From Chloroflexota bacterium (GTDB taxonomy: Bacteria; Chloroflexota; Anaerolineae; Aggregatilineales; J027), in assembly GCA_013112715.1 (NCBI GenBank), contig JABFGB010000002.1, forward strand, positions 62,001-126,000: DNA of 64,000 nucleotides, read 5' to 3'. The notes below the pieces were generated by a model. The model was not told the DNA's origin, searched no databases, and was given only the letters and a program-made list of their open reading frames with translations. Of this stretch, positions 1 through 64,000 are shown piece after piece (positions within the stretch are counted from its first letter, which is position 1; the number at the start of each line of letters is the position of its first letter). Position numbers and translations under genes: made by a program.

Positions 1-2155
1 CCGCGTAAATGGGTAAGAAATAGCGCATGGTTGTGACCCAATTTTTGCCAAAGTAGGCAAAATAGACGACGGCCCATGCAACCGGAATGGCAACTCGTGT
101 CCAATCGGGTTGGCGGCGCAATATATTGACCACCGCCCATATCACGCCCACGACGGCAGATAACCCAAGCAATACCCCTAGACCATAGAGGACAATGTTT
201 TGCAGGGGGAATAGGTAGGGCACACGATTGGCCCATTGGTGATTGGGGGGCGAGTCACTTTTACCTGATACCTGACCTCTGACTTCGGACAGGTCATCCT
301 GCCAATAGCTGTTGATGCTCAGGTTGTAAATATGCGGGCCGCTGAAGGCATGGGGTTGCAAGACGCGGAAGGCCGCAATCGTCAATACGGCGGCGATAAT
401 CAGGCCGACCATCAAACGGGCGATTTGCTGTTGGCGTTCAAAATGGAGGGCACGACGGTCAATGGTAAACAAGCCCCGAATGATGACGGCCAGTAATACC
501 AACCCAAGCAGGGGTGCGACATTGACACGTCCGGCTAGGGATGCCCCAAACGCCAAGCCGAACCCAGCATAATCTTGCAAGCCTGCCACATTCGCCCCGG
601 CGATAATCGTACCCAACACCAGAGAGGCGAAAAAGCCCTCGACGGAAATCGTGCCATCAATCAACGCAGCGGCACTCCACACCGCCAGCAGAATCAGCAG
701 GAATATGATGATGACAAGGTGGGTGGGGTATTGGGTTGAGGTTGGTTTTAGCTGGCGGATAATTGAGCTAATAAATGCTAGAATCACGAAAAAGACCAGA
801 TAGACGGCGAGTGGGGTGAGCGTGGGTTGGTCATAATGGGCCAAGCCATCAAATACCCACAGGCCATAGGCCGCCGCTATCCAAGTCCAAAAGCCTGTGT
901 AGCCGCCCAAAGTGTGTAATCCGCTAATCCAGAGTAGCATGAGGACAAGCGCGACAAAGGCCGTCGCAATCGCCCCGAACCAGCCGATTATCCCAGAAGC
1001 AGCCAAGATGAACAGCAGAATCACGCTAATGGCAAAGGTGGCTGCCTCAAGTCCGGTGCGGCGCTGTTCGGCGGCAAGACTGCTGACAAATCCCATCACA
1101 AGCAGAACGGCCACATAGACCAACAAGGGGACGTAAAACTCGGTGTCGTAGCGGACGAGCGCATCTATACCTTTAATATTCGCTTGTTGATTGACAATCT
1201 CCCAAATCCAGATCGTAATCCCGCCAACGACCCAAGGAAGGGCCACAAACCGCTGGCGATAGGCGCTGCTGTTGTCCATGACCAATACGGCGAAATAGAT
1301 GGTCAGCACCACCCAGAAGGACGTGAAAACATCGGCTGTCCAGAAGTGGCTTTGCTGAATAGGGAAGGCAGCGAAGGCATAAAAACCCGCCGCGAACAGA
1401 CCCACCCAGCGATTAAATAACCGTGCCCCGATCAAGAAGATGAGCAAGATCGTTAGCGTGTCGGCAACGGAACTGGCGGCCCGTCCAACCAACTGGATGG
1501 CGTTATAACTTGTCCACCAGCTTTCTCCCGTGAGGTCATTATAAATTTCGGCCCAAATGCGCGTGTTGAAGGTCGGGAATTCGCCATAGACATAAAAACC
1601 ATAACCCACGTTATGCGGGTTGAGGTTGGAACAGGCGGTATCGAAGTAACCCCCTTTGCCTGCGTCGGCATAGGCCTCGGCTTGATCGGCGGGGGACATG
1701 GCATTCAAGACATCCGCTGGGGGCAGGGGGTATTTTTTGTCACAGGTGGCTTTGGCGGCAATCGTATCGCCTTGACTGAGACGCAGGGGAGAATCGGAAT
1801 GGATTTCGCTGGCGACCTGTGTTAGAAAGCGTTCATCGGGGTGGAGGTGGGTATAGTCGTCCCAGTTACGCCCAACCGAACGCATCCAATAGCCACCTGC
1901 CATTAATGCGACCAAGACCAACGCACAGAACACATCTACCCAAGGGATTTTGGCGATTCCCCATTCATAGCGACGGGCAAGGGCCGCTTTTTCAGCAGCA
2001 GGGGCTTCGCGGTAATCAAACTGGGGAGTCGCCATAGACGCGCCATCACCGTCGTCAGATAAAGATTCTGGCGATGGGGTGTCAGGTTCTAAATCCGGTT
2101 CGAGGCCGGGGGATGTCTCAATCGGGTCTGGGAATCGGTTCTCGGCGTCAGTCAT
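1..2155 (-). CDS. GT-C membrane glycosyltransferase, cut by the window edge
   Basis: Reading leftwards from an ATG at 2155, the frame stays open for at least 718 codons and runs off the window, so the C terminus is missing. An acidic, proline-rich N terminus (residues 1-60) precedes a first membrane segment at about 72-89. HPDERFL (105-111) sits in the first outer loop, where GT-C enzymes keep the acidic residues used for metal and lipid-linked sugar binding. Many hydrophobic segments follow, and RYFLPIY lies at about 711-717, a motif typical of ArnT/PMT-like (GT39) proteins. The gene starts 7 nt after the stop of another GT-C gene and is the last visible member of a glycosylation operon. Codon 41 is an alternative ATG. 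Sugar and acceptor cannot be read from the sequence. Confidence 0.8.
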   Translation of the reverse strand, partial: MTDAENRFPDPIETSPGLEPDLEPDTPSPESLSDDGDGASMATPQFDYREAPAAEKAALARRYEWGIAKIPWVDVFCALVLVALMAGGYWMRSVGRNWDDYTHLHPDERFLTQVASEIHSDSPLRLSQGDTIAAKATCDKKYPLPPADVLNAMSPADQAEAYADAGKGGYFDTACSNLNPHNVGYGFYVYGEFPTFNTRIWAEIYNDLTGESWWTSYNAIQLVGRAASSVADTLTILLIFLIGARLFNRWVGLFAAGFYAFAAFPIQQSHFWTADVFTSFWVVLTIYFAVLVMDNSSAYRQRFVALPWVVGGITIWIWEIVNQQANIKGIDALVRYDTEFYVPLLVYVAVLLVMGFVSSLAAEQRRTGLEAATFAISVILLFILAASGIIGWFGAIATAFVALVLMLLWISGLHTLGGYTGFWTWIAAAYGLWVFDGLAHYDQPTLTPLAVYLVFFVILAFISSIIRQLKPTSTQYPTHLVIIIFLLILLAVWSAAALIDGTISVEGFFASLVLGTIIAGANVAGLQDYAGFGLAFGASLAGRVNVAPLLGLVLLAVIIRGLFTIDRRALHFERQQQIARLMVGLIIAAVLTIAAFRVLQPHAFSGPHIYNLSINSYWQDDLSEVRGQVSGKSDSPPNHQWANRVPYLFPLQNIVLYGLGVLLGLSAVVGVIWAVVNILRRQPDWTRVAIPVAWAVVYFAYFGKNWVTTMRYFLPIYA

Positions 2156-2162
2156 GGGTCTT

Positions 2163-4901
2163 TCACTTGGGGCCGGGGAGACAGTTGGTGATACATGACC
2201 ATCGGGCGGTTTGTTCTGTAACCCGAATAATCAGCCATTGCCATCCTGCCGGCACTTCATAGACATAATAATTGTTGTTGAATTTGACTCGAATTTCCCG
2301 TACTTCACCACCGGGGAAATAGGTTTGCAGCCATTCTAGGCCTGCGACGTTTACTTTATTCACCATAAAAAACAGTGGCTTGGTGGGGTCATATTGATGC
2401 ACCGTGCCCTGATTCATGGCGATTTGTTGGTAAACATCCTCGGCCTTGAGCAGCCCGTTGGGCCAAGCAAAATCGCCCGCTACAGTACCCAAAATTCGGT
2501 GATCTAGCCAGTGTTCAGTATGTACATAAAACGCATTACCATAGCTGCCGCGTGTTTCGGCAAAGTCACGTAGTGGGGCAGCAATCTGCGTATAGGGCTT
2601 CCATGAAATCTCATAACCTTCTCGATAGACATTAAAGTAGGTATCGTAATTGGATGGGATGGCTAGGCCGACTAAAAGGGTCACGAGCAGGGCAGAACTG
2701 GCAAAAAAGGGCTTGCGCGAATAGCCCGCTTTGGTCGCTTCATGGGCCATCAAACCTAGCGGATAGGCCGCCATCACAAAAATGAACGGAATGGTGCCAC
2801 TGGTGCGGGTGAAGGATGGGTTTTCGGTAACTTGGGTGAGGGCCAGTGTGCTTGGCAATAACATCACGATTACGCCCAATGGAATGGCAAGCAGGGCAAT
2901 GTCGCGGCGTTTGATGATGAGCACCCCCCACATGCCTAAACCCATGAGTAATAAGGCGTTGGTGATGGCATCCAACGCGGGATAGCCACTGCCGTTCAAA
3001 ATCCACATGCCGTCACCCTGCCAAGAGTACATCTTGAGGGCGTTGATATAGTTATCCCATAAGACGTCGCGGTGCTTGACGATGTGTTCTAGAACGACAG
3101 CCGTTGAGGGCGTGCAATAGCTGGGGGTCTCGCCCTCCACATTGCGGCAGTCAAAAGTGTAATTACCAAAAAGTCGGCCATAGGTGCGCTTCCAAAACGC
3201 ATCGGGGTTTTCCACCGAGTAGCGATACATGGGGAGATAAATCACCCACGCAATCAAGCCAGCCATCGCCAGATTGACCATGTAATGGGCGCTAATTTTC
3301 CAGTTGATTTTGGCTTTGGCGATAGCCGCCAGTAGCACAATCGGCACGACCAAAAGCGGCAGCATCCGGTTGGCCTGATAGAAATAGGTGCCGATGCCTA
3401 AAGATACACCCATCAAGACAAAATCTATGCGGCGGTTATAACGCACGGCCCGCACCAGAAAAATCACGACGATTAGGGTGGTTAGTGGGGTAAGGGCAAT
3501 CCGCAGGCCGAGACGTGATAACATGGTGTGCCACGAGCTAATGGCAAGGAGGGCTGCCATTGTTAGGCCAACCCAATTTCCCAAATCTTGACGTTCACGG
3601 GTTTCGCGTCCAATCATGTCTTTGCCAAACCAATAGGCCAGCAAAATGGTCAATAGACCTTCGACGATGGTGGCATATTTAAGGGTGCGGAAATTAAAAC
3701 CAACACCGAACCAATCCCCAATGATCGCCGCAAAGTACATTTGAAACCCTTCACGGCCTTCGTTGTTTTCAAAAAAGATGCCACGATACCCTTGATCCAC
3801 GCGATAGGCATCCCGCAATTTCTCAATGTGGTCACTGGTCATTTCCGGGGGGACGCCATCAAGATTATGCAGGCGGAAATAGCAGGCCACTAGGAAAATC
3901 AGTGTTAAGGCGACATAGGCCCAACGGAATTGAAACCGGCGGCGGCGCGGCGCGGGCGGCGGGGTAGACGGGGCGATATTATCGGGACGTACCAACAGCT
4001 TGAGGGCGATTTTGTTGAGGTCTACGGCAAAAATAAGAAACCATAAGAAAGTCGCCATGAACCAAGCAATGACACCAGTGGTGGTAAAGATGGCCTCAAT
4101 TTCCCCTGTTTGCGTAAGGGCGGCATTTTTGTCATAGGCGAACCATGCAAATAGGCTGGCTACGGGTACTAAGGCGAGTCGCAGTGAATGGCGATTGAAG
4201 AAACGGATACCAGCTTGTATGGGATCAATATCATTGGTTTCGTCGAGTTCGTCCTCAACGATGATGGTTTTGGTGGGCTTGGATTTTTCACGCCAGCCCA
4301 ACCCCGCCGCGACTAGCGCGATGATGCTGCCGAAAAACAACCAGAAAAATGCGCCGTTGGTATCCCCCGCTGCACGCTTGAGGGGGTCAACAGCCGATGA
4401 ACGCAGCAGGCCCATGCCAATCAACGAGAAGAAAAATCCAACGAGCAAAATGCCTGCTTGTAGGGCGCTGTTTTTCTCAATGACCAGATATTGACCAAAA
4501 CGCAGATTTTTGGCCCATTCCGGCGGTTCGGGCAAGGTAAGGTCGCTGGTACGATAGCGGGCGTCGGCACGGGCGACGGCGGCTTGTAAGGCGGCCTGCT
4601 CCTCTGGCAAAAGTGTTCCAGCCTCGTCAATGACAGGCGTATAGGGCATGTCGGAGGAGACAAATTCACTACCTAGCGGGGTATCATGCAAAATGCGCGA
4701 ATCGGGCCGACGGTATTTCAGGTCGGGTTCCGTAATAACGCGCCAAAATTCGTTGGCAACTCGTCCGGGCCGATAGAGGAACAGCCAGAGGGCTTGCCAC
4801 AGCGTCAGTGACTCGAAATCAAAAGCGGGCCGCGCTGGTGCAGAGATTGGGGCACTTGGCGGTGTGGTTTCGGGGGTTGGATTCGGAATAAATTCAGTCA
4901 T
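2163..4901 (-). CDS. Large GT-C (GT39/ArnT-like) membrane glycosyltransferase
   Basis: A 912-residue polytopic membrane protein. A proline-rich N terminus and about 150 mostly soluble residues precede two hydrophobic pairs (about 148-210 and 235-300). A positively charged loop (PRRRRFQFR) then leads into the GT-C core. The core's first outer loop holds PPEMTSD (351-357), matching the position where GT39 enzymes carry catalytic acidic residues, and some ten hydrophobic segments follow. By family knowledge such enzymes transfer a sugar from a polyprenyl-phosphate donor on the outer face of the membrane. It lies 27 nt downstream of the methyltransferase gene and 7 nt upstream of the next GT-C gene. 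Length is well above the usual 500-700 residues because of the N-terminal extension. Substrate unknown. Confidence 0.8.
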   Translation of the reverse strand: MTEFIPNPTPETTPPSAPISAPARPAFDFESLTLWQALWLFLYRPGRVANEFWRVITEPDLKYRRPDSRILHDTPLGSEFVSSDMPYTPVIDEAGTLLPEEQAALQAAVARADARYRTSDLTLPEPPEWAKNLRFGQYLVIEKNSALQAGILLVGFFFSLIGMGLLRSSAVDPLKRAAGDTNGAFFWLFFGSIIALVAAGLGWREKSKPTKTIIVEDELDETNDIDPIQAGIRFFNRHSLRLALVPVASLFAWFAYDKNAALTQTGEIEAIFTTTGVIAWFMATFLWFLIFAVDLNKIALKLLVRPDNIAPSTPPPAPRRRRFQFRWAYVALTLIFLVACYFRLHNLDGVPPEMTSDHIEKLRDAYRVDQGYRGIFFENNEGREGFQMYFAAIIGDWFGVGFNFRTLKYATIVEGLLTILLAYWFGKDMIGRETRERQDLGNWVGLTMAALLAISSWHTMLSRLGLRIALTPLTTLIVVIFLVRAVRYNRRIDFVLMGVSLGIGTYFYQANRMLPLLVVPIVLLAAIAKAKINWKISAHYMVNLAMAGLIAWVIYLPMYRYSVENPDAFWKRTYGRLFGNYTFDCRNVEGETPSYCTPSTAVVLEHIVKHRDVLWDNYINALKMYSWQGDGMWILNGSGYPALDAITNALLLMGLGMWGVLIIKRRDIALLAIPLGVIVMLLPSTLALTQVTENPSFTRTSGTIPFIFVMAAYPLGLMAHEATKAGYSRKPFFASSALLVTLLVGLAIPSNYDTYFNVYREGYEISWKPYTQIAAPLRDFAETRGSYGNAFYVHTEHWLDHRILGTVAGDFAWPNGLLKAEDVYQQIAMNQGTVHQYDPTKPLFFMVNKVNVAGLEWLQTYFPGGEVREIRVKFNNNYYVYEVPAGWQWLIIRVTEQTARWSCITNCLPGPK

Positions 4902-4928
4902 GCGTCCGGTTAAAAGACATAGGATAAA

Positions 4929-5780
4929 TTAGACTTTTTTACGCGCTTTGATGCACAAGTTTACCGTACTCCGATGCAGCGGTTCATCCAATTTGTTGGG
5001 ACGGTCAAAAAAATTCAAGACCGCCAACCCTAGATTGACTGGATTGCGCCAACTGCCATTATTTTGATCGAAAGTTGTCCGGTCAGCCGCCGCCGCCAGA
5101 TTATCGGGCATAAGGCCACTTTCGAGCAAGGGTTTGCCTAGACCATACACTAAATTGTGAATAAAAGGAAAGCTGTAGTGTGTAAAGGCGCGTTCCTGCT
5201 CTATCATGAATCCAGCAGAGGTGACGGCTTTTCGCAACCGTTCTATTGTATAGAGTCGGACGTGATTGGCCCAAATGCCTGCCAATGGCCCACGCCGGAT
5301 TTTGGTATGAAAGACATTTTCCAGTGTGCGGTTAATGGGATCCCACATAAAGGGATAATTGGCGTTGGGCACGGTAATGGCAGCGACGCCACCCGGCTTT
5401 AGCACTCGATAGACCTCTTTGAGGCCCGCCACATCATCCTCTACATGCTCCAAAATTTCGCTGAGGATGACGCCATCAAAACGACTGTCGGCAAAGGGCA
5501 GGTGGTAAATATTGGCTTGGGTTAACAAAATATCGGGCAGGTGACCGACATTAGCTTGGGCCTTGCGGATAATGTCGCTTTCGAGCTCTAAGCCGATGAG
5601 CTTCACGCCGCTGACGTGCCGATAGTAATTCAAATAGAAGCCACGCCCACAGGCACAATCCAGAATTACCTTGTCATCGCTGGGGGGAAGCCACTCAAAA
5701 ATGGTCTCGACCCGCTTTTTAAAGGCCATATCCGCTTCGTTACGGGTGAGGCGATTAATGGTTTGTGCATCTACCGCCAT
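4929..5780 (-). CDS. Class I SAM-dependent methyltransferase
   Basis: The 283-residue protein shows a Rossmann-type methyltransferase fold. Motif I DCACGRG is at 41-47, an acidic end of strand beta-2 (GLELES) follows, and then the post-motif stretch SEILEHVEDD and the LKPGG turn typical of the methyltransferase-11 family. The C-terminal 100 residues (an FxHYSFPFI stretch and later) are less typical and may form the acceptor site. Its ATG directly follows the TAA of the glycosyltransferase gene with no gap, so the two are very likely translationally coupled. In this operon a role in methylating a sugar or lipid intermediate of a surface glycan is a reasonable inference, but the substrate cannot be read from sequence. 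Confidence 0.85.
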   Translation of the reverse strand: MAVDAQTINRLTRNEADMAFKKRVETIFEWLPPSDDKVILDCACGRGFYLNYYRHVSGVKLIGLELESDIIRKAQANVGHLPDILLTQANIYHLPFADSRFDGVILSEILEHVEDDVAGLKEVYRVLKPGGVAAITVPNANYPFMWDPINRTLENVFHTKIRRGPLAGIWANHVRLYTIERLRKAVTSAGFMIEQERAFTHYSFPFIHNLVYGLGKPLLESGLMPDNLAAAADRTTFDQNNGSWRNPVNLGLAVLNFFDRPNKLDEPLHRSTVNLCIKARKKV

Positions 5781-7016
5781 TTAGCGTGCCTCATTTTTGT
5801 GGTAGATCGAGGTACGGGCAGCGTTTCGCAGGTGTTTTTCATAACGACTGATGGTTTCATCGTAGTTAAAAAAAGTCTCGATTTCTTCGCGGGTGTGCCG
5901 ATAACGCTCAGGATTTTGCAGAATTTTAACCACCGCCTCGCCGATGGCTTGATGATCGCCACGCGGCACAATTTGGCCCATGCCTGTTTCTTGCAATGGC
6001 ACTCGCGCGCCGGGAATATCGGTGGCGACGATGGGGGTGCCACACATCATGCCCTCGACTTGTACCAATGCAAAACACTCGGTATCGCTGGGTAGGACAA
6101 TGACATCGCAGGCGGCATAAAAATTGGCAAGGGCTTGGGCACTGGTAATCAGGCCGAGGAAAATCAACTGCTCCTCGAAACGGCGTACCAACGGCTGGTT
6201 TTCTTCCCATGTATTCTCATATTTAATGTCATATTCTCCCGCAAACACGACCCGCGCATTGGGATAATGTTCGTTGATAATTTCTAGTGAACGAATCAGC
6301 AGGTCGGGGCGTTTTTCTTTAACAAAACGGCCTGCGTAGCCGATGATAGGGCCACCATTATGCTGCCAGCGTTCACGCAGTTCGGCGGCCCGCTGCGGTT
6401 CGGGGTGGGGGATTTGAATGGGTGGGAATATGACCGAGACCTTATCCCGATAATCTTCCAGATAATAGCTGTGGTCGGCGTAATCGTGGCTGTAGGCGAT
6501 GAGGCGACTGGCCCGATTTGCCATATAACGATAATTTTGGAAGGTGAACCATTGGATAAATTGGTTTTTTAATCCCGGCCCCAGCAATAAATCGCCATGA
6601 TGGGTGGCGATTAGGCCGCGCCGTGCCCGTTTCGCCAAAAAAGCGGTTAGGGCGGTTTCCAGCATCGGCAAATTGAGCCAGACGACATCATTTTGGCGTA
6701 GGAAACCCCACATTGACCAAGGATAGGCAGGCATCACCATGCCCCGACTGACCTTGATGGGTGCCCAAAGGCGTACAATACGCACGCCGTTAATGGTCTC
6801 ATCGCGGGGTAAGTCAATGTGATGGCGCGCAGTTAATACCGTGACTTGATGACCGCGTGCCGCTAATCCTTCGGCGACGCGCTGAACGTGCAGAGAATAG
6901 CCCGTGCGATGAGGCAGATAAAATTGCAGGGCCGCCAAAATTCGCAAAGGGCGGTCTGTCTCTCGATAATTGTCTAATAAAGTCACAATTTCTTCAGCGG
7001 GTGTAGTGTGGTTCAC
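5781..7016 (-). CDS. Glycosyltransferase family 4, cytoplasmic GT-B fold
   Basis: A 411-residue GT-B glycosyltransferase. The N-terminal acceptor domain starts with RILAALQFYLPHRTGYS. The C-terminal donor domain carries GRFVKEKRPD and the family E-x7-E element within SDTECFALVQVEG, followed by GTPIVATDIPG. The start codon is GTG and overlaps the TGA of the upstream gene (GTGA), while the stop abuts the methyltransferase ATG, so it is firmly inside the operon. The family transfers sugars from nucleotide donors to lipid or glycan acceptors on the cytoplasmic side. Together with the neighbouring UPF0104 membrane protein and the GT-C enzymes it probably builds a glycolipid or surface polysaccharide. 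The specific sugar is unknown. Confidence 0.88.
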   Translation of the reverse strand: MNHTTPAEEIVTLLDNYRETDRPLRILAALQFYLPHRTGYSLHVQRVAEGLAARGHQVTVLTARHHIDLPRDETINGVRIVRLWAPIKVSRGMVMPAYPWSMWGFLRQNDVVWLNLPMLETALTAFLAKRARRGLIATHHGDLLLGPGLKNQFIQWFTFQNYRYMANRASRLIAYSHDYADHSYYLEDYRDKVSVIFPPIQIPHPEPQRAAELRERWQHNGGPIIGYAGRFVKEKRPDLLIRSLEIINEHYPNARVVFAGEYDIKYENTWEENQPLVRRFEEQLIFLGLITSAQALANFYAACDVIVLPSDTECFALVQVEGMMCGTPIVATDIPGARVPLQETGMGQIVPRGDHQAIGEAVVKILQNPERYRHTREEIETFFNYDETISRYEKHLRNAARTSIYHKNEAR

Positions 7017-8059
7017 GATACCCCCTCCGCCAATATTTTAATGTCATGCTCGGTCAGAGTAGATGCGCCGCGCCGCACCTGTCGTACCGAGGTGTGTTCG
7101 ACATACAGTCCGATCAGCCCAAAAATAATATACAGGGCAATCAACAGGGCGTGCAAAATCGCGGCAAAAGCAATCGCCGGAGCGTTTTCGGGGGCGGTGG
7201 CTTTATCAATTAGCCCTGCAATCCATAATCCACCCACGACAGCACCTTCAAATGGGCCAAGATTGCCGGGGACGGCGGGCAGGGCGACGGAGAACGATCC
7301 CAAGACGACAAAGAGGGCGGCGGCTTCGATACTGGGTTTGTCAAATAGCATAAACAGAAGGGCGTAACCCGCGAGAATGGAAAAAAACCACGAAAAGGCC
7401 GTCCAGAAGAAAACAGTTAGGGCGGTTTTGGGGCGACCAATCGGTGCAAAGCCTATCAAGATATGGTCAAGCCGTTCGTCTAACTTTAGGCGGCGCAAAA
7501 TCGGCAGCCAGCTTTCGACCCAATTTAAGATGGATTTGGCTAATGCGGGTCGGGCGGAGAAAATGCTGAGGGTAATCAGGGCGACCAGCGCGGCAGTTCC
7601 AATTAACACACCAACCGATGTGACTTCGCTTGGCACATCCAAAACGGCGAGGCAGACGCCCAAGACCAACACGACAAACAGCAGGTCAACGAGACGTTCG
7701 ACCACTATAGTGCTGAGCGAGGTAAAGCCAGACACGGGTGGCTTTAGGCGGCTGGTTAGCCATGCCCGTGCGAAATCGCCAATACGGAAAGGCAGAATGG
7801 AACTGACAAAGTAGCCGACATTCATGATATGAAAACTGTGCCACACACTGACTTTTTTATCCAACAGGATATGCCAGCGCATGGCCCGCGTCAGTAGCCC
7901 AGCAAACAGCAGCAAAGCACACGGCAGCAGATAAATGTAACGCGCCCGTGCCAATTCATTTTGTACTGCATCCAGTTCCGAGCCAACCAACGCGACAAAA
8001 ATCCCCATACTGACTACCGCGCCGAGGCCAAAGGTCAGCCACTTTTTCAACGCACTCAA
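7013..8059 (-). CDS. UPF0104 / lysylphosphatidylglycerol synthase transmembrane-region protein
   Basis: A 348-residue membrane protein with about eight hydrophobic segments. It has the signature elements of the LPG_synthase_TM family: LPFRIGDFARAW in the first half, VERLVDLL in the middle, and a PAVPGNLGPFEG loop near the C terminus. The family includes the flippase half of MprF and many stand-alone proteins next to glycosyltransferases, where a role in lipid or glycolipid handling is suspected. The start is TTG at 8059, about 22 nt downstream of the expected transcription start of an extended -10 promoter. The stop overlaps the GTG of the GT4 gene by 4 nt. It is the first gene of the five-gene operon. 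No LPG synthase catalytic domain is attached. Confidence 0.85.
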   Translation of the reverse strand: MSALKKWLTFGLGAVVSMGIFVALVGSELDAVQNELARARYIYLLPCALLLFAGLLTRAMRWHILLDKKVSVWHSFHIMNVGYFVSSILPFRIGDFARAWLTSRLKPPVSGFTSLSTIVVERLVDLLFVVLVLGVCLAVLDVPSEVTSVGVLIGTAALVALITLSIFSARPALAKSILNWVESWLPILRRLKLDERLDHILIGFAPIGRPKTALTVFFWTAFSWFFSILAGYALLFMLFDKPSIEAAALFVVLGSFSVALPAVPGNLGPFEGAVVGGLWIAGLIDKATAPENAPAIAFAAILHALLIALYIIFGLIGLYVEHTSVRQVRRGASTLTEHDIKILAEGVS

Positions 8060-8087
8060 CTCGTTCCAGAAAGTTTAACGCCGCGCC

Positions 8088-8096
8088 ATTATAGCA
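8088..8096 (-). promoter_or_regulatory. Extended -10 promoter of the glycosylation operon
   Basis: Read on the minus strand this is TGCTATAAT, a perfect -10 hexamer with the TGn extension. No good -35 lies at the right distance, which is tolerated by extended -10 promoters. It sits about 30 nt before the TTG start of the UPF0104 gene. Confidence 0.55.
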
Positions 8097-8164
8097 GAGG
8101 GGTGGACAAATCTACACGGCAGGCCCACGTGATGTAATTACACGGTTGAGGAAACGTAGGCTCA

Positions 8165-9787
8165 CTACTCGGCAGCAGCAGGGCTAATGCGCTTATAGAC
8201 CAGCATCGCGCCGCCATAATAATCCGTTTTGATTTCGTAGAGGAGTTCATATTGCTCGGCAAAACGCGGGTCTTGTTGTAAACCAAGTTTGACAAAATCT
8301 AACATTGTAATGATGTAATCGGGCTGGCGATCAAAAATCATCTGGGGCGGGATAGCATAATTGCCATCTTCAGGAATAAGGTCGTCATAGCCTTCTATTT
8401 CGTAGTAGCGATTTAAGTCGCTGGTGACAAGGCCGATAGTATCCAGAATATGGGCATGGCTGAAAAACCCTACCGCACCAATATCTCCGGCAGCGATGAG
8501 CGTGTCTGGCCCGATATTTTCTTCACGGACAAGGCGTTCGGCGACGGTTTGATAATTCAACTCAATTTCGTGGAAGGCCATTTTGGGGGCCGGGCGATTG
8601 GGGCGATGGTCGGGCTTTAGCTGCCAACCTGCTAGCACACACAATATGGCAAAGGCGCTCAGGGTATAGGCGACGATTTTGAGTCGCTGTGCTCCGATTG
8701 ACGGAGTGAGCGACTGGCCTAATGAATAAGCACCGCAGACGATAGCCAATAAATAGGCGGGCATGGGCGGGGTCAGATACCAGCGGAAAATTAAGGGATT
8801 GGTGGTACTAAAGACGATGAGATATAGCCACGCATGGAGAAAAATCGGCAGGGTACGGAGATGCGGTTTTAACATCGCCCGCATCCCGACCAATGCCAGA
8901 AAGGGAAATAAAATCAAGCCGATACCTGTGCCGACGACTGGCCCCAAAATTTCAAATTGGTCAATCGGGTTGGCGAATTGTTGCAACATTTTAATCAGGG
9001 CCTGCGTGCCATCTACCTGATAGACCACCGATTTTGTGCCAATAGTATGGGGGAGCGGACTGCCAAAATAGAGGGTGGCAAAGATAACCCAAGGGAGGCC
9101 AATGATTAAGCCAATAACGTAGTCCGGCAAGGGCAACCATGTCCATAGTTTTTGATGGGGAGTACGCTCACGCCACGCTGTCCATAATTGATGGAGCATC
9201 AGCGGGGCGGCCCATAGTAAGGCATCAGGGCGGGTCAGGAGACCTAACGCTACCAACGCCCCAACCCAACCGCGCCGTTTATCCAGATAGGCGACCCATG
9301 CGGCAATCATGAACAGGTTGTGGACACTAGTTTCCATGCCGCCAATCGCAAAGGTGACGCTGTACGAGATAAGCGCCCAAAGCAGGCCCAGAAGCCCACC
9401 CGCCAGACGGCTGCCTGTTAAATATCGGGCCAGCAGATAAAGCAGCACAACGGAAAGGGTATCGGCAAGGGCATTGATGAATAGGGCGTACCACTGATAA
9501 TGATCGCCCATAATGCCACCAAAACCCGCCATCAGCAGGGCATAAAGCGGGGTAGTAGTCCCCAATACCTTGCTGCCGGAGTTATAAACGAAGCCTTCCC
9601 CCTCGACGAGATTGCGACTGTAGCGAAAAGTAATAAAGGCATCGTCAACGGTTCGGGGTTCGGGTATCACCCGCGCCGAAAAAGCCACCAGCCCAATCAA
9701 TAGGATGAGCAGGAGGTCGGAGCGGGTTAATTGAGAGGCAAGCTGTAAAATGGGATGACGACTTGGTGAAGGATTTTCAGCGGACAC
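8165..9787 (-). CDS. GT-C family membrane glycosyltransferase
   Basis: A 540-residue polytopic membrane protein. After a short soluble N terminus the first membrane segment (about residues 22-40) is followed by an outer loop containing DDAFITFRYSRN, the acidic GT-C motif also seen in actinobacterial and Chloroflexota arabinosyl- or mannosyltransferase-like proteins. About ten further hydrophobic segments follow, and the last 110 residues form a soluble outer domain (DIGAVGFFS, then LDTIGL). The start is GTG at 9787, 21 nt after the stop of the receiver-domain gene, so it is probably the last gene of a three-gene unit. Other family members act on polyprenyl-linked sugars; the acceptor here is unknown. 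Confidence 0.78.
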   Translation of the reverse strand: MSAENPSPSRHPILQLASQLTRSDLLLILLIGLVAFSARVIPEPRTVDDAFITFRYSRNLVEGEGFVYNSGSKVLGTTTPLYALLMAGFGGIMGDHYQWYALFINALADTLSVVLLYLLARYLTGSRLAGGLLGLLWALISYSVTFAIGGMETSVHNLFMIAAWVAYLDKRRGWVGALVALGLLTRPDALLWAAPLMLHQLWTAWRERTPHQKLWTWLPLPDYVIGLIIGLPWVIFATLYFGSPLPHTIGTKSVVYQVDGTQALIKMLQQFANPIDQFEILGPVVGTGIGLILFPFLALVGMRAMLKPHLRTLPIFLHAWLYLIVFSTTNPLIFRWYLTPPMPAYLLAIVCGAYSLGQSLTPSIGAQRLKIVAYTLSAFAILCVLAGWQLKPDHRPNRPAPKMAFHEIELNYQTVAERLVREENIGPDTLIAAGDIGAVGFFSHAHILDTIGLVTSDLNRYYEIEGYDDLIPEDGNYAIPPQMIFDRQPDYIITMLDFVKLGLQQDPRFAEQYELLYEIKTDYYGGAMLVYKRISPAAAE

Positions 9788-9808
9788 CCGTCATCATCCT
9801 GAAGGCGA

Positions 9809-10168
9809 CTAGGCCCGAAACTGGTTAATAACGGCGATGAGGTCATTCACCGCAATGGGTTTGACAATATGATATTCCGTGCCTGCTTCTTCGCTACGGC
9901 GTTCATATTCTTCAAAATCGTAGGCGGTGATTGAAATAATGGGAGTTTGCAGACCAGCACTTCGTAGATATTCGGCAAATTCAATGCCATCCATCACACC
10001 TGTGCCCAAGTACACATCGGCGACGATCAGATCGAATGCGTCAGATTGTAATTCAGCAATGGCATCTTCAGGGTGGGCGACGGTGATAATTTCATCCCCA
10101 TAGAGTTGAGCAATACGATCAAAGAGTGCGAGGTTGGCGGGGTCATCTTCGAGATACAGAATACGCAT
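9809..10168 (-). CDS. Stand-alone response regulator receiver domain
   Basis: A single CheY-like domain of 119 residues with no output module. The acidic pocket is D8-D9, the expected phospho-acceptor is D51, the switch Thr is T81 and the conserved Lys is K103 (VKP). A ribosome site AGGA lies 7 nt before the ATG. The next gene upstream encodes a free Lrp-type effector domain and the next downstream a GT-C enzyme, all in the same direction with gaps of 8 and 21 nt. No histidine kinase is adjacent, so its phosphodonor must be encoded elsewhere. The output could be protein-protein interaction, but partners are not visible. Confidence 0.88.
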   Translation of the reverse strand: MRILYLEDDPANLALFDRIAQLYGDEIITVAHPEDAIAELQSDAFDLIVADVYLGTGVMDGIEFAEYLRSAGLQTPIISITAYDFEEYERRSEEAGTEYHIVKPIAVNDLIAVINQFRA

Positions 10169-10176
10169 TTGGTGTC

Positions 10177-10470
10177 CTACTTGTTGTTGATTTCTTCATT
10201 TCCGATACTAAAGGCCGCATCAAGGTCCGACTTGGAATAGGCTTTGAAAGCAATCAGGGTTTCAGTGGCAAGGATGCCCTTAATGCCCCGAATCGTTACC
10301 GTGACAATTTCTGCAACGTGTTCATTAGATTCAGTTCGCAAAATGGCGGCGAGATCGTAACGACCCGCGATGGAAAAAACATCCGTAACCCCATCAATGT
10401 CAATAATTTGCTGGGCAACGGGGTTGACCTGCCCACGTTCCACATTGATGAGTACAATTGCATTGACCAT
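10177..10470 (-). CDS. Lrp/AsnC ligand-binding (RAM) domain protein without HTH
   Basis: This 97-residue protein corresponds to the C-terminal effector domain of Lrp/AsnC regulators: an alpha-beta sandwich beginning AIVLINVERG, with VTDVFSIAGRYDL and the IRGIKGILATET element near the effector site. There is no DNA-binding helix-turn-helix in front of it, and the ATG with GAGGGG six nt upstream fixes the start. Stand-alone RAM domains are known in bacteria and archaea; they form oligomers that bind amino acids or similar ligands and may modulate other proteins. It is the first gene of the unit with the receiver-domain gene. Confidence 0.85.
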   Translation of the reverse strand: MVNAIVLINVERGQVNPVAQQIIDIDGVTDVFSIAGRYDLAAILRTESNEHVAEIVTVTIRGIKGILATETLIAFKAYSKSDLDAAFSIGNEEINNK

Positions 10471-10619
10471 TTTGCACCCCTCTAAGATATTTTTGTAAAT
10501 TTCATTTAACTCAATAGTGTAAAACTATGATACCCTCTAGGCGAAGTGGATGCTAGACCAGACGTACCTGATTTGTAGTGAATTTACCGAATTTTTCCTG
10601 AAGAAAGTTACTAGCTGAC

Positions 10620-12167
10620 ATGAAACTGAAACGCCGAATTGTGTTTATCCTCTGTAGTCTGTTGGTGATGACCGCTTCTGCTCATCCTCATGCGATACAG
10701 TCAGATCACAAGCGGCAATCAGAAAATATACTTAAGCCGTTTCAGCCCGTGACAGGGCAATTGGGCGAAGGGTTAGTGTTGGAAGAATGGAAATTTGAGG
10801 GGCAGGCAGGGCAGATTATCTCACTGGTGGCCGAAAAAATCAGCGGTGATTTGGATGTAGTGCTGACGTTGCTAAACCCCAATGCTGAGGTTATCGGCAG
10901 CAACGACAACGCCGCCTTTGAAACAACCGATGCGCGTTTGGAAGCCATATCTTTGGAATTAAACGGTCTATACACCGTTCGGGTGTATCGGGAAGGGGGT
11001 GGTTTTGGGCCAACTTCAGGTGGGTACCGTCTCACCCTCCTTAATGGCTATAGTAATCGAGATGTTGACCGCCGTACCAGTGCTGTTGTAAATTTGCCGG
11101 AAGGCGAATCGCTGGCCCGCGAATCTATTAAAGCCTTGCCTGCTGAGGACTTTTATCTCGAATTGGCAGCGGACTTGCCAGAGGATGTCTATACACTTGA
11201 ATTTCGGTTACGTGAGATACCCCAAAACAGCCGTTACTGGCTATTTCAACTGACTTCGAGTGGTGATTGGGAGTTGAGACTGCTTGATGGGAATAATCGA
11301 GAACTGGCGGGAATCGAAAGCAGTGACCCGCTAGATTTGCCGTTGGGAGAACGGGTGGAGTTCAGTTTTTGGCAAAAGGCCAGCACTATTTTTGTGGCGA
11401 TGAATCAGGTATTGGTGGCTCAATTGGATGCACCAACGGATATGCTGCCTGTGGAAGCAGGGGAAGCGGCGATTTTGCTGCGGGCCGATGCTGACCATGC
11501 TGATAATATTGTGGTGACACTGCGGGAGGTTAATCTCACCAGCCGATTTTATGCTGATGACCCAGCCAAAATGGGCGCGATTGGGCCAAATCAACCGGGT
11601 GAGCGGATTTATGCGTATCAAGGTACACCCCAAGAGATTGTAGATGAACTGCGAGCCGCTGATTTTATCCCAACAGTTGAGGGTGGCGTACAGGCGAAGG
11701 CGGTTGAGGCCTTCATTTTTACGTCGGATGTGGGGTTTAGCGCTTATCCGATGTTAGGTGAAAATCGCTATCAAAACTATGTGTTGGGGTTCAGCGCGGC
11801 CTTACTGGAAGGGCCAAAAGATACAGCGTGCGGCGTCATTTTCCGCCAACAGGATGGTGCAAATTTCGCCACCATGCTATTTACGCCATTGGGCCAAGTC
11901 TACTTCATTCATTATCGGGATGGTGAGGCCGCCCCGGATGGATTGGCGATTGAATCTCCCGCGATTCTGCCCGGCCTCAATCAAAGTAATTGGTTCACGA
12001 TTGTGGCAAATGGTGAACAGGGCAGTTTGTTTGTCAATGGACGGTTGGTAGGACAGATTCAATTAAGAGCTACAGCGGGGACGTTCGCGGTGCATATTGT
12101 GATTTCAACCCCGCAACAAGCCTACTGTCGTCTGCAAAATGTTTGGATGTGGACGCTGGGCCGATAG
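10620..12167 (+). CDS. Secreted PPC-domain protein with lectin-like beta-sandwich regions
   Basis: A 515-residue exported protein. Residues 1-22 form a signal peptide (KLKRR, then a hydrophobic core ending at SAHPHA). Residues of about 40-142 match the bacterial pre-peptidase C-terminal (PPC) fold, with DLDVVLTLLNPN and the closing GGYRLTL strand. The rest has two stretches that look like concanavalin/laminin-G type sandwiches, each with a hydrophobic core strand plus a final VFVNG-like turn (about 230-310 and 370-512), such as GSLFVNGRLVGQI. PPC domains usually accompany secreted enzymes, but no catalytic motif is seen here. It is monocistronic, divergent from the Lrp-type gene and convergent with phoU. 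A binding or surface role is only a guess. Confidence 0.7.
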   Translation: MKLKRRIVFILCSLLVMTASAHPHAIQSDHKRQSENILKPFQPVTGQLGEGLVLEEWKFEGQAGQIISLVAEKISGDLDVVLTLLNPNAEVIGSNDNAAFETTDARLEAISLELNGLYTVRVYREGGGFGPTSGGYRLTLLNGYSNRDVDRRTSAVVNLPEGESLARESIKALPAEDFYLELAADLPEDVYTLEFRLREIPQNSRYWLFQLTSSGDWELRLLDGNNRELAGIESSDPLDLPLGERVEFSFWQKASTIFVAMNQVLVAQLDAPTDMLPVEAGEAAILLRADADHADNIVVTLREVNLTSRFYADDPAKMGAIGPNQPGERIYAYQGTPQEIVDELRAADFIPTVEGGVQAKAVEAFIFTSDVGFSAYPMLGENRYQNYVLGFSAALLEGPKDTACGVIFRQQDGANFATMLFTPLGQVYFIHYRDGEAAPDGLAIESPAILPGLNQSNWFTIVANGEQGSLFVNGRLVGQIQLRATAGTFAVHIVISTPQQAYCRLQNVWMWTLGR

Positions 12168-12258
12168 ATAAAAAGTGGAATAGTCGCTTGGCCTACGTTC
12201 CATAGCCATTGATTGGCTGGTAGCCGCGCACATAATCATAAATCCGCGTCAGAACAAT

Positions 12259-12295
12259 CTCAGTTTTGGATAGCTCCAGACTATTCAAAACTGAG
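12259..12295. repeat. 15-bp inverted repeat between convergent genes
   Basis: Arms CTCAGTTTTGGATAG (12259-12273) and CTATTCAAAACTGAG (12281-12295) pair over 15 bp with one G:U in the plus-strand RNA and a 7-nt loop. It lies 17 nt beyond the phoU stop and 92 nt beyond the stop of the plus-strand gene. There is no T-run on either side, so it is not a classical intrinsic terminator, but its place suits bidirectional 3' end formation. Confidence 0.5.
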
Positions 12296-12311
12296 GTCAA
12301 CCATGCACTGT

Positions 12312-12980
12312 CTAATCTTCTTCGTTTTGACGGACATTGCCCGTCACCATAAACAGCACCCGTTCACAAATATTGGTGATGCGATCAGCAATACGCTCCA
12401 TATTGTGCGAGACCCATAATAAATAGGTGGCGCGATTGATGTTGCGAGCGTCTTGGAGCATATAGGTGAGCAGTTCCCGATAGACCTGCTTGTCCAATTC
12501 ATCTACTTCATTGTCGCGTTCCACCACTATGGCAGCTAGTTCGGTGTTGGCATCCATATAGGCCGTGATACCATCCCTCAGCATCTCGCGGGAGATTTCG
12601 GCCATGCGTGGAATGTCTACTAAAGGCTTCAAGGGCGATTCTTTGGCGAGTTCCACGCATAATTTGGCAATACCCGCCGCGTGATCGGCCATACGCTCTA
12701 ATTCCACCGCAATATGAATGGCAACGACCACCTTGCGCATATCGCGGGCAGCCGGAGCTTGCAGCGCCAGAACTTTATAGGCCTCTTCCTCGACTATATA
12801 CCGTAAATCATTGATTTTTTGATCATCCGCAATCACTTGCCGGGCCAGTTCAATATTCTGCGTGCGCAGCGATTGGATGCAACGATCAATGGCTTTATCA
12901 GTGAGATCGCTCATCCGTAAAATATTGTCGCGTAGTTCGTTTTCTTCTTGATCTAAGATCGTTCGATTTGGCAAGACCAT
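12312..12980 (-). CDS. phoU: Phosphate signalling protein PhoU
   Basis: A helical protein of two PhoU repeats. Each repeat carries the conserved acidic/arginine element that binds metal clusters: ELERMADHA in the first and NMERIADRI in the second. By family knowledge PhoU couples the Pst transporter to the PhoR kinase and keeps the Pho response off when phosphate is plentiful. It is the last gene of the pst operon, 25 nt after arsC. The ATG at 12980 (222 aa) is preferred because GGAGGGGG lies 11 nt upstream. An in-frame ATG at 13001 would place that purine run inside the coding region and has no ribosome site of its own. Confidence 0.93.
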   Translation of the reverse strand: MVLPNRTILDQEENELRDNILRMSDLTDKAIDRCIQSLRTQNIELARQVIADDQKINDLRYIVEEEAYKVLALQAPAARDMRKVVVAIHIAVELERMADHAAGIAKLCVELAKESPLKPLVDIPRMAEISREMLRDGITAYMDANTELAAIVVERDNEVDELDKQVYRELLTYMLQDARNINRATYLLWVSHNMERIADRITNICERVLFMVTGNVRQNEED

Positions 12981-13005
12981 AGTCCCTTCGTCCCCCTCCA
13001 TTTTA

Positions 13006-13437
13006 CTATGGATTAAAGTTTTTTAACCACTGCAAAACTTGTGCTTGAAGCTCGTCCCGCACCCGACGGAAAACGGCTAGGGTGTCTTCCGGTGAACCCA
13101 CAAAAGCAGCCGGGTCATCGAAGCCAATATGCTGCCTATGGCCCTTGCCAAGCCAGATAGGACAGTTCTCGGCGGCGTTATCACAAACGGTGATGACCAC
13201 ATCAAAGGTGTGGCCTTTGAAAGCATCGGTATGTTTTGGGATGTTATGCGAAATATCGAGGCCGATTTCTCCCATCACCTGAATTGCCAATGGGTGAACC
13301 TGTGAGGCCGGGTTGGTTCCGGCAGAAAAGGCTTGCCAAGACCCGCGCAGATGTCCGTTGACAAGCCCCTCGGCCATTTGGCTGCGACATGAATTCCCCG
13401 TGCAAAGGAACAAGACTGTTTTGGGGGAAGTTGCCAT
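13006..13437 (-). CDS. arsC: Arsenate reductase, thioredoxin-coupled LMW-PTP type
   Basis: A 143-residue protein with the phosphatase loop CTGNSCRS (C12 to S19) and the redox pair C85 and C92 in TVCDNAAENCP. This is the same Cys arrangement as staphylococcal pI258 ArsC, where the nucleophilic Cys attacks arsenate and the other two relay the disulfide to thioredoxin. That pattern separates it from plain low-molecular-weight tyrosine phosphatases. The ATG overlaps the pstB stop by one base (TGATG), so it is translationally coupled to phosphate import, and phoU follows. No arsenite exporter or ArsR is visible in the window. Placement suggests protection against arsenate taken up through Pst. Confidence 0.9.
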   Translation of the reverse strand: MATSPKTVLFLCTGNSCRSQMAEGLVNGHLRGSWQAFSAGTNPASQVHPLAIQVMGEIGLDISHNIPKHTDAFKGHTFDVVITVCDNAAENCPIWLGKGHRQHIGFDDPAAFVGSPEDTLAVFRRVRDELQAQVLQWLKNFNP

Positions 13438-14219
13438 CAGCCAAATCGCCCTGTAATGTAATCTTCGGTGCGTGAATCGGCGGGTTGGGTGAAAATTCGG
13501 TCAGTCTGATTGAATTCAATCAATTCCCCCGCACGTTCTTGACCCATCAGCATAAAGGCAGTGTAGTCAGAAACACGCGCTGCCTGCTGCATGTTGTGGG
13601 TTACGATGATGATGGTGTAATTCTCTTTCAGTTCGCGCATCAGTTCTTCAATACGCAACGTGGCGATGGGGTCAAGGGCCGAACAGGGTTCGTCCATGAG
13701 GATAATCTCTGGCTCAACGGCGAGAGTGCGGGCAATACACAAGCGCTGTTGCTGTCCACCGGACAAGGCTAGACCTGATTTTTTGAGGTTATCTTTGACA
13801 TCATCCCAGAGGGCGGCTTGACGCAGGCTTTTTTCTACGATTTCCGCCAATATCTTCTTGTTACGCTGGCCCAGAATGCGCGGCCCATAGGCAATGTTGT
13901 CAAAGATGGACTTGGGGAAGGGATTGGGTTTCTGAAATACCATCCCGATGCGGCGGCGCACTTCAACTGGGTCAACATCTTTACCATAAAGGTTCTTGCC
14001 CCGATACAAAACTTCACCATCGGCGCGACTGCCTAGTACAAGATCGTTCATACGATTGAACGAACGCAGCAGGGTGCTTTTTCCACAACCAGATGGCCCG
14101 ATTAATGCCGTAATCTTGTTTGATTCGATTTGCATCGAGACATTCCGTACCGCCCGAAAATTTCCATAGAAGATATTGAGATTACGAGCTTCAAGAGCGT
14201 ATTTGCCATTAGAAGTCAT
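13437..14219 (-). CDS. pstB: Phosphate ABC transporter ATP-binding protein PstB
   Basis: A 260-residue ATPase with Walker A GPSGCGKS (41-48), the Q-loop in FQKPNPFP (diagnostic for PstB), signature LSGGQQQR, Walker B ILMDEP and the switch His in VTHNMQ. It powers high-affinity phosphate import with PstC and PstA. The ATG at 14219 is chosen because it lies 4 nt after the pstA stop and the coding part begins with typical PstB sequence. The frame is open upstream to 14273 without conserved residues. It overlaps arsC by one base. PstB is also needed for phosphate sensing through PhoU. Confidence 0.96.
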
Positions 14220-14223
14220 GATT

Positions 14224-15714
14224 TTACACTGCTCTCTTACTAAAACGATTACGCAAAATGACGGCGGCGGCATTCAAACTCAGTAGAATTGCCAGCAACA
14301 GCAATATCCCGGCGGCTGCCACGTTACGGAATTGGGCTTGGGGCTGGGTAATCAGCGCAAAAATCTGGAGCGGCAGTACCGTAAAGCGAGAGAACGGCCC
14401 ACTGGGGTCTACTGTGATACGGGTGATGGAACCGACCACCACCAAAACGGCGGTTTCGCCAAAGGCACGGGAAATTGCCAAAATTGTGCCTGTCAGAATA
14501 CCGGGCATCGCGTTTGGCAGCACATGATTCCAAACGGTCTGCCATTTGGTTGCCCCAAGGCCATAGCTGGCTTGGCGCAGCGAATCGGGCACGGCGCGAA
14601 TCGCTTCTTGAGCATTGATGATAATCACAGGCAAAATCAGCAGGGCCATTGTTAGCGAGGCTGACAGAATGGTACGCCCGTTGGCGGTATCCCCCCCCGC
14701 ACCCAATCCAAAGGCGGAACCACTGGTAATTTTTTCTAGGGCACGCACAAATAGGGCTAACCCCAAAATCCCGTAGATGATGGAGGGAACGCCTGCTAGG
14801 TTGTCAATGTTGGTTTGAATGACACGGGCGATTGGGCCGCCTCTGGAATATTCTTGGAGGTAGATGGCAGCACCTACCCCCAGTGGTAAAGCAATGAGAA
14901 TGGTTAGGGCGATCATCCAGATTGAGCCGATAATCGCGGTTCGCAGACCAGCATCTTCGGGGCGGCTGAGATCAATGGTTTCGGTCAACAGATGCCATTG
15001 AATCCATGAGCGAAATTCAGGTTCGGAGACTTCCAGTGTGGGGTCGTCTTTCTCCACCCGCAGACGTGCTTCGGCTTCGGCGATTTCCGCGTCAATGGTG
15101 TCCCGATCCAATAGGTATTGGTCAATCGGCCAACTATCCACAATCAGCGGTTGAACCACTTTTTCGATGACGAAATCATAGAGACCACTTTGATCGAGGT
15201 TTTCCTCAATGATGGCGGCGTAATCGGCGACTTGCAGGCGAATAATGGATTGTTCGGCGAGGGCGCTTGGATATGCCTTGCCCTTGTCTTCAAAGATTTC
15301 GCGCACCGTGACAGTTTCTTTGGCGCGTTCACGGTCGGCGATTGAATCCTGTTCGTTGATACTAAGGCCCAAAACATCTTGGAAGACAATTGTGCGAAGG
15401 TCATTGCGACCCGTGCGAATTCCTGTGTAATAGGTCTCGATGATGTTCCCTAATTCCTCTTTAGAGAGGTCTTCGAGGGGTTTGTCGGAAAGGGTAGCGG
15501 GGTTTACTTGGTCATAAATTGCGACATAGGTAAAGGCTTGGCGCACGATGCTGAAGAACAGCATCAATAGGCTGAACATTGCCAAGATAATTGAGAAAAG
15601 GAAAACATATTGCCAGAACTTGGCTTGACGGTTGCGACGGCGGATGTTCTTCTTCATCTGCTGTTCGTTGGGCAGAAATTGCGTGGTTTGGGTTGTGTTT
15701 TCGGGAAGGCTCAT
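14224..15714 (-). CDS. pstA: Phosphate ABC transporter permease PstA with large outer insert
   Basis: The C-terminal 240 residues are a standard PstA permease: membrane segments, the [15 protein letters not shown] loop and the [20 protein letters not shown] coupling stretch that contacts PstB. The N terminus has one membrane segment (about residues 33-58 from this start) followed by roughly 180 residues of soluble, charged sequence before the core, making it 496 residues against some 280-300 in Escherichia coli. This insert should face outside. The ATG at 15714 is preferred since it lies 2 nt after the pstC stop; an upstream start at 15741 would overlap pstC by 25 nt. Transport of phosphate is by family assignment. 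Confidence 0.92.
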
Positions 15715-15716
15715 GA

Positions 15717-16937
15717 TTAATCGTATTCCTCTCTCAACCATGACGCGACCTGACGACTAATGATGTTAAGTACCAAAGTCACCACAAAGAGAGTCAAGCC
15801 AATGGCAAAGAGACTGTTGTAGTCAATAGTGGCGCGGGATAGGTCACCAGTGCTGATGCGGACGATATGCCCAGTCATGGTTTCGGCGGCCTCAAGGGGG
15901 TTGAAGGTGAAATAGGGGCGGGCACCAGCGGCGATTGCCACAATCATGGTTTCACCAACCGCGCGAGAAATCCCCAAAATGAAAGCTGCGACGATCCCGG
16001 AAATGCCTGCTGGCAAAACGACCTTCGTCGAAGTTTCGAGTTTGGTTGATCCTAATCCATAGGCAGCTTCACGTAAGGAACGTGGTACAGCGCGGAGGGC
16101 ATCTTCACTCATGGAGGCGATGGTGGGTAGAATCATAATACCCATTACCAGTCCTGCCGAAAGCATGTTGTAGACCCCTAAGTTTGTTTTGCCGATAATC
16201 CCCTGCAAGATAGGGGTGATAAAGGTGAGGGCAAAGTAACCATAGACTACGGTTGGGACACCTGCCAAAACTTCAAGGATGGGTTTGAGACGATTGCGAA
16301 CGCTCTCCGAGGCATATTCGCTGAGGTATATAGCGGCTCCTACCCCAAGCGGAAGGGCGACAGCCATCGCAAGCAAAGATATAGTGAGAGTTGCACTGAC
16401 CAATGCCAGCACCCCAAATTGACCAATATGCGGCTGCCACTTTGTCCCCGTTAGGAATTCAATCGGCGAGATGGTATCGCCCTCTTCTTGAATATGCGTG
16501 CCAATGGGGTGGAGAAGCCGATTTGTTTCTTCAAGCCCGCGTTCGACGGTGACTATATCGCCTTCGACGGAGATTACACGCATAACCTCATTATCTAGAC
16601 GAATTTTGGCATCCACTGGAACTTTGGCACCTGTTCCGGTTGGGAGTGTTAGGGTGGTTGCTTCAATACTGGTTTCGGTAGCTAGGGCGATAATCTTCTC
16701 GTTATCATCCCGAATTTCATGCCAAGTGGGGGTGCGGAAAAAGAGTAGCGCCTCATTCCCCAAGACCACCACAATCGCAATTGACGTTAGGATAGAAATT
16801 GCCCCTGAGAAGAATAGGAAGGCTTGAATAACGGTTTCGCCAAGTCGTGTCTTTTTTCTCAGGTCAAGCTGTTCTTCAGCAGTTCGGGTCACAACAGGGG
16901 TGGGTTGTTCTGTTGCCACCGCTTGCTGATTTGCCAT
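15717..16937 (-). CDS. pstC: Phosphate ABC transporter permease PstC with outer insert
   Basis: A 406-residue permease. The core has [15 protein letters not shown], the GVPTVVYGYFAL loop and the EDALRAVPRSLREAAYGLGST coupling element. A first membrane segment at about 36-60 is followed by roughly 90 soluble residues rich in beta-prone repeats (TLPTGTGAKVPV, VISVEGDIVTVERG) before the permease core, an insertion absent from the classic proteins. The start has GGAGG about 5 nt upstream (ggagggttaa). It is separated from pstS by 142 nt containing a hairpin, and from pstA by 2 nt. Confidence 0.94.
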   Translation of the reverse strand: MANQQAVATEQPTPVVTRTAEEQLDLRKKTRLGETVIQAFLFFSGAISILTSIAIVVVLGNEALLFFRTPTWHEIRDDNEKIIALATETSIEATTLTLPTGTGAKVPVDAKIRLDNEVMRVISVEGDIVTVERGLEETNRLLHPIGTHIQEEGDTISPIEFLTGTKWQPHIGQFGVLALVSATLTISLLAMAVALPLGVGAAIYLSEYASESVRNRLKPILEVLAGVPTVVYGYFALTFITPILQGIIGKTNLGVYNMLSAGLVMGIMILPTIASMSEDALRAVPRSLREAAYGLGSTKLETSTKVVLPAGISGIVAAFILGISRAVGETMIVAIAAGARPYFTFNPLEAAETMTGHIVRISTGDLSRATIDYNSLFAIGLTLFVVTLVLNIISRQVASWLREEYD

Positions 16938-17017
16938 TTAACCCTCCTTGAGCTTTGAGTAATTCATAAAAACAAAAGATTAAGGTCTGCTAAAAGATAA
17001 ATATTCACTTTGCGGCG

Positions 17018-17053
17018 ACAAAGGGAAGAGGCGATCTTACCCCTTCCCTCTGT
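17018..17053 (-). promoter_or_regulatory. Hairpin between pstS and pstC
   Basis: On the transcribed minus strand, ACAGAGGGAAGGGG pairs with CCTCTTCCCTTTGT over 14 bp including two G:U pairs, with an 8-nt loop. No U-run follows, so it resembles a processing or RNA-stabilising hairpin that would allow more PstS than membrane components, as is usual for ABC transporters. Confidence 0.5.
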
Positions 17054-17079
17054 ATTTCAAAACTTGCTTATCGTTCGGA

Positions 17080-18462
17080 TTACATCATCGCGGCATACAG
17101 CGCCACATACAGGTTCAGTTTGGCAACGCTGAGGGTAGCATTGGAGGCCGGGAAGTAACCCACGACACCGATGATGTCATCAACATTGGTCAGGTAGAAG
17201 CTGATGAAATCAGCAACCTGAGCCTTTTCAGCCAGAATTTCGGCAGCGGAATAGATGTAGAGCGGACGAGCCAGCGGATAGGCGCCGTCTTCGGCGGTTA
17301 TGGCGGTGGGTTCAACACCTTCGATATTCAAAATTTTCAGGGCGCCAGCGTTGGCAACATAGTAGGCATAACCGAAGTAGCCAATGCCACCGGGGTTGCC
17401 TTCGACACCCTGAACCAACACATTGTCGTCTTCGCTGAATTGTGGGTTAGCACCGATGATGGGGGCATCGTCAGCTTCGAAGACTTCTTCAACGAAGTAG
17501 TCAAAGGTACCGCTGTCGGTGCCGGGGCTGAAGAGGCTGATTGCAACATCACCGCAGGCGGGGTTGATTTCGCTCCAGTTGGTCACGGTAGCGGAGTAGA
17601 TCAGATTGAGTTGTTCAATCGTCAGATCGGCCACACATTCCAGAGCAGGATTCACGACCACGGCCAGAGCATCGGTACCCACGCGGAATTCAATGGCGGT
17701 GCGGCCAATGTTGGTGCAGTTGTCAATTTCTTCTTGCTTGATTGCACGGCTGGCATTGGAGATGTCGGTTTCCCCATTCAGGCAGAAACGTTCAAAACCA
17801 GCACCGGTGCCGACACTGTCAACGGTCAATGTGCCGATGTAACCACTGGCTTCAAAGGCTTCGGCAACGGCAGTAGACAGGGGGAACACGGTGGAGCTAC
17901 CAGCGGTCACGATGTCACCTTCGGTCAGCAGTGGGTCAACATCAGCTAGGGGAACGAGAATGCCATCAATTGCGTGAATGACACCATTTGAGGCCGTTAG
18001 GTCAGCAGTCACAACTTTGGCGTTGCCATCCAGCACCACCGCATCGTCTACGACGGCGACGTTGATACCTTCACCTTGTACGGTTGCCGCTTGTTGACCA
18101 TCCAGCGCCACCACATCAGCGGCCAGCAGATTGCCGGGAACAACATGGTAGGTCAGGATAGAGGTCAGCAGTGCCGGATCAGCCAGCAGTGCCGCAACGG
18201 TTTCGGCGGGCAGGACGGCGAAAACTTCATCGCTGGGGGCAAAAATGGTGAATGGGCCTTCGCCATTGAGTGTTTCTGTTAAACCAGCGGCTTCGACGGC
18301 GGCCAACAGAGTGGTGAAATTACCAGCGTCGGCGGCAACTTCTAGCAAGGTGCCCGATTCTTGGGCTTGAACGGTCTTGGTGTCGCGGCTGGGGGCGGCG
18401 ACGAGGGCCACGACAAGGGTCACGGCCAATAGAGCCAACAAAAGACTACGAGTACGCTGCAT
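17080..18462 (-). CDS. pstS: Fasciclin domain fused to PstS-type phosphate-binding protein
   Basis: A 460-residue exported protein. Residues 1-34 form a signal peptide (RTRS, hydrophobic core, cut near VQAQ). Residues 37-171 are one fasciclin (FAS1) domain with FTIFAPSDEVF, YHVVPG and the closing NGVIHAIDGIL. From residue 183 on it is a PstS-like periplasmic binding protein: the phosphate-loop motif GSSTVFP (188-194), GTGAGFERF and ISNASRAI. The ATG at 18462 has GGAGG 11 nt upstream; the frame is open to 18507 without signal-like sequence. FAS1 domains mediate adhesion or matrix contacts in other proteins, so the fusion may tether the binding protein to the cell surface. It is first in the pst transcript, behind Pho-box-like repeats. 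Confidence 0.92.
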   Translation of the reverse strand: MQRTRSLLLALLAVTLVVALVAAPSRDTKTVQAQESGTLLEVAADAGNFTTLLAAVEAAGLTETLNGEGPFTIFAPSDEVFAVLPAETVAALLADPALLTSILTYHVVPGNLLAADVVALDGQQAATVQGEGINVAVVDDAVVLDGNAKVVTADLTASNGVIHAIDGILVPLADVDPLLTEGDIVTAGSSTVFPLSTAVAEAFEASGYIGTLTVDSVGTGAGFERFCLNGETDISNASRAIKQEEIDNCTNIGRTAIEFRVGTDALAVVVNPALECVADLTIEQLNLIYSATVTNWSEINPACGDVAISLFSPGTDSGTFDYFVEEVFEADDAPIIGANPQFSEDDNVLVQGVEGNPGGIGYFGYAYYVANAGALKILNIEGVEPTAITAEDGAYPLARPLYIYSAAEILAEKAQVADFISFYLTNVDDIIGVVGYFPASNATLSVAKLNLYVALYAAMM

Positions 18463-18551
18463 ATTTAAAATGTCCTCCACATTTGAAAATTGCAAAAACA
18501 GCTTCATTCCTCACGGGGAGGCTATCTTAAAGGATGGAGATAAAAGACGCT

Positions 18552-18598
18552 CTAATGAGGGTTTAAATTAAGGTTGACCGGGAATTAATTTTCTTTAA
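18552..18598 (-). promoter_or_regulatory. Pho-box-like 11-bp direct repeats upstream of pstS
   Basis: On the minus strand TTAA or a one-base variant starts at 18588 (TTAA), 18577 (TCAA), 18566 (TTAA) and 18555 (TTAG), exactly 11 bp apart, with a further TTAA at 18598 (10 bp). The 11-bp period is that of PhoB and PhoP boxes. The array ends 90 bp before the pstS ATG, and phoB is in the same locus. The motif itself is inferred, not matched to a known Chloroflexota box. Confidence 0.5.
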
Positions 18599-18650
18599 CG
18601 CATGAGTAGAAAAAAGGGGGCGGGAGAAGAAGTTACTTATTTGTGGAAAA

Positions 18651-19847
18651 TCAGACCGCCTCAGTCGAACTAGAAGCCGCCTCCTCTACCAATGGCAGTG
18701 TAAAAGAAAAGGTAGCGCCTTGGCCCTCTTTGCTTTCGGCCCAGATTTTGCCGCCGTGCGCGATAATGATGTGACGGGCAATCGCTAACCCCAGACCTGT
18801 ACCATCCCCGCGCGAACGGCTGGGGCTGGCCTGATAAAAGCGTTCAAAGATGCGCGGCAGGTCATCGGATGAAATCCCCGGCCCATTATCCGTTACTCTG
18901 ATGGTCACTTCCTCGGCATTGGTGATTGCCGAGACGCGGATTTCCCCACCTTCGCGGGTAAATTTGTGGGCATTGTGGACGATATTTTTCAATACACGCT
19001 GGCTGTGAGTGAGATCAGCAAGGACACAGACATGCGGCACGGACTCGACGATAATGTGTTGATTTTTGCGTTCGGCGATGGGTTGAAGGGGTTCAATACT
19101 GCCCTGTATGATTTCTTCCAGTGGAGTTGGCAGCAGTTTAATCGGCATCTGACCAGATTCGATCCGCGAAAGATAGCGCATTTCTTCAACCAACTGTGTC
19201 AGGGTGTCCACCTCGCGCCGAATATCAACGAGCATCTTTTTGCTGCGGCGGGGTTTTTCAATCGCGCCATTAAGGAGAGTATCCACCAAAAGGCCGATGC
19301 TGGTAATGGGGGTGCGGAGTTCATGTGAAATATTCGCAACCATTTCACGGCGTGCCCGACCCAAACGTACCATCTCGGTCATGTCACGCATGGTCATTAG
19401 CTCAAGCGGAGTATGCTCATTCGGTTCAGTTTCGCTAATAAAAGCACGCACCCGCAGCATTTTCCCATCCAAATCAACCAATTGTTCAGGAATCTCGTCG
19501 GTTGCTTCGCGGGCTTCGTCGAGTATGGCTTCCATCTCATGATCTTGAGTGGCGCGGATCAGGGTTTTGCCGACTAGATTAGTGCCCAGTAGCTTTTCTG
19601 CCGCCGGGTTAACATGGAGAATCTGATGTTTTTGGTTCATCACCAAAACCGCATCATCCACAATTTTCAACATGGCATCCCGCAAAACGATAGCCTCTTG
19701 CAACTGATCGGATATGCCTTGTCGCACAAGTTCCGCTTGTTGAAGTCGCTTTTCCAAGAGTCGAAGCTGTTGGCGTGATTTCCAAAGCAGCGCTCCCAAA
19801 CTGCCCGATATGAGCAGTAAGGGAATGATGATGAATAAGTTTTCCAT
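18651..19847 (-). CDS. phoR: PhoR-type sensor histidine kinase
   Basis: A 398-residue kinase: one N-terminal membrane anchor (3-22), a coiled-coil stretch (24-55), a PAS domain (about 55-155, with VMNQKHQILHVNPAAEKLLG), a HisKA dimerisation domain with phospho-acceptor H175 in SHELRTP, and a C-terminal ATPase domain with the N box (NIVHNAHKFT), VTDNGPGI and GTGLGLAI. This one-helix plus PAS design is that of PhoR kinases, which sense phosphate indirectly through Pst-PhoU rather than by an outer sensor domain. It follows phoB by 20 nt on the same strand and precedes the pst genes. The ATG at 19847 begins just before the membrane anchor. Confidence 0.9.
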   Translation of the reverse strand: MENLFIIIPLLLISGSLGALLWKSRQQLRLLEKRLQQAELVRQGISDQLQEAIVLRDAMLKIVDDAVLVMNQKHQILHVNPAAEKLLGTNLVGKTLIRATQDHEMEAILDEAREATDEIPEQLVDLDGKMLRVRAFISETEPNEHTPLELMTMRDMTEMVRLGRARREMVANISHELRTPITSIGLLVDTLLNGAIEKPRRSKKMLVDIRREVDTLTQLVEEMRYLSRIESGQMPIKLLPTPLEEIIQGSIEPLQPIAERKNQHIIVESVPHVCVLADLTHSQRVLKNIVHNAHKFTREGGEIRVSAITNAEEVTIRVTDNGPGISSDDLPRIFERFYQASPSRSRGDGTGLGLAIARHIIIAHGGKIWAESKEGQGATFSFTLPLVEEAASSSTEAV

Positions 19848-19867
19848 CGTGGAGTATCACATTTCCA

Positions 19868-20545
19868 CTATTTTTCGAAGCGATAACCGACGCCACGCAC
19901 TGTGACCAATCGGGCTGGACGCGAGGGGTCTTCTTCGATTTTTTCACGCAGCCAGCGCACATGCACATCCACCGTTTTGGTCTGTCCGCTGTATTCGTAA
20001 CCCCAAACGCGCTCCAACAATAAATCACGCGAGAGCACCGCGCCCTTATTGCGCATCAGGGCCGCCAAAAGGTCAAATTCTTTGTGGGTAAGGTGGAGTT
20101 CTTTGTCATTGCGAGTGGCACGACGGGCAATTAAATCCAACGTGAGGTCGCCGGATTCTAGTTTGTCGGTGACGGTATGACCGGAAGGGGCACGCCGCAG
20201 CACAGCCCGGATACGCGCTAAAAATTCACCGAGATTAAAGGGCTTTACGATGTAATCATCTGCCCCGATTTCAAGCCCGATAATACGATCAACATCACTG
20301 TCGCGGGCCGTTAACATCACAATCGGCACACTCGATTCATTGCGTAGGATGCGACAGATGGAGATGCCGTCTAGCGAGGGCAGCATTAAATCTAGCACAA
20401 TTAAATCGGGCTGATGTTCGCGGGCCATATCCAAACCCTCAGCCCCGTCCCCCGTGTGTAATACCTTATACCCTTCTTTCGACAAGTTATACACGAGGGT
20501 TTCGCGCATCGTGGATTCGTCTTCGACCACCAAAATCTTTTTCAT
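19868..20545 (-). CDS. phoB: PhoB/PhoP-type response regulator, OmpR family
   Basis: A 225-residue regulator with a receiver domain (acidic pocket E8-D9, phospho-acceptor D52, switch T79, K101) and a C-terminal winged helix (about 130-225) ending in the RPARLVTVRGVGYRFE beta hairpin typical of the OmpR family. GGGAGG lies 9 nt before the ATG. It is expected to bind the direct repeats before pstS. Upstream of its own start the minus strand has two TTAA/CTAA elements 11 bp apart (20604-20618), hinting at self-regulation. The next gene upstream is divergent (Ser/Thr kinase). Confidence 0.92.
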   Translation of the reverse strand: MKKILVVEDESTMRETLVYNLSKEGYKVLHTGDGAEGLDMAREHQPDLIVLDLMLPSLDGISICRILRNESSVPIVMLTARDSDVDRIIGLEIGADDYIVKPFNLGEFLARIRAVLRRAPSGHTVTDKLESGDLTLDLIARRATRNDKELHLTHKEFDLLAALMRNKGAVLSRDLLLERVWGYEYSGQTKTVDVHVRWLREKIEEDPSRPARLVTVRGVGYRFEK

Positions 20546-20619
20546 ATGCAGTATCCTCCCAGATACATTTTGCTTGCATGTTTAAAGCCTAGCACACGTG
20601 CGATTAAGTTTCCATTAGA

Positions 20620-20648
20620 TTGTCTAAATTTGCCTTTTGCTATATCCT
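20620..20648 (+). promoter_or_regulatory. Candidate promoter of the kinase-PDZ gene
   Basis: TTGTCT (20620-20625), a 17-bp spacer and TATCCT (20643-20648) give a moderate sigma-70-like promoter. Transcription would begin near 20655. This rules out a start codon at 20620 and supports the ATG at 20695. Confidence 0.4.
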
Positions 20649-20694
20649 AAAGGGCCATTATCAAAGGGTTTTCTTGTGCAGATGGCGGCCCCCA

Positions 20695-22359
20695 ATGAGC
20701 ACCGATTTGTCCGGACAGGTTTTAAATCAGTATGAATTATTAGATGTCCTCGGCAAAGGGGGCATGGCGGTGGTCTATCGCGCCCGCCAGACCAATATTA
20801 ACCGTTATGTGGCGATAAAGGTCATGTCTAACGCTCTGCCGGGTGATGATAATTTTTTGAGCCGTTTTAAGCACGAAGCCGACTTGATTGCGACATTGGA
20901 ACACCCCAACATTTTGCCGATTTATGATTATGGCAGTTCGGGGGAGTATTTCTATCTGGTGCTGCGCTTGATGGATGGGGGTAGTCTGGACGGCTACATG
21001 GGCGGGAATCCACTGACGCTACAAGATGTGGATCGTTTTCTGACCCAGATTGCCAGCGCGTTGGATTTTGCCCATCAGCATCGCGTGGTGCATCGTGATC
21101 TCAAGCCCAACAATGTGCTGCTAGACCGACATGGCAATGCCTATCTGATGGATTTTGGGATTGCCAAAGTTATTTCCGACTCCAACCTGACGACGACCAA
21201 CACCATTATGGGGACGCCGGGGTACATGGCCCCAGAGCAATGGAAACTGACCCCGTTTGACCATCGCATTGATGTGTACAGCCTCGGCATTATGACATAT
21301 GAGATGCTGACAGGCAGCACGCCCTTTATTGGTCAAACCCCGCTGCAATATATGTATGCTCATCTGCATGAACAGATTCCCCGCCCCAGCAATTTTGTCT
21401 ATGGGCTGTCGGCGGAAGCGGATAAGGTATTGATGCGGGCGACGGCCAAAGACCCCAAACGCCGTTATGCCACTGCAGGTGAGTTCGCAGCGGCATTTTC
21501 GGCAGCGCTGCGGGGTGAAAAGGTGAGTGCCGAGGGTGTGCCTGTTTCGGCCAAACCATCACGGACAGGGAAGCCCGCCCAAAATGCGCTGCAAGATGTC
21601 TTGGTGGACTTAGAATTATCTTCGGATGAGCAGCGTGGCCCTGCACCCAAATTAAATCAAATATTGGAAAAACCTGATGCGCCTCAAGAGGTTGATGACC
21701 ACGACTTGGCCCGGTTGTTAGAAGACGTGCTGGATATTCTGGGTGAATCTCCGGCAGAACCCTTGCCGGAAATTCAAGCTGACGAATCGCAGCGAGCAAT
21801 GACCAAACCCCATACATCGGAGGAGGGGAGTAAACCGCGTATCCCAGCGATCCGATTGCATGATTTGTTGTCTGGCTTGGTAGATTTGCCATCACGTTCT
21901 ACTCCCAAAATGGGCGATTTACTCCATGCCTCATCCGTACCAATCGAACCGCGCACACCACCAAAACGTTCTGAACGGATGGAAAATTTACTTTCGCAGT
22001 TGGTGGAACAGCCCGATGAGAAAAAAGTGCGGGTGCATCTCAATATGATGGATTTGTTGTCCTATGGAGGCAAAAACCATCGTTCGTTGGGGGTGAATGC
22101 GCAACAGGTGCGCCTACCCCCATCATTAGAAGCGTTGGTGGGCCAACCGACTGGCTTGATGTTGTTGGGGGTGGATATGGACGGGGCAGCGGAACGGGCC
22201 GGATTGTTTATGGGGGATATTTTGGTGTCGGCGGATGGTCAGCGGTTGCAGCATTTGGATGATTTGAATGTTGCTATGAATAAAGGTCAAGTGGAAACAA
22301 AATTGCAGCTAATAAGGGCTGGTCAGCTACAAGATTTCATGGTTTCGATGAGTGAGTAA
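20695..22359 (+). CDS. Ser/Thr protein kinase with C-terminal PDZ domain
   Basis: A 554-residue PknB-type kinase. The glycine loop is at 20-25 (GKGGMA), the ATP-binding lysine is K42, the catalytic loop is HRDLKPNN (133-140) and DFG is 153-155. The APE-like MAPEQWK closes the activation segment. After the kinase domain (to about 275) comes a linker of some 200 residues without a membrane segment, holding repeated leucine motifs (LHDLLSGLV, MENLLSQLV, LARLLEDVL). The C-terminal 75 residues look like a PDZ domain (GVDMDGAAERAGL, GDILVSADG). It is therefore probably cytoplasmic and scaffolded by PDZ contacts. Its stop lies 5 nt before a SUKH-like gene. The kinase half closely resembles the one at 23036, pointing to duplication. 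Confidence 0.88.
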   Translation: MSTDLSGQVLNQYELLDVLGKGGMAVVYRARQTNINRYVAIKVMSNALPGDDNFLSRFKHEADLIATLEHPNILPIYDYGSSGEYFYLVLRLMDGGSLDGYMGGNPLTLQDVDRFLTQIASALDFAHQHRVVHRDLKPNNVLLDRHGNAYLMDFGIAKVISDSNLTTTNTIMGTPGYMAPEQWKLTPFDHRIDVYSLGIMTYEMLTGSTPFIGQTPLQYMYAHLHEQIPRPSNFVYGLSAEADKVLMRATAKDPKRRYATAGEFAAAFSAALRGEKVSAEGVPVSAKPSRTGKPAQNALQDVLVDLELSSDEQRGPAPKLNQILEKPDAPQEVDDHDLARLLEDVLDILGESPAEPLPEIQADESQRAMTKPHTSEEGSKPRIPAIRLHDLLSGLVDLPSRSTPKMGDLLHASSVPIEPRTPPKRSERMENLLSQLVEQPDEKKVRVHLNMMDLLSYGGKNHRSLGVNAQQVRLPPSLEALVGQPTGLMLLGVDMDGAAERAGLFMGDILVSADGQRLQHLDDLNVAMNKGQVETKLQLIRAGQLQDFMVSMSE

Positions 22360-22364
22360 TCTAG

Positions 22365-22919
22365 ATGATTTCTCCTCAAGAATTTGCACGATTATGGACG
22401 CTTGGCTGCGAAATAGATTGTAGATTAATGACTTGGACAGCCAAATCCCTTGAAGATATTCACCTCCCTAGTATGTCAAAGCAATTTTTGATTGACGCAG
22501 GGCTGCCAGCTAGTACAGCGCCGTTCATAGGTTTTGACGGTTCGAAAGATGATTGTGTGGCAAATGTGGCTGATGTATGGGCACTCTCGGACGAATATCG
22601 TATTTATTGGGAGATAGGTTTCATGGGTTCTGGTGACCCTATTTGTATTCATGAACCATCAGGAAAGATTGTCTACATATTCCAAGATTTCAATTTCGGA
22701 ATTGTTTTTATGAATTCGTCTGTCCCACAACTTGCCGAATGCTTACTTACCTATCAAAGCTTTGTGAGGAGAGTCAATCAACAGAATGGGCACAGAGCTT
22801 GGCTTAATGGTGATATCCCGTCAGAATTACTAGCGTGGCTAACCACCCAGTTTTCTCAGATAGACCCAAATGCACTTGATGAAGAATGTTTCTGGTGGAA
22901 TGAAATCTATAGCCATTAA
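22365..22919 (+). CDS. SUKH-type (SMI1/KNR4-like) protein, orphan immunity-like
   Basis: A 184-residue protein with features of the SUKH-4 group: a short N-terminal helical part, FLIDAGLPAS, a strand pair around GDPICIHEPSGKIVYI with the conserved acidic/aromatic pattern, and a MNSSVPQLAECLLTY helix. SUKH proteins are best known as immunity proteins against secreted nuclease or deaminase toxins, and some have other binding roles. No toxin gene is adjacent. It lies 5 nt downstream of the kinase-PDZ gene, implying co-transcription, and its AT-richer composition compared with neighbours may indicate transfer. I assign the fold with moderate confidence and propose no specific target. Confidence 0.6.
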   Translation: MISPQEFARLWTLGCEIDCRLMTWTAKSLEDIHLPSMSKQFLIDAGLPASTAPFIGFDGSKDDCVANVADVWALSDEYRIYWEIGFMGSGDPICIHEPSGKIVYIFQDFNFGIVFMNSSVPQLAECLLTYQSFVRRVNQQNGHRAWLNGDIPSELLAWLTTQFSQIDPNALDEECFWWNEIYSH

Positions 22920-23035
22920 ATATATAACTGGGGTATTTCAATAGTTCCGCAGAATCTCGCTTGCCCTGAGAGCCTTTCAACGGGTATGCTTAGTTCGGTT
23001 CAAAATTCCATCATGAGGAAAAAGCAAATAAGCTC

Positions 23036-25285
23036 ATGAATCCAAATCTTGCTGGACAAGTTATTGATAACTATCAACTCATTGAAGTCATGGGTCGGGG
23101 TGGGATGGCAGTGGTCTATCGTGCCCGCCAACTCAATATCGAGCGTAACGTCGCCGTCAAGGTCATGTCCTCGGCATTGGCAGGCAGCCCTGATTTTATT
23201 GCCCGCTTCAAACGTGAGGCCGACCTGATTGCCAAATTGGAACATCCCCATATCCTGCCGATTTATGATTATGGGCAGGTGGGGGAATATGTCTATTTGG
23301 TGGTTCGTCTCATGGAGGGGGGCAGTCTGGATCGGCGGATTCGGGGCAAACCACTGCCACTGCCGGATATTGAAAAATTGATGGCCCAGATTGCGGGTGG
23401 GTTGGATTATGCCCATCAACATGGCATTGTGCATCGTGACCTCAAGCCGAATAATGTACTGCTCGATAATTTGGGCAATGCCTATTTGATGGACTTTGGC
23501 ATCGCCAAGATTATGCAGGGTACGCAGATGACGGCGACGGGCACAATGATGGGCACACCTGCTTATATGGCTCCCGAACAGTGGAAAGCCGAAGCTATTG
23601 ACCAGCGGGCCGATATTTACAGCTTGGGCATTATTCTATACGAGTTGCTGACGGGTGATGTGCCGTTCCATGCTGAAACACCCCATCAATTGATGTTTGC
23701 GCATTTGGAAAAAGAGATGCCACGTGCCAGCCTGAAAGTGCCGGGGCTGTCGTCGGCGATTGATGACGTGGTGTTGAAAGCCACCTCCAAGAAACCTGAA
23801 GATCGTTATCAAAAAGCGCTTGATCTGACCAAAGAGTTGCTTGAGGCCATTAAGGGCCAAAAAGAGGATTTGCGCGGCGACCTGATTCCATTGACGGTAC
23901 GGTTGGAACGTCCGCCTACGACAGAACCAACTGCGCCACCTGCCCCTGCTAAACCAACGCCCGAACAGGCCATGCGAACGGTGTTGGATGCGATGCCGCC
24001 AACCCAAACGCAGATGCCAGCATATACTCCGTCTGCGCCACAACCCCCGGTTCAGACGCCAATGCCGCACTATACACCACCCCCACCCCAAACTGGAATG
24101 GGGCAGATGCCACCCCCGCAGACGGGCATGGCACAAGGGCCATATCCACCCTATCAGACATCCTATCCGCAGCAAGCGCCGACTTTCCCGCCGCCTGCCG
24201 GATATACGATGCAGCCTGTGTATACTGCCAAGAAGAAAGGGCCGAATGTTTTAGGCATCATTGGTAGCCTTCTCGTGCTGCTTATTCTATTGGGCGGTGC
24301 AGCGGGCATTGTCTTGTTCGCGCTGAGTCAGGAAGATGACAAAGGGGGCGGGGATGAGACGAAAGCCGCTGATGTCAATCAATCCCCAGAGTCATCCGCT
24401 GAGGTGACCGAAGTCGCAACCGACAGTGGTACCCCTGAAAGTACCGCCACCGCGACGCAAACCGCTACAGCAACCAACACCGCCACACCCGAACCACCTA
24501 AAGTTGCGGAAGTGCCTGTTTTAACAGCACAACCTTCTATGCTCTGCCCAGATACGATGGACAGTCAGATGACAGTAGGAATACATGGACGTACCACCCT
24601 GATTGGCACGGGAACGACCAATGTCCGGGCAAATCCTGATGGTGATGTTATCACCCGTATCAACAATGGTACAGAATTTAATATCATTGGTGGGCCGGAT
24701 TGCGCAGGGGGTCGTTTTACATGGTGGCAGATTCAACTCGACAATGGAACGCAGGGCTGGGTTGCAGAGGGTGAAGGTAATTATTTTGTCGAGCCATGGC
24801 CTACCGTTACGCTGACCGAAAAAGTGTTGCAGGTCGTGGATGGCATTGAAAGCATTGATGTTCGCACTGCGGCTGATGAGTCCTCGGATACGGTTGCTAC
24901 GCTGTTCCCCGGTGACCGCGTAGGCTGGGACGGCACGCTGGAAGAGGCAGGCGGTATTCAATGGGCCAAAGTGACCACCTATGATGGCTCAACAGGCTAT
25001 CTACTCTTTGACGGCAATTTTGTCGCGCAAATTGATCCTCGCAAGGTCACAGCGGGTATATTCATCAATAAGACGCTTGAAGTCCTTTCGGCGGGCGATG
25101 GGGCCAACCTCCGCGAAAATTTTGATACTGCCTCGCCTCGTCTTCAAACGGTTGAGGAGGGGGCCAAACTTGAAGTGATTGGTGGGCCGGAGTTTGCCGA
25201 CTATTTTGTGTGGTGGCAGGTTCGCCTTACTGACGGCACGGAAGGCTGGATTGCTGACCATCCTACATGGTTTAACGTAGAATAA
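23036..25285 (+). CDS. Transmembrane Ser/Thr kinase with three outer SH3-like repeats
   Basis: A 749-residue receptor-like kinase. The kinase domain (1-275) has the glycine loop GRGGMA at 20-25, K42, HRDLKPNN (133-140) and DFG at 153-155. A proline/glutamine-rich cytoplasmic linker (about 295-400), one membrane segment at about 405-430, and a Thr/Ala-rich outer stalk follow. Three bacterial SH3 (SH3b) repeats complete the protein: NVRANPDG to TQGWVAEG, DVRTAADESS to STGYLLF, and LRENFDTASP to TEGWIAD. SH3b modules often bind peptidoglycan, so a role in sensing the wall, like PASTA kinases, is a reasonable inference. A strong terminator overlaps the stop codon. The next gene encodes a membrane protease. 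Confidence 0.9.
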   Translation: MNPNLAGQVIDNYQLIEVMGRGGMAVVYRARQLNIERNVAVKVMSSALAGSPDFIARFKREADLIAKLEHPHILPIYDYGQVGEYVYLVVRLMEGGSLDRRIRGKPLPLPDIEKLMAQIAGGLDYAHQHGIVHRDLKPNNVLLDNLGNAYLMDFGIAKIMQGTQMTATGTMMGTPAYMAPEQWKAEAIDQRADIYSLGIILYELLTGDVPFHAETPHQLMFAHLEKEMPRASLKVPGLSSAIDDVVLKATSKKPEDRYQKALDLTKELLEAIKGQKEDLRGDLIPLTVRLERPPTTEPTAPPAPAKPTPEQAMRTVLDAMPPTQTQMPAYTPSAPQPPVQTPMPHYTPPPPQTGMGQMPPPQTGMAQGPYPPYQTSYPQQAPTFPPPAGYTMQPVYTAKKKGPNVLGIIGSLLVLLILLGGAAGIVLFALSQEDDKGGGDETKAADVNQSPESSAEVTEVATDSGTPESTATATQTATATNTATPEPPKVAEVPVLTAQPSMLCPDTMDSQMTVGIHGRTTLIGTGTTNVRANPDGDVITRINNGTEFNIIGGPDCAGGRFTWWQIQLDNGTQGWVAEGEGNYFVEPWPTVTLTEKVLQVVDGIESIDVRTAADESSDTVATLFPGDRVGWDGTLEEAGGIQWAKVTTYDGSTGYLLFDGNFVAQIDPRKVTAGIFINKTLEVLSAGDGANLRENFDTASPRLQTVEEGAKLEVIGGPEFADYFVWWQVRLTDGTEGWIADHPTWFNVE

Positions 25286-25312
25286 GGGCGGTTGATAAAA
25301 AATCGCCCTTTT
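25284..25312 (+). terminator. Intrinsic terminator after the SH3-repeat kinase
   Basis: Arms AAGGGCGGTT and AATCGCCCTT form a 10-bp stem (one G:U) with a 7-nt loop, followed by TT after the arm's own TT. The upstream arm begins inside the TAA stop codon. The same stem core recurs at 54516. Confidence 0.8.
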
Positions 25313-25331
25313 ATCAAAGAATAATGCCCCA

Positions 25332-26597
25332 ATGAGTATTTCAGAATCGCTTGATACGACCCATCCCATTGATATTCCTGAGCAGAGGCCACCCTCTTTA
25401 TTAGAAGCACCACCAGAGGAGTCGCATAAGGAGCGCTTTCGCCAAATTGTCCAAGCCTATATGACGATTGAGGAAGATGATTTGGCAATTGCCCCTGCCG
25501 CCAAACGCACGGCATTGGTATTTCGGGGGAAACTGCTTCAATCGGCAGCGGAGACCTATCCATCGCTTAGTGAAAAAATTGAAGCGGAGGGGTGTACTCT
25601 CTTTTTGCAGCGTGGGCCAGAAAAAAAGGATGAAGTGCTGATTGTTGAGGGGCAGGTGGTTCAGCGTGCCGTCAAAACGCGCTGGTGGTTTCATTTGGGC
25701 TTGTTGATTGTGACAATCTTTACCACACTGGCCGCGGGTGCCACCTTTGTGGGGTATGACCTTGACTCCATACGTGCAGCGGTGGCGGAACAAAACACCG
25801 TAACCCTGCGCGAAATGTACAATGGTGGACGGCAGTTTGCCTTTCCGCTGCTGCTGATTTTGGGTGTACATGAAATGGGGCATTACGTGGCCGCCCGTCT
25901 GCACAAAGTCAAAGTTACGCTGCCGTTCTTTATCCCCCTGCCGCTGTCCAGCCTAATGCCTTTATCACTAGGTACGATGGGGGCGGTGATTTTTATCACC
26001 AGCCCATTTAAAAACCGCAAGATGCTGTTTGATATTGGCTTGGCGGGGCCATTAGCCGGGCTATTGATAGCAATTCCTTTCTTTATCACAGGTCTCAAAT
26101 CCCAACCGACCATCGGGATTCCACTGGAATGGCTGCAACAACTTCGGGTTGATCGGGTGAGCGTGCCGCTTTTTCTAGAGTGGGTTGCCCGCTCCGTCTA
26201 TACCGAGCAGCAGGTTGCCCGTATTGATAGCACCGTCTTTTTTCGCCACCCACAGGCACTTGCGGCGTGGTTTGGAACGCTGTTGACTTTCCTCAATTTG
26301 CTGCCGCTCGGTCAATTTGATGGCGGGCATGTTGCTTATGCGCTGTTTGGCCGTCGGGTCGCGTGGCCGTTGGCATTTTCTATTGCTGCCATCTGCCTCC
26401 TGCTTGGCCTCATGGGTTTTTGGGCCGCATGGTTGATTTGGCCTTTATTTGCAGTGCTAACGGGTTTGCGTCATCCCCCACCGCACGACGATATTACCCC
26501 CTTGGGATTGCCCCGCATGATTTTGGGCGGCATTACGGTAGTCCTATTCTTCAGCCTGATTGTGATTACGCCATTTTATAGTTCCATCACCCGCTAA
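25332..26597 (+). CDS. Site-2-protease-like M50 zinc metallopeptidase
   Basis: A 421-residue membrane protein. Residues 1-115 are soluble and cytoplasmic in character. Six or so membrane segments then hold the HEMGH zinc motif (180-184) and the second ligand motif FDGGH (329-333, with D330). FNIGLAG-type loops (FDIGLAGPLAGLL) between them match the plant EGY and bacterial S2P group. No PDZ domain is inserted. Such proteases cut membrane-spanning substrates, often anti-sigma factors. It follows the SH3-repeat kinase by 46 nt, but a terminator lies between, so separate transcription is likely. Substrate unknown. The N-terminal domain has no recognised fold. Confidence 0.85.
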   Translation: MSISESLDTTHPIDIPEQRPPSLLEAPPEESHKERFRQIVQAYMTIEEDDLAIAPAAKRTALVFRGKLLQSAAETYPSLSEKIEAEGCTLFLQRGPEKKDEVLIVEGQVVQRAVKTRWWFHLGLLIVTIFTTLAAGATFVGYDLDSIRAAVAEQNTVTLREMYNGGRQFAFPLLLILGVHEMGHYVAARLHKVKVTLPFFIPLPLSSLMPLSLGTMGAVIFITSPFKNRKMLFDIGLAGPLAGLLIAIPFFITGLKSQPTIGIPLEWLQQLRVDRVSVPLFLEWVARSVYTEQQVARIDSTVFFRHPQALAAWFGTLLTFLNLLPLGQFDGGHVAYALFGRRVAWPLAFSIAAICLLLGLMGFWAAWLIWPLFAVLTGLRHPPPHDDITPLGLPRMILGGITVVLFFSLIVITPFYSSITR

Positions 26598-26617
26598 AAT
26601 ATTTGTTGAATCTGGCA

Positions 26618-26639
26618 GGCAACACGGTTGCCGTTTTTT
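26618..26639 (+). terminator. Intrinsic terminator after the M50 protease gene
   Basis: GGCAAC, loop ACG, GTTGCC and then GTTTTTT: a compact 6-bp GC-rich stem with six T residues, 20 nt beyond the stop codon. Confidence 0.75.
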
Positions 26640-26656
26640 GCGTTTCATCGCATAAT
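26628..26656 (+). promoter_or_regulatory. Candidate promoter of the YbdK-type ligase gene
   Basis: TTGCCG (26628-26633), 17-bp spacer, CATAAT (26651-26656). The -35 is embedded in the 3' arm of the preceding terminator. Expected transcription start is near 26663, leaving a leader of about 40 nt. Confidence 0.4.
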
Positions 26657-26704
26657 TGGCGGCAAAAAGCGTATCCCGGACGGCATTTAGGAGCATGTTT
26701 TATC

Positions 26705-27907
26705 ATGATTAGTATTCCAATGACAATTGGTATTGAAGAAGAATATCAAATTATTGACCCCCAAACCCGCGAACTAACTTCCTACGTCCAGCAACTGATG
26801 AATAAAGGCCGGGTCACGCTTGGTAATCAATTAAAACCTGAATTCATGCAATCCCAAATTGAGGTTGGTAGCCGCGTTTGTGCCAATATTCAGGAGGCCC
26901 GCCAAGAGATTATCCATTTGCGACGGACGGTTTTTGAGGCGGCAGAGGAAAATGGTCGGGCGATTGCCGCTGCTGGAACGCATCCATTTTCGCGCTGGCA
27001 GGATCAGCGTTTTTCCGAAGGCGAGCGATACGACGACCTGCAATCCACTATGCAAGACGCCGCCCGTCGCTTGTTAATCTTCGGGATGCACGTTCATATC
27101 GGTTTTGGGCAAGACCGCCGCGCTTTTGAGTTGATTGTGGATGTCATGAATCAAATCCGCTATTTCCTGCCGCATATTTTGGCGCTTTCAACTTCCTCCC
27201 CGTTTTGGCATGGACGCGACACGGGTATGAAAAGTTACCGCTGTCTGGTTTTTGAAAACATGCCCCGCACGGGTATTCCCCCCATTTTTGGCGGATTTGC
27301 GGAGTATGATCGTTATGTGGATGTGATGGCGGCGGTGGGGTCATTGGGACCAAAAGGAACTGGCAAACCGTCGGGTGAAGCCTCGCCTAAAGATGCGACC
27401 AAGATTTGGTGGGATGCACGACCTCATCCGAATTGGGGTACGCTCGAAATCCGTATTTCCGACATGTGTACGACGGTGGATGAGTGCATGTGTGTGGCAG
27501 CGCTGATTCAGTCATTGGTTGCCAAATTTATCAAGCTCCGCAATCAAAATCTCAGTTGGCGCATTTATCCTTCGCATATGATTAGCGAAAACAAGTGGCG
27601 GGCGGTTCGTTGGGGCATTGATGGCAAGCTCATTGATTTTGGCATCGAAGACGAAGTGCCCATGCGCTTATTGGTACAGGAGATTTTGGAAATCATTGAC
27701 GACGTGGTAGACGACCTCGGAACACGCCAAGATGTCGAATATGCCAAGACGATTTTGGAAAAGGGGACAAGTGCTGATCGTCAACTTGCCACCTTCCGCC
27801 GTGCTTTGAATGAAGGGGCGGATACCCGTGAAGCGTTGAATGCAGTGGTGGATCAGTTGATTCGGGAGACCCAACTGGGCTGGCGGGAACCCGCTATGCA
27901 ACCGTAA
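26705..27907 (+). CDS. ybdK: Carboxylate-amine ligase, GCS2/YbdK family
   Basis: A 400-residue protein of the glutamate-cysteine ligase type 2 family. The signature MTIGIEEEYQIID opens the ATP-grasp-like fold. AAAGTHPFSRWQDQ, GMHVHIGFGQDRR (substrate and metal side chains) and GTLEIRISDMCTT follow in the usual order. YbdK of Escherichia coli has weak glutamate-cysteine ligase activity and the true substrates of most members are unknown. The ATG at 26705 is chosen because AGGAG precedes it by 11 nt and family members begin near here; the frame is open back to 26603 across a terminator and promoter. It is followed after 14 nt by a small membrane protein gene. Confidence 0.88.
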   Translation: MISIPMTIGIEEEYQIIDPQTRELTSYVQQLMNKGRVTLGNQLKPEFMQSQIEVGSRVCANIQEARQEIIHLRRTVFEAAEENGRAIAAAGTHPFSRWQDQRFSEGERYDDLQSTMQDAARRLLIFGMHVHIGFGQDRRAFELIVDVMNQIRYFLPHILALSTSSPFWHGRDTGMKSYRCLVFENMPRTGIPPIFGGFAEYDRYVDVMAAVGSLGPKGTGKPSGEASPKDATKIWWDARPHPNWGTLEIRISDMCTTVDECMCVAALIQSLVAKFIKLRNQNLSWRIYPSHMISENKWRAVRWGIDGKLIDFGIEDEVPMRLLVQEILEIIDDVVDDLGTRQDVEYAKTILEKGTSADRQLATFRRALNEGADTREALNAVVDQLIRETQLGWREPAMQP

Positions 27908-27921
27908 AGTCATAACAGGCT

Positions 27922-28101
27922 ATGCGACGAATTTTTATCTTAATGTCTTTGGTGGCGATGATGGGGCGGGCGCTCATTGTATGGTTGCGTGTCCGTCCAA
28001 TTGTCCCTACAGTGCGTTGGTTGCTGCGGGTACGCCCAGAGGTTGTGGCCTATCTGCGCGAAATTAACCAAATTCGCTCTCTGACGAAGCCGCCGTCGTA
28101 G
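27922..28101 (+). CDS. Small basic membrane protein, unrecognised
   Basis: A 59-codon frame begins with ATG 14 nt after the ligase stop. The product has a hydrophobic N-terminal half (RRIFILMSLVAMMG, then ALIVWL) and an arginine-rich second half (VRPIVPTVRWLLRVRPEVV) ending in TKPPS. The position and the plausible membrane-anchor composition favour a real gene, but the ribosome site is weak and I recognise no family. It could be translated with the ligase. It ends 12 nt before the convergent M23 peptidase gene. Confidence 0.5.
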   Translation: MRRIFILMSLVAMMGRALIVWLRVRPIVPTVRWLLRVRPEVVAYLREINQIRSLTKPPS

Positions 28102-28113
28102 AGATTTGCTCTT

Positions 28114-29022
28114 CTAGCACGTACCATAACCGCGCTGTTCAAAACTGAGCGGGTCAACGGGGACATCGTTGATGCGCGTTTCATAATGGACATGTGGGCC
28201 AGTGCTGTTGCCCGTACTGCCACTCCACCCGATGACCGAAAATCGCCCCACTGACTGTCCAGATGACACATTAAACGAAGTCAAATGGGCATAGTAGGTG
28301 ATGAATGCTCCACTTTGAATAATGACCAGATAGCCGTAGCCAATTTCGCTCCAACCCGCAAAGGTGACAGTCCCGCTGTGCGTGGCTTGGACAGGCGTGC
28401 CCAAAGGAATCCCCAAGTCTATGCCAATATGATATTGATGAAAGCGCTGCGTCAAAATGCCGGAGACGGGTAGCCCTGCTGGGCCACATCCCCCCTCCGG
28501 CACATCCGCATTGGCAACGATGGTTGGGCCTGCCTGACCCGATGGGTCAAAAAAATCAGGTGGTGTGGCGGTGATAATCCCTTGATCTTCAGATTGGATA
28601 TAGGTCGGGACAATGGGGGCAGTGGTGGGGAAAATTGGAGGCAGTGCTGATAGTGGCGTGGGGGTGGTTAAGGAAAACTGCGAGTTGCCTGTCATTGGTA
28701 AATAAACGCCAACAGGGGGAATTCCCGGCACAGCGATGGGCAACCCGGCAGGATTATCAACAAAATTATCATGCCATAGGGCTTGTTCGACGCCGGGGAG
28801 CACCGCCGCGTAGTAGCTTGATGGGGGAAGTTCGGCAGATAAATCTGCGGTGGCAACTGTTGGGACAGTGCGCAATTGACGATTGGGCTGATTCCACGCT
28901 GCTGTCCATGCAAAGTAGGTGCTGCTGAGAATGAGCAGAACCAACACCAGCCCCCACAGCCAATGATTGAGGCATTGACGGGAGCGGGCAGGCAAGGAAA
29001 CGGGCTGAGTTTGTTTTGGCAT
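28114..29022 (-). CDS. Membrane-anchored M23 (LytM-like) endopeptidase
   Basis: A 302-residue protein: cytoplasmic N terminus, one membrane segment (about residues 26-44 from this start), a low-complexity Pro/Thr outer linker, and a C-terminal M23 domain. The zinc ligands are present as H-x3-D in YHIGIDLG and H-x-H in GPHVHYE. GSTGNSTGPH is the usual substrate-side loop, so the enzyme should be active against peptidoglycan cross-links or act as a regulator of amidases. The ATG at 29022 is preferred over an in-frame TTG at 29040. The chain ends soon after the catalytic domain with a final Cys (GYGTC). Confidence 0.88.
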   Translation of the reverse strand: MPKQTQPVSLPARSRQCLNHWLWGLVLVLLILSSTYFAWTAAWNQPNRQLRTVPTVATADLSAELPPSSYYAAVLPGVEQALWHDNFVDNPAGLPIAVPGIPPVGVYLPMTGNSQFSLTTPTPLSALPPIFPTTAPIVPTYIQSEDQGIITATPPDFFDPSGQAGPTIVANADVPEGGCGPAGLPVSGILTQRFHQYHIGIDLGIPLGTPVQATHSGTVTFAGWSEIGYGYLVIIQSGAFITYYAHLTSFNVSSGQSVGRFSVIGWSGSTGNSTGPHVHYETRINDVPVDPLSFEQRGYGTC

Positions 29023-29074
29023 AGCTTCTATTGTACTCAATCAGCCATAAACAGAAACAATATGGCTTGACAGC

Positions 29075-29104
29075 AAAAAAGAGCGTACCGGGTGGCACGC
29101 TCTT
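29075..29104 (-). terminator. Intrinsic terminator after the DUF4397 gene
   Basis: On the minus strand AAGAGCGTGCC pairs with GGTACGCTCTT (one G:U) around a short CACCC-type loop and is followed by a run of T residues. It lies 30 nt after the stop at 29134 and just before the M23 peptidase gene. Confidence 0.8.
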
Positions 29105-29133
29105 GAACCAAGAGACACTACAGGGGTACAGAG

Positions 29134-31002
29134 TTAAGGCTGGACTTGAATGAGGATGTAACCAAAGGTTGTCGGGTCAGCGGCATCACCCACTACAATG
29201 AAGGTGTAGTAGTTGCCTTTGACAAGTTCAAAACTTTCAATGCGATAGTACACATTGCCTTGCCCATCGCTGAAATTGAAAGTCCGGGTATTGGCATTCA
29301 AATTGAGATTGTCGCTGCCTTGCCCGTAGGCCAAGATGCCAGCCAAAACGTCGCCGCTGGCTGAATTGATGACCGACATGCCCGGCACATTACGGACAGC
29401 ATGAATGAAGCGGACACGCGCTTGGTCTAGTGGAATCAATTCGATATTGTCAGCAAAGGCATTGACGCGGAAGTTATCGGTGCCAAGTGCAACCAATGTA
29501 AGCGGGAAATTATTGGCGGTGATAGTCAATTGGTCACGCCAAATTGGTTCAACACCTTCGGCAGGGGTGACATCGCCGGGATAGACCGTCAGTTCATAGC
29601 TTCCGGCTGACAGGGTTAGATAGTCGGTGAAGTCGAGATAGTTCAGGTTATTGAGCACCAAATCGCCATTGAGGTAGAAATCTAGCGAGGGTGAATCTGG
29701 CGCGGCATGGGCAAAACGAACCGATGCAACCTGTTCAACGGGTTCATTAAACCAAGTCCAACGCTGGCGATCTGTACCATAGATAATCAAAGTGGCAATG
29801 GAGCCAGCCGGGGCGTTGACTTCGGCCCGACCAACAGTGGCGCTGGGATCGCTGGCGTCGACAAGTGTCAGGTCATACAGACCACCGGGAACGTTGGCAG
29901 AGGCGAGACTACCCTGTGACACTTCTTCGATCAAGGTAATGCCGTTTTGCGAGACAAGACCGAAATTCGGGATGATGCTGGTGAGGTTCATGACCTGCAA
30001 ACGGGCAGTATTGACCGGAACAGGTGTCAGATCATCAGCGAACAAATCGAGACTTACCGCTTCAGGCGTCCCAGTGAGGAGCATGAACAGGCTTTGGTCT
30101 TCGGCGATGTCGAGGGTTGTGGTAACAACTGGTGTACCCCCATCGGGCGAAGTACCAGTCGCATAGACTTCAAAGGTGTAGTTGCCGGGCGTCACAACGA
30201 CTTCATTGGTGGCTTCCCCATAGCGAATCCCAGCGTAAACGGCAATGGGATCGGCGTTGACATACACGTCATAGGTGACTTGTTCAGCACCTTCGGGGAC
30301 ATCTACCAAATTCATGAAGCGGAAACGATTGGTGCCGCTGACGCGATAGGGCCGACCTGTTAATTGGACAATACGTGGGGCAGGGCTGGCAGAATCGCCA
30401 ACGAAAAATACTAGATAATACCGTCCGGGGGAAAGGACGATGTCCGAAGCAGGGCTGCTGCCGAGAGCTACGGAATAGCTGCCCGCGACGACTTCAGCGG
30501 CTTCACTGACTTCACCAAATCCGAGGCTGGCAACTGATTCACTGTTGACGCGGATGTCTTGGTCGCCACTGCCCTGCACCGCATTGACATAGGCCACGCG
30601 GGTCAGATTACGGACGGGTGGGGCAGCATTGTCTACCGTAACCACCACTTGGCTGTCTGCTCCCGCGCCAATCAATGTCGCTGTCATACGGGTTGCATTG
30701 GCGAGGCTCAGGGTAGCACTGGCAATTTCAGCACCTGCTGGCGTGGTAAAGACTACAGTATGGTCTCCACTGTAGAAAGTGAAATAACCCACGACATTGA
30801 ACAATTTATTGGCGATGAGACGGTTATCGAGATAGACATCAACGTCCCCTCCTGTCACGGTGGCGTTGGCAAAGCGGATAAACCCAACACCTGTCTGGGT
30901 CTCTGGGGATGCTTCAACATGTGATTGCATCGCGCCAAACGCGGTTAGGGCGATGATCCCGATTAAGCAGAGACTGATAAAACGTTGGAGATGCTTTCGC
31001 AT
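29134..31002 (-). CDS. Secreted multi-repeat DUF4397 protein
   Basis: A 622-residue exported protein with a signal peptide (residues 1-32, RKHLQRFISL to VEA) and about six beta-sandwich repeats of the DUF4397 type. Each opens with a strand like VRFAHAAPD, VRFIHAV, FRFMNLVD or RVAYVNAV. Each continues with a DVYLDN or DFYLNG strand and a closing PGNYTFEVY or AGSYELTVY strand. The repeats are divergent, and the fourth is poorest. The ATG at 31002 has AAGGAG 8 nt upstream; the frame is open to 31050 without signal-like sequence. DUF4397 proteins are abundant surface or secreted proteins with no proven function. It has its own terminator. Confidence 0.88.
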   Translation of the reverse strand: MRKHLQRFISLCLIGIIALTAFGAMQSHVEASPETQTGVGFIRFANATVTGGDVDVYLDNRLIANKLFNVVGYFTFYSGDHTVVFTTPAGAEIASATLSLANATRMTATLIGAGADSQVVVTVDNAAPPVRNLTRVAYVNAVQGSGDQDIRVNSESVASLGFGEVSEAAEVVAGSYSVALGSSPASDIVLSPGRYYLVFFVGDSASPAPRIVQLTGRPYRVSGTNRFRFMNLVDVPEGAEQVTYDVYVNADPIAVYAGIRYGEATNEVVVTPGNYTFEVYATGTSPDGGTPVVTTTLDIAEDQSLFMLLTGTPEAVSLDLFADDLTPVPVNTARLQVMNLTSIIPNFGLVSQNGITLIEEVSQGSLASANVPGGLYDLTLVDASDPSATVGRAEVNAPAGSIATLIIYGTDRQRWTWFNEPVEQVASVRFAHAAPDSPSLDFYLNGDLVLNNLNYLDFTDYLTLSAGSYELTVYPGDVTPAEGVEPIWRDQLTITANNFPLTLVALGTDNFRVNAFADNIELIPLDQARVRFIHAVRNVPGMSVINSASGDVLAGILAYGQGSDNLNLNANTRTFNFSDGQGNVYYRIESFELVKGNYYTFIVVGDAADPTTFGYILIQVQP

Positions 31003-31102
31003 TATGCTGGCTCCTTGATTCATACAAAAAAGGAAAAGCTGAGTTATCAAAATTGTAAAGTGAATACCCTACCAGTATACGAGAATGTCGAAATTAGGAA
31101 AT

Positions 31103-31118
31103 TAGCCCAATGGGGCTA
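31103..31118 (-). terminator. Weak terminator-like hairpin
   Basis: TAGCCC and GGGCTA form a 6-bp stem with a 4-nt loop, followed on the minus strand by ATTTCC. It lies 30 nt beyond the stop of the TPR-like membrane protein gene. The T-run is poor. Confidence 0.35.
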
Positions 31119-31147
31119 CCTGTGTTGTATTAATTGAAATATTACGA

Positions 31148-32233
31148 CTAGTTCTCAAATTGGATGCTGCGAATCATGCGGCGAGCGGTTCTGGCTTGAC
31201 CGCCGGGGGATTCTTCGAGTGCGAGCATGAAAAATGCGTAGGCTTGCCCGTTATGTTGGGTTGTCGCAAGGTAGTAGCTAATGTTGATTTCGTTTACGTC
31301 AACAGTGGAAGATTCGGCAAATTCTTCGGGAAATTGGAGCGACAGATTAAATGAAGTCATGGTGGCCTCTTCACCGTCAACTTCGACTTCTTTTGTTTCA
31401 GTATGGATGTCAAAATTAATCCCAAAAAATTCAAGGGACTCCATGTCTTCGGCATTGCTCTCGAATTGGGCTTGAATTTCGGCAAGCTGCTCTGGCGATA
31501 CTGGTGCAAAAATAACTAGCCCAAACGATTGGAGCAACTCCTTCGATTCTTCATCAGATAAATTGCTGTCACTTTGATTTACGATGCTTGAATTGAGTCC
31601 GATGGGATCATCGCCCGTTAGCACACTGATGGCAGCATCGGCAGAAGGCTGACTTGCCAGAAGCGGAACGATGGAATCAATGCCATAACTAGCGGCGACT
31701 GTGACCTTATCCACGACCTGATTCTGGGTTTGGAAATTGATAATTTTCCCTTCCCAATCTTTGGGATAATGGATGGAATACTGAATAGTGGTAGCCTTGT
31801 TCGACAAATCAGGGCCGAATAAACCGAATAACCCACTATGCTGATAGGTATAAGCGTACCATCCGACCGCCAGCACAAACAACACTACGATGAGTAGTGC
31901 GCCTCCAACCAACAATAAATCAGCGGGGCGAATTTGGATTTTGGAACGGTTGAGATGACTGCTTGGTGGCGGCAGATCAGCAATACTGAATACCGCGTCA
32001 ATCTCCAATTCTTCTAACATGGCGCGGGCTTTGGCATGGTAGGGTTTCAATTCTAAGACGTGTTTGAGAGCAGTCTGTTTGAGGGCGCGATCCTCAACGA
32101 TGTTTGCCATAACCCACCATCCCCTTGCATCCAAAGGGTTCTGGCGGGTGTACGCTTCGACCAACTGACGTGCCTGTCCTTGCTGGCCTTCTTTTGCTAA
32201 TTGGACACTTTTGAGCAAAAGCTCTTCGGTCAT
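31148..32233 (-). CDS. TPR-like membrane protein with outer domain, unknown function
   Basis: A 361-residue protein in three parts. Residues 1-80 are helical with TPR character (AKEGQQGQARQLVEAY, then NPLDARGWWVMA, LELKPYHAKARAML). One membrane segment lies at about 107-128. The outer C-terminal region of some 230 residues begins with the PsbP/DUF1795-like pattern TIQYSIHYPKDWEG and ends with ARRMIRSIQFE, a shape seen in lipoproteins of unknown function. It lies 49 nt downstream of the STAS gene on the same strand. The TPR part may bind a cytoplasmic partner and the outer part a ligand. No enzyme motif is visible. Confidence 0.6.
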   Translation of the reverse strand: MTEELLLKSVQLAKEGQQGQARQLVEAYTRQNPLDARGWWVMANIVEDRALKQTALKHVLELKPYHAKARAMLEELEIDAVFSIADLPPPSSHLNRSKIQIRPADLLLVGGALLIVVLFVLAVGWYAYTYQHSGLFGLFGPDLSNKATTIQYSIHYPKDWEGKIINFQTQNQVVDKVTVAASYGIDSIVPLLASQPSADAAISVLTGDDPIGLNSSIVNQSDSNLSDEESKELLQSFGLVIFAPVSPEQLAEIQAQFESNAEDMESLEFFGINFDIHTETKEVEVDGEEATMTSFNLSLQFPEEFAESSTVDVNEINISYYLATTQHNGQAYAFFMLALEESPGGQARTARRMIRSIQFEN

Positions 32234-32282
32234 TCAGCCGTTCACACTTTCCCCAGCTATTAGGAATAGATTCGATAACCCA

Positions 32283-32615
32283 TCAGCTTTTGATAGCGGC
32301 GTCCAACGTTGGATACACATGGAAGAATTTGTCAAACCCGATGATTTCCAATACTCGCATAATTTTGAGGTTGGGAGCAGCCAACTGCACATCTCCACCA
32401 TTTTGGCGGCATTGCGTCAACACATCGGCTAAGATGCGTAACCCAGCGCTGTTCAAGTAATTAGTTTGTGAGAGATCGAGTACCAAATGATGATGCCCGG
32501 TGTTCACCGCATCACGCAATATATCTTCCATCTTGGTCGCCCCATCACCATCTACACGACCATCTACCTGAAAAACTATCTTGTCACCCTGCTGTGTTTG
32601 GGAGATGTTGAGCAT
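32283..32615 (-). CDS. STAS-domain anti-sigma factor antagonist
   Basis: A 110-residue single STAS domain. The core LVLDLSQTNYLNSAGLRIL carries the serine in NSAGLR, the residue phosphorylated by anti-sigma kinases in SpoIIAA/RsbV proteins. The ATG at 32615 has AGGGG 9 nt upstream, which suits better than an open frame back to 32657. No RsbW-like kinase or sigma factor gene is adjacent, so its partner is elsewhere. It is divergent from tgt and upstream of the TPR-like membrane protein gene. Confidence 0.85.
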   Translation of the reverse strand: MLNISQTQQGDKIVFQVDGRVDGDGATKMEDILRDAVNTGHHHLVLDLSQTNYLNSAGLRILADVLTQCRQNGGDVQLAAPNLKIMRVLEIIGFDKFFHVYPTLDAAIKS

Positions 32616-32740
32616 CGGAAACCGCCCCTTTATGTTAATACCACTACTGCTGTTCAATGATACTAGGAATATTTTGAAAGTGAAAATTTTGCCATATGTG
32701 AAGGGGCAATATGGCTGAATTTATCGTCTGCCATGAGTTT

Positions 32741-32769
32741 GTGTCAAAATTTTGGCCCGCTGTTATAAT
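32741..32769 (+). promoter_or_regulatory. Promoter of tgt
   Basis: GTGTCA (32741-32746), 17-bp spacer and a perfect TATAAT (32764-32769). Transcription would begin near 32776. A GTG at 32778 in the tgt frame would then have no leader, which supports the ATG at 32829 as the start. Confidence 0.6.
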
Positions 32770-32828
32770 GACCCCTTGTGCTTTATTCAGAGTATCAAGA
32801 CTGTGTTTTTAAGCCGATAAATCAACCT

Positions 32829-34010
32829 ATGAGTTTTACATTTTCATTGGAAGCTACTGCGGGACGTGCGCGTGCGGGTGTGTTTACAACTCCGCATGGA
32901 GACCTTTTGACACCCGTGTTTGCTCCGGTGGGAACACAGGCAACCGTCAAGGCGATTCTTCCCCGTGACCTGCATGATCTCAAAGCCACTCTCATCCTCG
33001 CCAATACCTATCATTTACATTTACGCCCCGGTGATGATTTGGTTGCTGCGATGGGTGGCTTGCATCACTTTATGGCGTGGGATGGCCCGATGTTAACGGA
33101 TTCGGGCGGCTTCCAAGTCTTTAGCTTGGCAGAATTACGCCGCATTGATGATAACGGCGTGCGCTTTCGCAGCCATTTGGACGGTGCCTCCTATTATCTG
33201 ACCCCCGAAAAGTCCATTGCGATTCAGCATAATCTGGGTGCAGACATTATTATGGCCTTTGATGAATGTGCCGTACCGAATGACAGAGCCTATTCCGAGG
33301 CTGCCATGCACCGCACCCATGCGTGGGCCAAACGTTGTGTGGAATATCATGTCACACATGGGGATGTCAACCGTCAGGTGCTTTTTGGAATTGTGCAGGG
33401 CGGCATTTTCCCGGATTTGCGTGCCCAATCGGTTGAGGCCATTACAGCGCTGAATCTTCCCGGCTATGCCATTGGCGGTTTAGCCGTTGGGGAAACCAAA
33501 AAAGAAATGCTGGCGACACTTGACGCCACCATGCCTTTGATGCCACCAGATCGCCCTCGGTATTTGATGGGGGTGGGTCGCGCTGAGGACTTGGTACAGG
33601 GCGTGGCGCGGGGCATTGATATTTTTGACTGTGTGCTGCCGACCCGCGAGGCCCGTCATGGAGCGGCGCTGACGCGGTTTGGGCGCTATAATATGCGAAA
33701 CCAACAGTTTGCACATGACCCGGAACCCATTGAGGTGGGGTGTGAATGTTACGCCTGCCAACATTTTTCGCGGGCTTACATCCGACACCTGATTAAAGCG
33801 AAAGAATTGATTGCACACCAATTGTTGAGCATCCATAACCTGCACTTTTTGTTAAAGCTGGTGCGGGATATGCGGGCCGCAATTGTTAAGGGCGAGTCCG
33901 AATTTAGGATATTTGCTGAGGCATTTTTGACCGATTGGCATTCTGGGGCCGGCGAGGAAGTCGTCGAGGAGGCCAAACGGTCATTGGGAGCAATCAACCT
34001 GTCAGGATAA
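32829..34010 (+). CDS. tgt: tRNA-guanine transglycosylase (queuosine pathway)
   Basis: A 393-residue TIM-barrel enzyme exchanging guanine 34 of certain tRNAs for a queuine precursor. Motifs seen are GTQATVKA, the base-binding DSGGFQVFSL, AFDECAVP, GYAIGGLAVGE, DCVLPTREARHG with the nucleophilic Asp region, and the zinc site C-x-C-x2-C in CECYAC followed by a downstream His. The length fits the family. The upstream promoter places the transcription start at about 32776. A PstS-like lipoprotein gene follows after 7 nt and may be co-transcribed. No other queuosine genes (queA, queC-F) are in the window. Confidence 0.95.
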   Translation: MSFTFSLEATAGRARAGVFTTPHGDLLTPVFAPVGTQATVKAILPRDLHDLKATLILANTYHLHLRPGDDLVAAMGGLHHFMAWDGPMLTDSGGFQVFSLAELRRIDDNGVRFRSHLDGASYYLTPEKSIAIQHNLGADIIMAFDECAVPNDRAYSEAAMHRTHAWAKRCVEYHVTHGDVNRQVLFGIVQGGIFPDLRAQSVEAITALNLPGYAIGGLAVGETKKEMLATLDATMPLMPPDRPRYLMGVGRAEDLVQGVARGIDIFDCVLPTREARHGAALTRFGRYNMRNQQFAHDPEPIEVGCECYACQHFSRAYIRHLIKAKELIAHQLLSIHNLHFLLKLVRDMRAAIVKGESEFRIFAEAFLTDWHSGAGEEVVEEAKRSLGAINLSG

Positions 34011-34017
34011 TCACTGG

Positions 34018-34872
34018 ATGAAGTGCGCTGCTGGTCGTAAAACCAAAAGAACCCTCGTCGTGGTGACATTAGCACTCGCTAGTTGTCGTGCGCCCATGCA
34101 AGCCCCGACCTCGACCCCCGAAGTAGTTCCTCTTTATTTTGTAACTTCAAGTAGTACCGATAGTCTCCTCCGAAGCCTAGCGGCGACCTATACCCGTGAA
34201 AATTCACTCGTAGCGATTGTTGACCAAGCCGCCAACGGAACCTCGATTGCTGTAGCACTTGACCCCACCCAATCTTCGGATCCTCCCCTCTATGCCCTGA
34301 CCACTTATCTGCCAAATTTGGATCATTTGTGGGCCGCGCCGTTGGGCCAAGACGGTATCGCTATTGTGGTACATCCTCGTTTGAACATCCCTCAGTTAAG
34401 TGCGGACGATCTGCGGCAAATTTTTACTGGGGTCGTCGAAAATTGGCTCGAATTGGGTGGGCCGGATCTGGCAATTACTGTTGTCAGCCGTGATGCCGAG
34501 TCAGATACCCGTCGTGTCTTTGAACAGCTGGTTTTGGGGCAACGCCAAATCACCTATAATGCACTCTTAGCCCTAACCGACAGCGCAATGTTGGATGTAG
34601 TGGCACAAATACCGGGGGCGATTGGGTTTATGAGTATGGCCCTAGTGTCGGGGCAGGTACGAGTGCTGCCGTTGGTTGGGGAGGTCGGGGATACACCAGT
34701 GCTGCCGACACCGCTGACGGTTGCAGAGGGCACGTATCCACTGCGAACACCCCTCTTGATTGTTGGGTCTAAACCACCTGAACCGGGGGATGGGTACTAT
34801 GAGTTTATTGTGTGGGCACAGCAGCGGCAGGCCCAACAGATTATTGGTGAACGATATGCGCCACTGCCCTAG
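34018..34872 (+). CDS. PstS-like substrate-binding lipoprotein
   Basis: A 284-residue exported protein with a lipobox LALASC (Cys near residue 23) after a KTKRT basic start. The mature part is a PBP-like fold. PLGQDGIAIVVHP, LSADDLRQIFTG and VENWLELGGPD match the conserved order in PstS/PBP-like_2 proteins (the IFTG-x-W element), as do SDTRRVFEQLV and PGAIGFMSM. The N-terminal phosphate loop (SGSS/T) is replaced by VTSSSTDSLLR. The ligand may be phosphate or another oxyanion. It starts 7 nt after tgt. No permease is next to it, so it may serve the Pst transporter at 12-17 kb or have a sensory role. Confidence 0.75.
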   Translation: MKCAAGRKTKRTLVVVTLALASCRAPMQAPTSTPEVVPLYFVTSSSTDSLLRSLAATYTRENSLVAIVDQAANGTSIAVALDPTQSSDPPLYALTTYLPNLDHLWAAPLGQDGIAIVVHPRLNIPQLSADDLRQIFTGVVENWLELGGPDLAITVVSRDAESDTRRVFEQLVLGQRQITYNALLALTDSAMLDVVAQIPGAIGFMSMALVSGQVRVLPLVGEVGDTPVLPTPLTVAEGTYPLRTPLLIVGSKPPEPGDGYYEFIVWAQQRQAQQIIGERYAPLP

Positions 34873-34935
34873 CCCCCTTATCACACGCGGGGATATATCC
34901 ATTGTTCATGGCGGCTGGATGGAAATTGTTATCCT

Positions 34936-35604
34936 ATGAATCAACCTACTTCCGCAATTGAAACGGCTTGGTGGAGACTCGTGACGTTTGGTTTCCGCCT
35001 GTTATATAACGAAATGGCTTGGACGTATGACACGGTCTCATGGGTGGTCAGTTTGGGTCAGTGGCGCAATTGGCAGCGGGCCGCCCTAAAACATTTGGGG
35101 ACCCAACCGGGGGAGTTGGTACTTGAATTGGCGCATGGTACGGGTAATCTGCAATTGGATTTGTATGCGGCTGGTTATCAACGAGTCGCCTATGATTTAA
35201 GCCCGCATATGGGGCGGATTGCACGACGCAAATTGCTTCGGCATCACGTGGTTGCGCCATTGGTGCGAGGCCGTGCCCAACAACTTCCCTTTCCCGACCA
35301 GCTATTCGATGGAGTGGTCAGCACTTTTCCGACCCCATTCATCATCGAAAAAGATACGCTACAAGAAGTCTATCGAGTGTTGAAACCGAGTCGGCGCTTG
35401 GTGATTGTTCCCAATGGTATTTTGACCGGGGGTGGGGTTGCGAAAGATGCGCTCGAAGCAGCCTATCGTGCGACGGGTCAACGGGGGCCATGGCCGGTGG
35501 ATTTGGAACAGCGATTCCAAGAGGCCGGATTTGCGGTGCAGTCATTGATTGAGCAGTGCCCCTATAGCATTGCGCAGGTGGTCGTTGCTACCCGGCAGGA
35601 TTAG
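34936..35604 (+). CDS. Class I SAM-dependent methyltransferase
   Basis: A 222-residue methyltransferase. Motif I is seen as VLELAHGTGNLQ (GTG replaces the usual GxG), followed by VAYDLSPHMGRIARRK as motif II and FDGVVSTFPTPFI at the motif IV position. RVLKPSRRLVIVP follows the usual UbiE-like layout. The N-terminal helix NEMAWTYDTVSW resembles the MAW-YD start of ubiquinone/menaquinone and small-molecule methyltransferases. It is 63 nt downstream of the lipoprotein gene. The substrate cannot be deduced. Confidence 0.85.
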   Translation: MNQPTSAIETAWWRLVTFGFRLLYNEMAWTYDTVSWVVSLGQWRNWQRAALKHLGTQPGELVLELAHGTGNLQLDLYAAGYQRVAYDLSPHMGRIARRKLLRHHVVAPLVRGRAQQLPFPDQLFDGVVSTFPTPFIIEKDTLQEVYRVLKPSRRLVIVPNGILTGGGVAKDALEAAYRATGQRGPWPVDLEQRFQEAGFAVQSLIEQCPYSIAQVVVATRQD

Positions 35605-35737
35605 ACCCCGTGTCAGGTTTTTGTCAGATTGCCTTCATCCATCCGTAGTATAACCATCCATTGACCGTCCGGCGTGGGTTTGCCCACCTATCGTATACTT
35701 GTCTCTATCACAGCAGTCTTTTTCGGAGGTCTATTGC

Positions 35738-36832
35738 ATGTTTTCGTTGAAACGCCTGACTGGTTTATTGCTGATTGCAGTCATCGTCATTACCCCGCGC
35801 GGTACGCAGGTCAATGCACAGGATGACGGCGCATTGCCGACCAGTTTTAAACTCGACATCACCCGCCTGCGTCACGAATATCAGGGTTGGAATAATTGTG
35901 GCCCGACTACTTTGACGATGGGCTTAACGTATTTTGGCTATACCGATAATCAACTCCCCGCTGCCCATTTCTTGAAACCCAATGGTGAGGATAAAAATGT
36001 CAGCCCATGGGAGATGGTGGATTATGTCAATGAAGTTGCTAGCCTGATGACCAATGTGCGGGCGCTGTATCGTCCCGGCGGGGATTTTGAACTTATCAAG
36101 CGGTTACTGGTGGCGGATTTTCCGGTCATCATTGAAAAAGGCTTTGATGTGGAAGACCTTGATTGGATGGGTCACTATTTGTTGCTGATTGGCTATGATG
36201 ACAATGAGAGTATCTTCTATACCTATGACAGTTATCTAGGGCATGGCAATTTTCAAGGACTAAAAGAATCCTATGCGACAGTGGAAAGCTATTGGTGGAA
36301 TTTCAGCAATACTTTCATTGTGCTCTATGCTCCTGAACGCGAAGCCGAAGTGATGCAAATTTTGGGGGAGCGGGCCGATTTGAACCAAGCCTATCAATTG
36401 ATGTCACAGACGGCGCAAACTCGTGCTGCCGCCAATGGTCAGGACGCATGGGCATGGTTTAATATCGGTGATGCACTGACCCATCTTGGCTATTATGCGG
36501 AGGCAACAGGTTTCTTCCGCGTGGCCTTTGATCTTGGCTTGCCATGGCGGGCGTTGTGGTATCGCCATACGCCGTTGGAAGCCTTTTACCAAACAGGCGA
36601 GTTTAATACCGTGTTGGAATTGGTACAGCAAGCCAAATTGACCACGCCCTATGTTGAAGAATGGGACTACTATCATGGACTAGTGTTTGCCTCACAAGGT
36701 CGAACCGCCGATGCTAAAGCCCAATTGAATGAGGCCCTGCAATATAATGCCAATTTCCAAGCCGCCAAAGATGTCATTGCCCAATTAGACGCGGGTACAT
36801 TTGTGGCGGTGGCCCAAACCGACGTGCAGTAA
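35738..36832 (+). CDS. Secreted C39-like cysteine peptidase with TPR tail
   Basis: A 364-residue exported protein. Signal peptide about 1-27 (KRLTG, hydrophobic core, VNA). The peptidase region has the catalytic Cys in NNCGPTTL (C54), a His in GHYLLLIGYDD and an acidic partner in YDSYLG, the order of the peptidase_C39_2 group. A C-terminal region of about 150 residues (from AWAWFNIGDAL) is TPR-like. ATG at 35738 with GGAGG 8 nt upstream is well supported; an upstream in-frame start at 35699 is not. By family knowledge such proteins may process peptides or act as binding domains. It converges with yqeK, 1 nt apart. Confidence 0.85.
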   Translation: MFSLKRLTGLLLIAVIVITPRGTQVNAQDDGALPTSFKLDITRLRHEYQGWNNCGPTTLTMGLTYFGYTDNQLPAAHFLKPNGEDKNVSPWEMVDYVNEVASLMTNVRALYRPGGDFELIKRLLVADFPVIIEKGFDVEDLDWMGHYLLLIGYDDNESIFYTYDSYLGHGNFQGLKESYATVESYWWNFSNTFIVLYAPEREAEVMQILGERADLNQAYQLMSQTAQTRAAANGQDAWAWFNIGDALTHLGYYAEATGFFRVAFDLGLPWRALWYRHTPLEAFYQTGEFNTVLELVQQAKLTTPYVEEWDYYHGLVFASQGRTADAKAQLNEALQYNANFQAAKDVIAQLDAGTFVAVAQTDVQ

Positions 36833-36833
36833 T

Positions 36834-37451
36834 TTAGTTTCGTGTATAAGTAACCCCTGCTTGAACCAATCGGTTATGCAGATGCACCGGGCGGGGGTCA
36901 ATATATTTGCCTCGTTCGATCAGATAGCGTAGGGTAAAATCAGTCGCCATCAGAGTCACCACCTCCAAACTCACTTGAGCCGCTGTTCGTAACGCATCTA
37001 CGCCGGGAAAATCACGAGTCGGCTCAATTAAATCCGCCACGTAGACAATCATATCGAGTGCGTTCATGGTGGGGTCGCCTGTGGTGTGATAGGCACAGGC
37101 CGTCTGTAATTGTGGGTCATCCAAGCCAAATTCTTGCGCCGCCAGCATGTAGCCCACCGCACCATGCAGCAGCATGGGCACCATCTTTTCACCTTCACTG
37201 ATGGGTAGATGATGGAGTTTCGCTAGTCGTATCAATTCTTCATCGGGCAGTTTCTTGGCAGCATCGTGAATCCATGCGGCCAACCGTGCCTGCATCCGTT
37301 GATGAGGGGCATAAAGCTGGGCCATCCAATCAGCGGTTTCGACCACGCCTCGTACATGGGGGATGCGTTTGGGTTTTAGCCGTGCTTCAACCCATGCCTG
37401 CACGCGGGCTTCAAATTCGGGAGTGTATTCAAGTGGCATAGATTTTTCCAT
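36834..37451 (-). CDS. yqeK: YqeK-type HD-domain dinucleoside tetraphosphate hydrolase
   Basis: An HD-fold protein of about 205 residues. The metal ligands are seen as HVRGV (first His), the HD pair in AAWIHDAAKK, LHGAVG and the later YVADLIEP Asp. The order matches YqeK, which hydrolyses Ap4A symmetrically to ADP. The ATG at 37451 is one of two (the other at 37439). The open frame extends to 37577, but that would overlap the purine nucleoside phosphorylase promoter. A 15-bp palindrome lies just upstream of the start. It is divergent from the phosphorylase gene and convergent with the C39 peptidase gene. No nadD or rsfS, its common neighbours, is present. Confidence 0.88.
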   Translation of the reverse strand: MEKSMPLEYTPEFEARVQAWVEARLKPKRIPHVRGVVETADWMAQLYAPHQRMQARLAAWIHDAAKKLPDEELIRLAKLHHLPISEGEKMVPMLLHGAVGYMLAAQEFGLDDPQLQTACAYHTTGDPTMNALDMIVYVADLIEPTRDFPGVDALRTAAQVSLEVVTLMATDFTLRYLIERGKYIDPRPVHLHNRLVQAGVTYTRN

Positions 37452-37459
37452 GTGTAGGA

Positions 37460-37474
37460 AATTGTCAGACAATT
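37460..37474. promoter_or_regulatory. 15-bp palindrome upstream of yqeK
   Basis: AATTGTC-A-GACAATT is perfectly symmetrical. It starts 8 nt from the yqeK ATG and so may be an operator or a short hairpin in its leader RNA. Confidence 0.35.
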
Positions 37475-37500
37475 GCCCAATTTTAATCGCTGACCAACCG

Positions 37501-37528
37501 TTGGCAAATGCGCTCACGATGCTAGAAT
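37501..37528 (+). promoter_or_regulatory. Promoter of the purine nucleoside phosphorylase gene
   Basis: TTGGCA (37501-37506), 16-bp spacer, TAGAAT (37523-37528), each one mismatch from consensus. Transcription would start near 37535, leaving a 45-nt leader before the ATG at 37580. Confidence 0.6.
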
Positions 37529-37579
37529 AGCACCGTGCAAGGTAAGCACCCTTTTCATTTCGACATTTGGAGAGCAATC

Positions 37580-38443
37580 ATGTTGACACCCGCGTTCACC
37601 CGCGCTGATTATGAAGCTGCCGCTGATGAAGTCCGTCGCCGAACCCATCAGACCCCTAAGATAGCCATTATTCTTGGTTCGGGCTTAGGGCCACTGGCTG
37701 ATAGTGTGGCGAATGCGACCATCACCCCATACCGGGAAATCCCCAATTGGCCGCAAGCCCCACATGGCGGACACGTTCAGGGCCATAAGGGGCAGTTGGT
37801 CATCGGGGAGATCGAAGGCCAAAGCGTTTTGATGATGCAAGGGCGGCTGCATTTTTATGAGGGGTACTCGATGCACGAAGTAACCTTTCCGGTGCGGTTG
37901 ATGCGGGTATTGGGCGTGGAGACCTTGATTGTCACCAACGCGGCGGGTGGACTCAACCGGGATTTCCGCGCGGGTGATTTGATGCTCATTACCGACCACA
38001 TTAATTTGTTGGGTCAAATGGGTCAAAATGGCTTAATGGGGCCAAATGACGATAGTTTTGGAGATCGTTTCCCGATTTTCACACAGGCCTATGACAAAAA
38101 ACTGCGGAACAAGGCACTCGAAATTGCCCAACGCGAGAACATTACCCTACGGCAAGGGGTATATATAGCACTCTCTGGCCCAGCCTTTGAGACCCCTGCT
38201 GAAATCCGCATGTTCCGCATGTGGGGGGCGGATGCCGTTGGGATGTCTACGGTGCCGGAAGTGGTCGTGGCGCGTCATGCCGGAATGCGGGTCATGGGGA
38301 TATCGAGCATCACCAATGAAGCCATTGATGATCAGGATTCGGTGAAAGATGTCAGCCATGAAGAAGTGTTGGCGGTTGGCGCAAAGATTGTGCCGAATCT
38401 AATCACCATTCTTCGGGGAGTCTTACGCGAATTTCCTGAGTAG
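37580..38443 (+). CDS. punA: Purine nucleoside phosphorylase, trimeric type
   Basis: A 287-residue phosphorylase cleaving purine nucleosides to base and ribose-1-phosphate. Motifs: phosphate loop LGSGLGPLAD, QGRLHFYEGY, VTNAAGGLN, the base-site stretch SGPAFETPAEIR, and DAVGMSTVPEVVVARH, the usual signature of the PNP/MTAP family. NEAI with a following Asp places it with inosine/guanosine-specific members (the Asn and Glu contact the base). GGAGAG lies 5 nt before the ATG and a good promoter precedes it, excluding the in-frame GTG at about 37535. It is divergent from yqeK, another nucleotide-salvage enzyme. Confidence 0.94.
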   Translation: MLTPAFTRADYEAAADEVRRRTHQTPKIAIILGSGLGPLADSVANATITPYREIPNWPQAPHGGHVQGHKGQLVIGEIEGQSVLMMQGRLHFYEGYSMHEVTFPVRLMRVLGVETLIVTNAAGGLNRDFRAGDLMLITDHINLLGQMGQNGLMGPNDDSFGDRFPIFTQAYDKKLRNKALEIAQRENITLRQGVYIALSGPAFETPAEIRMFRMWGADAVGMSTVPEVVVARHAGMRVMGISSITNEAIDDQDSVKDVSHEEVLAVGAKIVPNLITILRGVLREFPE

Positions 38444-38468
38444 GACAGAGAAATGAGGATGAGGGATT

Positions 38469-39260
38469 ATGGGCGACTTTTTCTTTTTTATTGAAAGCAT
38501 CGCCGTTGGGCTATATGTGTTCACAGGCTTGGGATTGCTGTGGAGTTTTCGTAATTTTTTGCGGGCACGGCGTGAACTGCGAGAGTCCCAATTTCGGCTG
38601 GAACGTGAGCAGGCCCAACAGCACGGCGGCAAGGCGCTGACGCTGGTATTTTTGAGTGTCAATTTGCTGGTGACAGTGTGGGGCACGGCGAATATGGCGG
38701 CTCCGACTTGGAGAGAGGGGTTGCCCGCGACTTTAAATCCTAAGTTTAGAGATAATGCCGGATATCAAACGAGCACACCAGAAATTGGTGGCGGCTTTCA
38801 ACCAACTTCTAATGACACTGGCGGGGGCGACATTATTCCCATTACTGCGCCACCGCCAAGCACACCCAAAGGGACGATTTTGCCAAGCAGCCCCCGTGAA
38901 GGCTGTATCCGCGATCAGGCGTGGATTGATTTTCCCGATAATGGGCAGGTTGTGTTTGATGTGATTCCAATTCGAGGGACGGCCAACATTCAAGATTTCG
39001 CTTTCTACCGTTTTGAAATCCGCCCTGATATGGGATCGTTGGATGCCACATTCAGCACTATCGGCGGCCCGCAGGGCGATTACGTGCAGCCTGTGGTTGA
39101 TGGCGAATTGGGCCAACTCGTTCCGCTGAATTATCTGCCGGGTACGTACCGCTATCGTTTAGTTGTGTTCGATAGCACCAGCGCGATGAAGGCAAGCTGC
39201 GAAATCAGCATTATTATTAGTGACCCCATCCCGACGGCGACCCCGATTGGAGCAAACTAA
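38469..39260 (+). CDS. Membrane protein with outer beta domain, unrecognised
   Basis: A 263-residue protein. Two membrane segments (about 5-25 and 55-75) flank a basic, helical inner loop (RNFLRARRELRESQFRLE). A Pro/Thr/Gly-rich linker (about 95-145) leads to an outer domain of beta character (about 145-255) with two Cys residues (EGCIRDQ and KASCEI) that could form a disulfide, and a Thr/Pro C-terminal tail. The repeated strand pattern GTANIQDFAFYRFEI, then GTYRYRLVVFD resembles an Ig-like fold. I recognise no family. It precedes the small Roadblock-like gene with adjacent stop and start and follows the phosphorylase gene by 25 nt, so the three may form an operon. Confidence 0.65.
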   Translation: MGDFFFFIESIAVGLYVFTGLGLLWSFRNFLRARRELRESQFRLEREQAQQHGGKALTLVFLSVNLLVTVWGTANMAAPTWREGLPATLNPKFRDNAGYQTSTPEIGGGFQPTSNDTGGGDIIPITAPPPSTPKGTILPSSPREGCIRDQAWIDFPDNGQVVFDVIPIRGTANIQDFAFYRFEIRPDMGSLDATFSTIGGPQGDYVQPVVDGELGQLVPLNYLPGTYRYRLVVFDSTSAMKASCEISIIISDPIPTATPIGAN

Positions 39261-39659
39261 ATGCCCCCGCGTAAAAGAGCACCGTCGCCCTTGCAAGATT
39301 TGTTAACCAACGAGGCCCAAGATGCCGGATTGTTGGCGGCTTTGTTGGTCAGCCCAAAAGATGAACTGGTGGCGTCTTATGTTGCAGCAGGCTTGGACAA
39401 GGCGACTGCTGAGACTCCGTTGCTGACAACCCAGCGCATATTTGGTAACGCCGAAAGTCGGGCACAGTTGGCCCAATTGCAGGAAAGTGTTTTTTACGAT
39501 TTGGACGGACGGCGCCTGATTTGTCGCCCCTTGATGCTGCCCACGTTGGATGATACTGCCCCGCATTTGTTGGTGGTGCTGACCACTGCCGAACAAACCT
39601 ATCGGCGGGCGCTCAATAAACTAATTCGGGCCATTGAAAATGCAACTGGCGGTTTTTAA
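39261..39659 (+). CDS. Small Roadblock/LC7-like protein
   Basis: A 132-residue protein. A basic N terminus (PPRKRAPSP) precedes LQDLLTNEAQDAGLLAALLVSP, a helix and strand pattern similar to Roadblock/LC7 domains, with a central YDLDGRRLICRPL strand pair, LLVVLTT and a final helix. Such domains usually work with small GTPases (MglA-type) in bacteria, but none is adjacent. Its ATG directly follows the TAA of the membrane protein gene, and its end overlaps the convergent WYL regulator by 4 nt. Fold assignment is tentative. Confidence 0.5.
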   Translation: MPPRKRAPSPLQDLLTNEAQDAGLLAALLVSPKDELVASYVAAGLDKATAETPLLTTQRIFGNAESRAQLAQLQESVFYDLDGRRLICRPLMLPTLDDTAPHLLVVLTTAEQTYRRALNKLIRAIENATGGF

Positions 39660-40615
39660 ATCTCACTGGCTTCGACGATGCGTGTAATCTTGGCAGCAAG
39701 ATGTCGCAGAACCTTACGCAGTTCCGGCGGGTGGCAAATTTGAAAATCAAAGTCGAGGCCTACTAGAAAATGGCCTACCCAATCCAATTTTTGCGTATAA
39801 ATCGTTAGATACACGCCCTCTCCAAACGTCTCCATCAAACCGAGATAGGGTGGAATTTGTTGGACGGCCTGTTCAAAAGTCGCCTCCAAAATGACCTCCA
39901 CGCGCCATGTCCCCGGCGTACTGGCAATGCCTTTCATGACCTGCCCGACGGTATCAAAATTCGCGGGTGGGGTAAACGATTCTGTCAACATTTCGGCATT
40001 TGTTACACGGTCTAAACGAAAGGTACGGAGATCATCGCGTAGACGACAATATCCCACTGTGTACCAAAATCCACCGTGCATGACCAAGCCATAGGGGTCA
40101 AATTGCCGGGTTGAAATTTCCCCATTCCATGTCGTGTATGTCAACTCTACACTGCGTTTTTGTTGAACGGCAGTGCTGAATAAGACTATCAAATCGCTGG
40201 AGGGAGCGGCATGGTGAATATTGAGATGGATTAGCAGGGATTCTTGAACTGCCTGCACTCGTTCACGCAGGACATCTGGCAATACGCGCTCAATTTTGGC
40301 GAGTGCCCCTTCGATGGCCGGGGTTTCAATGGATAAACCCAGCCGTCGGGTAATCAACAACCCCAGTGTTAGCCCCAACGCCTCCTCATCGGTAAACATC
40401 ATCGGCGGCAGCTTAAAACCGGGTCGCAGCCGATAGGCCCCATGCCGCCCACGCTCACCTTCAATCGGGATCCCCAAATCTTGCAACATGACGATGTAAC
40501 GCCGCACGGTTCGTACATCCACTTCTAAGCGTTGGGCAATTTCTGGCCCGCTGAGTTGGGGATGGGCTTGCAGTAATTCCAAAACGGTCAGCAGTCGGGT
40601 GGTGGGATGGTACAA
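39656..40615 (-). CDS. HTH-WYL transcriptional regulator
   Basis: A 319-residue regulator. Residues 1-60 form a winged helix (SGPEIAQRLEVDVRTVRRYI) of the DeoR/HTH_11 type. Residues of about 140-225 are a WYL domain with its ligand-binding WYTVGYCRLRDDLRTFRLDRV, and a WCX-like C terminus follows. The start codon is TTG at 40615, supported by GGAGG 7 nt upstream. WYL proteins bind nucleotide-like or nucleic-acid ligands and often control stress or defence genes. It is divergent from the alpha/beta hydrolase gene, the likely target, and convergent with the Roadblock-like gene. Confidence 0.88.
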   Translation of the reverse strand: MYHPTTRLLTVLELLQAHPQLSGPEIAQRLEVDVRTVRRYIVMLQDLGIPIEGERGRHGAYRLRPGFKLPPMMFTDEEALGLTLGLLITRRLGLSIETPAIEGALAKIERVLPDVLRERVQAVQESLLIHLNIHHAAPSSDLIVLFSTAVQQKRSVELTYTTWNGEISTRQFDPYGLVMHGGFWYTVGYCRLRDDLRTFRLDRVTNAEMLTESFTPPANFDTVGQVMKGIASTPGTWRVEVILEATFEQAVQQIPPYLGLMETFGEGVYLTIYTQKLDWVGHFLVGLDFDFQICHPPELRKVLRHLAAKITRIVEASEI

Positions 40616-40710
40616 AAAATTCCTCCAGCAAAATCAGGGCGGATAATGTCCTGTATAGATGATACGCTAAAAGTAGAAAGTTGAAACGATCCAAGCTGTG
40701 AGGAGAAGCC

Positions 40711-41562
40711 ATGAACATCACCAAAGGGTTTGCTGAGGTCGAGAATTCTAAGCTCTATTACGAAGTGGCAGGCGAGGGACATCCGTTGCTTTTGGTTCAC
40801 CCTATGCTGACCAGTCATAAGTATTGGGACGACCAATTCAGCGAATTTGCAAAACAGTATCGGGTCATTCGTTATGATGTGCGCGGCTTCGGGCAATCCA
40901 AAATGTCGAAAGAACCCTACACGGATACCCGCGATATAATCCAACTGCTCGATTTTTTCGGTATCGAAAAAACCTACCTCTTGGGACTTTCGTTCGGGGG
41001 CGAAATCGCCATGCACTTCACATTGGAACATCCCGAACGGGTGGACGGTTTGGTGATGTCGGGGGTTGGTTTGGAAGGTTATGAATATTCAGCAGAGGGG
41101 ACAGCGGAATTTGAACCCAAGTGGATGGCGTTTATCGAGCGCATCCAAAACCACGATTTTGATGGGGCACGCGAACGGTTTATAGAATTTGCGGTGGATA
41201 GCCCGGTGGGGCGTGCGGATGAAAAAGTGCGTGAACGCGCACGAGCCTTAATGCAGGACTATACGTTCCCCCATTTTCTGCCTCCCGACGATGCTGCTCC
41301 TGCGATGGAGGAGATTGTGCCAGCAGAATCACAACAAGTGCATATGCCTGCCATTCAGCGTCTGCATCAAATTCAAGTGCCGACGCTTGTGATGGCAGGG
41401 GGATATGAAGCAAAGGATATTCAGGATATTGTGGATATATTGGCGCGGGATATTCCCCATGCCCAAAAAGCCGTAATTCCAAAGGCTGGGCATTTTGTCA
41501 GCCTTGAAAAACCTGCCGAGTTTAACCGGGTAGTATTGGATTTCTTGAGCCATCTAGGATAG
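40711..41562 (+). CDS. Alpha/beta hydrolase
   Basis: A 283-residue hydrolase. The nucleophile elbow is GLSFGG (S94), a His near the C terminus lies in KAGHFVSLEKP, and an acidic residue between them is a candidate third member. HPMLTSHKYW near residue 30 provides the oxyanion side. The layout matches the carboxylesterase/lactonase-like group, but the substrate is not evident. GGAGAAG lies 5 nt before the ATG. It is divergent from the WYL regulator and is followed by a GNAT gene after 14 nt, so the two may form a unit under WYL control. Confidence 0.85.
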   Translation: MNITKGFAEVENSKLYYEVAGEGHPLLLVHPMLTSHKYWDDQFSEFAKQYRVIRYDVRGFGQSKMSKEPYTDTRDIIQLLDFFGIEKTYLLGLSFGGEIAMHFTLEHPERVDGLVMSGVGLEGYEYSAEGTAEFEPKWMAFIERIQNHDFDGARERFIEFAVDSPVGRADEKVRERARALMQDYTFPHFLPPDDAAPAMEEIVPAESQQVHMPAIQRLHQIQVPTLVMAGGYEAKDIQDIVDILARDIPHAQKAVIPKAGHFVSLEKPAEFNRVVLDFLSHLG

Positions 41563-41576
41563 GAGATACACAAGAC

Positions 41577-42152
41577 TTGGAATCACTTGAATTTCATCCA
41601 ATCACCCCTGAACGGTGGTCGGATTTTGAAACCTTATTTGGCGAAAAGGGTGGCTATGCAGGATGCTGGTGCATGTTTTGGCGTCTGGAGCGTGCCCAAT
41701 TCAAAACCCAAAAGTACGAAGGCAACAAGGATACGGCCCGTCATCTGGTCTATTCTGGCGAAACACTCGGTTTGTTGGGGTATGCCGATGGACAGGCGGC
41801 GGCGTGGTGTTCGATTGGCCCGCGTGAGCACTATAAGGCATTGGAAAAATCACGCATCCTCAAACGGATAGATGAACAAGCGGTCTGGTCAATCGTCTGC
41901 TTCTATGTAGCAAAACCGTTCCGGCGTAAGGGCATGATGCGCCCCATGTTACAAGCGGCGATTGTCTATGCCAAGTCGAACGGGGCGTCTATCGTCGAGG
42001 GGTATCCGATTGATCTGCGGGTCGAATTTGAAACGCCGGGGGGCTATATGGGGGTTGCCTCGGCGTTTTATGATGTTGGATTTGTGGAAGTAGGACGCGC
42101 TTCCGATACCCAATTGATTATGCGCTATCACATTCCCGATTCGGGGGATTGA
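41577..42152 (+). CDS. GNAT-family N-acetyltransferase
   Basis: A 191-residue protein. LEFHPITPERWSDFETLF starts the fold. The acetyl-CoA loop is seen as FYVAKPFRRKGMMRPML (R/Q-x2-G-x-G/A variant). The start codon is TTG at 41577 with AGGAG 11 nt upstream; the conserved fold begins right after it. An early Cys-rich patch (GGYAGCWCMFW) is characteristic of a subgroup in Chloroflexota and Actinobacteria. Acceptor unknown. It shares a likely transcript with the hydrolase and converges with the YqeC-MocA gene, 3 nt apart. Confidence 0.83.
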   Translation: MESLEFHPITPERWSDFETLFGEKGGYAGCWCMFWRLERAQFKTQKYEGNKDTARHLVYSGETLGLLGYADGQAAAWCSIGPREHYKALEKSRILKRIDEQAVWSIVCFYVAKPFRRKGMMRPMLQAAIVYAKSNGASIVEGYPIDLRVEFETPGGYMGVASAFYDVGFVEVGRASDTQLIMRYHIPDSGD

Positions 42153-42155
42153 GTA

Positions 42156-43508
42156 TTATTCCAATCCGGCAAGACGTTTTTCGGCAGCATATTGTTCGGG
42201 GGTGTCAATATCACGCAAGATGCTGTCGTTATCCACCCGAAAGGTATAGACCGGATTGCGATTGATAGCATCTCGTGGGGCACTGCCAAAAGGCAGGTCT
42301 AAAATATCGGGCCAGTGGCGGCGCTGAATCAAAATCGGGTGTCCGCGCTGGCCTTGATACATCGGGGCGATGATTGACCCCTTCCCCTCGGCATAGAGGT
42401 TCAAAATCTGGCGGATAAGTTTGGCACGGATTTGGGGTTGATCGCCCATCATCACCATACAAGCGTCAATATCACTGCTCATGGCTTTTAATCCCACTTG
42501 TAGCGACGAGAGCATCTCTCCCACTTTAAACTGTGGATTAAACGCGATTTTGACTGGGCTGTTTTGTAGAGCGCTGGCGACCTGACCGGATTTATAGCCG
42601 GTTACCACCACAATTTCGGGCAGGCGGAAGGGTACAAGGGTATTGACGATGGTTTCAATCACCGTATGCCGTCCCCATTTCAGCAGGGTTTTGGGATGCC
42701 CACCCATGCGCGAGGACAGCCCCGCCGCCAAAATGATGACCCCCACCCGCCGCTGAACTTCAAAAACGGGATTTTTGGCCTGCATCGCGCCAATCGCTAC
42801 AGCATTGATTTTGGGGGAGGCAAGGATAATTTGGGCAATGCGCCGTGCCCGACCCCGGCCTAATCCCTCGCCCGCCTTATTGAGCAGCACCACGACTCGC
42901 GCGGTGGGGGGCAAATCTTTGAGGCCGATTTGTTCATCCCGAACGATTTGGGCCAGCCACGCAGGTTGAATCGGCTGTCCGAGTGGGAATCCATATCGTT
43001 CAAAAATCGGTTCAGGGTTATAGACCGTCGTTTCATCAAAGGGCATACCGAGCGCATCCAACCCCGCAACCGGCACCAGCAGGGTGGTGTCTTGCGGGAT
43101 CACGGGTTCGTGGAGGCGTGGTGCTTTGAGGGGTAGGCGACGTGACCCATCGGCTTCAACCAGCAATAAATCGGCATTCATTTCATCCACCAAGCGTGAA
43201 ATGGATTCGCTTGGCAGCCCGATGACCTTATCGCCTCGAATTTCTTGGTAGACGAAAACAAGGCGTTTTTTATCCAACAGGGTCGCCAGTTCGCGTTTAC
43301 CTTGCAGCAGATCCGACTGCCAATGAACCGTATGGGGAAATTGTTCGAGTTCAGACGTGGCAATACGGGTGGTGGTGGTTGCCAATACTCGCCAGTCTTG
43401 TGTCGCTAATTCACGTCCCAAGCGCACCATTGCGGAGGTTTTGCCACCCGCCCCGATAAATGCCACCACATCCCCGCGCTGAACATTCAACGCCTCATGT
43501 AAACGCAT
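42156..43508 (-). CDS. YqeC ATPase-like domain fused to MocA-like nucleotidyltransferase
   Basis: A 450-residue fusion. Residues 1-240 match YqeC, the putative selenium-cofactor biosynthesis protein of molybdenum hydroxylase loci: FIGAGGKTSAM forms a P-loop variant, followed by TTTRIA and LVEADGSRRLPLKAP. Residues 255-450 are a MobA/MocA-type nucleotidyltransferase with LAAGLSSRMG-x-HPK and MMGDQPQI, which in MocA attaches CMP to molybdopterin to give molybdopterin cytosine dinucleotide. Usually these are separate genes; here a single chain would couple them. It overlaps the YqeB gene by 14 nt and is last in a five-gene operon. Role in hydroxylase maturation is strong by context, exact chemistry is not proven. 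Confidence 0.88.
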   Translation of the reverse strand: MRLHEALNVQRGDVVAFIGAGGKTSAMVRLGRELATQDWRVLATTTTRIATSELEQFPHTVHWQSDLLQGKRELATLLDKKRLVFVYQEIRGDKVIGLPSESISRLVDEMNADLLLVEADGSRRLPLKAPRLHEPVIPQDTTLLVPVAGLDALGMPFDETTVYNPEPIFERYGFPLGQPIQPAWLAQIVRDEQIGLKDLPPTARVVVLLNKAGEGLGRGRARRIAQIILASPKINAVAIGAMQAKNPVFEVQRRVGVIILAAGLSSRMGGHPKTLLKWGRHTVIETIVNTLVPFRLPEIVVVTGYKSGQVASALQNSPVKIAFNPQFKVGEMLSSLQVGLKAMSSDIDACMVMMGDQPQIRAKLIRQILNLYAEGKGSIIAPMYQGQRGHPILIQRRHWPDILDLPFGSAPRDAINRNPVYTFRVDNDSILRDIDTPEQYAAEKRLAGLE

Positions 43509-44361
43509 CAGCCTCGTCCCTTACCCGGTTTTGTTTGTGCAATGGCAAAATGCCCCGGCTGAGGATGGCTTCCAACACACCGCCCCCAATCGCCAGTGCC
43601 TTATCGGAAATGGTGAAGCAATGTTCACGGACACCACGCGGGTCTAAATCTCCGACTTTCAAGCCTGCCCATACCTCGACACTTTCATGAATCAGGCCAC
43701 GCAACATACCGGAAAATGGGGCGACAATCGGCTCACCGTCAACGGTGGCGATAATCGCGCCTTCTTCAATAGAATCGCCAATCGCGGCGTTTGGTTTGAC
43801 ATGGCCCGCACGCGGCGCACGCAGTACCCGTTGGCTATCTTTACCGCCAATCGTGCCGGGAATGCCTGTATTGGGAATGGCGCTGCCCTGCCAGATAACC
43901 CGCCCTAAGTTGTGTCCCCGCTGAGTCTCCACAATGGCATGACAATCGGTGCCCACCGTAAAGCCGGGGCCAAGTGCCAAGACAAATTCGGCATCATCCG
44001 GTGTGGTATCAATGTTCCGCTTCGCCACCCGTGCATCAATCACAACCTGCGTGTTGATATTGCGCCATGCCCCATCGGTATCCACGACAATGGGAATTTC
44101 GCCGCCGCGCATTGCCAACCAGACGGCTGAATCAGCTTTGATGACCCGCGATGTAATCCCCTCGACGTGATAAACACCCCCCGGCTCAAAAATCGCACTG
44201 CCAAACGAAACAGTGCGCCGAACGAGCAAGGGGGTCGGCAAATCCACCATAATCACGGGATAGCCTGCATGATATAAGCGAAAAGCGACCCCTGAACCGA
44301 GGTCGCCTGCGCCGCGAATGAGGACGATAGGCAGTGGGTCAGACGAGGGCACCGAGTCCAT
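43495..44361 (-). CDS. yqeB: YqeB-type molybdenum hydroxylase accessory protein
   Basis: A 288-residue protein of the EF2563/YqeB family found beside selenium-dependent molybdenum hydroxylases. It opens with the Rossmann-like VLIRGAGDLGSGVAFRL and shows DLPTPLLVRRTVSF, ALGPGFTVG-x-DCHAI (a conserved HxD-like element) and a C-terminal biotinyl-like hammerhead (VRAPRAGHVKPNAAIGDSI). The ATG at 44361 is preferred over a GTG at 44367 (AAGGA spacing). It overlaps the hydroxylase gene by 23 nt and the next gene by 14 nt. It is thought to help insert or protect the labile selenium in the active site, an inference from gene neighbourhoods. No selD is present in this window. Confidence 0.87.
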   Translation of the reverse strand: MDSVPSSDPLPIVLIRGAGDLGSGVAFRLYHAGYPVIMVDLPTPLLVRRTVSFGSAIFEPGGVYHVEGITSRVIKADSAVWLAMRGGEIPIVVDTDGAWRNINTQVVIDARVAKRNIDTTPDDAEFVLALGPGFTVGTDCHAIVETQRGHNLGRVIWQGSAIPNTGIPGTIGGKDSQRVLRAPRAGHVKPNAAIGDSIEEGAIIATVDGEPIVAPFSGMLRGLIHESVEVWAGLKVGDLDPRGVREHCFTISDKALAIGGGVLEAILSRGILPLHKQNRVRDEADAFT

Positions 44362-46573
44362 GCTCACGTAATCCTTCTACTATCCGGTCTGGGATGAAGG
44401 GCAGATGGTCGAACCAAATGCCTGTGGCGTCATGAATGGCAGCAGCAATGGCCGGGGCAAGGGGGATAAAAGGCATTTCAGCCATGCCCCGCGCACCCCA
44501 AGGGCCAATCGGCACGGGATTTTCGAGCAAAACGGATTTGACTTCTAGTGGAATGTCATAGACCGTTGGGATGAGGTAGGTAGATAGGAAGGGATTGAGA
44601 ACACGCCCTTCTTTGCTAACCAAGTGCTCCATAATAGCGTAGCCTTGTGCTTGAACTACCGCGCCTTCGACCTGCCCTTCGACCAGTATCCGATTGAGTA
44701 CCTTGCCAACATCATTGGCACAGGTGACACGCATCAGATTGACCATGCCCGTTTCCAAGTCCACCTCAACTTCAGCGACCTCGGCGACATACCCATAGGC
44801 AAAATTGGGCGTGCCATAGCCTGTTTCTTTGTCGAGGGTGGTGGTGGCGGGGGGACGATATTGATAGGTGGCGATAGCCGGACGTTCTTCATCTTGCCAC
44901 TTCTTAAGGGCCAGTTCCGCCGCGCCCCGAATGGCATTGCCTGTCATAAAGGTCATGCGTGAGGCCGATGAACTGCCGGAAGTTTGGGTTTCGGCGGTGT
45001 CGTGCCCAATCAGCCGGACTTTTTCAACCGGAACACCGACTGCCTCGGCTGTCATTTGGACAAAAATCGTGTGGGCACCTTGCCCTACATCCGCTCCGGC
45101 TGCACGGACAATGACTTCTTCAATTACACCAGCCCCACGCAATTCAATGGTGGCCCAATTTTGTTCGGGGAAGCCAAAACTATAGCCGATATTTTTGAAC
45201 CCACAGGCAAAGCCAATGCCGCGTCGTTTATATGATTCATGCGGCTGCGGAGTGATAGATTTTTGCCAGCCCTGCCCGTTGTGTGTCCAAGCGCCACTTT
45301 CGATAGCCCCAGCCTCGATGGTCTGTTGAATAGTGACACCGGGCGGTGGGGGAGTGCCCGTCGTCATGATACTGCCTTCATGGATGACATTCCGCAGCCG
45401 GAAATCCACTGGGTCGAGGCCGAGCGCTTCCGCTAATTTGTTCATCATGCCCTCAGCAGCAAACGCGCCTTGTGGCCCACCAAACCCACGAAACGCCCCG
45501 GTCATGATGTTGTTGGTATAGACGCCGTAGGTATCCACCTGCACAAAGGGGATTTCATAAGGGCCTGTCACCATGAGATGGGCATTACCCATGACCTTAT
45601 TGGTGGTGTAATTGTAGGCACCAGCATCGCCAATCACGGTGGCTTCGGCGGCGACCAACTTGCCATCACGGGTTGCGCCCCATTTGGCCCGAATTTTGAC
45701 GGGGTGGCGCTTGTGGTGATAGAGAATGGATTCTTCCCGACTCCAGATGATTTTGACGGGGCGACCCAACTTCCAAGCAGCCAGTGCAAGGACAATTTGT
45801 ACACTCATGTCCTCACGTCCACCGAACGCGCCGCCAATCGCGGGATAAATGATCCGTACTTGCTCGGGAGGGAGGTTTAGGGCATGGTAAACTTGTTCCT
45901 GATCTTCATGCACCCATTGGCCCGCCACCACCACCGTGACCCGGCCCTGCTCATCTATATAACCGAGACCTGCTTCGGGTTGGAGGTAGGCGTGCTCTTG
46001 ATACCCGGTGGAGAATTCACCTTCTAAGATGACATCCGATTTAACCCAGCCTTCCGACATCGCGCCCTTGCGGATTTTGTAATGCACAATGATGTTATTG
46101 GGTTTGTCGTGATGCAATTGGGGAGCGCCGTCTTGCATAGCGGCTTCTGGGTCAAAGACGGTGGGCAGGTCTTGATATTCAACCTCGATTAGTTGGACGG
46201 CAGCGGCGGCATTTTCTTCGGTATCGGCGACAACAACAGCAACCACATCGGCCAAACAGCGTACCACATCCGCGCCGACGATGGTGCTGCCGGGGCCACA
46301 AATTACAGGCTGGTCTTTCATCACCAAGCCATATTCATTAACGGGCACATCGCGGGCCGTAAATATCCTGACCACACCCGGATAGGCTTCGGCGCGGCGG
46401 GTATCAATCGAGACCACCCGCGCATGGACACGGTCTGAAAATCGCATTTTCATCCATAACTGACCGTCCATATTCAAATCACTTGGATAAGGCGTTTGAC
46501 CTGTCACCTTACCAAAAGCATCAATGCGTTTCATGCTTACGCCAATTGCAGGCATTTGATTATTATCCGACAC
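44339..46573 (-). CDS. Molybdenum hydroxylase large subunit (XdhA/CoxL family)
   Basis: A 744-residue molybdopterin-binding subunit. Motifs in order: KRIDAFGKVTG, GAFGGRED (conserved domain-3 loop), GAFRGFGGPQ in place of the CoxL AYRCSFR loop, so not a CO dehydrogenase, and DVGQGAHTIF. GPWGARGMAEMP carries the active-site Glu (GMAE). It is a xanthine-dehydrogenase-like enzyme that likely hydroxylates a purine or aromatic heterocycle. The start is GTG at 46573, with an ATG six codons later. It follows a small membrane protein gene by 21 nt and is overlapped by yqeB. The electron-transfer subunits are on the fused protein at 47071. Confidence 0.9.
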   Translation of the reverse strand: MSDNNQMPAIGVSMKRIDAFGKVTGQTPYPSDLNMDGQLWMKMRFSDRVHARVVSIDTRRAEAYPGVVRIFTARDVPVNEYGLVMKDQPVICGPGSTIVGADVVRCLADVVAVVVADTEENAAAAVQLIEVEYQDLPTVFDPEAAMQDGAPQLHHDKPNNIIVHYKIRKGAMSEGWVKSDVILEGEFSTGYQEHAYLQPEAGLGYIDEQGRVTVVVAGQWVHEDQEQVYHALNLPPEQVRIIYPAIGGAFGGREDMSVQIVLALAAWKLGRPVKIIWSREESILYHHKRHPVKIRAKWGATRDGKLVAAEATVIGDAGAYNYTTNKVMGNAHLMVTGPYEIPFVQVDTYGVYTNNIMTGAFRGFGGPQGAFAAEGMMNKLAEALGLDPVDFRLRNVIHEGSIMTTGTPPPPGVTIQQTIEAGAIESGAWTHNGQGWQKSITPQPHESYKRRGIGFACGFKNIGYSFGFPEQNWATIELRGAGVIEEVIVRAAGADVGQGAHTIFVQMTAEAVGVPVEKVRLIGHDTAETQTSGSSSASRMTFMTGNAIRGAAELALKKWQDEERPAIATYQYRPPATTTLDKETGYGTPNFAYGYVAEVAEVEVDLETGMVNLMRVTCANDVGKVLNRILVEGQVEGAVVQAQGYAIMEHLVSKEGRVLNPFLSTYLIPTVYDIPLEVKSVLLENPVPIGPWGARGMAEMPFIPLAPAIAAAIHDATGIWFDHLPFIPDRIVEGLREHGLGALV

Positions 46574-46594
46574 GGTTTTCTGCCTTCAAGATGC

Positions 46595-47074
46595 TTAACC
46601 TTGACCACGTTTCCGCATTTCGCGGTCTTGAATCTCTTTAAGCCGTTTGACCTCTTTGATTTTTTGCTGGCGGATTTTGTCGCGTTTTTTCTCATATTTG
46701 CGGATAGCCTTTGGGTCATTGGTGGTTGGGGGTAACACAGCCTCTTCTTTACGGCTGAAATCACCTCCGAGGGCGGCGGCAACAATCATAAAAGAGATAG
46801 CCAGCAAGACGATGGATAGAAAAACGGCGGCGGCAACATCCACTCGGCTGTAGCTATTGCCAGCAAACTTAAAGAGTTCATTTTGTTTTAATTCGGCTTC
46901 CAACACCCGTTGGTTAAAATCTTCATTCCGCTCTTTACCCTCGTTTACAATCAACGGCGCAGCGAGGAATGAAATCGCTATGATGGAGAGCACGAGTACG
47001 AAAGCCAAAACTGGGATAAGCTGGCTTCGCTTTTTTAGTTTTTCTTTTTCGGCTTCACGACGGGCGACACTCAT
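46595..47074 (-). CDS. Two-pass basic membrane protein within the hydroxylase operon
   Basis: A 159-residue protein. A basic N terminus (ARREAEKEKLKKRSQ) precedes membrane segments at about 20-43 and 80-105, separated by an acidic, charged stretch (EGKERNEDFNQRVLE). The C-terminal 50 residues are strongly basic and helical (KKRDKIRQQKIKEVKRLKE). The ATG overlaps the stop of the FAD/2Fe-2S gene (ATGA), so it is translationally coupled. Molybdenum hydroxylase operons do not usually contain such a gene. A role as membrane anchor or as a simple inserted gene are both possible. No family recognised. Confidence 0.65.
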   Translation of the reverse strand: MSVARREAEKEKLKKRSQLIPVLAFVLVLSIIAISFLAAPLIVNEGKERNEDFNQRVLEAELKQNELFKFAGNSYSRVDVAAAVFLSIVLLAISFMIVAAALGGDFSRKEEAVLPPTTNDPKAIRKYEKKRDKIRQQKIKEVKRLKEIQDREMRKRGQG

Positions 47075-48513
47075 GGGCTGACTTGCTCCTTCTGTTGTGC
47101 TATTTCGCTTGCAAGTTCAAAAGCATCAATGATTTTATAGTAGCCAGTACAACGACACAGATTACCCGAAATACTTTGGGCAATTTGTTCGCGGGTGGGG
47201 TGGGGATGCTCCTCCAACAATTTCGCACCGGACATTAGAAACCCGGGAGTGCAAAATCCACATTGCACACCACCCGTCTCTATAAAGGCTTGCTGAATCG
47301 GGTGCAGGGCAGTCTCTTTGGCTAATCCCTCCACGGTTGCGATGTCCGCTCCGTGTGCGCGGGGGGCAGGCACCATACACGCCATAACCGCGACCCCATC
47401 CAGATAAATGGTACATGCACCGCATTCCCCTTCGGCACAGCCTTCTTTCGTACCCGTTAAGTGAATATCATCACGCAAAAATCGCAACAGGGTCTTATTG
47501 GACGCGCCTGTTACCGTATGTTTTTCGCCGTTGACCGTCGTCACAATGGTGTCGCTGGCATCATCCTCGTGGCGAACGGAAGCGGGCAGGGGAGAATGCT
47601 GTGCGATGTGATTTGTGCCCCACAGCATCGTCGGATTTTCAGGCCAATGGGCACGTTCTTGATGATCTCGTAACATTCGTAGAGCACGTGCTGTCAGCAC
47701 CTTGACCATCTCAGTGCGATAGGCAGCGGTGGCGCGAACATCGCTAATCGGCTGGGGGGTTGCCGCCGAAAGTTTAGCTGCTTCGGCAATCGTGGCATCT
47801 GTTAGAGAGCGTCCCTGCAAATACTGTTCGGCATCCGGTACGCGGATAATGGTTGGGGCAACACTGCCGAGGGTGATTCGCGCATGGGTAAGCTGATCCC
47901 CATCAAAGCCGAGAATCACCGCGATATTGACGACGGAGATGGCTTGGGCGCGGCGTAGACCTAATTTCAAGAACACGCCCCGTTCATTTTTTGCCATCGG
48001 CTTGAAGCGAATGGCGGTGAGCAGTTCATCTGGTTGCATGGCGGTTTTGCGCACGCCCTTATAAAAGTCGGCAAAACTCAGGGTGCGCATACCAGCAGTC
48101 GAAGCGAGTGTGACCGACCCATCTAAAGCCCAAAGTGGCGTAATCGTATCATTGGCAGGGCTGGCGGTAATGAGATTGCCCGCGACGGTGGCTCGATTAC
48201 GAATTTGCGGCGCACCGACCTCCCAACAGGCTTGCGCCAATGGAAAGGCCTGCTGCACAATCAAATCACTGGCGACGACCTGATTATGCGTGACCAGTGG
48301 GCCAAGCTGAATAGATTGCCCGTCGAGCATAATGGTGTCGAGACCCTGCAAACGGGTAATATCTATCAACGTTTCAAGGTTAGGCCGCTGATTACGCTCA
48401 ATCTCGATCAAAATATCGGTTGCGCCAGCGACAATCCGCGCACTTTCACGGTGCTGGGCCAACAACGTCAATGCTTCGTCCAAATGGGTTACACTAAAAT
48501 AGTTTTTCCACAT
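47071..48513 (-). CDS. Fused FAD-binding and 2Fe-2S subunits of a molybdenum hydroxylase
   Basis: A 480-residue fusion. Residues 1-290 are the FAD domain (CoxM/XdhB type): VTHLDEALTLLAQ, VAGATDILIE, and GAPQIRNRATVAGNLITASPAND for flavin pyrophosphate. The C-terminal 165 residues are the CoxS/XdhC-type iron-sulfur part with CAEGECGACTIYL for the first cluster and CGFCTPGF plus CRCTGYY for the second. The order FAD then iron-sulfur is the reverse of xanthine dehydrogenase and these are usually two genes. The ATG at 48513 with AGGA upstream is well placed; the open frame to 48663 crosses the divergent promoter. It is the first gene of the operon. Confidence 0.9.
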   Translation of the reverse strand: MWKNYFSVTHLDEALTLLAQHRESARIVAGATDILIEIERNQRPNLETLIDITRLQGLDTIMLDGQSIQLGPLVTHNQVVASDLIVQQAFPLAQACWEVGAPQIRNRATVAGNLITASPANDTITPLWALDGSVTLASTAGMRTLSFADFYKGVRKTAMQPDELLTAIRFKPMAKNERGVFLKLGLRRAQAISVVNIAVILGFDGDQLTHARITLGSVAPTIIRVPDAEQYLQGRSLTDATIAEAAKLSAATPQPISDVRATAAYRTEMVKVLTARALRMLRDHQERAHWPENPTMLWGTNHIAQHSPLPASVRHEDDASDTIVTTVNGEKHTVTGASNKTLLRFLRDDIHLTGTKEGCAEGECGACTIYLDGVAVMACMVPAPRAHGADIATVEGLAKETALHPIQQAFIETGGVQCGFCTPGFLMSGAKLLEEHPHPTREQIAQSISGNLCRCTGYYKIIDAFELASEIAQQKEQVSP

Positions 48514-48533
48514 GAAATTTCCTGCCGTAGAAG

Positions 48534-48547
48534 GTCGCAAATGCGAC
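48534..48547. promoter_or_regulatory. Palindrome upstream of the hydroxylase operon
   Basis: GTCGCA-AA-TGCGAC is a perfect 6+6 bp inverted repeat 21 nt before the hydroxylase operon start. TGCGACAA recurs 40 bp away at 48582-48589, so a regulator may bind both. Function inferred. Confidence 0.4.
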
Positions 48548-48591
48548 AAGTACGCTAATGGTAGCACATCCGGCGACCTGTTGCGACAAAA

Positions 48592-48640
48592 TTTATCCGT
48601 TTTTACGAGAGGCCGTATTCCATTATAATCAACGGATAAA
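48592..48640 (+). promoter_or_regulatory. Promoter flanked by a 10-bp inverted repeat, before the PrsW-CNBD gene
   Basis: TTTACG (48602-48607), a 16-bp spacer and a perfect TATAAT (48624-48629) form the promoter. TTTATCCGTT (48592-48601) and AACGGATAAA (48631-48640) are perfect inverted copies just outside the -35 and over the start site. This looks like a repressor or looping operator. Confidence 0.55.
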
Positions 48641-48661
48641 ACCCTATCTCGAAAGCGCAAC

Positions 48662-50476
48662 ATGGATTTTTCAACCCTGATCGCTCATGTAATTACGATT
48701 GCGATACCTACCCTAACTATCTACCTCTTTTATGCGTTTGACCTTTATGGAACGGGACGAATCAGCACGGTATTGGTGAGTTTTGGTTGGGGAGCAATTG
48801 GGGCATTTGGCATCGCCAACCTGACCTATGAACTGGTATTTGGGGGTGTCGAATTTGAAACGCTGACCACGTGGGCGGCCCCCACACTTGAAGAACTGCT
48901 TAAATCGGCGGTGTTGATTTACCTTGTCTATCAACCACGCTTCCGCTACATTGTAGATGGCACCGTCTATGGAATCGCCGTTGGGATAGGCTTTGCGATG
49001 TCGGAAACCATCTTGATTTATCTGCCCAATGCGGGTGATGCAGCGCTTTCGACTGCGATCAGCCGGGTGCTTTCGACCTCGTTAATGCACGCCACCGCCA
49101 GCGCAATGGTCGGGATTCTATTTGGACGTTATCGGCGGGCGACCTCGCAGAATAAACGCATCTTCCCCATTGTGGGCATCTTGCTTGCTATTGGGGTTCA
49201 TACTATTTACAACGCGGGTCTCATCCAAATCGAAGATTACAGCGATGGGCGATTTTTGCTGCTGTTTGCCATTACGTTGGGTTTTTCGGGCAGTGCCTTC
49301 ATTGCATTTGTGATGAATCAGGGTCTTCAAGAAGAAAAACGCCGCTTTGAACAGACTCTCGGCTTGGAGGTGGGGGTATCGGCGGGTGAACGCAAGGCCG
49401 TTCAACGTCTTGGTGGAAATGGTATCGAGCAGATTTTGGGCGAGATGAAGGAGTTTTTTGGGCAGGAAAACATCACCCTCATTCGCCGTCTACTGGTGGT
49501 GCAAGCCAATATCGGGATTTTGCAGAATAACCTGAAAAGCCAAGTCAGTGATCGCTTGAAACGGGCATGGCAGGAGGAAATCGCCGAATATCAGCGCGAA
49601 AATGACGAAATCCGTACCCAGTTGGGTGTGTATGTCACCAGTTTTATGCGTCGAGTGTTTCCTGCCGAAGATCAGACCCTTTGGGATACGGTCAACGCTG
49701 AATTGGCCGATTATGACCCGACGCTGGTACATACCTTTGATATGTTTATGCGTGTTTCCGAATTGGCGGAGACGTTTACGGTGGAGCAGCTATCGGCGAT
49801 GGCCGAGCGTCTGAGCCATATGGAAATTTTCAGGAATGTGTCGCTGACTAATTTGGAAAATCTGTGTCGGGCGATTGTGGTTGAAAATTATCCTGATGGC
49901 GCAGTTATTTTCGATCAGGGCGCGACGGGCGATTCCATGTATATGATCGAAGACGGCAACATCAATGCCTATGTGACCTCTCACCGTGATGGTGAAGACA
50001 AGTTCTTGCGGACGTTCCGGGCAGGCGACGTGGTGGGCGAGTTTTCCTTGCTGGATGGGCAACCCCGTTCGGCGCGTGCCCTTGCGGTGGGAGAGGTCAA
50101 AGTCTTGGTGTTAAAGCGCCAGGCGTTTATGATGTTTATGCAAAGCCGTCCCCAAGTCGTCCTAGCCATGCTGCAATATCTCGCTGAAAAACTACGCTAT
50201 ACTACGGCTTCTGTTGAGGCCAGCACCAGTTGGGCTACCCGCATCGCACAGGGCAATTATGATGAACCTTATTTGTTTAACCCGCCTGCCACCACCATCA
50301 CCATTCCCGATGAACTACCCCCTGCTTTAGAACCACATGAACTTTCGGCAGACACCCCTGAAATTATCGGCACTTTGTTAGTACGGGCGGCGGGTGCCCT
50401 CAAAGAACGGGAACGCCTCTTGCGGAAGCGCATTAGTGATACATGGAAGCGTGTCACCATCAGCGAAAAGTCGTGA
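48662..50476 (+). CDS. PrsW intramembrane protease fused to cyclic-nucleotide-binding domain
   Basis: A 604-residue membrane protein. Residues of about 1-225 form a PrsW/Abi-type core: PTLEELLK with E77-E78, MSET with E115, H143 in SLMHATA and H180 in VHTIYN, the expected catalytic acidic and histidine residues of PrsW glutamic-type proteases. A charged helical linker (about 225-385) leads to a CNBD of the CAP family (about 385-510) whose phosphate-binding cassette VGEFSLLDGQPRSA keeps Glu (E460) and Arg (R469), so ligand binding is plausible. PrsW cleaves anti-sigma factors in Bacillus; here cAMP or cGMP could gate proteolysis. An arginine-rich C-terminal tail ends at 604. It has its own promoter with an inverted-repeat operator. 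Confidence 0.87.
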   Translation: MDFSTLIAHVITIAIPTLTIYLFYAFDLYGTGRISTVLVSFGWGAIGAFGIANLTYELVFGGVEFETLTTWAAPTLEELLKSAVLIYLVYQPRFRYIVDGTVYGIAVGIGFAMSETILIYLPNAGDAALSTAISRVLSTSLMHATASAMVGILFGRYRRATSQNKRIFPIVGILLAIGVHTIYNAGLIQIEDYSDGRFLLLFAITLGFSGSAFIAFVMNQGLQEEKRRFEQTLGLEVGVSAGERKAVQRLGGNGIEQILGEMKEFFGQENITLIRRLLVVQANIGILQNNLKSQVSDRLKRAWQEEIAEYQRENDEIRTQLGVYVTSFMRRVFPAEDQTLWDTVNAELADYDPTLVHTFDMFMRVSELAETFTVEQLSAMAERLSHMEIFRNVSLTNLENLCRAIVVENYPDGAVIFDQGATGDSMYMIEDGNINAYVTSHRDGEDKFLRTFRAGDVVGEFSLLDGQPRSARALAVGEVKVLVLKRQAFMMFMQSRPQVVLAMLQYLAEKLRYTTASVEASTSWATRIAQGNYDEPYLFNPPATTITIPDELPPALEPHELSADTPEIIGTLLVRAAGALKERERLLRKRISDTWKRVTISEKS

Positions 50477-50494
50477 AATTATCCTGATACGGCA

Positions 50495-51688
50495 TCACAC
50501 CTTCACAATAATCGGCTCGGTTTGCGGTTTGGCAAGCCATTCCATGCCCTTTTCAGTCACAATCACATCTTCTTCCAGTGCTACGAGACCATAGTGCGGC
50601 ACTTGGACACCGAGTTCGAGGGTATAGGCATTGCCCACTTCGAGCAGGCCCATTGGACTCTGTCCATATTTTTCCCACATCGGCCCTAACAAAGTGGAAC
50701 CGTCATGTACGGTGCGGCCAATTTGATGTCCGGTGGCGTGCAAAAATTCGGGATAGCCGCTCTGGATAATGTGCTGACGGGCGGCGGTGTCCACTGCGTT
50801 GCCTGTTACCCCCGGTTGCATGACAGCGGCGGCGGCTTGAATCGCGCCACTGACGACCTTAAACCCGTCCAAAATCGGTTGGGGCACATTGGTTTCGCTG
50901 GCAGGTTGCAAATACCACACCCGCTGCATATCGGAGACGTAATCTTCAAAATAGACCCCCAAATCTACATGAACCAACTGACCCGCCTGTGAAACATATT
51001 TTTCGGAGGGTGCGGCATGTCCAATAGGCGAATCCGGGCCACAGTTCACAATCGGGCAATATTGGGGTTCCCACGCCGGGGTAAGACCGCGTTTGTTCAT
51101 TTCGGCATGGATAAACGCAGCAATTTCCCTTTCGTGCAGACCGGGGCGGAGATAGCCGGTGATTTGGTCAATGATTTCTTCGGTGAGTTTGACGGCTTGG
51201 CGAATGCGGGCGATTTCGGTGGCAGATTTGCGACCCCGCAGCGAATTCAAAATGCTCTCGGCGGAGATCAATTCATAGGGTGTGCCTTGTAGATAACGCT
51301 TCAAAATGAGATACATCCCGTGCGAAAGGCCATCGGCTGCCGAATCGTTTTCGGAATAATTAAGGGCGATCTGGCGGGGATTGAGCCGCTTCAAAATCCG
51401 CTGTAATTCGGGCTGGATACTCTGGTCGTAGCCGATAATTTCCGTAAAGCCGCCTATACGCTCAACATTTTCAGCATCATAGCGCCCCACGATGGCGATC
51501 TTTTCGCCGCTGCGGGTAATAACAAAGGCCGACTGCCACGTCAAATTCATGCCCACAATAAGGCCAAGCGCTGGGTCAGCATTGTGGGATGTTTCACGTA
51601 CAAAGGTCATCCAAGCATCTATTTGTTTTTCTTGGAGAATCCCGACTGCCTGATTTAATTTTTCAAGCTGAATGCTAAAATGGGTCAT
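50495..51688 (-). CDS. M24-family Xaa-Pro-type aminopeptidase
   Basis: A 397-residue enzyme with a creatinase-like N-terminal domain (about 1-165) and a pita-bread catalytic domain. The metal ligands are present: Asp in HVDLGVYFED and SDMQRVW, His in LHATGHQIGR, Glu in TLELGVQVP and VALEED. An extra acidic/aromatic insertion GIVEWEP-like (TPAWEPQYCPIVNCG) lines the site. The ATG at 51688 is chosen as the first with conserved sequence; the frame is open to 51736 without support. Substrate may be proline dipeptides, but creatinase-type activity cannot be excluded. It is divergent from the PIG-L gene. Confidence 0.87.
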   Translation of the reverse strand: MTHFSIQLEKLNQAVGILQEKQIDAWMTFVRETSHNADPALGLIVGMNLTWQSAFVITRSGEKIAIVGRYDAENVERIGGFTEIIGYDQSIQPELQRILKRLNPRQIALNYSENDSAADGLSHGMYLILKRYLQGTPYELISAESILNSLRGRKSATEIARIRQAVKLTEEIIDQITGYLRPGLHEREIAAFIHAEMNKRGLTPAWEPQYCPIVNCGPDSPIGHAAPSEKYVSQAGQLVHVDLGVYFEDYVSDMQRVWYLQPASETNVPQPILDGFKVVSGAIQAAAAVMQPGVTGNAVDTAARQHIIQSGYPEFLHATGHQIGRTVHDGSTLLGPMWEKYGQSPMGLLEVGNAYTLELGVQVPHYGLVALEEDVIVTEKGMEWLAKPQTEPIIVKV

Positions 51689-51757
51689 TCTGCTATCATC
51701 CTTCGATGTTGATTTGGAACGGCGCAAGTATACCATTATTCACCGAGGTTAAGTGAT

Positions 51758-52600
51758 ATGACTGGGAAGCGAATGCTGCTCTCTTTTGCCCATCCTGATG
51801 ATGAAACGTTTGGCATGGGGGGCGTGATTGCCAAGTATGCCCAAGCGGGTGTTGAAATTTCCTTGATTTGTTCCACTGACGGGGATCGCGGAACGATTCC
51901 ATCTGAATTTTTGGAAAAGCACGGTTCGGTTGGAGCGGTGCGTGTTGCCGAGTTGGAGTGTGCCGCGCAGAAATTAGGGATTCAGCGTTTATTCCGCTTT
52001 GGCTACAGCGACAGTGGCATGATGGGAACCGATAACAATCATCACCCCGAATGTCTGTGGCAGGCAAAGGAAGAAGAGGTTGTTGAAAAGATTGTAGCGG
52101 TCATTCGAGAGGTCAAGCCGCAGGTCGTGGTCACGTTTGATGAATATGGCGGTTATGGACACCCTGATCATATTGTCATGTGCCGAACGACGACCAAAGC
52201 CTTTTTTGCAGCGGGCGACGCGGCTCAATATCCCGAAGCTGGCCCAGTCTATACACCCCAAAAACTTTATTACATGCCCGCCAAAAAACTGATGATTTCA
52301 CTTGGAATTCTCCGCTCCTTTGCCCAACGCCAAAACCCACGCAAAATTGGTGCAAACCGGGACCTTGATTTGATCGCTATCTATCAAAATGTCCCAACCA
52401 CTCATACGACAATAGAGGTGGGGGATTTTTTGGATATTTGGGATGAGGCCAACCGATGCCATGCCAGTCAATGGCAAGCCCCACCTATGCGGAAATGGCT
52501 GCGACGCCGCTTGTTTGCCACTCAGCATTTTGTGCGGGTGTCGCCCAAAGCCGCTCGATGGGGACGACGCGAGACCGACTTCTTCGCAGGAGTTCAGTAA
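51758..52600 (+). CDS. PIG-L/LmbE-family deacetylase
   Basis: A 280-residue protein of the GlcNAc deacetylase family. The zinc motif AHPDDE is at 11-16 and the third ligand is in YGHPDHI. Known members deacetylate N-acetylglucosamine on inositol, mycothiol precursors, bacillithiol precursors or chitin oligosaccharides. GAGG lies 9 nt before the ATG. It is upstream of a peptide-type ABC transporter and a GH3 glycosidase, both candidates for N-acetylglucosamine-containing substrates, which supports an amino-sugar role here. The C-terminal 80 residues (from FAQRQNPRK) are less conserved. Confidence 0.88.
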   Translation: MTGKRMLLSFAHPDDETFGMGGVIAKYAQAGVEISLICSTDGDRGTIPSEFLEKHGSVGAVRVAELECAAQKLGIQRLFRFGYSDSGMMGTDNNHHPECLWQAKEEEVVEKIVAVIREVKPQVVVTFDEYGGYGHPDHIVMCRTTTKAFFAAGDAAQYPEAGPVYTPQKLYYMPAKKLMISLGILRSFAQRQNPRKIGANRDLDLIAIYQNVPTTHTTIEVGDFLDIWDEANRCHASQWQAPPMRKWLRRRLFATQHFVRVSPKAARWGRRETDFFAGVQ

Positions 52601-52646
52601 TAGCCTCACACGATTTATGAGAAATTTTGCGGTTCTGAAAAGGGAT

Positions 52647-52687
52647 TGGTATAGTTGGAGTAAGGTGGACTAGTCCACCCTATACCA
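52647..52687. promoter_or_regulatory. Operator-like palindrome cluster before the ABC transporter
   Basis: A perfect 16-bp palindrome GGTGGACTAGTCCACC (52664-52679) resembles the GTGGTCTAGACCAC-type dre operators of DasR/NagR GntR-HutC regulators, differing at two symmetrical inner bases. TGGTATAG (52647-52654) and CTATACCA (52680-52687) flank it as inverted half-sites. A HutC-type GntR gene lies in the same cluster at 59173. The SBP gene starts 33 nt after the outer arm. Confidence 0.65.
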
Positions 52688-52719
52688 CTCACACCTAAAT
52701 TTTTTAGGAGAACCACAGC

Positions 52720-54495
52720 ATGAAACGATATTTGCTTTTGTTCGTGGCCTTTATTTTAGTATTTAGCGTAGTGGGCACCTTTAGCACTGCAAAGCCCGTT
52801 GCGAAAGCGCAAGATGCTCCCTCTGGAACATTCCTCGGCACATGGCCCTATACCCTGCCACCCGATCATCACCTCAACGGGTTTGATGCGAGTGGTTTGG
52901 ATACCAACCTCGGTGTGGTGTATCGCCAAATTGTTGAACTGACTCCGGCCTACTATATGTGGGCGACTAACGAATATCTCCCCATGCTGGCAACCGAATG
53001 GGGTTTTACGGAAGACAATTCTGCTTACTACATCAAACTGCGTGAAGACGCCCTGTGGAGTGATGGCACGCCTATCACCGCCGATGACGTCATTGCGACC
53101 TATGCGCTGGCCCGCATTACCAACTACTTCTCAGTGTTCAGCGGCGGCTATATCTCCGATGTCGTCAAAGTAGACGATTACACCGTCAATTTCGTATTCG
53201 CGGGTGAACCCTCTTTGGTGGCCGAGCGTGGCATTCTCAAGAGCAGCATCAGTGCCGCTGCCAGCTATGGTGATCTGCCCCAACGCGCCCTCGAGATGAT
53301 TGCCAGTGGTGCCGCCTCGGATAGTGAAGAATGGGCAGCCCTCAAGACCGAAATCACCGAATTCCGTCCCACTCAACTGCTCGCCAGCGGCCCCTATACC
53401 TATACGCTGGATGATGTCAGTGACAGCTATATGACCCTGCATTGGCAGCCCAACAGCATTTTCTCCGGGAGCGTTAAATTCGGTGAAATCCGCCTATGGG
53501 CAGGTGAAACCGAAGCGACGACCCCGCTGGTACTGAGTGGTGATATTGCCCATTCAACCAATGTGTATCCGCCCTCCACCCAACAGGCGTTTGCTGATGC
53601 TGGTATCCGCTTGCTGATTATGCCGCGCATGTACGGCCCTGCTTTGTTGTTTAACCACGATGTACACCCCTTTGAAGTCAAGGAAGTCCGTCAGGCGATT
53701 GCTTACTTGATTGACCGCAGCGAAAATGCCTTCTTGACCAACGGCCTCGGCGCGACGGCTACCGTTTATATGGCGGGCCTACTGGATTCATCAGTGCCGG
53801 TTTTGATGAACCAAGAAGACATTGACAAGCTGAATCGGTATGAACTGAATCGGGACAAAGCCGCCGAATTGTTGGAGAGTGTTGGTTTCGCCAAGAACTC
53901 GGATGGCAAGTGGGCCGATGCGGATGGCAACGTGATTGCCGCCGAATACAAGTTCCCGGCTGAATTTGCCGACTTCTCCGCCGCTGCTCAGAACGCGATT
54001 GACCAGATGAACGAATTTGGTTTCGACATCACCCCAGTTGCGACCCCGTGGCAGCAAACCGCCCAAGACATCCGCGATGGTAATTTTGAACTGTCGGTGT
54101 GGAGTTGGGCTTCTGGTTCACCGTTCGCCAGTCGCCAATTCTTTGGCCCGATCCAACGCTTTAACTATGTTGGTCTGACCGATGGTCAAAAGGGTATGAA
54201 TTTCCCGATGGAATTTGAATATAACGGCGAAACAATTAACCTTGACCAGATGATTAAGGACGCCAGCAACGGCCTCGATATCGAAGTACAAAAGCAGCGG
54301 GCTGGTGAAATTGCCCTCATCATCAATGACCTGATGCCATTCGTCCCCCTGAATGTCATTCTTAGTACCGAGCCGTGGAACGAGGACTTGCTCTCCGGTG
54401 GCCCTGCCGATGATGATCCCATTTTGCAGAACCCCAGTGCTGACCACTTTATTGTGCTCTACCTGTTGAACGGGACGATTTCGCCCGCCAACTAG
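52720..54495 (+). CDS. Extracytoplasmic solute-binding protein, SBP_bac_5 family
   Basis: A 591-residue periplasmic-type protein. Signal peptide about 1-31 (KRYLL, hydrophobic core, cut near KAQ). The mature protein has the Opp/Dpp layout: LGVVYRQIVELTP, YYIKLREDALWSDGTPITADDV, FKEVRQAIAYLID-like and a long C-terminal lobe. Such proteins bind peptides, but also chitobiose, cello-oligosaccharides or muropeptides. AGGAGA lies 9 nt before the ATG, in a small hairpin. It is the first gene of the transporter operon, downstream of the palindrome and followed by a terminator. Confidence 0.9.
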   Translation: MKRYLLLFVAFILVFSVVGTFSTAKPVAKAQDAPSGTFLGTWPYTLPPDHHLNGFDASGLDTNLGVVYRQIVELTPAYYMWATNEYLPMLATEWGFTEDNSAYYIKLREDALWSDGTPITADDVIATYALARITNYFSVFSGGYISDVVKVDDYTVNFVFAGEPSLVAERGILKSSISAAASYGDLPQRALEMIASGAASDSEEWAALKTEITEFRPTQLLASGPYTYTLDDVSDSYMTLHWQPNSIFSGSVKFGEIRLWAGETEATTPLVLSGDIAHSTNVYPPSTQQAFADAGIRLLIMPRMYGPALLFNHDVHPFEVKEVRQAIAYLIDRSENAFLTNGLGATATVYMAGLLDSSVPVLMNQEDIDKLNRYELNRDKAAELLESVGFAKNSDGKWADADGNVIAAEYKFPAEFADFSAAAQNAIDQMNEFGFDITPVATPWQQTAQDIRDGNFELSVWSWASGSPFASRQFFGPIQRFNYVGLTDGQKGMNFPMEFEYNGETINLDQMIKDASNGLDIEVQKQRAGEIALIINDLMPFVPLNVILSTEPWNEDLLSGGPADDDPILQNPSADHFIVLYLLNGTISPAN

Positions 54496-54515
54496 GTCAA
54501 TAAACTGAACAAAAT

Positions 54516-54548
54516 TTGGGGGCGGTTGACCAAAAAAATCGCCCCCAA
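54516..54548 (+). terminator. Hairpin after the solute-binding protein gene
   Basis: TTGGGGGCGGTT and AATCGCCCCCAA form a 12-bp stem (one G:U) with a 9-nt A-rich loop. Poly-T only appears 10 nt later (CAGTTTTCTTT), so partial read-through into the permease genes is likely; this pattern supports high SBP expression. Confidence 0.6.
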
Positions 54549-54580
54549 CCCCAGTTTTCTTTCCATTTGAGGGGATTCCT

Positions 54581-55675
54581 ATGGGTGCCATTCCATTCCG
54601 CCGCACTGACCAACCTGTGAGCCAGCCAAGTTTATGGTCATTGAGCAAAAAACTTTTGCGGTCGGTCTATAGAAGCTACATCTTTCGAGTCACGGTTCAG
54701 GGCATATTGACCCTGTGGGTAGTCACGACTTGCACCTTTTATATGATCCGCAAAATGCCCAATAACCCGATTGAGGTCAAGATTGATGAATTTCAGACCA
54801 AGCAGAACTTGACCTATGAAGAGGCTAGGTCGAAGGTGGCGGGCCTGTTCGATTATGACCCAGACGCACCTTTTATCGAGCAGTACACCGACTATATGGG
54901 GAATTTGGTGCAGGGCGATTTGGGCCGTTCGATCACCACCGGACGCACCCCCGTTTCGCAGCAAATTGCCAAATATCTGCCATGGACCCTATTCGCGGTG
55001 GGCTTGGGTCTGCTGATTAGTTTTGTGATCGGCATGATTGCTGGTGCGGCCATGGCCTATTGGCGGGGCACCGTTTTTGATAATGTGATGACGGCCTTTG
55101 CTTCGATTAGTTATGGCATCCCCGACTTCGTAATCGCTTTTATGATTCTGCTGATTGGGGGTATCCAACTCGAATTATTTCAAGTGGGCGATTATATTGG
55201 GTCGGTTGATCCTGAAATTAAGGCGGGCTTCAATCCTGAATATATCCGAAGCCTACTTCAACATGTGCTGCTGCCTGTGACAACGTATGTTTTAGCCAGT
55301 GTGGGTGGGTGGATGCTGACGATGAAAAGCAGCACTATCTCAACACTTGGCGAAGACTATATCACGGTGGCCCATGCACGCGGGTTAAGCCAGCGCCGCA
55401 TCTTGTTTGGCTATGTGGGCCGCAATGCGATGCTGCCATTGATGACCCGTTTGGCGATCAGCGTGGGGTTTGTGCTGAGTGGCAGCATCATCATTGAGTA
55501 TATTTTCATTTATCCCGGACTTGGCAAATATCTTTTTGAAATGACAGGCAAACGCGATTACACCACAATTCAAGGCATTTTTCTGGTGACATCCGCCGCA
55601 GTCGTTATTTCCAATATCCTAGCCGATTTGCTCTACGGGGTTTTAGACCCACGTGTACGGGTAGGGAGCAAATAG
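54581..55675 (+). CDS. Opp/Dpp-type ABC transporter permease 1 (DppB-like)
   Basis: A 364-residue permease. After a first membrane segment (about 40-60) a long outer loop carries the motif PFIEQYTDYMGNLVQGDLG, usual for DppB/OppB, followed by five or so segments. TPVSQQIAKYLPWTL precedes the second, and the EAA loop reads EDYITVAHARGLSQRRILF. SD GAGG lies 9 nt before the ATG. It lies 85 nt after the SBP stop, across a hairpin, and 2 nt before the second permease. Confidence 0.92.
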   Translation: MGAIPFRRTDQPVSQPSLWSLSKKLLRSVYRSYIFRVTVQGILTLWVVTTCTFYMIRKMPNNPIEVKIDEFQTKQNLTYEEARSKVAGLFDYDPDAPFIEQYTDYMGNLVQGDLGRSITTGRTPVSQQIAKYLPWTLFAVGLGLLISFVIGMIAGAAMAYWRGTVFDNVMTAFASISYGIPDFVIAFMILLIGGIQLELFQVGDYIGSVDPEIKAGFNPEYIRSLLQHVLLPVTTYVLASVGGWMLTMKSSTISTLGEDYITVAHARGLSQRRILFGYVGRNAMLPLMTRLAISVGFVLSGSIIIEYIFIYPGLGKYLFEMTGKRDYTTIQGIFLVTSAAVVISNILADLLYGVLDPRVRVGSK

Positions 55676-55677
55676 GT

Positions 55678-56865
55678 ATGGGCTTTTTAATTGTGGTTGC
55701 CACAATTCCCGGCCTCGTTATTGGACTTCTATGTGGCCTCGTGCCATTGGGTGTTGGTTTGCGTCACCAGCAATTAAAATGGGGCATCGTCGGACTGGTG
55801 TTGTGTGCGCTGGCGGGTTTTTCGTTTAGCCTCATCGGTGGATTCATCATGCTGGTGTTCACAACGGCGGTGGTGATTTCGTATGCCTTCGTTGACCGTG
55901 AAGACCCCTTTACCTCGCGTGCATCTATTGAGGCCGTCAATTTTGAGGAATCGCAGCTTGAATTTTTGATGCGACAGATGGCAGCACTAGGTCGAACCAT
56001 TCGGCAGAGCGTGCGTGCCCTTATCCGTAACAAAGCAGGCTTCTTAGGTTTTATCGGCATTCTGTTTTTTGTGGGTATCTCGGTATTCGGCCCATTATTT
56101 GTGGAGTATGATGGCGATACCCATGTTGAGCGCCTTCAACCGGGAGCGCGTACCCTATTCCAAAAGCCTTCAAGTGAATTTATTTTGGGGCTGGATTGGA
56201 AAGGGCGCGATATTTTCTCCCATATGGTACATGGGGGTCAAAATCTAATTATTACCTCGATTGAAGCAGGCCTGATTGCGACGCTCGTTGCGGTGGTGGT
56301 CGGGGCGATGGCGGCGATGATCGGTGGTGTGGTTGACCAAATATTATCTGCTATCGCCAATTTCATCTTGACCATTCCCCAGTTCCCGCTGCTGCTGGTG
56401 CTGGCTTCGATTTTGAGTTTCAGCAACCGCTTCTATCTCGCACTTCTGTTTGCGGCCTTAAGTTGGCCTGCTCTGATGCGTGCCGTGCGTGCCCAAGTGT
56501 TGAGTTTACGCGAACGCGACTATGTGCAAGCTGCCGTCGCATTGGATTTGGGACTGCCCCATATCATTATTCGGGAAGTGCTGCCCAATTTGATGAGCTA
56601 CATCGTGGTCAATATGATTTTTTCCATCCGATCTGCCATGTATTACATTGTCGGCCTCGTTTTCTTGGGTCTTGTACCACTGGAAGAGCCGGATTGGGGG
56701 GTTATGATCTACGTAGGTCGTCAGCAAGGGGCCATCTTTAATTCCGATGGCGCCAGCATGATTTTATCGCCTGTCATTGCTATCGCCTTGTTTCAGTTGT
56801 CGTTGATTCTCTTCACCCGTTCACTCGAAGAGGTCTTTAATCCGCGTCTGCGCTCAGGCTTATAG
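55678..56865 (+). CDS. Opp/Dpp-type ABC transporter permease 2 (DppC-like) with N-terminal membrane extension
   Basis: A 395-residue permease. The C-terminal 280 residues are a normal DppC/OppC: RNKAGFLGFIGILFF, the EFILGLDWKGRDIFSHMVHGGQ loop and RERDYVQAAVALDLGLPHIIIREVLPN coupling stretch. In front is an extension of about 115 residues with two or three membrane segments (LIVVATIPGLVIGLLCG, then GLVLCALAGFSFSLIGG) not usual in the family. The ATG at 55678 lies 2 nt after the previous stop. The extension may add stability or contacts to the SBP or other components. Confidence 0.9.
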   Translation: MGFLIVVATIPGLVIGLLCGLVPLGVGLRHQQLKWGIVGLVLCALAGFSFSLIGGFIMLVFTTAVVISYAFVDREDPFTSRASIEAVNFEESQLEFLMRQMAALGRTIRQSVRALIRNKAGFLGFIGILFFVGISVFGPLFVEYDGDTHVERLQPGARTLFQKPSSEFILGLDWKGRDIFSHMVHGGQNLIITSIEAGLIATLVAVVVGAMAAMIGGVVDQILSAIANFILTIPQFPLLLVLASILSFSNRFYLALLFAALSWPALMRAVRAQVLSLRERDYVQAAVALDLGLPHIIIREVLPNLMSYIVVNMIFSIRSAMYYIVGLVFLGLVPLEEPDWGVMIYVGRQQGAIFNSDGASMILSPVIAIALFQLSLILFTRSLEEVFNPRLRSGL

Positions 56866-56871
56866 GAGAAG

Positions 56872-57924
56872 ATGATGGCAGGCAAAGAGATTGTCCTGAG
56901 TGTGCAAGACTTATCCATTACCTATCTGACACGGCGCGGACGATTACAAGCGGTCAGCCATGTTTCCTTTGATTTGCACCGGGGCGAGACCTTAGCCCTG
57001 ATCGGTGAAAGTGGCTGCGGGAAATCCACCCTGAATTTTGGCTTGATGCGCTTGCTGCCCAAAAATGCTAACACGGAGACAGGCAAGATTGTGTATACAG
57101 ATCGGGCCGGGCAAAAAATTGATGTGCTGGCCTTAAATACACGCTCCCTACGAAAATTCCGCTGGTCAGAATGTGCGATGGTGTTTCAAGGGGCGCAAAA
57201 TTCCCTGAATCCGGTCATCCATGTGCGCGACATGATTTATGACACCGCCAAAGCGCATGGTCTGAATAATCGGAGTGAAGTGCGTGAAAGGGCTTTGGAA
57301 CTCTTCCGCAAAGTGCGCCTTGACCCGGAGCGCGTGTTTAATTCCTATCCACATGAACTCAGCGGAGGGATGCGTCAGCGTGTGCTGATTGCATTGGGGT
57401 TGCTGTTGAATCCGCAGGTCGTCATTTTTGATGAGCCGACAACTGCCCTTGATATTTTGACACAACGCAGCATTTTAAATGTTCTGCGTGATCTCAAGGA
57501 GGAACTCGGCTTTAGTTCGATTTTTATCAGCCATGACCTTGCGGTGGCGGCGGAGATTGCCGATACCGTTGCGACCATGTATGCGGGTGAAATTGTCGAG
57601 ATGGGGCCGGTCAATGATATTTTCTATGAGCCGCGCCATGCGTATACATTGGGATTGATGGAAGCCTCGCCACGCTTGAGTGTGGGGCGGGAAGAGTTGG
57701 ACGGGATTCCCGGCAGTCCGCCTGATTTAGTGGAACTGCCAACAGGGTGCAAATTTCATATCCGCTGCCCATTTGCCATTGAAAGCTGCAAGACAACCCA
57801 GCCGCCCCTTGAGCAAGCCAGCATCGGGCATATCGTCGCCTGTTATAAGAGCAGCGAGGTATTGGAAAGAGGCAAGGAGTTGCGCTCAGTTTCCTCGACA
57901 GCACGGGTAGCGCGTTTATCCTAA
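56872..57924 (+). CDS. Opp/Dpp-type ABC transporter ATPase 1 (DppD-like)
   Basis: A 350-residue ATPase: Walker A GESGCGKS, Q-loop FQGAQNSLNPV, signature ELSGGMRQR, Walker B VVIFDEP, and switch His in FISHDLA. The C-terminal oligopeptide-transport extension with CXXXXXC-like cysteines (TGCKFHIRCPFAIESC) is present and likely binds an iron-sulfur cluster, as reported for Dpp ATPases. The start could be at 56872 or the next Met (56875). It is 6 nt after the permease and 19 nt before the second ATPase. Confidence 0.93.
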   Translation: MMAGKEIVLSVQDLSITYLTRRGRLQAVSHVSFDLHRGETLALIGESGCGKSTLNFGLMRLLPKNANTETGKIVYTDRAGQKIDVLALNTRSLRKFRWSECAMVFQGAQNSLNPVIHVRDMIYDTAKAHGLNNRSEVRERALELFRKVRLDPERVFNSYPHELSGGMRQRVLIALGLLLNPQVVIFDEPTTALDILTQRSILNVLRDLKEELGFSSIFISHDLAVAAEIADTVATMYAGEIVEMGPVNDIFYEPRHAYTLGLMEASPRLSVGREELDGIPGSPPDLVELPTGCKFHIRCPFAIESCKTTQPPLEQASIGHIVACYKSSEVLERGKELRSVSSTARVARLS

Positions 57925-57943
57925 AACGGAAACGATTATTTTT

Positions 57944-58969
57944 ATGACGACTCAGCAACCTTTGATTGAATTACGGCATGTGCATCGGCATTTTAAAAAG
58001 GGGCGCACCGACATCCCAGTCTTGCAGGACATCAGCTTGGCCGTCCACCCCGGCGAGATTTTGTGCCTTGTGGGAGAAAGCGGCTGTGGCAAGACAACCA
58101 CTGGCAAAATTATGGTGGGGTTGCTGGCGGAATCCTCCGGGGAGGTGTTATATGAGGGCCAGCCCATTCATGGACGCGGACGCAAAGATAAATCCGAGTA
58201 TCGGCGTTCATTGCAGATCGTTCATCAAGACCCCTTTGCCTCGCTAAATCCTTCACATACCATCGGGCAAATTTTGAGTTATCCGCTGAAACGGCATCAT
58301 CTAGTCAGCAATCGGGCCGAACTGCGCCGCCGTATCTGGGAACTGCTAACGTTGGTAGATTTGACACCCCCCGGTGATATTGTCAACAAATATCCGCACC
58401 AACTCAGTGGGGGGCAGCGTCAACGGGTGAGCATTGCTCGTGCCTTGTCGGTCAATCCGCGCTTGATCGTGGCGGATGAGGCCGTCAGCATGGTGGATGT
58501 CAGCATCCGCATCAGTTTGCTCAAAACCCTGCAAAGTCTACGCGATAGATTCGGGATTGCGGTGGTGTTTATCACCCACGACCTCGCCCTTGCCAAATAC
58601 TTTGCATGGGAGGGCCGGGTGGCGGTGATGTATTTGGGGCGCGTGGTCGAAATTGGCAGCACACCGGAAATTATCGGCAGTCCATCTCACCCTTATACCA
58701 AAGCCTTAATTTCGGCCATTCCTGAGGCCGACCCGATTTTGACGCGACGCAAAGAAACCCTGCCCTTGCGGAGTGATGACATTCCCAGCTTAGTTAATAT
58801 TCCGGCGGGGTGTGCCTTCCATCCGCGCTGTCCATTTTTTGTTCCGGGGGTGTGTGATCAGGAAGTGCCTGCATTAGAGCCACTCAATGGCTATGGACAG
58901 GAAGTGGCTTGTATACCGTTGACACAGGGAATGGGACTGAGCATCCGTGAATCCAACGCCGCGTCGTGA
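57944..58969 (+). CDS. Opp/Dpp-type ABC transporter ATPase 2 (DppF-like)
   Basis: A 341-residue ATPase pairing with the previous one. Walker A is GESGCGKT, the Q-loop HQDPFASLNPS, the signature QLSGGQRQR, Walker B LIVADEAVS (a less common EAV in place of EP) and the switch His FITHDLA. The C-terminal cysteine segment (PAGCAFHPRCPFFVPGVCDQ) matches the oligopeptide-transport extension. The stop overlaps the next small gene by 23 nt. Confidence 0.93.
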   Translation: MTTQQPLIELRHVHRHFKKGRTDIPVLQDISLAVHPGEILCLVGESGCGKTTTGKIMVGLLAESSGEVLYEGQPIHGRGRKDKSEYRRSLQIVHQDPFASLNPSHTIGQILSYPLKRHHLVSNRAELRRRIWELLTLVDLTPPGDIVNKYPHQLSGGQRQRVSIARALSVNPRLIVADEAVSMVDVSIRISLLKTLQSLRDRFGIAVVFITHDLALAKYFAWEGRVAVMYLGRVVEIGSTPEIIGSPSHPYTKALISAIPEADPILTRRKETLPLRSDDIPSLVNIPAGCAFHPRCPFFVPGVCDQEVPALEPLNGYGQEVACIPLTQGMGLSIRESNAAS

Positions 58970-59159
58970 ACCAGATGCTATTGAAGTTTTTTTGCGTACT
59001 TTTTTGGGGTTAGGGGCGTTTATTGCCCTGTGCAGTGTGGTGACGTGGTTAAGCGCCGAGCCGGATTCGCCGGAATATACCTTGAGTATCTGCAATATTC
59101 TTATTGGGCTGGCGCTGGTAGTGGGAGTTGCTGTTTTTGTCAAAGTGTTTCGGCGCTAA
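58947..59159 (+). CDS. Small two-pass membrane protein, unrecognised
   Basis: A 70-residue protein with a charged N terminus (NPTPRREPDAIEV) and hydrophobic segments at about 18-37 and 47-65, separated by AEPDSPEYT. The start is GTG at 58947, overlapping the DppF-like gene by 23 nt, and it ends 13 nt before the GntR start. The tight nesting supports translation. No family recognised; it could be an accessory to the transporter. Confidence 0.55.
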   Translation: MNPTPRREPDAIEVFLRTFLGLGAFIALCSVVTWLSAEPDSPEYTLSICNILIGLALVVGVAVFVKVFRR

Positions 59160-59172
59160 GGGAGACAAAGTG

Positions 59173-59907
59173 ATGATAACCCGCGACTCAGCCGTGCCAT
59201 TGTATATCCAAATTAAGGAATATATTCGCCAGAATATTTTGTCGGGGGCATATTCTGAAAACACGCGGATTCCCTCCGAACGTCAGCTTTCGGAGCAGTT
59301 TGAGGTGAGCCGACTGACCGTGACCAAAGCCATTACCGAGTTGGTGACGGAAGGGTTGCTACATACCCGTGTGGGCAAGGGGACGTTTGTTACCCCCGGC
59401 AAAATCAATCAAGAACTGCGCACCCTGACCAGCTTTACCGAAGAAATGCAGCGGCGTGGACAATCTGCCGCCAGCCGTGTCCTCTATGCCAGTGTTGACC
59501 CTGCTGAGGAAGAAGTCGCACGGGCATTGTCGCTGGTGCCGGGGGCGAAAGTCATGGTGCTCAAGCGATTGCGCCTTTCGGACGGTCAGGCCATTGCGCT
59601 CGAAATTTCCCATATTATTGATGCGCTGTGCCCGAATATTTTGGACAATCATGATTTTAGCTGTGAGTCGTTGTATCAAGTGCTGCGCGAAGAATATGGC
59701 CTAAATATGACCCATGCCCAACAAACTATTGAGGCCCGCCGCGCCACCGCCACCGAACTTGAACTGCTCAAAATTGACTCACATACACCCATTTTGAGCA
59801 TGACCCGAATCACCTTTAATGAACAAGATGCCCCCTTTGAATATGCACGCTCCGCCTATCGGGGGGATCGTTATAAATTTAATGCCGTCTTGCACAGTGT
59901 AGGATGA
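59173..59907 (+). CDS. GntR-family regulator, HutC/NagR (UTRA) subgroup
   Basis: A 244-residue regulator. The winged helix lies at residues 1-75 (YIQIKEYIRQNILSG, RIPSERQLSEQFEVSR, GKGTFV). A C-terminal UTRA ligand domain (about 95-240) has the ALEISHIID strand and final EYARSAYRGDRYKF. HutC-type regulators of N-acetylglucosamine genes (DasR, NagR) have this layout. The ATG at 59173 has GGGAG 8 nt upstream; the GTG at 59170 and the frame back to 59128 are less likely. Its likely target is the palindrome at 52664, and the GH3 glycosidase follows after 3 nt. Confidence 0.9.
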   Translation: MITRDSAVPLYIQIKEYIRQNILSGAYSENTRIPSERQLSEQFEVSRLTVTKAITELVTEGLLHTRVGKGTFVTPGKINQELRTLTSFTEEMQRRGQSAASRVLYASVDPAEEEVARALSLVPGAKVMVLKRLRLSDGQAIALEISHIIDALCPNILDNHDFSCESLYQVLREEYGLNMTHAQQTIEARRATATELELLKIDSHTPILSMTRITFNEQDAPFEYARSAYRGDRYKFNAVLHSVG

Positions 59908-59910
59908 ACC

Positions 59911-61461
59911 ATGCACCCAACGACGCTTGAAGAAAAAATCGGGCAGATGCTAGTCGTAGGTTTTCATGGCTATGAAGCCCCTGACTATTTGCTGCAATGG
60001 CTGGCGGAGGGCCGCATTGGTGGGGTCATCCTGTTTGGGCGTAACATCCAAAATCCGCAGCAGGTTGCCAAGCTCACCCAAGCCTTTCATCAAGCCTCCA
60101 AATACCCCCTGCTGATTTGTATTGACCAAGAAGGTGGCACGGTCGCCCGTTTGCGCGATGGCTTTACCGAAAGCCCCGGCGCGATGGCCTTGGGGGTGGC
60201 GGATTCAGAATCGCTGGCGGAAGATATATCCGAAATGCTGGCGACGGAGCTAAGGGCGCTAGGTATTAATTGGAATCTCGCCCCGGTGGTGGACATCACC
60301 CACGATATCTCCAATCCCAGTGTGGGCACACGCTCGTTGGGACGCGATAAAACACGGGTGGCGAAGTTAGCAGCGGCGGAAGTGCGTGGCTTTCAGAAGG
60401 CCCATGTTGCGGCGAGCGCCAAACATTTCCCCGGATTGGGCAATACCCCGGTGGATACTCATCTGGCATTGGCGGTTATTGATGGTTCCATGGATTACTT
60501 GTGGGAGCATGATCTGGTGCCGTTTCGGGCGGTGGTGAATGAAGGTACGGCGACGGTGATGGTTAGTCATGTCAAATTCACCGAACTTGATCCTGAGTAC
60601 CCAGCGACTTTATCGCCGCGTGTTATTCAAGACCTGCTGCGCCGCGAAATCGGTTTTACGGGTGTGGCCTGTACTGATTGTATGGAGATGAAAGCGATTG
60701 CCGATCATTACGGGTCGGGCGAATCGGCAGTGTTGGCGGCATTGGCAGGGGTGGATTTGATTTTGTTCTCGCACAGTTTCACCGATCAGCACCCCCTCAG
60801 TGTCGAGGTCTATTATTCATTATTGGACGCGGCGCAGTCCGGGCGTCTGCCGATGGCTCGTATTAATGAAGCTGTTGAGCGGGTGATGGCCCTCAAAGAA
60901 AAATACGCGATTTCCGAAAAACCTCAGCTTGAGGTCATTTGCAAACCCGAACATTTGGCATTAGCCCATCAAGCGGCCCGTGCCGGGGTCGTGCTCGTTA
61001 AATCGGAACCAGATATTTTTCCGCTGCGTGATGGGGCAAAAATTGGGGTGGTCGAATTTGCCTCGATTATAGATTCGGAAATTATGGAGCAGGGTGGTTT
61101 AAGTGGATTTGTCCATCTCTTGCATCAACATGCGCCGCATATTCCAAAGGTCAGTCTGCACCCGATGGATTATCGCCCTGAAGATTTATCCCGTGCGAGG
61201 GATTTGGCGGCACAGTCGGACGTGTTGGTATTGGCGACACGGAATGCCCATTTGATTCCCAAGCAACTTGAAGTGGCCTGTGAATTGTTGGCTCTCTCCA
61301 AACGGGTGATTTTGATAGCCCTGCGTAATCCGTATGATGTTGAGGTTTTGTCAGAAAGTGGGACGATTCTGTGTACCTGTGGTGATAGCAAGCCATCCTT
61401 AGCCGCGGGGGTGGAGGCTTTGTTGGGGCTTTTTGTGGCGAAAGCAAAGCGGTGGAGGTAG
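59911..61461 (+). CDS. nagZ: Family 3 glycoside hydrolase, NagZ-like beta-N-acetylglucosaminidase
   Basis: A 516-residue enzyme. GVILFGRNIQNPQQ and DQEGGTVARL fix the barrel substrate side. KHFPGLGNTPVDTH carries the Asp/His dyad unique to the NagZ group (acid/base, DTH), and the nucleophile Asp is in CTDCMEMKAI. A second alpha/beta domain follows (about 340-516). It lacks a signal peptide, so it acts in the cytoplasm after import. Substrates could be GlcNAc-MurNAc or chito-oligosaccharides brought in by the upstream transporter. It overlaps no neighbour and is 3 nt after the GntR gene. Confidence 0.88.
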   Translation: MHPTTLEEKIGQMLVVGFHGYEAPDYLLQWLAEGRIGGVILFGRNIQNPQQVAKLTQAFHQASKYPLLICIDQEGGTVARLRDGFTESPGAMALGVADSESLAEDISEMLATELRALGINWNLAPVVDITHDISNPSVGTRSLGRDKTRVAKLAAAEVRGFQKAHVAASAKHFPGLGNTPVDTHLALAVIDGSMDYLWEHDLVPFRAVVNEGTATVMVSHVKFTELDPEYPATLSPRVIQDLLRREIGFTGVACTDCMEMKAIADHYGSGESAVLAALAGVDLILFSHSFTDQHPLSVEVYYSLLDAAQSGRLPMARINEAVERVMALKEKYAISEKPQLEVICKPEHLALAHQAARAGVVLVKSEPDIFPLRDGAKIGVVEFASIIDSEIMEQGGLSGFVHLLHQHAPHIPKVSLHPMDYRPEDLSRARDLAAQSDVLVLATRNAHLIPKQLEVACELLALSKRVILIALRNPYDVEVLSESGTILCTCGDSKPSLAAGVEALLGLFVAKAKRWR

Positions 61462-61468
61462 CAGTGGA

Positions 61469-63598
61469 ATGATAAAGAAGCACTTGATAAACCTCATGTG
61501 TGTAAGTGCAATTATCATCATGGGGTGGCACAAATCGGAAATTAGCAACGCACAAGACGATGGTACAGTCTTGAGTTCTTTTCGGCGGCACATTCACCCA
61601 ATCCATGACTGCTTTCGCTATGATGATTGGTATGACTATCATCCTGTGTGGTCGCCTGATAGTAAAGAATTCATTTTTGGCGACTTATGTTCATCCAATT
61701 GGAAAGTTTATGATACCTCTCAAAAACAACTCTATGATGACACAGATTTTCCTCTGTTATCCTATCATGCTGTAGATGATACCTTACAAGCTAGATATGG
61801 TATGGCGGACGGATTTGAGGCCCATACCCGTTATTCGCCTGACGGTCATTATATGGTTTATGTGAGTAATGTAACCATAGATGTAGTGATTGAAGGTACG
61901 TTTTCTGCCCATTTAGTTGCCCTTGCCGATTTACAAACGGGTGAGTCGCAAACAATGGATTTTATTGTTGAACCTTTTACCGATGCTGCGGAGTTTGATG
62001 TCATTTGGAGTGATGACGGCACAGCTTTTTCGATGAATCAGTACGCATGGTCGTATTCACCTGGCTATGTTGTAGTTAACGGCTATGATAAGGAACTCGC
62101 CAATGTACAACTACAAGGTGTGTCGTATCTTCAACTCCCCGACCAAAACTATGCGGTGTGTCGCATTTTTGAAAGTTCTTCCGATGGGGAGCAGTGGCTT
62201 TTGGACGTCGGGCCTGATGTTGAAGGCATTTACGCGTGTGAAATAGAAAATCGCCAATTGATGATTTTTGACCCCAATGAACCTGCATCAAGCATCGTGA
62301 TTGAATCCAAAGCCGCTGCTGCCCGTTTTTTCGAGGCAAATACCCTGCTGGCAGTTACATCTGACGGCTTAGTTACCATTGACATTGCTTCCGCCCAGTC
62401 ACAGGTCATCAATTCTGCTCTAGATACAAGCTGGATTGATTGGGGGTGGTTTTCACATGATGGAGAATGGCTTGCATTTGCACAGTCGCGCCACGATGAA
62501 TATGCGAGCAATTTATATATCGTAAATGGTCAAACGGGCCTGCCGACGATATTGGCAAATATGCCTCCGCCCGCCAATCTCATACCGATTGCACCTGAGA
62601 ATGCAACCCGCCTTCAGCCAATTGCAATCTATAGTGATCCAAGCCGTGCAGAGTTCTCAAACATCAATGCCTGCTCCTTATATCATGTGACCTTAAGTCC
62701 AAATGGGGAGTGGTTGATAAATATTGGCTATGATGAAATCTGTGTACTAAATATCAGCCAAGCGGATAGCCAATGGCGTATCCTTCCTACACCTGAGACC
62801 ATGCGCGAAATTGTCGGATGGGCCATCCGTCCAGATAGCCAAGAATTAGCGTATGTAGCAGCAAACAAGATTGATAACGAGACGCGCTATGCTGTCCACA
62901 TTGTGAATTTCGAATCAGGAGCGCAGCGCACTCTCGTCGAGAATCAAGAACAAGAATTGCGAATCGTTCTTAGTCCGGATAATGCAACTGCCGCGATTTA
63001 TACTTTTGATGACCGCGATACCCGAATTGATTTTGTGGCTATAGATACTGGACTTACCATCGGGACAGTGCCTATCGAGGTTGGATATAACTCTGGCATA
63101 AATATCGCATTTAACCGGACTGGCTCACAAGTTATTGTTATTGTTTTTGACTATTCCACTCAACTTCTACTGATTGACGTAAATGCGTTGACCATCTCGC
63201 AGGTCTCGCAATATGAGGGCTATGGATTGCTATTCAGTCTGGGATTGGATTTATATTTTGCCGGATTTTTTGGTGATAGTGGACAATGGGTGACTGATTT
63301 GCCATTTGTTCCTAATTTGCAGCCAACCAGAGATTTCCTGTCGGGAGACGCTAAAGGCAAATGGGATAATCTAATCATTAGTCTAGATGGAGGGTTGCTG
63401 GCCGTTCATTCATACTATGAAGGCGGAGGCGCATATTTGTGGGACACCCGCACTGGTTCACAACTTACGACGATTTTGACTAATGGGTGGCAATCTAATC
63501 TGTCTTTTAGCGCCGATAATCGTTATTTGCTAACAGACACATATGGCGGAGTCCAACTTTGGGGTATTCCCGGCGAGCCTATAGATGAGCCAGAGTAA
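61469..63598 (+). CDS. Secreted beta-propeller (TolB/WD40-like) protein
   Basis: A 709-residue exported protein. Signal peptide about 1-30 (IKKHL, hydrophobic core, cut near SNA). The rest is made of repeats with TolB-like SPDG/SPDS turns: VWSPDSKEFIFG, RYSPDGHYMVYV, IWSDDGTAFSM, SADNRYLL, a likely multi-bladed propeller. No enzymatic motif is seen. The ATG at 61469 has GGAGG 12 nt upstream; the frame is open to 61433 within nagZ. It is 7 nt after nagZ but has different composition (more AT-rich and less conserved), so it may be a newer arrival. Confidence 0.75.
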   Translation: MIKKHLINLMCVSAIIIMGWHKSEISNAQDDGTVLSSFRRHIHPIHDCFRYDDWYDYHPVWSPDSKEFIFGDLCSSNWKVYDTSQKQLYDDTDFPLLSYHAVDDTLQARYGMADGFEAHTRYSPDGHYMVYVSNVTIDVVIEGTFSAHLVALADLQTGESQTMDFIVEPFTDAAEFDVIWSDDGTAFSMNQYAWSYSPGYVVVNGYDKELANVQLQGVSYLQLPDQNYAVCRIFESSSDGEQWLLDVGPDVEGIYACEIENRQLMIFDPNEPASSIVIESKAAAARFFEANTLLAVTSDGLVTIDIASAQSQVINSALDTSWIDWGWFSHDGEWLAFAQSRHDEYASNLYIVNGQTGLPTILANMPPPANLIPIAPENATRLQPIAIYSDPSRAEFSNINACSLYHVTLSPNGEWLINIGYDEICVLNISQADSQWRILPTPETMREIVGWAIRPDSQELAYVAANKIDNETRYAVHIVNFESGAQRTLVENQEQELRIVLSPDNATAAIYTFDDRDTRIDFVAIDTGLTIGTVPIEVGYNSGINIAFNRTGSQVIVIVFDYSTQLLLIDVNALTISQVSQYEGYGLLFSLGLDLYFAGFFGDSGQWVTDLPFVPNLQPTRDFLSGDAKGKWDNLIISLDGGLLAVHSYYEGGGAYLWDTRTGSQLTTILTNGWQSNLSFSADNRYLLTDTYGGVQLWGIPGEPIDEPE

Positions 63599-63628
63599 TC
63601 TCCCAATGGTTGAAGGGTGGTTGCGACT

Positions 63629-63667
63629 TTTTTGCCGAACGATTGGCCTACGTTTTTGCGGAACGAT
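63629..63667 (+). repeat. Two 15-bp direct repeats
   Basis: TTTTTGC-C/G-GAACGAT occurs at 63629-63643 and 63653-63667, one mismatch, 24 bp apart, in the 188-nt gap before the last gene. It could be an operator or a small duplication. Confidence 0.5.
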
Positions 63668-63786
63668 AAAAATGTGACATTTGAGGGGTGGCTTATGTTA
63701 CCTGTTAACTGGCGATGAACTCAATTGAATTTATAATGGATGGAAATTCCAACGTTAACGCTTTGTATTGATGGAGTTATATTGCC

Positions 63787-64000
63787 ATGCCCTCCAACAA
63801 AAGCATCCCCAAGACTGCCACCAAGACTATGCCGGCTGTCCCGCCTCCTAACTATCCGGATTTAATTGGACTTGTTACCAACAAGAAACCCATCAATATT
63901 GATATAGTCCAATGTGCCGTCGCTACCCGTCCGACCAAAGTCATTGCTGGGCAAAATTTCGAACTGATTGTGATGCTGCAAAACCCGTCTGATGCAACGG
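63787..64000 (+). CDS. Partial gene, function unknown, cut by right edge
   Basis: The frame from ATG 63787 stays open for 71 codons to the window end. The visible part is rich in Lys, Thr and Pro (residues 1-22), then shows PDLIGLVTNKKPINID and a beta-like stretch AGQNFELIVMLQNPS that would suit a CARDB/Ig-like domain. No signal peptide is apparent. GGAG lies 10 nt upstream and TATAAT lies at 63732-63737. Family not recognised. Confidence 0.65.
   Translation, partial: MPSNKSIPKTATKTMPAVPPPNYPDLIGLVTNKKPINIDIVQCAVATRPTKVIAGQNFELIVMLQNPSDAT

Follow-up and report, generated by a model that had tools for sequence, protein, structure and literature searches.

The window, i.e. the whole 64-kb stretch of DNA that was analyzed, comes from a genome of the Anaerolineae (Chloroflexota). 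It contains a gene in which a PrsW intramembrane protease domain is joined through a helical linker to a cyclic-nucleotide-binding domain (CNBD). The gene and its parts are located as follows:

48662..50476, + strand: PrsW-linker-CNBD fusion protein, 604 aa, ATG start; an open reading frame lies at exactly these coordinates
48662..49330, + strand: PrsW intramembrane protease domain, residues 1-223 (Pfam PF13367, E 5.8e-26)
49331..49813, + strand: helical linker, residues 224-384, retained in unfused relatives
49814..50257, + strand: CNBD with C-helix, residues 385-532 (Pfam PF00027, E 1.8e-20)
50258..50476, + strand: weakly conserved C-terminal tail, residues 533-604 (from alignment, model and dN/dS)

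Domains and conserved residues of the fusion protein

In the Pfam search, PF13367 (PrsW-protease) was found at residues 35-193 with 91.7 bits (cut-off 23.5) and PF00027 (cNMP_binding) at residues 408-495 with 73.1 bits (cut-off 27.5). These were the only Pfam domains in the window protein; a PilZ, DNA-binding or kinase partner domain was not among them. The architecture is the one that a first-pass annotation had read from the sequence, with a PrsW core within residues 1-225, the region singled out beforehand for a profile search, and a helical linker leading to a CAP-type domain. The protein is a member of the PrsW family and not an orthologue of Bacillus subtilis PrsW, as it scored 59.1 bits against the equivalog model NF033739 (cut-off 225).

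The motifs of the protease are EE77-78xxK81, F111xxxE115, H143 and H180xxxN184, which all lie inside transmembrane (TM) helices predicted in the model. The core residues named earlier (E77-E78, E115, H143 and H180) are all present and, together with K81, F111 and N184, invariant in a 13-row alignment of the window protein and 12 relatives with 49-96% identity. Seven TM helices were predicted for the PrsW domain, and the charges of the loops indicate an N-out/C-in orientation, which would place the linker and the CNBD in the cytosol. A sequence relative of the PrsW domain with a solved structure was not found in the PDB search.

The linker contains the motif DPTxVHTFDMFM (352-363), which is invariant in the 13-row alignment. 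The ligand cassette of the CNBD was determined to be 459-GEFSLLDGQPRSA-471 and holds the Glu460 and Arg469 described before. R469-S470-A471 are invariant in the same alignment, and position 460 is a Glu in 11 and an Asp in 2 of the 13 rows. A pair of threonines (T514-T515), likewise invariant there, was found at the place of CAP T127-S128 in a hand alignment. Sequence matches of the CNBD in the PDB were PKA/PKG regulatory domains and CRP proteins. The domain may bind cAMP or cGMP.

The AlphaFold model of the fusion had a mean pLDDT of 62.6; the TM core and the CNBD were fair and the linker was poor. The mean pLDDT of the CNBD part was roughly 70-88 per block. For this part, the modelling proposed by the first-pass annotation gave cAMP-binding CRP proteins (GlxR, Mtb CRP) as the best Foldseek matches, with a TMt of 0.86 for 2pqq. 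Foldseek matches of the full-length model that extended across the TM part had an rmsd of >25 A and were discarded as meaningless, so that only the CNBD matches were taken as meaningful. Coupling between PrsW and the CNBD would run through the linker, which is uncertain in the model.

Four further genomes of the genus contain orthologues of the window gene (87-96% identity), and the dN/dS against these orthologues was 0.04-0.055. In both orthologue loci inspected, the neighbours of the gene are conserved. The open reading frame is thus neither a chance ORF nor an assembly join. The dN/dS was 0.052 for PrsW, 0.048 for the CNBD, 0.026 for the linker and about 0.125 for the C-terminal tail. The linker is therefore the slowest-evolving part of the fusion, which suggests a functional element and not a mere spacer.

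Named from their sequences, the neighbours are molybdenum hydroxylase genes on one flank and genes for an M24 peptidase, a PIG-L deacetylase and an ABC transporter on the other. A 159-aa membrane protein without a Pfam match (46595-47074, − strand) is encoded within the molybdenum-hydroxylase operon (CoxM/S-like, CoxL), which runs divergently from the PrsW-CNBD gene; the protein and its operon are conserved across the genus. The listed ORF at 47071-48663 (− strand) overlaps the start of the PrsW-CNBD gene by 2 bp. Since its orthologue in L008 begins with MWKNYF, the true start of this ORF probably lies inside the listed frame by about 150 bp, so that a divergent promoter region would remain between the two genes. 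A Peptidase M50 (site-2-protease-like) gene was observed at 25332-26597 (+ strand), some 22 kb away from the PrsW-CNBD gene; two Ser/Thr kinase-like genes (20620-22359 and 23036-25285) lie immediately upstream of it.

PrsW relatives and a conserved gene cluster in the Anaerolineae

Four PrsW proteins are encoded in the genome: the window protein, a 50%-identical PrsW-CNBD protein on contig C31, a diverged PrsW-CNBD protein on C5 and a short PrsW protein on C18. The window, C31 and C5 types are present in all five genomes of the genus. In the C5 paralogue (L042:1486-3024), the protease motifs are intact and the ligand Arg is lost (GDMEILDSEPSTV), leaving a degenerate cassette with a D and no Arg. 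The Glu/Asp and the Arg of the cassette are retained in all other fused copies. The C5 type thus appears to be a natural ligand-blind version, and because it keeps its protease motifs with a broken cassette, proteolysis need not always depend on the ligand.

A contig scan for relatives gave 14 loci, all from Chloroflexi/Anaerolineae MAGs; as it used one seed and short patterns, other phyla are still possible. In the maximum likelihood tree, the window type falls into a fused clade (97/94) together with the C31 type, L009-L018 and L024. In another family of the class, most relatives consist of PrsW and the linker without a CNBD. Where PrsW and CNBD are encoded by separate genes, these abut or overlap by 4 bp, and they are fused in the lineage of the window gene. 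One further fusion, in L063/L095, falls inside the unfused family. Because the genes of its relatives overlap by 4 bp, this fusion could result from one indel, be it genuine or an error of sequencing, and it is not strong evidence.

The genes around PrsW were read from the loci of the relatives and then checked with HMMs built for the purpose. The recurrent order begins with an ECF sigma factor and a putative anti-sigma factor, which are often followed by a secreted beta-propeller protein. Next come PrsW, with or without a fused CNBD, a CNBD protein, a MinD-like ATPase, a winged-helix protein and a class III cyclase. Among the unfused PrsW loci, one of which lies at a contig end (L127) and one of which is doubtful (L094), the sigma/anti-sigma pair was found in 13 out of 15 and a CNBD gene in 14 out of 15. 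An ECF gene within 8 kb would be expected by chance in about 5% of the loci (16 ECF-like hits in 5.55 Mb). The binomial probability of 13 sigma-linked loci out of 15 is 4e-16; this value ignores shared ancestry and therefore shows conservation, not independent events.

Seven fused loci are also sigma-linked (L013, L014, L015, L089, L131, L091 and L095), of which L089 is the C31 paralogue of the same genome and L013 the tree neighbour of the window gene. A second, soluble CNBD gene is located directly downstream in ten fused loci, and a cyclase of the same type was found in 14 loci. In most unfused clusters (L092, L095, L120-L130), a second MinD-like ATPase gene was observed just upstream of the sigma gene in divergent orientation. 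Two MAGs have a partner set different from the sigma cluster, as genes for a DUF2207 membrane protein and a 170-aa zinc-ribbon membrane protein lie directly upstream of PrsW-CNBD (L009:2627-5112, L017:3498-5975).

With the same HMMs, no sigma, anti-sigma or cyclase gene of the cluster types was found in the 64-kb window, and no sigma gene was found near seven related loci (L009-L012, L016-L018). The link to sigma and anti-sigma factors suggested by the first-pass annotation is thus present in the paralogue and in relatives, and absent from the 64 kb around the window copy. The proposed listing of such pairs in the genome yielded a single pair of the cluster type, located on C31 beside the PrsW-CNBD paralogue. 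The sigma factor was single-copy in 9 and the anti-sigma factor in 10 of the 12 genomes searched.

The cluster sigma factor has regions 2 and 4, detected in L014:4869-5408 as PF04542 and PF08281. The putative anti-sigma factor (143-180 aa) is encoded directly downstream. It has an N-terminal helical part, a first TM helix, a loop of about 15-20 residues, a second TM helix and an RRK end. The NCBIfam model 'anti-sigma factor' (NF052375) matched 11 out of 17 of these proteins with a best E of 2.3e-7, which is below its cut-off; no Pfam match above cut-off was found, and a profile of the family gave only chance matches in the PDB. A structure model made from 3 sequences reached a pLDDT of 58.9, which is too low to search for similar folds.

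The cluster cyclases contain two catalytic domains each and can be aligned over their full length with human ADCY10 (soluble adenylyl cyclase). Since the metal Asp residues are found in domain 1 and an Asn/Arg pair in domain 2, one complete active site is expected per cyclase. The Lys which specifies adenine in ADCY10 is not conserved at the usual place; the base of the product is therefore not predictable, and the ligand may be cAMP or another cyclic nucleotide. The genome of the window contains 12 class III cyclase matches, and site-2 proteases are also present. Its best match to the cluster cyclase is located elsewhere, on contig C15, with 29% identity.

Proposed mechanism and alternative explanations

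We lean towards a cyclic-nucleotide-gated PrsW module that controls an ECF sigma factor via cleavage of its anti-sigma factor, the window copy being a dispersed paralogue. In this module, the class III cyclase would make a cyclic nucleotide, which would bind the CNBD. The CNBD is part of the PrsW chain in this lineage, whereas in another family it would be a subunit of its own, encoded by the adjacent gene. Often there would be a second, soluble CNBD protein as well. The change in the CNBD would be passed through the conserved helical linker to PrsW and would set protease activity or substrate access. PrsW would then cut within or close to the short extracytoplasmic loop of the small two-TM anti-sigma factor, and site-2 and cytosolic proteases would complete the degradation, so that the ECF sigma factor would be freed.

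Cleavage of the anti-sigma factor by PrsW is supported by the order of the genes. Control of this step by a cyclic nucleotide had first been suggested by analogy; gene order in the relatives takes the suggestion beyond analogy, with cAMP as one candidate ligand. A split-gene form in relatives, as found here, usually indicates that the domains of a fusion act together. In addition, a cytosolic signal would be more natural here than in RsiW-like systems, because the anti-sigma factor has almost no extracytoplasmic part. The window copy would most likely act in trans on the single anti-sigma factor of the genome, encoded on C31, or on another small membrane protein. Its substrate is a guess, since a sigma gene lies neither near the window locus nor near L009-L012 and L016-L018.

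Gating by cAMP or cGMP would not apply if the CNBD were a dimerization or docking module, or if it bound another ligand (c-di-GMP or another cyclic nucleotide). We regard this as unlikely, if the least so of the alternatives. It is in line with the retention of the degenerate C5 type in all five genomes of the genus and with a GGDEF-like gene upstream of the C31 sigma gene at a distance of about 3 kb, and the missing adenine Lys of the cluster cyclases counts for another ligand. However, the cassette Glu/Asp and Arg are kept in every other fused copy, the Thr pair of the C-helix is invariant and the clusters repeatedly contain cyclases of one type.

The substrate may also differ from the one proposed. 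PrsW could process or release membrane-anchored surface proteins, instead of or besides the anti-sigma factor, and one protease may cut both; we consider this rather improbable. A G[TS]A motif was found in the extracytoplasmic loop of 11 out of 18 anti-sigma factors and after the first TM helix of 9 cluster-encoded secreted or membrane-anchored proteins, and among 107 other proteins that begin with a TM helix just 2 have it after that helix. On the other hand, the motif was defined after it had been noticed and also fits the small-x-Ala rule of the ordinary signal peptidase, and the sigma/anti-sigma pair is a more constant neighbour of PrsW than the surface proteins.

In large secreted proteins of the clusters, an LFGTAG-like motif just past the N-terminal TM helix resembles the GTA of the anti-sigma loop (L014:5409-5840, L014:8510-9139, L014:9214-14292, L089:9998-19135 and similar loci). 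A common protease site of anti-sigma factors and secreted proteins is possible, and so is an ordinary signal-peptidase site.

With a similarly low probability, the window copy might be a redundant paralogue without a sigma-related role, acting for instance in the turnover of different membrane proteins, with the 159-aa protein as one candidate. The lack of cluster-type sigma, anti-sigma and cyclase genes in the window would fit this, as would the divergent operon with a small membrane protein that is conserved in the genus. Against it stand the strong purifying selection, the intact motifs and the sigma-linked tree neighbour L013.

A Pycsar-like anti-phage effector, in which a cyclase would respond to phage infection and the CNBD would trigger a membrane effector that does harm, is very improbable: cyclase and CNBD-membrane effector follow the Pycsar plan and the PADLOC models for Pycsar effectors and PycC match the CNBDs and cyclases, but these matches are limited to the common CNBD and PF00211 domains, the gene order is widely conserved with sigma and anti-sigma genes, the window copy has no cluster-type cyclase within 64 kb, and mobile defence genes would not be expected to keep orthologues at one locus throughout the genus. 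Pycsar identity was rejected, as the PADLOC matches were to shared domains and a cluster-type cyclase was not found in the window.

Relation to known systems

A literature search, with most subscription papers outside its reach, found no paper joining PrsW with a cyclic-nucleotide-binding domain, none linking intramembrane proteases with cyclic-nucleotide domain architectures and none tying ECF sigma factor, anti-sigma factor and adenylate cyclase in the Chloroflexi; the papers listed for PrsW together with cAMP dealt almost entirely with cardiology. The first-pass annotation had known of no described system of this kind. For PrsW and a CNBD this agrees with the search, while a predicted PrsW-PilZ fusion, Leptospira LIC_20173, was described in January 2026, with a proposed link from c-di-GMP to anti-sigma cleavage (PMC12943098). 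This predicted protein is the closest precedent of the window fusion. Both proteins have PrsW with a C-terminal cytosolic second-messenger domain and a proposed anti-sigma target. They differ in the domain, which is a CNBD here and PilZ (c-di-GMP) there, and belong to unrelated lineages; a sigma/anti-sigma/cyclase cluster as found in the Anaerolineae relatives is not mentioned in the passages on the Leptospira protein (PMC12943098).

PrsW has also been described as an N-terminal domain in polymorphic toxins (PMC3482391). As in the window protein, an extra C-terminal domain follows; in the toxins this is a toxin whose release by autoproteolysis was proposed, whereas it is a sensor domain here (PMC3482391).

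The system of PrsW (YpdC), RsiW and SigW in B. subtilis shares the protease family with the motifs EExxK, FxxxE, H and HxxxN, and also its tie to an ECF sigma factor and a membrane anti-sigma factor. B. subtilis PrsW is not known to have a CNBD or a linker of this kind. Unlike in B. subtilis, the putative anti-sigma factor here has two TM helices joined by a very short loop, and genes for cyclases and CNBD proteins are neighbours.

The CNBD resembles those of CRP/GlxR and the PKA regulatory subunits in its fold, the phosphate-binding cassette and the threonines of the C-helix, but is attached to a membrane protease. A bacterial CNBD fused to an enzyme is also found in Bd1971 (6hq2-6hq7), an EAL enzyme under cAMP control, where it controls c-di-GMP hydrolysis instead of proteolysis. 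The combination of a class III cyclase with a CNBD-containing effector is shared with Pycsar, from which the clusters differ by a distribution that is not defence-like and by sigma/anti-sigma genes instead.

In the systems that have been studied well, the signals that trigger regulated intramembrane proteolysis of anti-sigma factors come from outside the membrane. For the Anaerolineae we put forward, more tentatively than the module as such, a widespread variant in which a cytosolic cyclic nucleotide, and not extracytoplasmic stress, would switch the ECF sigma factor on by allosteric activation of an intramembrane protease that acts on a two-TM anti-sigma factor, i.e. second-messenger-gated regulated intramembrane proteolysis. 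If true, a cytosolic messenger would start the cascade, and cyclic-nucleotide signalling would be tied to ECF sigma control. The split and fused forms together with the broken-pocket paralogue make the coupling directly testable. Taken with the PrsW-PilZ prediction in Leptospira, the fusion suggests that second-messenger sensors have been joined to PrsW proteases repeatedly.
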